In this document: in pieces, positions 1 to 38,554 of the stretch
Layout: every line of letters begins with the position of its first letter
Position numbering within the stretch: position 1 is the stretch's first letter
Source of the DNA: Chloroflexota bacterium
GTDB lineage: Bacteria; Chloroflexota; Dormibacteria; CF-121
DNA length: 38,554 nucleotides
Reading direction: 5' to 3'
Assembly (NCBI GenBank): GCA_005882775.1
Contig: VBDY01000139.1
Span: 1-38,554, forward strand
The notes under the pieces: generated by a model
Database searches by the model: none
What the model saw: the letters and a program-made list of their open reading frames with translations, nothing else
What the model was told of the DNA's origin: nothing
Made by a program: the position numbers and the translations under genes

Positions 1-228
1 CTGGCAAAACACGCACATGCCGCAGGCATCCCGGTGATCGGCATCGGTGGCGCTATCGACGACGAAGATGAGCTGCGCCCGATCTTCGACGGTCTCGAGT
101 GCACCATTACGGGCCCGATGACGCTGGACCAGGCGCTCGCCGAGGCACGGCCGCTGCTGGTGCGAGCCACCGAACGCGCGCTTCGCCTGGCCGTTACGGG
201 TGGGCGATTCAGAGGAGGCCTGGCTTAG
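1..228 (+). CDS. Glycerate kinase, C-terminal fragment (5' end outside window)
   Basis: Frame 1 is open from base 1: LAKHAHAAGIPVIGIGGAIDDEDELRPIFDGLECTITGPMTLDQALAEARPLLVRATERALRL, resembling the GlxK/GarK C-terminus (G-P-V-I-x-I-x-G ... A-x-x-L-x-x-A). Short fragment. Confidence 0.6.
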   Translation: MAKHAHAAGIPVIGIGGAIDDEDELRPIFDGLECTITGPMTLDQALAEARPLLVRATERALRLAVTGGRFRGGLA

Positions 229-234
229 CAAGCT

Positions 235-301
235 GCGCGGCCTTTAGCGCGAGAGAAGGACGCGCGGAGCGCGCTGCCGCGCCGCAGGCGCGGCCTTTAG
301 C
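235..301. repeat. 14-bp direct repeat GCGCGGCCTTTAGC at 235-248 and 288-301 in a GC-rich intergenic region
   Basis: Both copies read directly and identical. Confidence 0.7.
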
Positions 302-434
302 TTAGGGCGGGTCGGTCCGCAGGCCCGTGCGAGCTACACGAGCGCATCCCAGCTTTTGCGCGAGTGCGCCGCGGGCCGGCCGCAGACCGCAACCGCCCGT
401 CTCTTTCTATGCGAGAAGTCGCAAGGGCGAGCCG

Positions 435-1304
435 CTAGTGCTTCCGGTACCCACTCTGAACCCTTCCCTCCATAAAGGAGATGCGGGGGTGGCGGACCTT
501 GGAGGTCAGCCTGCGGGTGGTGACGACCGCCGTGTTCAGCGGCACCACCACATCGGTGCGCTGCAGGTGAGGCGGGTTCGGATACCGCTGGGCGCAAGCG
601 GGGCAGACATCGAGGTGCTGGGCGACCATTTTCCGCTGTTCACGTCGCAGCGTGCCGGGCGGGAAGTTGTCCAGCAGGTAAGAGATGGTGGGGCAGCGAG
701 TCTCTTCACTTTGAGCCTTCCCCTCCATGAACAGGTACTCCTCTTTGAAGCGGCGTCGGGCCCGGTGGAGCAGGGTTTCCACGGCGCTCTCCGAAACCCG
801 CATCTTCCGGGCGATGTTGGCGTAGCTGAGGCCCTGGAGCTCTCGCAGAGTCAGAACCAGGCGGTATTTATCGGGCAGGCGCCGCGCCACCGACCAGACA
901 GCGTCCCGCAGCTCGCTGATCTCGAGGGCGACCTCCGGGCTCTTGCGGGCGTCGGCGTCCGGTACCTGGAGGACCGAGTCCTCGTTCTCTTCGTCGTCGA
1001 TTTCCTGGGCTTCGGGAAATTTCTTGCGACGGCGCAGCTCGTCGTAGCAAAGGTTGGTCGCGATCCGGTGGATCCAGGCCGAGAAGTTGAAGCTGTCGTT
1101 GATCCGATGGATGGTTCGCAGGATCTGGAAGAACGTCTCCTGGGTCAGGTCCTCGGCCAGCTGCCGGTCCCGCAGTAAGCGGAAGGTCAGGCCGTAGATG
1201 GCCTTGTGGTAGCGCTTGAAAAGCGTGTCGAAGGCGGCGACTTCGCCGTTGAGATAATTGCGAATGAGGTCCAGGTCCGAGGGGCCACGCGCAACTCGCG
1301 TCAC
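435..1304 (-). CDS. ECF-type RNA polymerase sigma factor with C-terminal zinc-finger (anti-sigma-like) domain
   Basis: Region 2 (LAEDLTQETFFQILRTIHRI...FSAWIHRIATNLCYDELRRRKK), region 4 (LPDKYRLVLTLRELQGLSYANIARKMRVSESAVETLLHRARRRFKE), then HLDVCPACAQ (HxxxCxxC). GTG start. Confidence 0.9.
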   Translation of the reverse strand: MTRVARGPSDLDLIRNYLNGEVAAFDTLFKRYHKAIYGLTFRLLRDRQLAEDLTQETFFQILRTIHRINDSFNFSAWIHRIATNLCYDELRRRKKFPEAQEIDDEENEDSVLQVPDADARKSPEVALEISELRDAVWSVARRLPDKYRLVLTLRELQGLSYANIARKMRVSESAVETLLHRARRRFKEEYLFMEGKAQSEETRCPTISYLLDNFPPGTLRREQRKMVAQHLDVCPACAQRYPNPPHLQRTDVVVPLNTAVVTTRRLTSKVRHPRISFMEGRVQSGYRKH

Positions 1305-1478
1305 TCCCGTTTTACCACCTCAGACTCAGCAAGATCGTCGACGTAAACCCCGTTTGCGCCGAGTCGCGGGGCGGATTATAGCACGCACTTCTTGCGCGTC
1401 CGGAGGGTTGCGGACACGTCTTTTGCGGGTTTGTCACACGACCGCGATTTTTCAGCAAGTCCGATGCGGAAACCCCGT

Positions 1479-1484
1479 TATAAT
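1479..1484 (+). promoter_or_regulatory. Consensus -10 box TATAAT upstream of the 1516 gene
   Basis: TATAAT followed by a short leader with AAGGAG (1505-1510) before ATG 1516. Confidence 0.5.
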
Positions 1485-1515
1485 GCCGTCGACGTCCAAC
1501 ACTCAAGGAGTCCAA

Positions 1516-2097
1516 ATGGGCAGTCCCGGCCCCAGGGAACGCAACACCGTCACCGTCCGATTTCTTGATGACGAGATCATGGAGGGACGGATCGACCGGC
1601 TGACGATGGAAGAGCCGAACATCGTGCTCGAGCTGGCCCACCAGGCCACCAACAACGAACGAGCCCTGGTGCCGCTTCCGTCGATCAAGCGGATCACGTT
1701 TGATACGCAGGCCCCGACCCGGCAGCAGCGCGAGGCGTCCTCTCGCAAGGTGGCGATCCGGTTCCAGGACGGCGAGGTGCTCAAGGGCTACCTTTACGGC
1801 GAGCTGGAGCACGCGATGCACGGCATCACCATGCGGCTGATGACGGTTGATAAGGACCGCCTGGAAACTCTGGGCATTCCATTCACGGCTCTCAAAGCGC
1901 TCTTTTACGTAAAGACGTGGGACTCGCGCCCGCCCGAGTTCGACGGCGAGGTCGACCTTCGCCTCAGCAAGCGCCTCTCGTCTCCATTGGTCGACCTGAT
2001 GTCCAACATCGGTGATCTCGAGAAACTCCGCAAGCGCGGGACCATCAGCGAGAGTGAATTTCAGCGTAAGAAGAAAAAGATCCTCGACAACATCTAG
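1516..2097 (+). CDS. Uncharacterized protein with SHOCT-like C-terminal motif
   Basis: ATG 1516 preceded by AAGGAG; the ORF-track start at 1258 is too early because it overlaps the sigma gene. C-terminus IGDLEKLRKRGTISESEFQRKKKKILDNI resembles SHOCT. Confidence 0.8.
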   Translation: MGSPGPRERNTVTVRFLDDEIMEGRIDRLTMEEPNIVLELAHQATNNERALVPLPSIKRITFDTQAPTRQQREASSRKVAIRFQDGEVLKGYLYGELEHAMHGITMRLMTVDKDRLETLGIPFTALKALFYVKTWDSRPPEFDGEVDLRLSKRLSSPLVDLMSNIGDLEKLRKRGTISESEFQRKKKKILDNI

Positions 2098-3835
2098 AGT
2101 CCTTCTAGGTCTCAGCCTGGCGGGGTTGCTGGCCGGTTGTACTGATGCGTCGGTTGGTTCCACCAGCCTTCCTCCCAGCTCCAGCTCCACCGCGGTACCC
2201 CTGTCCTCCTACTCGCCCGAGCGGGTCCGCCACGAGGGGGGAACCCTGGTCATCGGGGACTGGGAATCGCCTACCAACCTGGCCCCCATGTTCAACCAGG
2301 AGCTGCCGGCGGCTGAGATCGACGCCGCCCTCTACGCAGGCCTGACCAGGCTGGACGCCCAGCTGCACTGGGCGCCCGACCTTGCCGAGCGTGTGCCTAC
2401 CCTTGAGAACGGTGACGTCTCCTGGAATCGGGCGGCGCACACCATGGACGTCAGCTACCGGCTGAGGGCCGGTTTGCGCTGGTCGGACGGGCAGCCGATC
2501 ACCGCCCGCGACGTGGCCTTCACCTGGCGTGCCCTGGTCGATCCGCACGCGCAGGGTTACCTGGATACGACCGGGTACCAGGCGATTTCCCGGATCGACA
2601 TCAGGGATGACCTCCATCTCACCCTTCATTTCGAGCGCGTTTATCCCGAATACCTGACCCTCTTCCCGGCGGTGCTCCCCGAACATCGCTTGCGCGACGT
2701 CGCCTTCAGTCAGCTTCCTACCGATGCCTTCTGGGTGCGCCCGGACGTGGTCTCGGGTCCCTACAAGGTCTCGGAAGTTGTGCCCGATGAGCACATCACT
2801 CTGGTTCGCAACCTGACCTGGTCGCAAGGCCGGGGTGACGCCCGGCCTCACCTCGACACCATCATCTATAAGGTGTATCCGGAAGCAGGCCAGCTGATCG
2901 ATGCCGCCCGCAAGGGTGAGGTTGCCCTTGCGCTCGAGATTCCGGACGGCGAGCTCAGCGGGCTGGGCAACCTCAACAAGGTCAGCCTGATGCATCGAGC
3001 CTCCCTTGCCTACGAGCAGGTCACCTTCAACCAGGCTGATCCCAATCCGCTCACCGGTCAGCCACCGGTCTGGAAGGGTGACCCCGTGCTGCTCAAGGCT
3101 CTTCGTATAGGGGTGGATCGTGAGGCGCTCGATCGCACGCTGCTTGGCGGGCAGGCGGAGCTGGCCGACTCGCCAATCCCGAGCGCCCTGACCCAGTACC
3201 GAAGCCCCGACCCGGCTCCGGCTTTCGACTCCCGGCAGGCCGCCCAGCTCCTCGACTCGGACGGCTGGGTGGTCGGGCCCGACGGGGTCAGGGTGAAGGC
3301 CGGCCGCAGGCTGAGCTTCTCTCTGACCACCGCGCTTGGGGACCCTCTGCGGCTGGCGGTCCGGGACCGCCTGATTGCCGATTGGCGGCGCATCGGCGTG
3401 CAGGTGTTACCCAGTGATGCTCATCCCAGCCAGCTTTTCGCTGGCTACGCCGAAGGCGGTTTGCTCGAGCACGGCTCATTCGAAGCCGGGCTCTGGACCT
3501 GGAGCATCGGCCCCGATCCCGACGGAGTGTATGCGCTCGAGCACTCCTCGGAGATTCCCACCGACCGCAACCAGGGACAGGGTTCGAACTTTGGCCGCTT
3601 CGCCAGCCAGAACATCGACCAGAGCCTCGAACGCGGCCGCGGATCCCTCCTGGCCGGACAACGCGTCCAGGCCTATTCCGCATTCGAACGCGCCTACAAC
3701 GATCTCGGGGCAGAGCTGCCGCTCTACCAGCGGGTTCTCAGCGTTCTCGCCAGCCCGCATTTGCACAACGTGTTGCCGAACCCCGCGCCAGACACCACCT
3801 TTTGGAATGTTGCGGACTGGTGGGTCGACCCTTGA
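2054..3835 (+). CDS. ABC transporter substrate-binding lipoprotein (SBP_bac_5, oligopeptide type)
   Basis: Lipoprotein signal VNFSVRRKRSSTTSRVLLGLSLAGLLAGC (lipobox LAGC); DppA/OppA-like body (LRAGLRWSDGQPITARDVAFTWRALVDP). GTG 2054 chosen as start; GTG 2012 is also possible. Confidence 0.88.
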   Translation: MNFSVRRKRSSTTSRVLLGLSLAGLLAGCTDASVGSTSLPPSSSSTAVPLSSYSPERVRHEGGTLVIGDWESPTNLAPMFNQELPAAEIDAALYAGLTRLDAQLHWAPDLAERVPTLENGDVSWNRAAHTMDVSYRLRAGLRWSDGQPITARDVAFTWRALVDPHAQGYLDTTGYQAISRIDIRDDLHLTLHFERVYPEYLTLFPAVLPEHRLRDVAFSQLPTDAFWVRPDVVSGPYKVSEVVPDEHITLVRNLTWSQGRGDARPHLDTIIYKVYPEAGQLIDAARKGEVALALEIPDGELSGLGNLNKVSLMHRASLAYEQVTFNQADPNPLTGQPPVWKGDPVLLKALRIGVDREALDRTLLGGQAELADSPIPSALTQYRSPDPAPAFDSRQAAQLLDSDGWVVGPDGVRVKAGRRLSFSLTTALGDPLRLAVRDRLIADWRRIGVQVLPSDAHPSQLFAGYAEGGLLEHGSFEAGLWTWSIGPDPDGVYALEHSSEIPTDRNQGQGSNFGRFASQNIDQSLERGRGSLLAGQRVQAYSAFERAYNDLGAELPLYQRVLSVLASPHLHNVLPNPAPDTTFWNVADWWVDP

Positions 3836-3936
3836 CCTGCGGAATCGTTAGACAAGATTAGATACGCGACGGAAATCGACACGCGGGCTCGTATCGTTCG
3901 TAGAATGTCGCCTGCGAGAAGGGCGCGAATGACTTC

Positions 3937-5693
3937 ATGACCGGGACCAACCGGCGCCGGTTTGGGTTCAGCCTCGTCGGTCTGGCCGGAACGAGCTGCG
4001 TGTTGATCGCCTCGTGCAGCCCGCCGACGAACAGCGTTCAGGGGCCCCGGGCCGGCGGATCGATCACCGTTGCCACCCAGGAGCAGGACAGCCTGCTCGC
4101 CTGCAACATCACGTCCACCGAGGCGCACGCCTGTGCCTACGTCAACCCGGTGATGGAGGGGCTGCTCACCGTCAAGGCCAGCCAGGACGTGCCGCAGCAC
4201 GACACCAAGCTTTCGGACTACTGGGTGCCCGAGCTGGCCACCGAGGTGCCCACCCTGGAGAACGGTGATGTCCGAGTCAACAACAACAAGATGGACGTGA
4301 CCTGGAAGCTTCGCCCGGGAGTCAAGTGGCAGGACGGCGCAGCCTTCAGCTCCGCCGATGTCAAGGCCACCTTCGATTTCTGGTGGCTCAAGTACCGAAA
4401 TCTCAACCCGACGCCGCTGGTGACGACCAGCGGCTGGGACCAGGTGGCGAGTGTCGAGACCCCGAACAGCAACACCGCCATCGTGCATTTCAAGGCAGTG
4501 TTTGCCCCCTACCTGACCCTCGGGACCGGCCCCTACGGGATTCTGCCTAACCACATCCTGCAGCAGATCTGGTCGCAGACGGGCGACATCACGCACGACA
4601 AGGTATCGGTGAATATACCGGGCGGATTCAAGGGAACCGACACCCTCGACAAGCTGATGGTTGGGACCGGCCCCTTCATGTTCAAGGAATGGGTGCCCCA
4701 CGACCACATCACGCTGGTTCGCAATCCCCACTGGTGGGGGTCGCACCAGGCATACCTCGACCAGATCAAGATCAAGTTCGAGGCCGACGCCAACCAGGAG
4801 CTGGATGATCTCAGCGGCGGCAACATCGACATGGGCCTCGATATGCGCGCCTCCCTTCTGCCTCGGTTGTCCCGGCTCAGTGACGTCGGTACTGCGGTCA
4901 TCGTGGGTAGCTCGGCCGAGCACATCGATATCAACCTGCACAACACGTTTCTCCAGGATCCGATCCTGCGAAAAGCGATTCTGCTTGGCATCGACAGACA
5001 GCGGATTGTCGACACGCTGCTGCTCGGCAAGACCAACGTGCCGCCGGATGCCTGGATGTGTGTGGGAACGGGCTCCTGGTGCCTTGACCCGAACGCACGG
5101 CGCACCCAGTACAACCCGGACGCGGCGCGCACGTTGCTGGACAGCGCAGGCTACAAGGTGCAGGATTCGGGGCCCTGCAAGGGGTACCGGACCGACTCAC
5201 ATGGGCGGTGCGTGCAGATCCATCTCGCCACCAGCACACTGCCGCTCAGGGAGCAGGAAGGCATCGACATCACCGCCGACCTGGCGCTGATCGGGATCCA
5301 GGTCATCAAGCCATTCAACGAAGCGCCCACCAACCGGCTTTTCGGGCCGTGCACCAGCGGCGGCATCCTCTACAGCCACAATTTCGACCTGGCTCTGTAC
5401 ACCAACTACTACTCATATCCCGCTGAGCCGGACTCGTGGGTCAGAACACGACCTGGGTCACGGATGCCGGACTGGACAAGGACCTGGATCAAGCCCGCCT
5501 TTCTGTGAAGCTGGCCGACCGAAAGGACAAGTACATCCTTGCCCAGCGTGCGCTTGCCGATATCCTGCCGGAGATCCCCCTCTACCAGGGGGTCGACGTC
5601 GAGGCATTCTCGAAGCGGCTTCTCGGATACAAGGGCAACGAGTTCTGGTGGATGAATAATTCGGCGGAGTGGTACCTGGCCGCAACCTCATAG
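3937..5693 (+). pseudogene. Second ABC substrate-binding lipoprotein (SBP_bac_5), interrupted by a frameshift near 5438-5440
   Basis: 3937..5508 encodes N-terminus and body (lipobox LIASC; LRPGVKWQDGAAFSSADVKATFDFW). The family C-terminus (GQNTTWVTDAGLDKDLDQARLSVKLADRKDKYILAQRALADILPEIPLYQGVDVEAFSKRL) continues in another frame to 5693. Confidence 0.85.
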
Positions 5694-5767
5694 GGCGGGG
5701 CGGGACGCGACGGGTCCCGTTTAGACTGAGGCCCGACGCCGAAGGACCTGCGAGAGAGGGACGATCG

Positions 5768-7210
5768 ATGAAAGACATTGCCGACGCCGCCTTGAACGCG
5801 GCCCAGGTCAAGGGCGCCGGCTACGCCGACGTCCGGATCAGCCAGCGCGTGCAACAGGACCTGGTCGTCAAGAACGGCCAGCTGGCGGCGGTTTCCGACG
5901 ACGCCAGCCAGGGGTTCGGGGTCCGGGTTCTGGTGGATGGCGCCTGGGGTTTTGCCGGAAGCGCCCGGCTGGACCGAGAGGAAGTGGAAGAGGTCGTCAA
6001 CCGCGCCGTCCGAATCGCTCGCGCCAGTGCCCGTGTACAGAGCCAGCGGGTTGACCTCGGTCCGCCGGTGAACTCCCGGGGACGCTACACCACACCCATC
6101 CAACGGGATCCCTTCGCGGTGCCGTTGAGCGAGAAGGTCGAGCTGTTGCTACGAGCCGATGCCGCCATGGGCGCGGTCAAGGGCGTGACCGTCCGCGAAG
6201 GATCGATGGAGTTCATTCGTGACAGCAAACTGTTTGCCTCCACCGAGGGCGCCTTTACCGAACAGGATCTCTACGAGAGCGGGGCGGGCATCGAGGCAAC
6301 CGCCACCAATCCCGATGATGTCCAGAACCGGTCCTACCCAAATTCGTTCGGCCGCCATCAGGGGGCGGGCGGCTACGAGTACATCGAGGGCCTGGAGCTT
6401 GACCGCCATGCCGGGCGAATCGCCGAGGAGTCGGTGGCTCTCTTGAGCGCGGCCCAATGTCCAAGCGGCGTGAAGACCCTGATCCTCGACGCCAGCCAGG
6501 TTGCCCTCCAGGTCCACGAGTCATGCGGACATCCCACCGAGCTCGACCGTGTCTTCGGAACGGAGGCGGCCTATGCAGGCACCAGCTTCATGACGCCGGA
6601 GAAGCTGAACCAGCTGCGATACGGGTCTCCCGCGGTCACGATCACGGCCGACGCCATGACCCCGACCGGGCTGGGGACTTTCGGCTGGGACGACGAGGGT
6701 GTACCGGCCCAGCGCTCGCACCTGGTGAAAGATGGCCTGTTTGTGGGATACCTGACCTCCCGGGAGACCGCCCGCGTCCTGGGACAGGAAAGCAACGGCA
6801 CCATGCGGGCCGACGGCTGGAATCGGATTCCCCTGATCCGGATGACCAACGTCAGTCTCCAGCCGGGCTCCGCCACCCTGGAGGAGATGATCTCGGAGGT
6901 CAAGGACGGCGTTTACATGGAGACAAACCGCAGCTGGAGCATCGACGACCGGCGGCTCAATTTTCAGTTCGGAACGCAGCTCGCCTACGAGATAGTGGAC
7001 GGGCGCCGTGGCCGGATCTTGAAGAACGCGACCTATGCGGGGATCACTCCGGAGTTCTGGAACTCGTGCGACGCGGTCGCCGGCAAAGATGAGTGGCGTG
7101 TCTGGGGGCTGGCCAACTGCGGTAAAGGCCAGCCGCCGCAGGTCGCCCACGTCGCTCACGGGGCGGCACCGGCTCGGTTTCGCAACGTCAAGGTCGGCAT
7201 CCTGAAATGA
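5768..7210 (+). CDS. tldD: TldD family metalloprotease
   Basis: HESCGHPTELDR zinc motif; GYADVRISQR near the N-terminus; PmbA/TldA architecture. ATG 5768 preceded by GAGAGAGGGA. Confidence 0.92.
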   Translation: MKDIADAALNAAQVKGAGYADVRISQRVQQDLVVKNGQLAAVSDDASQGFGVRVLVDGAWGFAGSARLDREEVEEVVNRAVRIARASARVQSQRVDLGPPVNSRGRYTTPIQRDPFAVPLSEKVELLLRADAAMGAVKGVTVREGSMEFIRDSKLFASTEGAFTEQDLYESGAGIEATATNPDDVQNRSYPNSFGRHQGAGGYEYIEGLELDRHAGRIAEESVALLSAAQCPSGVKTLILDASQVALQVHESCGHPTELDRVFGTEAAYAGTSFMTPEKLNQLRYGSPAVTITADAMTPTGLGTFGWDDEGVPAQRSHLVKDGLFVGYLTSRETARVLGQESNGTMRADGWNRIPLIRMTNVSLQPGSATLEEMISEVKDGVYMETNRSWSIDDRRLNFQFGTQLAYEIVDGRRGRILKNATYAGITPEFWNSCDAVAGKDEWRVWGLANCGKGQPPQVAHVAHGAAPARFRNVKVGILK

Positions 7211-8550
7211 AGAGCGTTGAGGCGGCGCGCCTGACCGATCTTGGTGAGGTCAAGGGTTTCATGGACCGGGCCCTGGAGCGCTCAACCGCGGACCAGACCG
7301 AGGTGATGGTCAGCGAGTGGGACAGCGCACTCACCCGCTACGCCAACAACGGGATTCATCAAAACGTGGCCGAACGAAATGTGAGTGTCCGGGTCCGCGT
7401 GGTGAAGGACGAACGCACCGGAGTCGCCTCCTTGAACCAGATGAGCGACGCGGCGCTGACCGACGTGCTCCAGCGCGCTCTGGCGATCGCTCGTCTGCAG
7501 CCGCCCGGCGAGGTGGTCCCCCTGCCCGGCCCGGCGCCCGCGCCTCAGGTCCCGGCCTGGTCGGACGCAACTGCCGCATCAACACCTGAAGAACGTGCCG
7601 ACTTTGTCCGGGCTGTGTGTGTGGCGGCCGAGAGGTCAAACCTGAAGGCGTTTGGTGCCTTCAGCACAGGGTCCGCGCAGCTGGCGATCGCGAACTCGCT
7701 CGGTGTCTACCAGCACCACCGCTCCACCCAGGCGACAGTGAATTCTGTGGTCATGGGGGAAGCCGGTTCCGGCTACGGCGACCGAGCGGCGGTCGACGTT
7801 CGCGATATCGACAAGGACGATCTGGCGCGCGAGGTCATCGAGAAGGCCCGCCGCAATCAGGACGCGCAGCCGGTCGAGCCTGGCGTCTATGAGGTGGTCC
7901 TCGAGGAGTACGCCGTGTCCGAGATGCTCGAATTCATGAGCTTCATGGGCTTCTCGGCGCTGGCCGCCCAGGAAGAGCGGAGCTTCATGCGGCTCGGCGA
8001 GCGAATCACCGGTGAGGCCATCAGCATCTGGGACGACGGTCTCGATCCATCCGGCGTCCCGGCGCCTTTCGATTTCGAGGGCGTGCCCAAGCAGCGTGTC
8101 GACCTGATCACCCGTGGCGTGGCAACCGGCCTGGTCTACGACCAGCAGACCGCTCGCAAGGCGGGTCGGGCCTCTACCGGACATGGGCTGCCCGCGCCCA
8201 ACGCGGAAGGCCCGTTCGCGGTAAACCTGTTCATGGCCGCCGGCACCGTCCCCAAAGAGGAGCTGATCGCGGGGATCCGGCGCGGCATCTGGGTGACTCG
8301 CTTCTGGTACGTGCGGATCGTGCACCCCAAGGCCTCGATCATCACCGGCATGACCCGGGAGGGTACCTTCCTGATCGAGGATGGCAAGATCACGCGCCCG
8401 GTGAAAGATCTGCGCTTTACCCAGAGCATCCTGGAAGCGCTGAGCGGCACCCTGGCCCTGAGTCGCACCACCAAGCTGGAGGCGAGCGAATATTTTGGAG
8501 CCACCCGGGTTCCGGCCGTCCACCTGAAGGCCTTCACCTTCACCAGCTGA
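7207..8550 (+). CDS. TldE/PmbA family protein (TldD partner)
   Basis: ATGA overlap with tldD; PmbA-like fold, no HExxxH motif. Confidence 0.9.
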   Translation: MKSVEAARLTDLGEVKGFMDRALERSTADQTEVMVSEWDSALTRYANNGIHQNVAERNVSVRVRVVKDERTGVASLNQMSDAALTDVLQRALAIARLQPPGEVVPLPGPAPAPQVPAWSDATAASTPEERADFVRAVCVAAERSNLKAFGAFSTGSAQLAIANSLGVYQHHRSTQATVNSVVMGEAGSGYGDRAAVDVRDIDKDDLAREVIEKARRNQDAQPVEPGVYEVVLEEYAVSEMLEFMSFMGFSALAAQEERSFMRLGERITGEAISIWDDGLDPSGVPAPFDFEGVPKQRVDLITRGVATGLVYDQQTARKAGRASTGHGLPAPNAEGPFAVNLFMAAGTVPKEELIAGIRRGIWVTRFWYVRIVHPKASIITGMTREGTFLIEDGKITRPVKDLRFTQSILEALSGTLALSRTTKLEASEYFGATRVPAVHLKAFTFTS

Positions 8551-9269
8551 TGGCGCTGCCGGTGGTCGGCCTCCCGGCCCGCTCGCTCGACATCACCGGA
8601 GAGCCGCCGCGCTTCGCCATCAACACCGCCTATGTTCGGGCGCTGGAGGCCGCCGGCTGCGTGCCGGTCGTGATTCCGCTGATCCAGGACGAGCAGCGGC
8701 TGCGGGCCCTCTACGAACGGCTGGACGGCCTGGTTTTCCCGGGCGGCGCCGACGTCGCTCCCGCGCATTACGGCGAGCAACCAATCGACAACCTCAATCA
8801 GGTGGACGGAGCTCGCGACCGGACCGAGCTGATCCTGGCCCGCTGGGCGGCCTCGGACGATCGGCCCGTCCTCGGCATCTGCCGGGGCCAGCAGCTGCTC
8901 AACGTCGCCCTGGGTGGCACTCTCTACCAGGATCTCCTTCACCAGGGGATTACCTCGGTGCATCATGCGGACGACGACGGCCGTGCCCGGAGTGCCCACA
9001 TCCACCCGGTGCGACTCGACCCCGGGTCGAAGCTGGCGCAGCTGATCGACGAGACCACGGTCGAGGTGAACAGCCTGCATCACCAGGCGGTCAAGGACGT
9101 GGCCCGCACCCTCAAGGTCACCGGACGGGCGCCGGACGGCGTCATCGAAGCCATGGAATCGGCAGACCATCGCTTCCTGGTCACGGTGCAGTGGCACCCC
9201 GAAGAGATAGCCGACCTGCCCTGGGTTCAGCGCCTCTTCAAGGCGTTTGCCCGCGCCGCCGGCGCCTGA
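8550..9269 (+). CDS. Gamma-glutamyl-gamma-aminobutyrate hydrolase family protein (peptidase C26, class I GATase-like)
   Basis: FPGGADVAPAHYGE, GICRGQQLLNVALGGTLYQD, VQWHPEE. Confidence 0.92.
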   Translation: MALPVVGLPARSLDITGEPPRFAINTAYVRALEAAGCVPVVIPLIQDEQRLRALYERLDGLVFPGGADVAPAHYGEQPIDNLNQVDGARDRTELILARWAASDDRPVLGICRGQQLLNVALGGTLYQDLLHQGITSVHHADDDGRARSAHIHPVRLDPGSKLAQLIDETTVEVNSLHHQAVKDVARTLKVTGRAPDGVIEAMESADHRFLVTVQWHPEEIADLPWVQRLFKAFARAAGA

Positions 9270-9270
9270 G

Positions 9271-10068
9271 CTACTTGCAGGGGAAGCCGATGGGTTCGGA
9301 GTACGCGACCGCGGCTTGTTCCTGCGTGATGTAGCCATCATGGGCCATCTGCGCCAGGACGGCGAACTGGCGTGCTCTGGCGGCGCATGGGTTGCGGGAG
9401 GGGTCGTAGAACGACGGGGATTGGGGGAGGCCCGCCACCATCGAAGCCTGGGCAAGGTCCAGCTGGGCAGCCGCCAGGTGGAAATAGACGCTCGCCGCCT
9501 GGCCAACCCCAAAGGCGCGGCGGCCGTAATAGACCGAATTGAAGTACGCCTCGAGGATCTGCAGCTTGGTGTAGCGTGACTCGATCTTTAGGGCGAGCAG
9601 CACGTTTTCCGGCTTTCGCCAGTTGTCATCGTTGCCGTTCATGTAGAGGTTCTTGGCGAGCTGCTGGCTCAGCGTGCTCCCGCCCTCGAGGGCGCGCCGG
9701 TGGTACAGGTCGGCGAACAGGGCCCTGGCCATGCCCTGAAGGTCAATTCCGTGGTGCTGGTAGAACCGCTCGTCCTCGATCGAGATCAGCGCCTCGCTGA
9801 GCCGGTCGGGAACCTGCGCGATCGAGACCCGCTTTGCCCCGTGCTGGGCCAGGAGCACGTCCACCCGGCTTTGCAGGTCGTCTACGGAGGGAGTCACTGC
9901 CAGCCCGACGGCGGTGGCTACCCCCAGGACTGCGGTCATCCCGAGCACGGCCGTCAGGAACCACCCCAGGATCGGGCGGCCTCGCCGGGGCCGCGCAGCC
10001 GGACTGCCGGGCAGCGGCGGGAGCGGCAATATCTTTCCGGAAACGGGCTCCGTCCCGCCCGCCTGCAT
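9271..10068 (-). CDS. Monofunctional biosynthetic peptidoglycan transglycosylase (GT51)
   Basis: IEDERFYQHHGIDLQGMARA, GGSTLSQQLAKNLY, ILEAYFNSVYYGRRAFGVGQAA. N-terminal TM; start set at ATG 10068 because the upstream ORF extension is antisense to pdxS. Confidence 0.9.
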   Translation of the reverse strand: MQAGGTEPVSGKILPLPPLPGSPAARPRRGRPILGWFLTAVLGMTAVLGVATAVGLAVTPSVDDLQSRVDVLLAQHGAKRVSIAQVPDRLSEALISIEDERFYQHHGIDLQGMARALFADLYHRRALEGGSTLSQQLAKNLYMNGNDDNWRKPENVLLALKIESRYTKLQILEAYFNSVYYGRRAFGVGQAASVYFHLAAAQLDLAQASMVAGLPQSPSFYDPSRNPCAARARQFAVLAQMAHDGYITQEQAAVAYSEPIGFPCK

Positions 10069-10075
10069 GGTCTGA

Positions 10076-10099
10076 ATTGTAAGTGTCGGGCGGTAGAAT
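10076..10099. promoter_or_regulatory. Divergent -10-like boxes: TACAAT (minus, 10076-10081) and TAGAAT (plus, 10094-10099)
   Basis: TACAAT-N7-ATG (10068, minus) and TAGAAT-N6-GTG (10106, plus). Confidence 0.6.
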
Positions 10100-10105
10100 G
10101 AATTC

Positions 10106-11008
10106 GTGACAGACACAGCCGCTACCGAGCGGCGGGGGACCTGGAAAGTCAAGGCGGGACTCGCCGAGATGCTCAAGGGCGGCGTCATCATGGACGTTGT
10201 CACCCCGGACCAGGCCAGGATCGCCGAGGATGCCGGTGCGGTCGCTGTGATGGCGCTGGAGCGCGTCCCCGCGGACATCCGCAAAGAGGGTGGGGTCGCC
10301 AGGATGAGCGACCCGGGCCTGGTCAGCGGCATCATCGATGCGGTCACCATCCCGGTGATGGCCAAGTGCAGGATCGGTCATTTCGTCGAAGCCCAGATCC
10401 TCGAGTCGCTGGGCGTCGACTACATCGACGAGAGCGAAGTGCTGACGCCGGCTGACGAGGAGCACCACATCAACAAGCATCCTTTCAAGGTGCCGTTCGT
10501 CTGCGGCTGCCGGGACCTGGGTGAGGCATTGCGTCGAATTGCTGAGGGGGCAGCCATGATTCGTACCAAGGGTGAAGCCGGCACCGGAAACGTGGTGGAG
10601 GCGGTTCGCCATATGCGGGCTGTCAGTGGCGCCATCCGCCGGCTGCATGGCATCGGGCCCGAGGAGCTGGTCATGGAGGCCAAGCGCATCGGCGCCCCCG
10701 CGGACCTGCTCGAGGAGACGGCGCGCCTGGGGCGCTTGCCGGTGGTGAACTTCGCGGCCGGCGGGATCGCCACCCCCGCCGATGCGGCGCTGATGATGCA
10801 GCTCGGCTGCGACGGGATCTTCGTCGGCTCGGGGATCTTCAAAGCGGAAAATCCCTCCGCGAGGGCCAAGGCCATCGTGGCGGCGACCACGTACTTTGAC
10901 CGGCCGGACATCCTGGCCGACGCCTCCAGGAGTCTGGGGGAAGCCATGCGGGGGCTGGAAATTGGGGCGATACCCAAGGAGGAACTGCTCGCCGGCAGAG
11001 GCTGGTGA
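10106..11008 (+). CDS. pdxS: Pyridoxal 5'-phosphate synthase lyase subunit PdxS
   Basis: [91 protein letters not shown]. Confidence 0.98.
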
Positions 11009-11595
11009 GCCCGAAGCGCAGGCGGTTCGGGGTCCTGGCGCTGCAGGGCGATTTTCGCGAACATCTGGCCGCCCTGCGTGCCTGTGAGGTAGAGGGCGTG
11101 CCCGTCCGGCTGGCCAGCGAGCTGGAGGCCGTCGACGGCTTGATCCTGCCGGGCGGGGAGAGCACCACCATGATCCGGCTGATGGAACCCGCCCTCGATG
11201 CCGCCATCCGCCGGCGCGCCCACGCCGGAATGCCCGTCCTGGGTACCTGCGCGGGAATGATCCTGATGGCCAGCCTGGTGGAGGATGGTCGCCCCGACCA
11301 GCAACCGCTGGATCTGATGGACATCACCGTCCGCCGCAACGCATATGGCAGGCAGGTCGACAGTTTCGAGGCGACGGTCGATGTCCCGTTGCTCGGCGGC
11401 CCCGGGCCGGCAGTGTTTATAAGGGCCCCGCGCGTGACTACGCACGGCGACAGCGTCGAGGTGCTTGCCGAGCTGGGCTCGGAGCCGGTCGCTCTCCGCC
11501 AGGGAAACCGGGTCGCCCTCGCCTTCCACCCCGAGCTCACCTCAGACCGGCGCTGGCATCAGTACGTGCTCTCCCTGGACGGGGAGAAGCGATGA
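11005..11595 (+). CDS. pdxT: Pyridoxal 5'-phosphate synthase glutaminase subunit PdxT
   Basis: [42 protein letters not shown] overlap with pdxS. Confidence 0.97.
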
Positions 11596-12617
11596 GGCTG
11601 CAGGTCCGCCCGGCCCAGCTCAAGGACCTGGGCGCGATCGAATCCCTCTACCGCCGGCAGCTCGGCGAGGGCGATCGCCCCGGCGCTGCGACTGCCGGTG
11701 CGCCCAGGAGGCAGTTCGCATCCAAGCGCCTGTGGTTTCTGTTGAACAGCACGTTTGCCTCCATCCTCCCGATCACCTCGTCCGCCGACCACGTCTACGT
11801 GGGCGAGCTCCCCGGTAAGTCCGGCATCCAGGGGTTCATTCAGGCCGAGGTGGCGCCCATGGGCAGCCATGTCTGGCAGATCCTCAACCTCTGCCTGAAT
11901 CCCGACCTAGATCGCTTTGGCGCGGGCACCGCACTCCTCGACCAGCTCTTCAATGAGGGTCTGCAACGCGGGGTGAGCAAATTTATCGTCAGGCTGCCGC
12001 TCGACGACCCGATCGGCGACCTGTTTCGGGCCCGCGGCTTCACCGCCTATGCCACCGAGCACGCCCTGCTGGCGGAGTCTCTTTCGGCTCGGCCCGCCCC
12101 GCCGCTTAGCGGCTGGCGAGCCATGCGCCGGGAGGACGCGTTCGGCGTGTACCTCGTATACGCTGCGGTCACGCCCCGCCAGGTCGCCGCGGTGGAGGCC
12201 AACAGTTTTGCCGAATGGCGCCACATCATGCAGGAGACCTCCTGGCGCAGCCGTGTGCCACGGGCCGTGCGCCAGCGCCGGTTCGTGGTCGACCTGGTGC
12301 AGGTGGTGGGCTGGATGGGGGTCAGTCCGGGCAGCGGCGGCCGTCCGCACACACTCTCGCTCTTGAGCCTGGCCGAGCCCAAGGAGCTCCTCCCGGCCCT
12401 GATCGATAGGAGCCTGGCCTACGTTGCGCAGCACCATCCCGGGCCGGTGTGGTGCAGCCTTCGCCAGTACCATGAGCCCGCCATCACTTTGCTCAAGCAC
12501 CAAGGGTTCGAAGTAATCGCCTCCCAGACGCTGATGGTCCGCGAGCTGGCCCTCAAGGTACCGGCGCGGGTAAAGGTCGGAATCAGGGACAAGCGGCTGG
12601 TGCCGCAGTACGGGTGA
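11592..12617 (+). CDS. GNAT-like N-acetyltransferase
   Basis: LRVRPAQLKDLGAIESLY-type N-terminus; LNLCLNPDLDRFGAGTALLDQLFNEG acetyl-CoA-binding-like segment; ATGA overlap with pdxT. Confidence 0.6.
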   Translation: MRLQVRPAQLKDLGAIESLYRRQLGEGDRPGAATAGAPRRQFASKRLWFLLNSTFASILPITSSADHVYVGELPGKSGIQGFIQAEVAPMGSHVWQILNLCLNPDLDRFGAGTALLDQLFNEGLQRGVSKFIVRLPLDDPIGDLFRARGFTAYATEHALLAESLSARPAPPLSGWRAMRREDAFGVYLVYAAVTPRQVAAVEANSFAEWRHIMQETSWRSRVPRAVRQRRFVVDLVQVVGWMGVSPGSGGRPHTLSLLSLAEPKELLPALIDRSLAYVAQHHPGPVWCSLRQYHEPAITLLKHQGFEVIASQTLMVRELALKVPARVKVGIRDKRLVPQYG

Positions 12618-14170
12618 TGCAGGAGCTCAGACGTTCCCAGAACGGACTGGCCCTGGCGGATCCCGCCGAGCTGGACCAACTGTTTCAGGCTTTGCCGCCT
12701 CACATCCACCGGGCGGTCCGGAGGCTCGACCATCAGGGCCTGCTCCTGGAAGTGGTGCTGGACCTGGGCCGCGAACCCGAGGCGCGTTTTCCAGAGGCGG
12801 AGGTGATTCTGGACGAGACCCCGGTGACGCTCGAGGACCTGGAGTTCGTCGCCACGCGAGTCGGGTCATTCGGCGACGACAACCGGGCCGGCATCGAGCG
12901 GACGCTCCACCGGATTTCGGCAATCCGCAACCGATCGGGGCAGATTGTCGGCCTGACCTGCCGGGTGGGCCGGGCCATCACCGGGACCATCGACATCATC
13001 AAGGACATGGTCATCGGCGGCAAGAGCATCCTGCTGCTGGGCCGGCCGGGGATCGGCAAGACCACCATGCTCCGGGAGTGCGCCCGGGTGTTGGCGGACG
13101 AGATGAAGAAGCGGGTGGTCATCGTCGACACCTCGAATGAGATTGGTGGGGATGGTGACATCCCGCACCCCGGAATAGGGCGCTCCCGTCGGATGCAGGT
13201 GCGGACTCCCTCACTTCAGCACTCGGTGATGATCGAAGCCGTGGAGAATCACATGCCCCAGGTGATCGTGATCGACGAGATCGGAACCGAGCTGGAGGCG
13301 GCGGCGGCCCGCACCATTGCCGAGCGGGGCGTCCAGCTTGTGGCCACTGCCCATGGCAACTCGCTGGAGAACCTGCTGGTGAACCCAACCCTCAATGACC
13401 TGCTCGGCGGGATTCAGACCGTGACCCTCTCCGACGAGGAGGCGCGCCGCCGCGGGACGCAGAAATCGGTGCTGGAACGCAAGTCCCCCCCCACCTTCGA
13501 TGTGCTGGTCGAGATTCACGACCGGGGCCGGCTCGCCATTCACCAGCCGCTCGCCGACGTCGTTGACGCCGCCCTGCGGGGTGTTCTCAAGCCTCCCCAG
13601 ATGCGCATCCGCGGGACTGATGGTGAGATCGTCGCCCGTCTGGCGGAGACGGCTCCGATGCGCACCGCGGCGGTGCGCGAGCCGGTGGAGTCGCGGGCGC
13701 GGAGCCTGCACGAGAGCCTGTCTGTCTTTCCTTACGGCGTCAGCCGCAACTACCTGGAACAGGCTATCAGCGAACTGCACGTTCCCATCCGGGTCCAGAA
13801 CCACCTCGAGGAGGCGGACCTCATCCTCACCCTGAAGAACTACTACCGTCGCAAGGACTCACCGTTGAAGGAGGCCGAGTCCGAGGGGATTCCGATCCAG
13901 GTGCTGAAGAGCAACACCATCACCCAGATCAAGAATGCCCTGAGCCGTATGTATCAGCTGGAAACGCCGGACCCTACCGAATCCGCCTTGCAGGAAACCA
14001 TTGAAGGCATTCGCCGGGCGAAGGCGACCAGTTCCATGGTGGAACTGTCTCCGCAGAATGCCTACGTTCGCCGCCTGCAGCACCAGTTGGTGGAGCGACA
14101 CGAGCTGACCGCCCGCAGTACTGGCAAGGAGCCCAACCGGCGGTTGCGCATCTACACCAGCTCGGACTGA
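12614..14170 (+). CDS. R3H-associated AAA ATPase (SpoIIIAA/Ycf45-like)
   Basis: Walker A LLLGRPGIGKTTMLRECARVLAD, Walker B VIVIDEIGTELEA, VATAHGNSLENLLVNPTLNDLLGGI; GTGA overlap with upstream gene. Confidence 0.88.
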   Translation: MMQELRRSQNGLALADPAELDQLFQALPPHIHRAVRRLDHQGLLLEVVLDLGREPEARFPEAEVILDETPVTLEDLEFVATRVGSFGDDNRAGIERTLHRISAIRNRSGQIVGLTCRVGRAITGTIDIIKDMVIGGKSILLLGRPGIGKTTMLRECARVLADEMKKRVVIVDTSNEIGGDGDIPHPGIGRSRRMQVRTPSLQHSVMIEAVENHMPQVIVIDEIGTELEAAAARTIAERGVQLVATAHGNSLENLLVNPTLNDLLGGIQTVTLSDEEARRRGTQKSVLERKSPPTFDVLVEIHDRGRLAIHQPLADVVDAALRGVLKPPQMRIRGTDGEIVARLAETAPMRTAAVREPVESRARSLHESLSVFPYGVSRNYLEQAISELHVPIRVQNHLEEADLILTLKNYYRRKDSPLKEAESEGIPIQVLKSNTITQIKNALSRMYQLETPDPTESALQETIEGIRRAKATSSMVELSPQNAYVRRLQHQLVERHELTARSTGKEPNRRLRIYTSSD

Positions 14171-14207
14171 CGCTGTCCGGGGACGCGCTATAGTGCACGC
14201 GAAACCT

Positions 14208-14879
14208 ATGGACGCCGGCGAGAAGGGAAGTGGGTTCTTCGTCACGTTCGAAGGCCCCGAGGGTGGCGGAAAGTCGACCCAGATTCACCGCCTGGCGTCG
14301 GCCCTGGCTGACCAGGGGTTCACTGTATGGACGACCCGGGAACCGGGCGGCACCTCATTGGGCGAGCGGATTCGGCCCCTGCTGCTCGGCCCCCGTACCG
14401 GCGAGCTCTCTCCGCTGACCGAAGCCCTGCTCTTCACGGCGGCGCGAGCTCAACTGGTGGCGGAGGTGATCCAGCCACGCTTGCGCCGGGGCGAGGTGGT
14501 GCTGTGCGACCGATTCATCGACTCCACCCTCGCCTATCAGGGGTACGGGCGTGGTCTTGACCTGGCCTTCCTTACCCGGCTTCAGGACGAGGCTACCGCC
14601 GGCCTCAGGCCGCAGCTCACCTTGCTGCTGACGCTCCCGGTGCAGGTTGGTCTCTCGCGCATTCCGGTCAGCTCTCAGGACCGGCTCGACCGGGAGGACC
14701 CGGCTTTCCACGCCCGCGTCCTCGATGGCTATCTCCGGCTGGCGGGCTCAGATCCGGACCGGTGGCGGCAGGTCGATGCCTCCGCAAGCCCGGACGCGGT
14801 GGCCGCAACCATCCTCGAGCACGTTCACCAGGCGATCAAACGCGCCGGGATTCAACCGGCCGAGCGCCGGTCCGCATGA
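14208..14879 (+). CDS. tmk: Thymidylate kinase
   Basis: FVTFEGPEGGGKSTQIHRLASAL, TREPGGTSLGERIR, LCDRFIDSTLAYQGYGRGLD. GTG 14193 is an alternative start. Confidence 0.95.
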   Translation: MDAGEKGSGFFVTFEGPEGGGKSTQIHRLASALADQGFTVWTTREPGGTSLGERIRPLLLGPRTGELSPLTEALLFTAARAQLVAEVIQPRLRRGEVVLCDRFIDSTLAYQGYGRGLDLAFLTRLQDEATAGLRPQLTLLLTLPVQVGLSRIPVSSQDRLDREDPAFHARVLDGYLRLAGSDPDRWRQVDASASPDAVAATILEHVHQAIKRAGIQPAERRSA

Positions 14880-15205
14880 AGCTGCTGATCGCGGTTGTCC
14901 ACAACGAGGATGCCTCCTCCACCATGGACGCGCTCAATGACCGCGGCATCTCGGTCACCCGATTCGCCAGCTCCGGCGGCTTTCTGCAGCACAAGAACGT
15001 GACCCTGATGTCGGGGATAGACGATGACCGCGTGGAAGAGGTGCTGGCCCTGATCAAGGAGAACTGCCGCACCCGGAGCGAGTTCATGAACCCGATGCCT
15101 CCCCTGGTAGAGCCCGGTGATTTCTTCGTTCCCTACCCGGTGGAGGTGCAGGTGGGCGGCGCCACCGTCTTCATCATGAGCGTCGACCGTTTCGAAAAGC
15201 TCTGA
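14876..15205 (+). CDS. darA: Cyclic-di-AMP receptor, PII-like (DarA/YaaQ family)
   Basis: MKLLIAVVHNEDASSTMDALNDRGISVTRFASSGGFLQHKNVTLMSGIDDDRVEEVL; adjacent to tmk as in Firmicutes; ATGA overlap. Confidence 0.9.
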   Translation: MKLLIAVVHNEDASSTMDALNDRGISVTRFASSGGFLQHKNVTLMSGIDDDRVEEVLALIKENCRTRSEFMNPMPPLVEPGDFFVPYPVEVQVGGATVFIMSVDRFEKL

Positions 15206-15909
15206 TCCGAGGTCTCGGAACAGCCCTCAACGTGGCCACCGTGCTGGCCGGCTCGGCCATCGGGCTCTCATTGGGTCGGGTGATTCCCGGCAGACTTCAC
15301 GAGACGGTCAGGATCGCCATCGGGCTGTTTGTGGCCGTCTACGGGATACAGATGGCGCTCGGTACCCGCAATCCCTTGATTCTGCTGGTGAGCCTGGTGC
15401 TGGGGGCCGTCATCGGCGAGCTGTTGCGGCTCGACGAAGGCGTGCAGGCGGTGGGGCGCTGGACGGAGCGCAGGGCCGGCAGCGGCGACCAGCCGGGGCG
15501 GGTCAGCCTCGCCTTCGTCACCACCAGCCTGCTCTTCTGCGTCGGTCCTCTCACCATCATCGGGACCTTCCTGGACGGGGCCAGGGGTGACGTCACGGTG
15601 CTGGCCGTCAAGTCCACCCTCGACGGATTCTCCTCGATCGTCTTCGCCGCCACCCTGGGCTGGGGAGTCGCACTCGCGGCCGCCACCGTCCTGCTCGTGC
15701 AGGGAACCCTGACCCTGCTCGCATTCGTCCTGCACGCCGGCCTCGGCGCCCGGGAGACAGCGGAATTGACCGCTGTCGGTGGGGTCGCCGTGATCGCGAT
15801 CGCCCTTGGTCTGCTCCAGCTGAAGACGATCCGGGTGGCCAACCTGTTGCCGGGCCTGGTCATCGCCCCGGCCCTGGTTGCCATCTCTCATGCGCTCCGC
15901 CTGACCTGA
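15202..15909 (+). CDS. DUF554 family membrane protein
   Basis: IRGLGTALNVATVLAGSAIGLSLGR ... VTTSLLFCVGPLTIIGTFLDG ... KSTLDGFSSIVFAATLGWGV. The conserved N-terminus precedes GTG 15232; CTG 15202 proposed as start. Confidence 0.85.
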   Translation: MIRGLGTALNVATVLAGSAIGLSLGRVIPGRLHETVRIAIGLFVAVYGIQMALGTRNPLILLVSLVLGAVIGELLRLDEGVQAVGRWTERRAGSGDQPGRVSLAFVTTSLLFCVGPLTIIGTFLDGARGDVTVLAVKSTLDGFSSIVFAATLGWGVALAAATVLLVQGTLTLLAFVLHAGLGARETAELTAVGGVAVIAIALGLLQLKTIRVANLLPGLVIAPALVAISHALRLT

Positions 15910-15927
15910 CCGTAGACTGGAATTCCC

Positions 15928-16332
15928 TTGACCAAGTCCGAGCCCGGCGGTGAACGGCGGGTCGACTGGCTGGCTGCCGGCCTCGGCCTGATCCTGGCCG
16001 TCCTGACCGAGCTCGCCGGTTCAGCCGTCTGGTTTGGCGGTCACCGCGGCGGGACGGTGCAGATGGGGGTGTTGACCCTGGGAGCCCTGGTCGCCGGTGG
16101 GTTTGTGGCCGGCTACCTGGGTCCGCTGAGTGGTTCCGTCTGGAACGGGATCGTGGTTGCCATCGGATTCATTGTCGTAGGCCAGCTGGCCGGTGCGGCC
16201 GAACCCGTCGGGCCGCTCGGCTCTGGCGGCCTTGATACGCTTGGCCTGGTCATCGACGACGTGCTGGTCCTGACCGGAGGGACCATGGGGGGCCTGCTGG
16301 CGCGAGGGGCGCGGAGGCTGGTAACCCGGTAA
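15928..16332 (+). CDS. Hypothetical multi-pass membrane protein
   Basis: Several hydrophobic segments; TTG start with TAGACT at 15913-15918. Confidence 0.65.
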   Translation: MTKSEPGGERRVDWLAAGLGLILAVLTELAGSAVWFGGHRGGTVQMGVLTLGALVAGGFVAGYLGPLSGSVWNGIVVAIGFIVVGQLAGAAEPVGPLGSGGLDTLGLVIDDVLVLTGGTMGGLLARGARRLVTR

Positions 16333-16406
16333 CGAATTCACTCCGCCGGCGTTTTCCCATCAGCTCTGGAACCGACTCAGGGAATGAAAGGTAGGTAGAG
16401 GCAGAC

Positions 16407-17399
16407 ATGGAAATCGGCAACGGCAACGGCTCGGTGGCGGGGCTGGGTACCCGGATCGTCGAAAACGTCAGCCGGGTACTGGTGGGCAAGGAACCGGAGA
16501 TCGAGCTCTGCGTGATCGCCCTCCTCAGCCGCGGCCACATCCTGATCGAAGATGTCCCTGGCGTGGGCAAAACCATGCTGGCCAAGTCCCTGGCACGCTC
16601 CCTCGGCTGCTCCTTCGAGCGGCTCCAGTTCACCCCCGACCTGCTGCCGTCGGATGTCACCGGCGTGAACATCTACAGCCCGAACACCCAGCGCTTTGAG
16701 TTCCGCCAGGGGCCAGTGTTCACCCAGGTGCTGCTGGCCGATGAGATCAACCGCGCCACCCCAAAGACGCAGTCAGCCCTGCTGGAGGCGATGGAGGAGC
16801 GGCAGGTGACGGTGGACGGCACCACCTATCCGCTCTCGCTGCCCTTCCTGGTGCTGGCCACGCAAAACCCAATCGAGTTCGCCGGTACGTTTCCCCTGCC
16901 CGAAGCGCAGGTGGACCGTTTTATGATGCGCATCCAGCTCGGCTACCTTGACGTCGCCCACGAAGTCCAGGTGCTGGATCGCTTCCAGCGCGAGTCGCCC
17001 ATGGAACAGCTCGAGGCGGTGGCCACGGCTGAGGACATCGTGGCCGGCCACAAGGCAGTCCAGGAGGTCTACGTCGACGAGCAGCTCAAGGAGTACGTGG
17101 CCCGGCTCACCCACCGGACCCGCAGCCACGCGGATATCGGCCTGGGAGCCAGCTCACGTGGCTCACTCGGCCTGTTCCGCACGGCCCAGGCCAGGGCCGC
17201 CCTCGACGGGCGCGACTACGTCACCCCTGATGACATCAAAGCCCTCGCACTCCCCATCCTCGCCCACCGGCTGATCCTGAAACCCAATGCCGAGCTGCGA
17301 GGTCTGACAGCGTCGAAGATCATGGGTCAGATCCTGGAGAGCGAGCCCGTGCCGCCGCCCACCCTGGTATCGCGGTTCGGGCGCCGGGCCGCAGGCTAG
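16407..17399 (+). CDS. MoxR family AAA ATPase
   Basis: HILIEDVPGVGKTMLAKSLA, VLLADEINRATPKTQSALLEAMEERQVTVDG, ATQNPIEFAGTFPLPEAQVDRFMM. Confidence 0.96.
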   Translation: MEIGNGNGSVAGLGTRIVENVSRVLVGKEPEIELCVIALLSRGHILIEDVPGVGKTMLAKSLARSLGCSFERLQFTPDLLPSDVTGVNIYSPNTQRFEFRQGPVFTQVLLADEINRATPKTQSALLEAMEERQVTVDGTTYPLSLPFLVLATQNPIEFAGTFPLPEAQVDRFMMRIQLGYLDVAHEVQVLDRFQRESPMEQLEAVATAEDIVAGHKAVQEVYVDEQLKEYVARLTHRTRSHADIGLGASSRGSLGLFRTAQARAALDGRDYVTPDDIKALALPILAHRLILKPNAELRGLTASKIMGQILESEPVPPPTLVSRFGRRAAG

Positions 17400-17409
17400 A
17401 CCCGCTCCC

Positions 17410-18609
17410 ATGCGTATGCCCCGGCTGCCGCTGGTCACGGCCCTGGCACTTTTGCTTTTCTTCGCCTACATCACGGCCATCCCGCTTGCCTTCAAGCTCT
17501 TCTACGCCCTGGTCCTTCTGCTGGTGATGAGCTATCTGTGGAGCCGGCTGCTCAGGAACGCACTGGTGGTCAAACGCACCAGCCCGGAGGGTCAGTTCCA
17601 GGTGGGCGACGAGTTCGAGGAGCGGTTCCTGGTCGAGAACCGCTCCTGGGTTCCCGTGCCCCTGATCGAGCTGACCGACTTTTCCAACCTGTCGGGTTAC
17701 AACCCCGGCCGTGTCTTCAGCCTCAAGGGACACAAGTCCCGCCGATGGGCCTCCAAGGGAAAGTTCAAGCAGCGCGGCCTCTTTACCTTCGGACCGGTCG
17801 AGCTTCGCTTTGGCGACCCGTTCGGCCTCTTCACCCAGACGGTCCGTTTTCCGGGGACCCAGTCCGTGGTCGTCTATCCCGTGCTGCGGCCGGTCGGGCA
17901 GCTGGAAGCCCTGGCGCCCAGTGCCTCAGGCGACGAGCAGACTCGCGGCCGGGTCCTGGACTTACCTCCCAACGCGACCACGATTCGCGAACACGTTCCC
18001 ACCGATAGCGTCAAGCGAATCCACTGGGCCTCCTCTGCCCGGCTTGGCCGTCTGATGAGTCGTAGCTTTGAAACTCGTGAGGGCGGTGACGCCTGGATCG
18101 TGCTCGATCTGCAATCGAGCGTCCACGCAGGTGAAGCCCCGGAGTCGACCCTGGAGTACGCGATGAGCCTGGCCGCCTCGATCGCCGACGCGGGGATGCG
18201 CAAGGGTGGGGCGGTAGGAGTGGTCAGCAATGATGCCAACCTGAGCCTGATCGAGGCAGCCCGGGGTGACCAGCAGCGCAACAAACTGTTCGAGTTCTTC
18301 ACCCTTGGCCAGGCCGACGGGAGCGTCTCGCTTGCCAGCCTCTTGCGCTCGCAGCGCGAGCACTGGCGTCATCGCGGAGGGCTGATTGTGGTGACGCCGT
18401 CGACGGATCCTGCCTGGGTCGAGGCGCTGCTCGATCTTGGCGTCCGCGGCCACCGGACGCTGGTCATCTACATAGATCCGCGGGGCTTCGGCAAGGACGC
18501 CCCGCCGCTCTCCCTCGCGGGTCGCTGGCGTCAGGCGCTGAACTGGTGGGTTGTTCGCGGCAGCGAGGATCTCGAGATGGCCAGGGAGCATCGGGTTGCC
18601 GCCGGTTAG
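17410..18609 (+). CDS. DUF58 domain-containing protein
   Basis: Two N-terminal TMs; RGLFTFGPVELRFGDPFGLF; IREHVPTDSVKRIHWASSARLGRLMSRSFE. Confidence 0.93.
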   Translation: MRMPRLPLVTALALLLFFAYITAIPLAFKLFYALVLLLVMSYLWSRLLRNALVVKRTSPEGQFQVGDEFEERFLVENRSWVPVPLIELTDFSNLSGYNPGRVFSLKGHKSRRWASKGKFKQRGLFTFGPVELRFGDPFGLFTQTVRFPGTQSVVVYPVLRPVGQLEALAPSASGDEQTRGRVLDLPPNATTIREHVPTDSVKRIHWASSARLGRLMSRSFETREGGDAWIVLDLQSSVHAGEAPESTLEYAMSLAASIADAGMRKGGAVGVVSNDANLSLIEAARGDQQRNKLFEFFTLGQADGSVSLASLLRSQREHWRHRGGLIVVTPSTDPAWVEALLDLGVRGHRTLVIYIDPRGFGKDAPPLSLAGRWRQALNWWVVRGSEDLEMAREHRVAAG

Positions 18610-21124
18610 TCCCGGGCTGATCCTCCTGGTCGCCATCGTCCTGGTATCGGCTGCCTTTGCTCTTGGTATCTTCGGCGTCGGCTACGACGAGGGACAGCTG
18701 GCCGTGCGCCTGTCTCGGGGTGGCCGCCTGGCGGTGACCTTCGACCTGCGGGACACCTGGTTTCTCCTGCTCCTGGTGATCATCCTGGGGTGGTCGGTCG
18801 CTGCCGCTGTCGACCACTCTGCCTGGGTCCAGGGCTCGGAGAAGGTAACCCCGGCGATCGTGATCTCGAGCCTGATTGCCTGGGCGCTCGCGCTGACTCG
18901 GGTCCGGCGCGTCATCTTCTTGCTGTTGAGCATTCCTGGCATCGTCATCCCGCTGGTGCTCATCCTGTCCGATCAGCTGGGCGGTCTCGGCTCCCTGGCG
19001 GCGGTCGGCCGCTGGATCACCGCCCTGGCCGGCCGGCAACAGCTCGGAATGCTCGCCGGCCTCCTCTTCCTGATGATGGTGAGCGGCTTCTGGACGAGCT
19101 GGTGGACTTTCCGAAGGCGCAACGGCCTGGTGGCGCTGCTGCCGACCGGGACCATCCTGGCGGTCGAGATCATCAACGATCCGAATCCCGGGCTCTATCT
19201 CTTCACTGTTTTCTGGTTGGTCTGCGCCGCGGGTATCCTTCTCCGCCTCAATTTCGTCGCCCTCAAGCGGCGCTGGCGCTCCCGGCGGGTACCCCGGGCT
19301 GCCGACACGGGCTGGATCTTCGGCGAGGTCGGATTCGAGGCGACCGCCCTGCTGCTGCTGGTGGCCTTTGTCCTGCCGCCCTTGAGCACCGTCGACATCA
19401 GTACTTCGTTCCTGCCCGGCTCGATCAGCACCGACCTGTTTCATCCATTCGGCCTTGGTGTGGGAAAGCCTGGGAACGGTGCCTCCGCCTCGGTCGGCTA
19501 CAGCGAGACCGTCCGGCCGGGTGCCCAGCTCAAGGCCAGGTCGCAGGAAATCATGGTGGTTTCCGGAGGCTCAGCCCTCTATCCCTACCTGCGTGGTATC
19601 GCGCTGGGTGGTTGGGATGGTATCTCCTGGTACCAGCTCCCACCCACCGACGCCAGCCCGGTCCGGCAGCAGCCGCGATTGGAGCCCAAAGCCGACCTCC
19701 CGCGCGAGGACCTGCCGGTGGGCTCGAGCCGGGTCGAGGTGGTGCAGCAGAGCATTCGGATCCTGGTGCCGCCCGATCAGCTTGATCGGACGGTCTTCTC
19801 GGCGGGTGAGCTCACCCGGGTCGACAACCATTCGACAACGGTAAAGGGGATCATGCTCGGGGCGGCGACGGGCCCGGTGGGCGAAGGGCCCGATCCGGTC
19901 AACATCGTCGCCGGACCCCCGGTTCCGTTCGACACCGTGGATGTGGTCCGCATATTGGACACTCCGCGGGCCCCCTACGACATCAACCTCACCACGGCCG
20001 TGCCCACTGCCGACGTAAAGAGCCTGCGCAGCGCCGGCACCGATTATGCAGCCTGGGTGCAGCCATACCAGCAGCTCTACTTCCAGGGGACCGTGGCGGC
20101 GGGTTATTCGGCCGGCCGCGACCAGGAGATCGCCAGTCTGGCACGCACAATCGTCCAGGACGCGCACGCCTTGACGGTCTACGACCAGGCGAAAGCCATC
20201 GAGGCCTGGTTCCGGGATCCGAACCGCTTCAAATACACGATCTCGCCGAAGCCCGCGCGGGCCGGCGTTAGACCCCTCGACTTCTTCCTCTTCGACTCCC
20301 ACGAGGGCTACTGCCAGGACTTCTCCACGGCGATGGCGGTCATGCTTCGCTCGCTCGATATTCCGGTCCGGCAGATGAGCGGCTTCTCACAGGGTTTCTA
20401 CGACGACAAATCGCATCGCTACCTGGTCAATGCCCTGAATGCACACAGCTGGGTCGAGGTCTATTTCCCCAGGCTGGGATGGATCCCCTTCGAGCCAACC
20501 CCGGATGGCGCCAACTTACCCGTCGAGCGGCCGGCAACCCCAACGGTCACCGTTCCCCTGCCGGTAGGCTCGGGTACGGCGGCAACGCCGCGGGTCCCCA
20601 AGAACCAGGATGCCGGCAACCAGGGTTCCGGGGGCGCGGGCAGTGGCGGACTGTCAGACCTGTGGTCGCGGGCTGGCTGGGTCGCGGTCGGTCTGCTACT
20701 GCTTCTCCTGGTGGCGGCACTGCTGATGTTCCGCTGGCTGATGTCAGCCCGCGACCCACGGCGGATCTGGCGCCGGCTGCAGTTCCTGGCTGACCGCCTG
20801 CGCGTGCCGCGGCGCCCGGGCGACACACCTAAGGAGTTCGGCGCCCGGCTGGCAGACGCCGTCCCCAGCCTGGATGACGAGCTCCGCGGGGTTGCCGAGC
20901 TGTTCACGCGCGCCAATTTCCGGCGCGGAGGACTCACGCGGGCCGAGTCCGGAGAGCTCCAGCGGTCCTGGCATGTGGTCCGGCGCAGCTACCCTGGCCT
21001 CGTGGTGCGGGCCTTCCGCGAGCGGGGTGGGGGGCGGCCAGTCAGGAGAGAGGCAGCCGCAGGGTTAAAAAGTCGCGAGCCAGCACCGCGCCGTCGACCG
21101 CCTGATCCGTCCCGCGGTGCGTGA
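18596..21124 (+). CDS. TgpA-like transglutaminase with N-terminal TM bundle and C-terminal DUF4129-like region
   Basis: FLFDSHEGYCQDFSTAMAVMLRSLDIPVRQMSGFSQG ... ALNAHSWVEVYFPRLGWIPFEPTPDG. TTG 18596 gives a minimal overlap with the DUF58 gene. Confidence 0.9.
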   Translation: MPPVSPGLILLVAIVLVSAAFALGIFGVGYDEGQLAVRLSRGGRLAVTFDLRDTWFLLLLVIILGWSVAAAVDHSAWVQGSEKVTPAIVISSLIAWALALTRVRRVIFLLLSIPGIVIPLVLILSDQLGGLGSLAAVGRWITALAGRQQLGMLAGLLFLMMVSGFWTSWWTFRRRNGLVALLPTGTILAVEIINDPNPGLYLFTVFWLVCAAGILLRLNFVALKRRWRSRRVPRAADTGWIFGEVGFEATALLLLVAFVLPPLSTVDISTSFLPGSISTDLFHPFGLGVGKPGNGASASVGYSETVRPGAQLKARSQEIMVVSGGSALYPYLRGIALGGWDGISWYQLPPTDASPVRQQPRLEPKADLPREDLPVGSSRVEVVQQSIRILVPPDQLDRTVFSAGELTRVDNHSTTVKGIMLGAATGPVGEGPDPVNIVAGPPVPFDTVDVVRILDTPRAPYDINLTTAVPTADVKSLRSAGTDYAAWVQPYQQLYFQGTVAAGYSAGRDQEIASLARTIVQDAHALTVYDQAKAIEAWFRDPNRFKYTISPKPARAGVRPLDFFLFDSHEGYCQDFSTAMAVMLRSLDIPVRQMSGFSQGFYDDKSHRYLVNALNAHSWVEVYFPRLGWIPFEPTPDGANLPVERPATPTVTVPLPVGSGTAATPRVPKNQDAGNQGSGGAGSGGLSDLWSRAGWVAVGLLLLLLVAALLMFRWLMSARDPRRIWRRLQFLADRLRVPRRPGDTPKEFGARLADAVPSLDDELRGVAELFTRANFRRGGLTRAESGELQRSWHVVRRSYPGLVVRAFRERGGGRPVRREAAAGLKSREPAPRRRPPDPSRGA

Positions 21125-21764
21125 GCATGAAACGCACCCCGGGGTGGGCCTTCATGAGCTGCAGTATGTCGACCCGCGACAGGTGCATCTGGCCGGGCTC
21201 GGCATAGGTCATCTCGGCGATGACGTGGTCGCACGAGCTCAATAAAGAATCGAGGTTGGGCGACACCTCCGAGTCACCTGTGTACCCCAGGCGCACCCGC
21301 TCGTTTTCGAGAACGTACCCGAGACACGGAAAGCGGGAGGTGTGGGTCATCTCAAAGGCGCGCACCCGATAGCCGGCGACCTGGAGCGAGCCCTCATGTC
21401 CCAGCTCGGTGACGGTTACCTGGAGTCGCTCCCAGGTCAGCTGGCGCATCTCGTCCCCCCAGGCCAGGTCGAGGAGCTGCACCAGGTATTCCCGGGTGCC
21501 GGCCGGGCCCACCACCAGTAGCGGGCCGCCCTGGTCGGGCAGTAGCGCGCGGCCCAGCATCAGGGAGGCGAGGCCAAACGTGTGGTCGGCGTGGAAGTGG
21601 GTGAGGAAGACGGCACGGGGGCCGGTCAGGGGCACCCCGGCGCGGGGCAGGTGAACGCACAACGGCGCACCCGCGTCCAGCAGGAGCGCCCGGTCAACCA
21701 GGATGGAGGCGTTGTACGCGCCCGCCGAGAAAGCGGTGCCCGTACCGAGAAACGTCACCTCCAC
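21042..21764 (-). CDS. MBL-fold hydrolase (ribonuclease Z-like)
   Basis: VTFLGTGTAFSAGAYNASILVD, FLTHFHADHTFGL, LGYTGDSEVS; GTG 21764 start. Confidence 0.88.
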   Translation of the reverse strand: MEVTFLGTGTAFSAGAYNASILVDRALLLDAGAPLCVHLPRAGVPLTGPRAVFLTHFHADHTFGLASLMLGRALLPDQGGPLLVVGPAGTREYLVQLLDLAWGDEMRQLTWERLQVTVTELGHEGSLQVAGYRVRAFEMTHTSRFPCLGYVLENERVRLGYTGDSEVSPNLDSLLSSCDHVIAEMTYAEPGQMHLSRVDILQLMKAHPGVRFMLTHRGTDQAVDGAVLARDFLTLRLPLS

Positions 21765-21770
21765 CCGGAT

Positions 21771-21796
21771 ACCGTATCAAAGCTAGCTACTACTAT
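21771..21796. promoter_or_regulatory. Divergent -10-like boxes: TACGGT (minus, 21771-21776) and TACTAT (plus, 21791-21796)
   Basis: TACGGT-N6-GTG (21764, minus) and TACTAT-N6-ATG (21803, plus), flanking the palindrome AGCTAGCT (21781-21788). Confidence 0.6.
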
Positions 21797-21802
21797 CAGT
21801 CG

Positions 21803-22852
21803 ATGAGCACGGTGGAGAAAGTGCGGCTCACGCAGTGGTCGCACGGGGCCGGTTGAGCCTGCAAGATCGGTCCTGAGGACCTGGCTCAGGTTCTGAGCCG
21901 ATTGCCCGGCCGCTTGGAGAGCGCAGACGTGCTGGTTGGACTGGAGACCGGCGACGACGCCGCCGTCTACCGGTTGCGTGACGACCTTGCCCTGGTGGTC
22001 ACCACAGACTTCTTCACTCCCATCGTCGACGACGCTTACACCTTCGGCGGGATCGCGGCCGCCAACGCGCTGAGCGACATCTACGCCATGGGGGGCATAC
22101 CCTTGATGGCGCTCAACCTGGTCGCCTTTCCAGCCAAGGAGCTGCCGCTCGCGCTTCTCTCCGATATCCTGCGCGGTGGGCTCGACAAGGCGCATGAGGC
22201 CGGCATCGAGATCCTGGGCGGGCACAGCATCGACGACCACGAACCCAAATATGGTCTCGCCGCCATAGGCACGGTCCATCCGGACCGTGTCGTGCGCAAC
22301 CGCGGCGGGCAGGTTGGCGATCGCCTGGTTCTCACCAAGCCGATCGGAACCGGGATCATCAGCACGGCCATCAAGCATGGCGCCGCGCCCGCGGCAGCCG
22401 AGCGAGCCGCCGTGGAGAGCATGCTCCAGCTGAACCAGGCTGCGGCCGAGGCGATGTCCTTGAGTCCGGTCCACGCCGCGACCGATATCACCGGGTTTGG
22501 CCTGCTGGGCCACCTTCACTCGCTGGCGCTGGCGTCCGGGACCGCGGCCAGGGTGGAGGCGAAGGCTGTGCCCCGGCTGCCCGGCGTGCTGGAGCTGGCG
22601 GATGCCGGCGAGGTCCCGGGCGGGACCCGATCAAACGAGCGCTTCCTGAAAGACCGGGTGGCCTGGCCGGCCTCCCTGGGAGCCCCCTGGCGTACCGTCC
22701 TCTGTGACGCCCAGACCTCGGGTGGTCTGCTGATTGTCCTTCCCGCCGGCGAGGTTGAGCGCCTTCTGGCCGAACTCGACCGGCGCGGGGTTGCCGGCCG
22801 CCCGATCGGCGAGCTGGTCGCCGGTTCCCCGGGGTCGATCCAGGTCGTCTGA
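21803..22852 (+). CDS. selD: Selenide, water dikinase SelD, probable selenoprotein (TGA 21854-21856 read as Sec)
   Basis: Reading through the TGA gives MSTVEKVRLTQWSHGAG(U)ACKIGPEDLAQVLSRLPGRLESADVLVGLETGDDAAVYRL, then SelD motifs (VTTDFFTPIVDDAYTFGGIAAANALSDIYAMGG; LGGHSIDDHEPKYG; ATDITGFGLLGHL; CDAQTSGGLLI). ORF track starts at 21902 only because of the TGA. Confidence 0.93.
21855..21887 (+). promoter_or_regulatory. Candidate bacterial SECIS hairpin downstream of the selD UGA
   Basis: Outer stem GAGCC (21855-21859)/GGCTC (21883-21887), inner stem GGTCC (21869-21873)-TGA-GGACC (21877-21881), starting at the UGA itself. Confidence 0.55.
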
Positions 22853-23027
22853 GGCAGCCGCCCGGCCGCTTAAGACCTGCTGCAGTTTCGTGACCTCGCC
22901 GTTACCGCGAAGCCCGGGCGCCAATATGCCCACCATCCCACGGTGCGTATTAGTAGTTGGACATGCGGCAGACTCCTCACGTCGCGCACCGGCCAGGGAT
23001 TCACGCTTCCGGCCATAATGGGGCCCA

Positions 23028-23600
23028 GTGCGCGTATTCAGCCGGGCGGCCGCGGAAGATGACCGCCCGCTCATCGAGCGCGTCCGCCGTGGCGACCAGG
23101 ACGCAGCTAAAGAGCTCTACGAGCGCTACTTCGACCGCATCTACAACTATGTGTACGCTCGGCTGGGACGGGCTGAGGACGCGGAGGATCTGGCCATCGA
23201 TACCATGACCCGCAGCCTCACCCGGCTCGACCTCTTCCAGGACCAGGGCGTCGCCTTCTCATCCTGGGTCTACCGGATCGCCCACAACGCCACCATCGAC
23301 CACTACCGCAAGCAGGCAAAGGCGAGCCTGGTGCCGCTCGAGGGAGCGATCCTCCCACAGTCTGCCGATCCGTCGGAGATCGCCCTCGACCGGATCGAGA
23401 GCGAGGATCTGCGGGCGGCCGTTCGCGAGCTCACCGAGGAGCAGCAACAGGTCCTCATCCTGCGATTTTTCCAGGACCTGAGCGCGGCCCAGGCGGCGGA
23501 GATTATGGGCAAATCGATCGGAGCGGTGCAGGCGCTGCAGCATCGCGCCCTCGGTTCCCTGGAGCGCACCCTGATCTCGAGGAAGTTAAATGAGCACTGA
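23028..23600 (+). CDS. ECF-type RNA polymerase sigma factor
   Basis: LYERYFDRIYNYVYARLGRAEDAEDLAIDTM ... FSSWVYRIAHNATIDHYRK ... LTEEQQQVLILRFFQDLSAAQAAEIMGKSIGAVQALQHRALGSLE. Confidence 0.93.
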   Translation: MRVFSRAAAEDDRPLIERVRRGDQDAAKELYERYFDRIYNYVYARLGRAEDAEDLAIDTMTRSLTRLDLFQDQGVAFSSWVYRIAHNATIDHYRKQAKASLVPLEGAILPQSADPSEIALDRIESEDLRAAVRELTEEQQQVLILRFFQDLSAAQAAEIMGKSIGAVQALQHRALGSLERTLISRKLNEH

Positions 23601-24297
23601 GCTTCAGCGCCTGGAACGGCTGGCGGAGCGGCTGCGGTCGCTCGAGCCGGCGCTTCCCAGCCCGCAGGCGCGGATCCGCGGCCTGAACCTCGCCCTGGCT
23701 GCGGTCGGGACTCCGCAAGCGGCGCGGCGGCAGCGCTCGGCCGGCCGATTCCTGCTCGCCCTGGCCGCGGCCGGCGCGGTCCTGATTGTGGGGACGGTCG
23801 CCGCGTCGGCCGACGCACTCCCGGACTCTCCGCTGTACCCGGTGAAGGGACTCGTTGAGAACGCCCGAGGCCTGCTTCTGTTCAGCCCGGCGGACCGCGT
23901 CAACTACCACCTCGAGCTGGCCGGCACCCGCCTGCGGGAGGCAGAGGCCATGTTCGGTCGCCACCGCGATGATCTCGCCGAGCAGGCGCTGGCCGGGCTT
24001 GCCGTTGAGATCAAGGATGCCGGCACGGACATCAACTCCCTCAGTGCGAGTGATCTCCAGGCCGCCACCCAGGAAGAGGGTCGGCTGGAGGAGGCCATCC
24101 AGTCGCACGATGCCCAGCTCGCTGGGCTGCAGGGCAATGTGACCAACCCCCAGGCGTTGAGCGCGATCCAGACAGCCCGAGACCGGGTGCAGCAGACGCT
24201 CAGCCAGACGCGCTCCACCGTCAACTCGAAGGGCAACCCCAGCAACTCCGGCGGCCGCGCCAAGGGCAGCGGCCACCCAAGCCCGAGCGCCAGCTGA
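23590..24297 (+). CDS. DUF5667-like membrane protein, possible regulator of the upstream sigma factor
   Basis: Single TM (RFLLALAAAGAVLIVGTVAASADALPDSPLYPVKGLVENARGLL) with the A-L-P-x-x-P-L-Y-P-V-K signature; overlaps the sigma gene by 11 nt. Confidence 0.75.
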   Translation: MSTELQRLERLAERLRSLEPALPSPQARIRGLNLALAAVGTPQAARRQRSAGRFLLALAAAGAVLIVGTVAASADALPDSPLYPVKGLVENARGLLLFSPADRVNYHLELAGTRLREAEAMFGRHRDDLAEQALAGLAVEIKDAGTDINSLSASDLQAATQEEGRLEEAIQSHDAQLAGLQGNVTNPQALSAIQTARDRVQQTLSQTRSTVNSKGNPSNSGGRAKGSGHPSPSAS

Positions 24298-24320
24298 GCC
24301 GGCGAGGCGCAATCCAGAAC

Positions 24321-24466
24321 GCCTCTCTTGCGCGCGTCACGCCTCTATTGCGCGCGTTACGACGCGCGCTTTGGGCCGGCGGCCCGGCTCGGGCCTGATC
24401 GGCCCTCACCTCCGGCGCGCTTTGGGCCGGCGGGCACGGCTCGGCCCTAAATCGAGCCTCGCCTCC
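24321..24466. repeat. Intergenic hairpin-forming repeat, copy 1 (internally duplicated)
   Basis: GCCTCTNTTGCGCGCGTNAC twice (24321-24340, 24341-24360), then two ~53-bp modules (24362-24413, 24414-24466) sharing GCGCGCTTTGGGCCGGCGG...GGCTCGG...CTCCC-like ends. Perfect palindrome GCGCGCGT-TACG-ACGCGCGC at 24350-24369. Confidence 0.8.
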
Positions 24467-24488
24467 CGCCCCCGGTACGATGGCCGGG

Positions 24489-24977
24489 ATGCGTCGCCGC
24501 CCCGGTAGGCTGGTCGCTCTCGGCGCCGCCGCTCTCGTAATCGCCGCCGACCAGATCAGCAAGGACTGGGCACAGGCCAACCTTGCGATCAACCAGCGGA
24601 TCACAGTCATCCCTGGCTGGCTCAGCTTTCAGCGCACCGAGAATAGTGGGGCCGCGTTCAGCTTTCTCACCGGCCACAACGAGCTCTTCATCCTGATCAC
24701 GGCTGCCCTCCTGGTACTGGTGGGGTTTCTGATCCTTGGCGGACTGGCGCCGGACCGGCTGACAGTGGTCGCGCTGGGCCTGATCCTGGGTGGCGGGCTG
24801 AGCAACCTGTTCGATCGGGTGCGACTCTCGGCCGTGGTCGATTTCGTCCGGTTCGCGTTCTGGCCGACCATCTTCAACCTGGCGGATCTGGCTATCCGGG
24901 CGGGTGCCGTCGTGGTGGTGCTGGCCGTCCTTCTCCGGCAGACGCGTCGCGGGCACCTTGACAGGCCGGTGCGCTGA
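24489..24977 (+). CDS. lspA: Lipoprotein signal peptidase
   Basis: AADQISKDWAQANL, FQRTENSGAAFSFLTGHNELF, GLILGGGLSNLFDRVRLSAVVDFVRF, FNLADLAIRAG. ATG 24489 fits TACGAT-N7-ATG; ATG 24480 overlaps the box. Confidence 0.95.
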   Translation: MRRRPGRLVALGAAALVIAADQISKDWAQANLAINQRITVIPGWLSFQRTENSGAAFSFLTGHNELFILITAALLVLVGFLILGGLAPDRLTVVALGLILGGGLSNLFDRVRLSAVVDFVRFAFWPTIFNLADLAIRAGAVVVVLAVLLRQTRRGHLDRPVR

Positions 24978-25011
24978 GGGTTTAGTGTGATACCAGGAGG
25001 GAGCACGTTCA

Positions 25012-25509
25012 GTGGAATATGCCGGTGTCCGAAGCCTGCCCGAGCCGCCTATCCAGACCAGCCATGTCCGGGAGATGGCGGCCAACCTTCTCCTCGGACG
25101 GGCCCTGCAGACGCTCGATGGCGCCTGCGGGACAGTCGTCTACTCGGATGTTGAAGGCCGCTGGAACTCGGACAGCTTTGCCCTACCCGGGCGGCCCGAC
25201 CGGCTCCACGAGCTCCAGCCGGTGATCGAAGCCATGCTCGAGTGGACCCTTTACACGGAGAAGCCGGTCGCCGTCAATGACCTGGCCCGCAGCCCCTGGT
25301 CCAAGCACCTGATGCATGGGTCGGCGCCTCCGCCCGGCGCGCTGGTCGCCACTCCGCTCGCCCAGCGGGGCGCAATCTGGGGCGCGATCGCCGTCTATCG
25401 CGAATCGCCGGTCGCGGGTTCTATGGCACTCCTCGGCCAGCTTGCCGAGGTCGCGACCGAACCGCTGAGCTCGCTGGGAACCGGTCGCCCGGAGGGCGTC
25501 TCGAGCTAG
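25012..25509 (+). CDS. GAF-domain-like protein
   Basis: ANLLLGRALQTLDGACGTVVYSDVEGRW ... EKPVAVNDLARSPWSKHLM ... GALVATPLAQRGAIWGAIAVYRESP; AGGAGG RBS upstream. Confidence 0.7.
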   Translation: MEYAGVRSLPEPPIQTSHVREMAANLLLGRALQTLDGACGTVVYSDVEGRWNSDSFALPGRPDRLHELQPVIEAMLEWTLYTEKPVAVNDLARSPWSKHLMHGSAPPPGALVATPLAQRGAIWGAIAVYRESPVAGSMALLGQLAEVATEPLSSLGTGRPEGVSS

Positions 25510-25526
25510 CGCCCTCGCACAACAAC

Positions 25527-25601
25527 GCCTCTATTGCGCGCGTTACGGCGCGCGCTTTGGGCCGGCGGGCACGGCTCGGGCCTAAGTCGGCCCTCGCCTC
25601 C
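25527..25601. repeat. Intergenic hairpin-forming repeat, copy 2
   Basis: GCCTCTATTGCGCGCGTTACGGCGCGCGCTTTGGGCCGGCGGGCACGGCTCGGGCCTAAGTCGGCCCTCGCCTCC, nearly identical to copy 1. Confidence 0.85.
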
Positions 25602-25615
25602 TATGATCAGCCCGT

Positions 25616-26713
25616 ATGCGTGCGGCTGAATCGACGCACAGGTTGGAGCCGCTCCGGCAGCGGCTTCAGGAGCGAGACCTCGATGCGATTGTGGTTTCGG
25701 CTCCGGCAAACGTGCGCTACCTCTCCGGGTTCAGCGGGAGCCTGGGCTTCCTGGTGGTCACCGCGGCTTCGGCCGAGATCCTGGGGGACAGCCGGTACTG
25801 GATCCAGATGGCGGAGGAGGCTCCCGCCTACACGCTGGTGCGGGCTGGCCAGTCGACCCGGCTGTTTGACCTGGTGCCCGAACGGCTTCGGGCGCTGGGG
25901 GCGAGACGCGTCGGATTTGAGGCGCAGCACCTAACGGTCGCGGCCTACGACCGCCTTCACCTTGGGGTCGGCGACGGCATCGACCTGCGTCCGACCAGCG
26001 GCCTGATCGAAGAGTTACGGATGCGCAAATCGCCGGACGAGGTCGAGCTGCTTCGGGCGGCCGCCGATATTTCGAGCCGCGCCTTCGATCGGGTGCTGAA
26101 GGCGATTCGACCTGGGCTGCGTGAGCGCGACGTGGCCTTCCTGCTCGAGCAGACGTTTCGCGAGCTTGGCGCAGACGGACCCGCTTTCGACACCATCGTC
26201 GCCGCGGGAGAGCGCGCGGCCCTTCCCCACGCCCATCCCACCGACCGGACCATTGTCCAGGGGGACATGGTCGTGATCGACTTCGGCGCCAGCGCTGCCG
26301 GATACTGCGCCGACATCACCCGGACCGTAGTGGTGGGCTCCGCCTCGCCGGACCAGCGTCGCGCCCTGGAGACGGTCCGGGCCGCCCAGCAGCAGTCCGT
26401 CCAGGCGATGAAGCCCGGGGTGGCCTGCGCCGAAATCGACCGGATTGCCCGCGACGCTGTCACCGCTGCGGCTGGCGCCGAGGCCGCCTTCGGCCACGGG
26501 CTCGGGCATGGGGTCGGGCTGGAGGTGCACGAGCGACCCGGCCTGTCTGCGAGCGACGACACGGTATTGCAGCCGGGCATGGTGATCACCAACGAGCCCG
26601 GCGTCTACATCGCGGGCTGGGGTGGCGTCCGGCTCGAGGACATGGTGCTCATCACCGCACAGGGTAATGAGGTGATCAGCTCTGCCTCGCGGATGGCCGA
26701 GATCGGCTCGTGA
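25616..26713 (+). CDS. M24 family Xaa-Pro aminopeptidase
   Basis: DMVVIDFGASAAGYCADITRTVVVG, GHGLGHGVGLEVHERPGLS, LQPGMVITNEPGVYIAGWGGVRLEDMVLIT. Confidence 0.95.
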   Translation: MRAAESTHRLEPLRQRLQERDLDAIVVSAPANVRYLSGFSGSLGFLVVTAASAEILGDSRYWIQMAEEAPAYTLVRAGQSTRLFDLVPERLRALGARRVGFEAQHLTVAAYDRLHLGVGDGIDLRPTSGLIEELRMRKSPDEVELLRAAADISSRAFDRVLKAIRPGLRERDVAFLLEQTFRELGADGPAFDTIVAAGERAALPHAHPTDRTIVQGDMVVIDFGASAAGYCADITRTVVVGSASPDQRRALETVRAAQQQSVQAMKPGVACAEIDRIARDAVTAAAGAEAAFGHGLGHGVGLEVHERPGLSASDDTVLQPGMVITNEPGVYIAGWGGVRLEDMVLITAQGNEVISSASRMAEIGS

Positions 26714-27375
26714 CCGCGGTCGACCAGCTGCGCGAAAAGCTGGAGCTGTCGGTATTCGCGGATGACCTGTTCGGCGAGAACAGCTATCTGCTCTGCCGCC
26801 GTGACACGAAGGCCGCTCTCCTTATCGATCCCGGTTTGCAGTATCCACAGGTGCTGCGACGGATCGCGGCTGACGGGCTGGCGGTGGAAGCCATCCTTAT
26901 CACCCACGCCCACGTCGACCACATCGCCGGCGTACCCGCGGTGCGCGCCGAGACAGCCTCCCCGGTGGCCATGCATCCGGATGACCATGCCCTGCTCGAC
27001 TGGGGGCAATTCCAGGGCCTTCCCTTCATACCATCCGGGTTCCAGCCATTCACGGTCGATAACCCGCTCGTTCACGGGCAGGCGATCGACTTTCAGGACC
27101 TGAAGCTGCGCGTGCTCCACACGCCCGGTCACACCCAGGGCTCGGTCTGTTTCCTGATCGGGCTCGATTGCTTCGCCGGTGACACCCTGTTTCAACGCAG
27201 CATCGGGCGAACCGACCTGCCGGGTGGGGATGCTCAGAAGATTGTGTTGTCGATCCGCAATGTCCTCTACGCGCTTCCGGCAAAGACCGTGGTCCATCCG
27301 GGACACGGCCCGCGGACCAGCATCGAGGAGGAGATGCTGCTCAACCCTTTTGTGCCGGGGCAAACGGGACGGTGA
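26710..27375 (+). CDS. MBL-fold hydrolase (glyoxalase II-like)
   Basis: ILITHAHVDHIAGVPAV, LRVLHTPGHTQGSVCFLIGLDCFAGDTLFQRSIGRTDLPGGD; GTGA overlap with upstream gene. Confidence 0.92.
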   Translation: MTAVDQLREKLELSVFADDLFGENSYLLCRRDTKAALLIDPGLQYPQVLRRIAADGLAVEAILITHAHVDHIAGVPAVRAETASPVAMHPDDHALLDWGQFQGLPFIPSGFQPFTVDNPLVHGQAIDFQDLKLRVLHTPGHTQGSVCFLIGLDCFAGDTLFQRSIGRTDLPGGDAQKIVLSIRNVLYALPAKTVVHPGHGPRTSIEEEMLLNPFVPGQTGR

Positions 27376-28286
27376 GGATCGCTTCACTCCTCCCCAGCGC
27401 CACCGAGATCGTCTGCGCGCTGGGCCTCGAGGACCAGCTCGTCGCCGTGACCCACGAGTGCGACTTCCCGGCGTCGGTCGCCGGCAAGCCGGTGGTGACC
27501 GCCAGCTTGATCGAGGGCAACGGGTCGAGCTCTGAGATCGATCGCCATATCCGCCGGCTGGTCCACGCTGGGAGCAGCATCTACCGGCTCGATGCCGACC
27601 GGCTCCACGCGCTCAGGCCCGACCTGATCCTCACCCAGGAGCTCTGTGCCGTCTGCGCTGTCTCGTATCCGATTGTTGAAGCGGCCGCTCGCCGGCTGGA
27701 CGAGTCAACCCAGCTGGTATCGCTCGAACCGGAGCGGCTGGAGGACGTCTTCGGCCACATCGCCCTGGTCGCCCGCCTGGCCGGCCGCCCGTCGGCTGCA
27801 TCGCCCATCATTGGCAGCCTTAAGGACCGGATCAAGGCTGTCCGCGGGCTGCTCCAAGGGGTCGTTCCGGCGCGTGTCGTCTGTCTGGAATGGCTTGACC
27901 CCCTATACAGCTGCGGTCACTGGACGCCCGAGCTGGTCGAGCTGGCGGGTGGGCTCGAGCTGCTTGGCGTTGCCGGCCGCCCGGCGGAGCGGGTTGCCTG
28001 GGACGACGTTCGAGAATCCGATCCTGACGTTCTGGTGGTGATGGCCTGCGGCTTCTCGCTATCGAAGAGCCAGGCCGAGGTGGCGTCTCTGGCGGGCCGC
28101 CCCGGTTTTGATGAGATGCGCGCGGTGCGATCCGGCAGGGTCTACGTTGTCGATGGGAACGCGTTCTTCAGCCGGCCGGGTCCTCGGCTCGTCACCAGCG
28201 TCGAGATCCTGGCCGGCCTGCTTCATCCCGACGTCGTACCGCCGCCGGCCGCGAGCGCGGCCGCCCGCTGGAGCCGGCCGGTTTAG
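27372..28286 (+). CDS. BtuF-like cobalamin/Fe3+-siderophore-type binding protein without signal peptide
   Basis: RIASLLPSATEIVCALGLEDQLVAVTHECDFP ... LRPDLILTQELCAVCAV; GTGA overlap with MBL gene. Confidence 0.87.
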   Translation: MRIASLLPSATEIVCALGLEDQLVAVTHECDFPASVAGKPVVTASLIEGNGSSSEIDRHIRRLVHAGSSIYRLDADRLHALRPDLILTQELCAVCAVSYPIVEAAARRLDESTQLVSLEPERLEDVFGHIALVARLAGRPSAASPIIGSLKDRIKAVRGLLQGVVPARVVCLEWLDPLYSCGHWTPELVELAGGLELLGVAGRPAERVAWDDVRESDPDVLVVMACGFSLSKSQAEVASLAGRPGFDEMRAVRSGRVYVVDGNAFFSRPGPRLVTSVEILAGLLHPDVVPPPAASAAARWSRPV

Positions 28287-28444
28287 CCGCCGTAGGCAAA
28301 GCGGAAGAAGGCGGCGGCGATCAGGATCAGAAGGATCCCACCCCCCAGCAGGAGCAGTCCGGCGCCGATGACGAATCCGGCCATCCGCGCAAAGGCGAGC
28401 TTTAGCTCCTCCTCGGGCGTTTGCCCTTCGGGATTGTCCATCAT
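28283..28444 (-). CDS. Small single-TM hypothetical protein (53 aa)
   Basis: ATGA overlap (28441-28444) with the upstream gene; MMDNPEGQTPEEELKLAFARMAGFVIGAGLLLLGGGILLILIAAAFFRFAYGG. Confidence 0.6.
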   Translation of the reverse strand: MMDNPEGQTPEEELKLAFARMAGFVIGAGLLLLGGGILLILIAAAFFRFAYGG

Positions 28445-28905
28445 CGAACCGGCAGCTGGTCGTGGTCGTCCGTGAGCGTCTCCCCGCCGTCCGCGACCCA
28501 ATCTTTGAACGGACCACGCGGGGGCCCGAGATCGGACGGTGCCCAGCGGTCAATCTGGTGCATGGCGTCCAGGAGCAGCTCCTCGAGCTGGCGCTGGCTC
28601 GCCCGGCGGTCGAACGCGCCCGCCTTGGCCGAGACCAGGCGGCGCGTCCGCGAGGTCAGGTCGTCCACCCACCAGGTGGCGCTGACGTCGAGCAGATGTC
28701 CAGTCCGCTCCCGGTAGCTGACGGTCAGCCGAGCCTCGCCCCCCTGTTGCCGCGCGCAACGTAATTCCCAGGCGGCCTTTCCCCGTCGGTACCGATCGAT
28801 GACAAAACCGTTTGTTCGGGCGAAGGCTTCAAGCGTGGGCGCCACCGCCCGAAACGCCTCGATAATCTCCACCGGCACGGGGCTCAGTCTCGTGAGCGGT
28901 CGCAC
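28441..28905 (-). CDS. Hypothetical protein
   Basis: Intact ORF starting GTG 28905, with TAGAAT-N6 upstream and ATGA coupling downstream. Confidence 0.75.
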   Translation of the reverse strand: MRPLTRLSPVPVEIIEAFRAVAPTLEAFARTNGFVIDRYRRGKAAWELRCARQQGGEARLTVSYRERTGHLLDVSATWWVDDLTSRTRRLVSAKAGAFDRRASQRQLEELLLDAMHQIDRWAPSDLGPPRGPFKDWVADGGETLTDDHDQLPVR

Positions 28906-28911
28906 CGGATC

Positions 28912-28925
28912 ATTCTAGGTAGAGT
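28912..28925. promoter_or_regulatory. Back-to-back -10 boxes: TAGAAT (minus, 28912-28917) and TAGAGT (plus, 28920-28925)
   Basis: CAC-cggatc-ATTCTA-gg-TAGAGT-gagatc-GTG; each box is exactly 6 nt from its start codon. Confidence 0.65.
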
Positions 28926-28931
28926 GAGATC

Positions 28932-29345
28932 GTGGTCTCGTTCAACGAACCGGCGACCGTCGAACGGATACTCTCGACCGCGAAGACGATCGCGGTGGTT
29001 GGACTGAGCCCGAATCCCCATCGTCCAAGCCACGGGGTGGCTCGATACCTGCAACGCGCCGGGTACCGGATAATTCCCGTGAACCCGGTGGCCGATGAGG
29101 TCCTCGGGGAGCGAGCCCGGGCCTCCCTTCTGGAAATCGCGGAGCCGGTGGACGTGGTCGATGTCTTCCGCCGGGCGGAATTCGTGTCGGATATCACCGA
29201 TCAGGCGATCGCGATCAAGGCCAGGGCGCTCTGGCTACAGGATGGCGTTGTCGATCCGAAGAGCGCCCAGCGCGCACTCGATGCCGGCCTGGACGTGGTG
29301 ATGGACGATTGCATGATGCGCCGCCACGCGCGGCGGGCCGACTGA
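28932..29345 (+). CDS. CoA-binding domain protein (YccU-like)
   Basis: TIAVVGLSPNPHRPSHGVARYLQRAGYRIIPVNPVADEVLGE ... ALWLQDGVVDPKSAQRALDAGLDVVMDDCMM. Confidence 0.93.
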   Translation: MVSFNEPATVERILSTAKTIAVVGLSPNPHRPSHGVARYLQRAGYRIIPVNPVADEVLGERARASLLEIAEPVDVVDVFRRAEFVSDITDQAIAIKARALWLQDGVVDPKSAQRALDAGLDVVMDDCMMRRHARRAD

Positions 29346-29375
29346 GCCAGCCGTCTTCCGATCAGGCAGGAAACG

Positions 29376-30533
29376 TTAGTGGCGTCGCATTCTCCTTTGC
29401 ATGCGCTGTTCTGCGATCGCCTCGGCCGCCTGCCGGGTGCCCAAGTGGTCCCGATGCGATCGCTCCAGCAGCTCCCGCGTGGTATCCCGGAGCTGCTCAC
29501 GCGTGACGCTGAAGATTGATTCGAGGCTGGGCTCCAGCCGTCGCTCCAGGAGGCCGCAGAAGAGGAAGGCGGCCGCCGCGTTCGTGACGAAGTCCGGCAG
29601 GACCACCACGCCGCGCCGCTCGAGCGCGCACTCGGCGTCGGTGGTGACCGGGTTGTTCGCCCCCTCAGCCAGCAGCCGGCAGCGGACGCTCCCCTGATTT
29701 CCCTCGTGGATCGCACCCCCGATCGCGGCCGGGATCAGGATGTCAACGGGTTGCGTCAACCATTCGGGCTCCGGAACCTGGCGGGTGGATGCAGGGAGGC
29801 GGGAGCGGTCGATGTGGCCGAAGCGGTCGCGGATGCTGAGCAAGTGTGGAATGTCGAGTCCGGCCTGATCGACTACCGTGCCTTCTATGTCAGCGACCGC
29901 GATGAAGCGGGCGCCGGCGCGATGGAGGTAGCGAGCGGCCGCCCCGCCCACGTTTCCGAAGCCCTGCATGGAGACGGTCGCACCCCGGATGTCGAGACCC
30001 ATGACGTCGGTCGCCTCCATGGTGACCTCGGCCACGCCGAACCCGGCGACCAGCTCAGTGATGGCGACCCCTTCACTGGTCAGGCTGAGCGCGGCCCGGA
30101 CTCGAGCCAGCCCGGCGCCGCCCTCGCTCTTGAAGCCGGCCTGCAGTGGATGGGTGAGCCCGATGACCTGGCAGGCGGCGACGATGTCGTCCTCTCGAGT
30201 GCCCAGGTCGGCGCCGGTTGCGTAGCGATCGGCGATGTCCGGCTTGATCGCTTCCAGGAACCGGCGAAGGACGTCCGGCGCCTGGGGCGATGCCGGGTCG
30301 CAGTCTATCCCTGACTTCGCGCCCCCGTAGGGGATGTCCAGGATGGCCATCTTGTACGACATGGTCCGAGCCAGGCCGGCAACCTCGGCGACCGTAACGC
30401 CGGGCCGCATCCGGATTCCACCCGAGCACATCCCACCGATCAGGCGGTCGATAACGAAGTAACCCCTGGCCGGAGTCAGCGGATCGCGCCACTCGGTGAC
30501 GAGGTAAGGGGACGGTGCCGAGGGCACGGTCAA
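29376..30533 (-). CDS. Glu/Leu/Phe/Val dehydrogenase
   Basis: GGIRMRPGVTVAEVAGLARTMSYKMAILDIPYGGAKSGI; VSMQGFGNVGGAAARYLH; LLAEGANNPVTTDAE. TTG 30533 overlaps the CsaA-like stop; GTG 30527 is an alternative. Confidence 0.93.
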   Translation of the reverse strand: MTVPSAPSPYLVTEWRDPLTPARGYFVIDRLIGGMCSGGIRMRPGVTVAEVAGLARTMSYKMAILDIPYGGAKSGIDCDPASPQAPDVLRRFLEAIKPDIADRYATGADLGTREDDIVAACQVIGLTHPLQAGFKSEGGAGLARVRAALSLTSEGVAITELVAGFGVAEVTMEATDVMGLDIRGATVSMQGFGNVGGAAARYLHRAGARFIAVADIEGTVVDQAGLDIPHLLSIRDRFGHIDRSRLPASTRQVPEPEWLTQPVDILIPAAIGGAIHEGNQGSVRCRLLAEGANNPVTTDAECALERRGVVVLPDFVTNAAAAFLFCGLLERRLEPSLESIFSVTREQLRDTTRELLERSHRDHLGTRQAAEAIAEQRMQRRMRRH

Positions 30534-30880
30534 AAGACTCGGGCGCCCAGGGGAACATCGAGGTCGGGGTGGAGCAGGACGATGGCGCCCGCCTCGTCCG
30601 GCACGCCCAGGACCAGGACTTCCGATCTGACCGGTCCGACCTGGCGGGCCGGAAAGTTGGTGACGGCGACCACCAGCCGCCCGCGGAGATCCTCGGGCAT
30701 GTAGTGGGTGGTCAGCTGGGCGCTCGACCGCCGCCTTCCGATGACCGGGCCGAAGTCGATGACCAGCCTGTAGGCGGGCTTACGCGCTTGTGGAAACGCT
30801 TCCGCCTCCGCGATTCGGCCAACGCGCATATCGACTTTCTCAAAGTCCGAGATGTCGATCCGGGCGTTGGCGTCCTCCAA
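30530..30880 (-). CDS. CsaA-like tRNA-binding-domain protein
   Basis: ISDFEKVDMRVGRIAEAEAFPQARKPAYRLVIDFGPVIGRRRSSAQLTTHYMPEDLRGRLVVAVTNFPARQVGPVRSEVLVLG. TTG 30880 proposed from TACACT-N7; ATG 30907 is an alternative. Confidence 0.87.
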   Translation of the reverse strand: MEDANARIDISDFEKVDMRVGRIAEAEAFPQARKPAYRLVIDFGPVIGRRRSSAQLTTHYMPEDLRGRLVVAVTNFPARQVGPVRSEVLVLGVPDEAGAIVLLHPDLDVPLGARVF

Positions 30881-30905
30881 CGCAACTAGTGTAGTGTGCC
30901 GGAGC

Positions 30906-32036
30906 ATGCCGCTGACGAGCCAGGAAATGCGCGATGTGTTTCCCATCGCGCGGCGGTACGCCTACCTTGACCACTCCTCGATCGCGCCTCTGGCGACCCC
31001 GGTCCGCACCACCATGGAGGTCTTCTTGAACCGCCAGTCAGAGGAGCCCTTCGACCTCGACCATTGGGAGCGGCTGCGGATCCAGGTGCGGGCACGGATC
31101 GCGGAGCTGGTCGGGGCGCGCCCCGAGGCAATCGCCTTCATCAAGAACACCACCGCCGGGCTGGGCCTGGTAGCCGCCGGGCTGGATTGGCGTGAGGGCG
31201 ACAACATCGTTGGAGTAGCAGGCGAGTTCCCGGCCAATATCTACCCCTGGCTCGGCCTGAAGGATCGAGGCGTGACTCTGCGCCTCTGCCCGCACGACGC
31301 CGGCCGGGTGGACCCCAAGGCGCTGCTCGGTCTCTGCGACGACCGCACCCGGGTGGTGGCGATCAGCCTGGTGCAGTTCTGGAGCGGGTTCCGCAGTGAT
31401 CTCAAGGCGCTCTCGACTGGCCTGCGCTCGACGAACACCCTGCTGGTGGTGGACGGCATACAGGCCGTCGGTGTGCTGCAGGTGCAGCTCGGACAGCTGG
31501 CGGTTGACGTGCTGGCCTGCGGTGCGCAGAAGTGGATGCTCGGCCCGACCGGGATCGGCTTTGCCTATCTCAGCCAGCGAGCCCTGGACCGCGTGCGGCC
31601 GGTGGTGATCGGGACCGATAGCGTCGTACACGACCGCGAGTATTTCGAATACGACCTTACCTTCAAGGCAGATGCGCGACGCTTCGAGGAAGCCGCTCCC
31701 AACTGGCCGGGAATCCTGGGCATGGGAGCTGCGGTCAACCTCTTGGTGCGCGCCGGGCTGGCCGCCGTGGAGACCGGGGCGCTCCGGCTCGCCGACCGCC
31801 TCCGCGATGAGCTCATAAGCCGGGGCTTCAGGCTGGTATTCAGACCGGAGCGGCAGGGAGAGAAGTCTGCGATCGTCTCTTTCCGTCATCCGCGGATGGT
31901 GCCAGCCGAGGTGCATCGGCGCCTCCACGATGCCGGGATCATTCTTTCCCTGCGAGGCGACTTCCTTCGGGCTTCCCCGCATTACTACAACAACGACGCG
32001 GACATCGACCGGTTGCTCGAGGCGCTTCCCCGATGA
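30906..32036 (+). CDS. Aminotransferase class V family protein
   Basis: AYLDHSSIAPLATPVRTTME ... IKNTTAGLGLVAAGLDW ... LLVVDGIQAVGVLQVQLGQLAVDVLACGAQKWMLGPTGIGFAYLS (PLP lysine in CGAQKW). Confidence 0.9.
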   Translation: MPLTSQEMRDVFPIARRYAYLDHSSIAPLATPVRTTMEVFLNRQSEEPFDLDHWERLRIQVRARIAELVGARPEAIAFIKNTTAGLGLVAAGLDWREGDNIVGVAGEFPANIYPWLGLKDRGVTLRLCPHDAGRVDPKALLGLCDDRTRVVAISLVQFWSGFRSDLKALSTGLRSTNTLLVVDGIQAVGVLQVQLGQLAVDVLACGAQKWMLGPTGIGFAYLSQRALDRVRPVVIGTDSVVHDREYFEYDLTFKADARRFEEAAPNWPGILGMGAAVNLLVRAGLAAVETGALRLADRLRDELISRGFRLVFRPERQGEKSAIVSFRHPRMVPAEVHRRLHDAGIILSLRGDFLRASPHYYNNDADIDRLLEALPR

Positions 32037-32587
32037 GCTGGTGGACGGAGCTAAGTGCCGAGCTGGGCCGGGAGACGCAGCCGGTCAACACCGTTGTGAG
32101 ACTGATCATCCTGGAGCGCGGAATTCGGGGCGGGCTTCTCCTGTTGCTCAGCATTGCCCTGCTTACGGACAGTCAGCAAATCCTGGGGCTGGTCCGGCAG
32201 TGGGCATCCGCCCTGGACGTCGAGGCTGCCCCTGAGCTGACCCGGCGCCAGGGTTTCTTCCGCCAGATCCTCTTCAACGTCCTGTCCTGGGTCGGGGCGC
32301 TCGGCGGCCGGACGGTGGTCATGATCGCGATCGGGCTGATGGCGTTTTCCCTGCTCGAGCTGACCGAAGCGGTCGGCCTGGCCCGGCGCCGGCGCTGGGC
32401 AGAGTACCTGACCGTGATCGCCGGCTGCCTCGGCATCCCGTTCGAGGTCTTTGAGGTGATCCGCCGGCAGACGGTGCTGCGAATCAGCTTCCTCGTGATC
32501 AACGTGGCCATCGTGCTCTACCTGGCCTGGGCCAAGCACCTCTTTGGCCTCCGGGGCGGGCGGAGAACCGAAACGCTTAGCGCGTAG
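32033..32587 (+). CDS. DUF2127-like membrane protein
   Basis: Multi-TM; LLELTEAVGLARRRRWAEYLTVIAGCLGIPFEVFEVIRR; ATGA overlap with aminotransferase gene. Confidence 0.75.
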   Translation: MSWWTELSAELGRETQPVNTVVRLIILERGIRGGLLLLLSIALLTDSQQILGLVRQWASALDVEAAPELTRRQGFFRQILFNVLSWVGALGGRTVVMIAIGLMAFSLLELTEAVGLARRRRWAEYLTVIAGCLGIPFEVFEVIRRQTVLRISFLVINVAIVLYLAWAKHLFGLRGGRRTETLSA

Positions 32588-32957
32588 AGTCTGGCTGGAG
32601 TGGGATTCCCACCCCTGAAACGCCCAGCGGCTCGGCGTGCCGGGTCAGCATGCCGACCAGGAAGCCGAGAACGCGGTCAGCGGAAGATCCACTCGAGATG
32701 TTTGCCAGGAGGGCAGGTTCGGGAGTCCTGAACGCGCCCAGCGCACCGGCTCTTGCTGCTCGCGAAAAGGTCGGTGTCCCGGCCGGTGCGAAGGTGACGC
32801 GCACCGCGGCATAGCGGTCACCGGAGTGGACCAGTGTCAGCGGCTTCTTCCTTCGCACCTCCCAGGCGCGGATCTCCTGGCGGCTGATGCGTCGCTGCAG
32901 GGTGGTCAAGAACCGCTTTCCGCCAGGGTCCTTGCCGGCATATATGGCCACCTGCAT
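32577..32957 (-). CDS. Hypothetical protein
   Basis: MQVAIYAGKDPGGKRFLTTLQRR...; ATG 32957 with TATAGT-N6 upstream; 3' end overlaps DUF2127 gene by 11 bp. Confidence 0.65.
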   Translation of the reverse strand: MQVAIYAGKDPGGKRFLTTLQRRISRQEIRAWEVRRKKPLTLVHSGDRYAAVRVTFAPAGTPTFSRAARAGALGAFRTPEPALLANISSGSSADRVLGFLVGMLTRHAEPLGVSGVGIPLQPDSTR

Positions 32958-32978
32958 GCGCACACTATACCGCCGGGA

Positions 32979-33656
32979 TCAGGTCTTTCCCCAGGTCTCG
33001 AAAAAGCGCCGCATGGCGGCTCGCACGGGCTGCGGCGAGCGGCGCGGTTCGTCGGCGATGAACGCCTGCTGGGCTCGCTGTTCGCGCAGCTCGGCGCGGT
33101 TCTGTCGCCAGACCTCCCAGACCCGCTGCACCGCGGTCACGTTGGTGCCGATGGCCAGGATCCAGAGCGCGATGGTGAGCGTCGACCAGCTCGTGGGGAG
33201 TGGCTCCAGCAGCAACCCGGCGACGATGATCACCACCCGCTCAGGCCTTGCCAGGATACCCGCCTCGCATCTAAAGCCGAGACTCTGCGCCCGCGCCCGC
33301 ACGTAGCTGACCAGAAAGGAGCCGGCCAGCGCGGTGAGGACGAGGATCGGCTCCAGCGTCAGATGATGGGCAAGGAAGTAGACCAGGATGCCGAGGTAGA
33401 CGACGCCCTCCGAGTACCGGTCGACCGTCGAGTCGAGGAAGGCTCCATACCGGTAGACCTTGCCGGAGGCCCGGGCGAGGGCTCCGTCGAAGATGTCGAA
33501 AAGCCCGGCGAAGAGGAGCACGCATCCGCCCAGGAAGACCTGACCGATCGCGACGAGTCCGGCGCCGAGCGTGGTGATGGCTAGCCCGAAAAGGGTAAGC
33601 ATGTTGGGGGTGATAGCTGAGTCGCGAAAGGTGCCCACGAATTTCTGCGTAAACAT
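32979..33656 (-). CDS. CDP-alcohol phosphatidyltransferase, PgsA1-like (phosphatidylinositol phosphate synthase candidate)
   Basis: DIFDGALARASGKVYRYGAFLDSTVDR matches D-x2-DG-x2-AR-x8-G-x3-D-x3-D; SYVRARAQSLGFRCEAGILARPERVVII resembles the actinobacterial PIP synthase RPER segment as I remember it. Confidence 0.88.
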   Translation of the reverse strand: MFTQKFVGTFRDSAITPNMLTLFGLAITTLGAGLVAIGQVFLGGCVLLFAGLFDIFDGALARASGKVYRYGAFLDSTVDRYSEGVVYLGILVYFLAHHLTLEPILVLTALAGSFLVSYVRARAQSLGFRCEAGILARPERVVIIVAGLLLEPLPTSWSTLTIALWILAIGTNVTAVQRVWEVWRQNRAELREQRAQQAFIADEPRRSPQPVRAAMRRFFETWGKT

Positions 33657-34813
33657 CAGTTCGGGCTCAGGGTGGGCTCGAGCCGCATCTGCGGCACAGG
33701 ACGCGGCCGGGCCGATGCTTGCCGGTAGACATCCTGCACCTGGTCGATCACGCGTTCCCAGTCATACTGCTGGACCGTGCGCAGCCCTGCGACGCCGAGG
33801 TCGCGGCGCAGGGTAGGACCGTTGATCAGGGCCTCCAGCACCGTGGCGAGCTGCCGCTTGTTCTTGGGTTCCACCAGGAGCCCTTCCCGGCCGTGGGTCA
33901 GGACGTGCCGGAAGCCGGCGATGTCGGTTGCGACGATCGGCTTGCCCGAGGCCATCGCCTCGAGCAGGACGATGCCAAAGCTCTCATCACCGGTCGCCGG
34001 TGAGCAGAAGATGTCGGCGCTCGCGTAGTAGCGGGGCAGCTCATCCGATGACACGTAGCCGGCCGTGACCACGTCCTCCAGTTGCTTGCGGGCGATGAAA
34101 TTGCCGTACCAGCGGCGAAGAGGCCCGTCGCCGACGATGATCAGCCGGATGGCCGGATAGCTTCGCTTGAGCTGGGCAAACGCGCGAAGCAGATAGCCAA
34201 GGCCTTTGCGATATTCCAGGCGGCCGACGAAAAGGATGTTGCACTTGCCGTCTGCGAACTCGGGGAGGGGTGGCTGGTTGCGGAAGCGCTGGACGTCGAT
34301 CCCATTGGGGACCACCCGGTACTCGCCGGGAAAATAGTGCTCAACGAACTCTTTCGCAGGCACCGAGACGGCAATCCGGGCGTTCAGCCGGCGAACATAC
34401 CGTTTCAGCAAGGGCTTGCCGTAGTAGTAGCCGACGTTGGAGCGGGCGAACGCGTGGAAGGTCCCGACGTTGACCGTCTGCGAGTAGCGGAGCGCGGTTA
34501 CCGGGAGGACCGGCATCAGCGGCTCGTGGTAATGGATGACGTCGAAGTTTCCGTCTCGCACGTAGTGCTTGATCCGGTTGGTCAGATGGAAGCTGACGGT
34601 GATCCGGGCGACCGAGCCGTGCATCGGGATGGGAAAGGGCCGGCCGACCCTGACGAAGTCCGGATGGGTGTCCGCGTAGTCTGCGTCGGAGCAGGGCGCG
34701 AACACGGTGATGTCATGGCCACGCCGGCGCAGCCCGGCCGCCAGGTGGCGAACGTGCTCGGTGACCCCGCCCGGGTGCGCGTAGTCGTAGGCCGAGATCA
34801 GCGCGATCCTCAT
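33656..34813 (-). CDS. GT4 glycosyltransferase, PimA-like
   Basis: GGVTEHVRHLAAGLRRRGHDITVFAP; PFPIPMHGSVARI (compare PIPYNGSVARL in PimA); FDVIHYHEPLMP; DESFGIVLLEAMASGKPIVATDIAGFRHVL. Confidence 0.9.
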   Translation of the reverse strand: MRIALISAYDYAHPGGVTEHVRHLAAGLRRRGHDITVFAPCSDADYADTHPDFVRVGRPFPIPMHGSVARITVSFHLTNRIKHYVRDGNFDVIHYHEPLMPVLPVTALRYSQTVNVGTFHAFARSNVGYYYGKPLLKRYVRRLNARIAVSVPAKEFVEHYFPGEYRVVPNGIDVQRFRNQPPLPEFADGKCNILFVGRLEYRKGLGYLLRAFAQLKRSYPAIRLIIVGDGPLRRWYGNFIARKQLEDVVTAGYVSSDELPRYYASADIFCSPATGDESFGIVLLEAMASGKPIVATDIAGFRHVLTHGREGLLVEPKNKRQLATVLEALINGPTLRRDLGVAGLRTVQQYDWERVIDQVQDVYRQASARPRPVPQMRLEPTLSPN

Positions 34814-35556
34814 TGGCCGACGACAGCGCGAACGGCCAGGCGCCCGACCCTGGCCCAGTTACGGCCGATCCGGCGGAACTTCAGCTGAGCGATCCGCCGG
34901 TGGGTCATGAAGTCCCAGTACTCGCCGAACGCCTGGGTCTGGCTGGCCATGATGGCCTTCTTCATGTCCTCCGCGGTCGAGCCGGGAAAGCTGGTGTAAC
35001 CGGTCCCAATCCCTTCCAGGTGGTGGCTGTCCGAGCAACCTACCTCAGGGAGATGGAAGCGGCCCTTATTCAGCCGATGGATCTTGGCCGCGCAGGTCCG
35101 CCCGGCGACCGACGGGTTGAAGGTCTCCACCGCATCGAAGTAGATCTCAGGCGAGGTATCTTTCATGATGCCGTCGAAGGAGCGGAAGCCGATGCTGCGG
35201 GTGAGCATCGAGAAGGGGTGAACCGCGATCGCCAGGCCACCCTGTTCGTGGATCCGGCCGATCGTCCAGTCGAGCGGCCGCCACATGGGGATTGGTTTCT
35301 CGATGAAGAGAGCCAGCAGGTGGCCGTGGAGGGTGGTGACCTCGGAGCCGGCAACCACGTCGAAGTCGTACTCGTTGGCGAGTTCGAGCGCCTCGTAGCT
35401 ACCCGTCAGCCGGTCGTGATCCGTGATGGCAACCACGTCCAGGTCGGTGCGGTCACGGACATAGTCCAGCACCTCTCGCACCGTGGCGGTGCCATCGTTG
35501 AGCGAGGTGTGCATATGAAAGTCCGCTTTTCCCAAGAGGTCCTCCTTACTCTCCAA
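34810..35556 (-). CDS. PHP-domain metal-dependent phosphoesterase
   Basis: KADFHMHTSLNDGTATVREVLDYV, VVAITDHDRLTG, GLAIAVHPFS, EVGCSDSHHLEGIG. Confidence 0.92.
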   Translation of the reverse strand: MESKEDLLGKADFHMHTSLNDGTATVREVLDYVRDRTDLDVVAITDHDRLTGSYEALELANEYDFDVVAGSEVTTLHGHLLALFIEKPIPMWRPLDWTIGRIHEQGGLAIAVHPFSMLTRSIGFRSFDGIMKDTSPEIYFDAVETFNPSVAGRTCAAKIHRLNKGRFHLPEVGCSDSHHLEGIGTGYTSFPGSTAEDMKKAIMASQTQAFGEYWDFMTHRRIAQLKFRRIGRNWARVGRLAVRAVVGQ

Positions 35557-36466
35557 CGGCGGCTTGCGCCGGCGGTGACGGGATGGTGACGGACGGGGAG
35601 ATCTGCTTGTCCGGCCAGATCGGCTCGAGCACGTGCCACTGGTCCGGATACCTACTTATATAGCGTTCAAACGTCGCCAGGATCTGTTGCATGGCACTTC
35701 TGACGTCATTGTCATGGTTGTCACTGGGGGTCAGGAAGATGGGCGGCTCGCCGATCGCAATATAGCGGTCGTCAGGATCGCGCAGGCAGACGGCCGGCAG
35801 TATCGGAGCGCCGGTCTTCAGGGCCAGTTCCACCGGGCCGGTGGGAAAGGACGCCAGCCGGCCGAAGAAGGGGAACTGCCGGCCGGTCTTGAGGATGTCG
35901 CGGTCCATCGCCAGGACCACCAACCGGTGCTCCTTGAGCATCCGCAGGATGTCCCGCGCCCCCGTCCGGCTGAGCGGAACGATCTTCATGCCCATCCGCG
36001 AGCGAACCCGAAAGACGTGTTCGAATAGCCGCCGGGGTTCGATCTGTTCGACCATGATCCCGATCTCGCCGAACGAGGCCGCCCAGCTGGCTGCCGCCAG
36101 CTCCCAGGAACCCATGTGTGGTGCCACCACGATCACACCCTTGCCGGCCGCGATGGCGCGGTCCAGGTTCTCCCGCCCGATCGGGGTCAGCAGTGTGCCC
36201 AGTCTGACCCGGTCCATGCGCGGGATCTTGAAGAAATCGATCCAGGCTTTGGTGTAGTTCAGCCAGTTCTGCCAGGCGAGCTTGCGGATGGCCGGGCCGG
36301 CGAGCTCGGGACAGACGTGCTCCAGGTTGCGCTCCAGGGCTTTCCGCTGGCGGCCGAGCAGTGGGAATGCGAGGGTGCTGATCACCACGCCCAACGCGTA
36401 GGCGAGGCGCCGGGGCAACCGGGCGATGATGCCTTCGATCACCCGGAACCCGACGTAGGTGATCAT
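35546..36466 (-). CDS. LPLAT/HtrB-type acyltransferase (distal copy)
   Basis: VIVVAPHMGSWELAA (HxxxxE), VVLAMDRDILKTGRQFPFFGRLASFPTGPVELALKTGAPILPA. Confidence 0.9.
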   Translation of the reverse strand: MITYVGFRVIEGIIARLPRRLAYALGVVISTLAFPLLGRQRKALERNLEHVCPELAGPAIRKLAWQNWLNYTKAWIDFFKIPRMDRVRLGTLLTPIGRENLDRAIAAGKGVIVVAPHMGSWELAAASWAASFGEIGIMVEQIEPRRLFEHVFRVRSRMGMKIVPLSRTGARDILRMLKEHRLVVLAMDRDILKTGRQFPFFGRLASFPTGPVELALKTGAPILPAVCLRDPDDRYIAIGEPPIFLTPSDNHDNDVRSAMQQILATFERYISRYPDQWHVLEPIWPDKQISPSVTIPSPPAQAAVGE

Positions 36467-37374
36467 GAGGGATCTAGAGCTGGTTGCATCGGCGGGGGAC
36501 TGACCGGCCGCTGGTCGTTACGCCACACGCGCAGGAAGACCAGCCACTGGTCGGGTTCCCGCCGGATGATGCGCTCGAAAAACTGGACTATCCGCTCGGT
36601 GGTCACCTGGATGTCGTGCGCGGTGTCGCCGGTCCGGCTGACCTCGAGGGCGGCCTCGACCTCGGCCACGTACAGGTTGTCGGGCTGGCGCCGAAGCCAT
36701 ACCGGGATGATAGGAACACCCGTCTTGAGGGCGATCGCCGCCGGCCCGGCGGGAAGGGTGGCCGGCCGGTTGAAGAACGTCACATTTACGCCCCGGTCGC
36801 CGGTGTACAGGTCCGAGGCCAGGGCCACGAGCTCGTTACGGGCCAGCGCCTTGATGATGTTGCGCAGGCTCCCGGCCAGCGGTATGATCCCCATCCCGAT
36901 CCGTTTGCGGGATGTGATCACCAGGTCGTTGATCCCGCCGGCGCGGAGCTCGTTGACCACCGCGTTGATCGGGTATCCGTAAACCGCCGAGGCGGCGGCC
37001 AGCATGTCCCAGTTGCCGATATGGGCGGTCACCACGATGGCACCCTTGCCGCCGGCGAGGGCTCGGTCGATGTGCTCGATCCCTTCCGGCCGGACCATCC
37101 GCCGTATCTCCTCGGGGGATAGCGAGTACATCAGCATGAAGTCGGCGATCATCTTGAAATAGTTGCCGAAGGCGTGGCGGGCGGTCCGTTTCGCCAGCGG
37201 ATCGTTCCAGGGCACGCCCAGCACCTGGCCGTAGTTCTCGTAGGCGATCCGGCGCCGGCGCGGCATCAGATAAAAGGCGCAGCGGCCGGTCAGCGCCGCC
37301 AGCGGATAGCGCAGCCGTGGCGGCAGTGTCCGGATGATCCAGTTCCCCAGCCGAAACAGGGGCACCAGGATCAT
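36463..37374 (-). CDS. LPLAT/HtrB-type acyltransferase (proximal copy)
   Basis: [16 protein letters not shown] (HxxxxD), [45 protein letters not shown]. Confidence 0.9.
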
Positions 37375-38554
37375 CGGCGGTGGCCTGCCTCCTTGCTCGC
37401 GGTCGACGCCGGCACCGCGCCCGGGGCGGGCATTTCGCCGTTCAGCGTTGTCCCGGCTATGAAGGCCTCGGTCAGCCGGTGGGCCACCGAGTCCGTGTAC
37501 TGCGTGGGAGGTGATTTCATGAAGTAGGCCGACGGGCCGTCGAGCGCGCCGGCCAGCTTGCGGTCCAGGGCGAGCTTACAACAGCGGACGGCGTCGATCA
37601 CGACGCCGGCGCTATTCGGAGAGTCCCAGACCTCCAGCTTGAGCTCGACGTTGAGGGGCACATCCCCGAAGGAGCGGCCTTCCATGCGGATGTAGGCCCA
37701 CTTGCGGTCGCCCAACCAGGGCACATAGTCCGATGGCCCGATATGGATGTTGTCGTCGCCGATCTCTCGCTTGAGCTGCGACTTGACGCTGTTCGTCTTG
37801 GAGATCTTCTTGGAGGTCAGCCGCTCACGTTCGAGCATGTTCAGGAAGTCGGTGTTTCCGCCAAAGTTCAGCTGATAGGTCCGTTCCAGCCGGACGCCGC
37901 GGTCCTCGAACAGCCGGGTCAGGACCCGGTGCACGATGGTGGCGCCCACCTGGGACTTGATGTCGTCGCCGATGATCGGAATGCCACGCTTTTCGAAGCG
38001 GCCGCGCCAGTAAGGCTCGCGGGCAAGGAATACCGGCATGCAATTGACGAAGGCGCAGCCGGCGTCGAGGACCTGCTCGGCGTACCACTTCACGGCTTCC
38101 TCGCTGCCGACCGGAAGGTAGTTCACGACGACGTCGGTCCGGGTCTGTTTCAGGATGCCGACGATATCAGCGGTCGGCCCCGGGGCCTTGGTGATGATCT
38201 GTGAGAGGTACTTCCCCAGCCCGTCATGGGTCATGCCGCGCTCCACCTTGATACCCAGGTGAGGCACGTCGGCGAACTTAACGGTGTTGTTGTGTCCGGC
38301 GAAAATCGCGTCGGACAGGTCCTTGCCGACCTTGTCCTTGTCGATGTCGAATGCAGCGGAGAACTCGATGTCCCGGATGTGGTAGCCGCCCAGCTCGGCG
38401 TGCATGATTCCCGGGATCTCCGACCCGGGCTTGGCATCCCGGTAGTACTGCACTCCCTGCACCAGGGAGGACGCGCAGTTGCCCACCCCCAGGACAGCCA
38501 CCCGGACCTTGCGGCGGGACCGGGAATCAGGGCGCGCAGCCCGTTTCTTGACGG
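37371..38554 (-). CDS. ino1: myo-inositol-1(3)-phosphate synthase, actinobacterial Ino1-like (5' end at or beyond window edge)
   Basis: [123 protein letters not shown]. Frame stays open to the edge. Confidence 0.95.

Follow-up and report, generated by a model that had tools for sequence, protein, structure and literature searches.

Leaderless genes of bacteria carry a published mark, a TANNNT hexamer placed about 12 bp ahead of the start (the TA-led genes), and such genes amount to 4.0-5.7% in 4 of 12 Chloroflexi genomes (PMC3160421). In Deinococcus the TANNNT hexamer acts as the -10 region (PMC12340547). Bacterial bidirectional promoters with shared -10 elements have been described by Warman and colleagues, with divergent starts that lie 7-25 bp apart and favoured distances of 10, 18 and 23 bp (PMC12825309, PMC10268837). 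For five such promoters tested in E. coli, basal activity proved too low for polymerases to compete, and repression of one direction can follow when the opposite one is strongly activated (PMC12825309).

Here we analyse a divergent gene pair from a Chloroflexota bacterium, lying in a window of 38,554 nucleotides (contig VBDY01000139.1, positions 1 to 38,554). The two genes, referred to as H and Y, resemble the leaderless TANNNT genes described previously, including those of Deinococcus-Thermus (PMC3160421; PMC12340547), in the box, its distance to the start, the absence of a Shine-Dalgarno sequence and of a -35 element, and the high-GC genome, whereas the Chloroflexota family of the window lies outside the coverage of both studies. 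As in the bidirectional promoters, -10 elements are predicted to lie next to one another on opposite strands. Were both transcripts to begin at the GTG codons, the starts in the window would be 27 bp apart, just beyond the 7-25 bp range. The two boxes do not overlap in the window, which is therefore not itself classed as a shared -10 bidirectional promoter; nine relatives, in which the boxes overlap by 2 bp, do fit, and their form, with a shared TA and 23-25 bp between start codons, agrees with the published 23-bp class.

Results

Anatomy of the intergenic region

Read directly from the sequence, positions 28903-28934 are CAC CGGATC ATTCTA GG TAGAGT GAGATC GTG, so that a 6-nt spacer and a TANNNT hexamer for each gene, with the 2-bp gap between the hexamers, make up the whole 26-bp intergenic region (28906-28931; Table 1). 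For both genes the first T of the hexamer is 12 nt upstream of the GTG. Going upstream in frame from either GTG, the first stop encountered is the TAG within the gene's own box, at that same distance, which means that neither open reading frame can begin farther upstream. No Shine-Dalgarno sequence, taken as any 4-nt piece of AGGAGG from -20 to -4, precedes H or Y, and no sigma-70 -35/-10 pair was found in 27500-30500. An earlier note on this DNA had described GTG starts, 6-nt spacers and boxes 2 bp apart within 26 bp, all of which match the sequence, and had called the region mirror-symmetric, which is true only approximately: the boxes form a dyad at 5 of 6 positions and the spacers are without symmetry. 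The plus-strand gene Y, a YccU-like CoA-binding gene in the same note, matches Pfam CoA_binding_2 (Table 1).

Table 1. Coordinates of the H-Y region and of two further divergent pairs in the window.
Feature	Position	Strand	Basis or remark
H, conserved protein without known function, 154 aa, GTG at 28905	28441-28905	minus	ORF and family homologues
H spacer, 6 nt, box to GTG at 28905	28906-28911	minus	6-7 nt in 16 genomes, sequence variable
H box, putative -10, TAGAAT	28912-28917	minus	sequence; T1, A2, A4, A5 and T6 invariant in 16 genomes
Inter-box gap, 2 bp	28918-28919		-2, +11 or +26 bp in relatives
Y box, putative -10, TAGAGT	28920-28925	plus	sequence; T1, A2, G3 and T6 invariant in 16 genomes
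Y spacer, 6 nt, box to GTG at 28932	28926-28931	plus	6-8 nt in 16 genomes, sequence variable
Y, YccU-kind CoA-binding protein, 137 aa, GTG at 28932	28932-29345	plus	Pfam PF13380 CoA_binding_2, E 2.8e-40
Second compact pair: CsaA-type tRNA-binding protein (TTG) / class V aminotransferase (ATG)	30880 / 30906	minus / plus	boxes AGTG-TA-GTGT share TA
Third pair: transglycosylase / PdxS	10068 / 10106	minus / plus	boxes TACAAT, TAGAAT, 12-bp gap

Conservation of the genes and of their boxes

H and Y are both real genes. Homologues of H occur in genomes of the same Chloroflexota family at mostly 48-65% identity, and its AlphaFold model, a confident one (mean pLDDT 84.5), has the topology helix, five strands, helix. 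No Pfam, NCBIfam or PHROG family was found for H above the cut-off, and the structure search returned nothing significant (best E 0.085). A weak likeness of H to Deinococcus DR_1245 (4h5b; probability 0.84, TM 0.44) is not significant and is given no weight.

The divergent pair is retained in 16 of the 18 genomes examined from this family, the exceptions being G001, with H and Y on separate contigs, and G016, with neither gene. These 16 are far from being independent observations: 14 belong to one genus, and the window and L016 each represent a further one. Both boxes are present in every genome that keeps the pair. The positions that define TANNNT (T1, A2 and T6) are unchanged in all 32 boxes, with the H box reading TAGAAT or TACAAT and the Y box TAGAGT, TAGGGT or TAGATT, while the spacers differ in sequence at each position. 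The spacer lengths given in Table 1 hold throughout, apart from the Y start of L011, where the Y reading frame is shifted and the box precedes an out-of-frame GTG, one base short, possibly through an assembly error. In L016, the third genus, the H box lies 6 nt before an ATG (TAGAAT CGGTCG ATG), a start that is read in a different frame from the remaining gene, as if the assembly had dropped a base. Orthologues of Y outside the family have no such box, and the arrangement is therefore taken to be local to the family.

This conservation bears on whether H or Y could be mis-called, or carried on a leadered transcript from a distant promoter, with its box there by coincidence. That H has no named family leaves some room for such a reading, but we hold it to be very unlikely given the conservation of the H protein across the family and its modelled fold, the invariance of the three defining positions in both boxes and the position of the H box in the third genus (L016), there too 6 nt before a start codon.

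The H homologue of G001 stands in divergent orientation to a class V aminotransferase homologue (L044, 900-1480), a local rearrangement; the homologue of this aminotransferase in the window is 2 kb away from H.

Variation in the gap between the boxes

The gap between the boxes is -2 bp in nine genomes, +2 bp in the window, +11 bp in L016 and +26 bp in five genomes. The -2 form reads ATTGTAGAGT, with TA common to both boxes. The history of the gap was read from a DNA tree of five neighbouring genes, the Y-protein tree being unresolved. All five +26 genomes group in a single clade (100/100), next to which stand two -2 genomes (99.9/98); it follows that the boxes passed between the fused and the separate state two or more times in the family. 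One fusion with a later split, or two fusions, fit the tree about equally well. We had at first supposed that a deletion had joined the two boxes; given the equal fit, no direction of change is claimed. A gap that varies, with constant boxes and constant distances from box to gene, argues against selection on the geometry between the boxes; selection appears to have kept each promoter and the distance to its own gene, and not the distance of one promoter from the other.

The partial dyad of the window would also be expected if the near-palindrome ATTCTAGGTAGAGT were not a pair of -10 boxes but an operator bound by a dimeric repressor. We regard this as exceedingly improbable, since relatives do not keep the spacing of the dyad, its halves overlapping there by 2 bp or standing 11-26 bp apart although the box-to-start distances are kept, and since TANNNT at 6-8 nt is also found at many unrelated genes.

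Mutual exclusivity or reciprocal regulation of H and Y, as the earlier note had suggested, would call for an evolved switch in which the boxes are held close, a polymerase on one promoter silences the other, and the two genes are reciprocally expressed. Boxes 2 bp apart in the window and sharing TA in nine relatives are what such a switch would use, as one polymerase would span both. The main argument against it is the gap itself, which takes four values in the family and has moved between joined and separate forms at least twice; furthermore, no functional link between H and Y is known, no regulator gene was noticed adjoining the pair, and competition was not seen at basal activity in the bidirectional promoters measured in E. 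coli (PMC12825309). We therefore consider a switch distinctly unlikely and that suggestion unsupported.

The TANNNT signal across the genome

Genome statistics were drawn from stretches that add up to 1.09 Mb of the 2.85 Mb, with genes called by a simple method based on codon usage. Among 925 genes, TANNNT precedes the first start codon 52 times at 6 nt and 29 times at 8 nt, against 1-15 times at other distances, and the peak is absent at later start codons. The excess at 6 nt may in part be an effect of in-frame stops, an effect that touches neither the 8-nt peak nor the TAYNNT boxes, a subset seen 13 times at 6 nt and 18 times at 8 nt. The third base of the box is G, giving an in-frame TAG stop, in 27 of 58 boxes at 6 nt and shows no such tendency at 7-9 nt, which may reflect either a real preference or first-start bias. 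A Shine-Dalgarno-like motif accompanies 13 of 136 genes with a box versus 269 of 885 without. Divergent pairs supply 222 gene fronts, of which 57 have TANNNT at 5-8 nt, compared with 8-38 for eleven control patterns. These excesses, with the presence of both boxes in all 16 genomes that retain H-Y, place the two boxes beyond coincidence. As judged from sequence, leaderless genes across the source genome are signalled by TANNNT at 6-8 nt. This peak, the conservation of the boxes and the lack of a Shine-Dalgarno sequence on either side give good support to the earlier reading of H and Y as leaderless genes whose putative -10 boxes face each other.

Boxes occur on both sides in 9 of 111 divergent pairs, and in 6 of those 9 the start codons are at most 60 bp apart. 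About 7 two-sided pairs would be expected under independence (57/222 sides), so the 9 observed are not clearly more, and selection for pairing itself is therefore not claimed. The AT-rich control T...AT, many of whose sites are also TANNAT boxes, gives 4 tight pairs versus 6 for TANNNT, and the number of tight pairs taken by itself is therefore a weak argument.

Two of the six tight pairs, besides H-Y, are in the window (Table 1). The overlap of boxes at 30880/30906 is the same in 10 of 10 genomes compared, the source genome included, and in the aligned sequences the TTG is 7 nt from the minus-strand box. These data suggest that the aminotransferase starts at 30906 rather than at the upstream ATG at 30852. 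At the third pair, the PdxS box, 6 nt from its GTG, is retained in several relatives. Elsewhere in the source genome (L107, 11037-11058) a divergent pair has interlocked boxes (CATAGAATAGTCC) and start codons 21 bp apart.

Discussion

We propose that the H-Y region consists of two separate minimal promoters, set back to back, which start leaderless mRNAs of H and Y, a reading that we hold to be highly probable. Each promoter would be recognised by the housekeeping sigma factor through its TANNNT -10 box, with no recognisable -35 element, and each mRNA would begin at the GTG 6 nt downstream of the box, or within 1-2 nt of it. RNA polymerase would load in either direction, but never in both simultaneously. 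Such steric exclusion of two polymerases, which the earlier note had put forward, is plausible, and the same would apply to any divergent promoters lying so close. At the low occupancy that is ordinary for promoters, exclusion would have little effect, with both H and Y expressed and any competition between them probably not meaningful.

By itself the H-Y intergenic region is compact but ordinary. That the family makes recurrent use of fused leaderless pairs, with lineages alternating between fused and separate forms and so altering the strength of interference between the genes, we consider unlikely. If the predicted starts are right, the family would offer the same two leaderless promoters as a natural series with gaps of -2, +2, +11 and +26 bp, and this series could be used to measure how interference between polymerases depends on promoter spacing.
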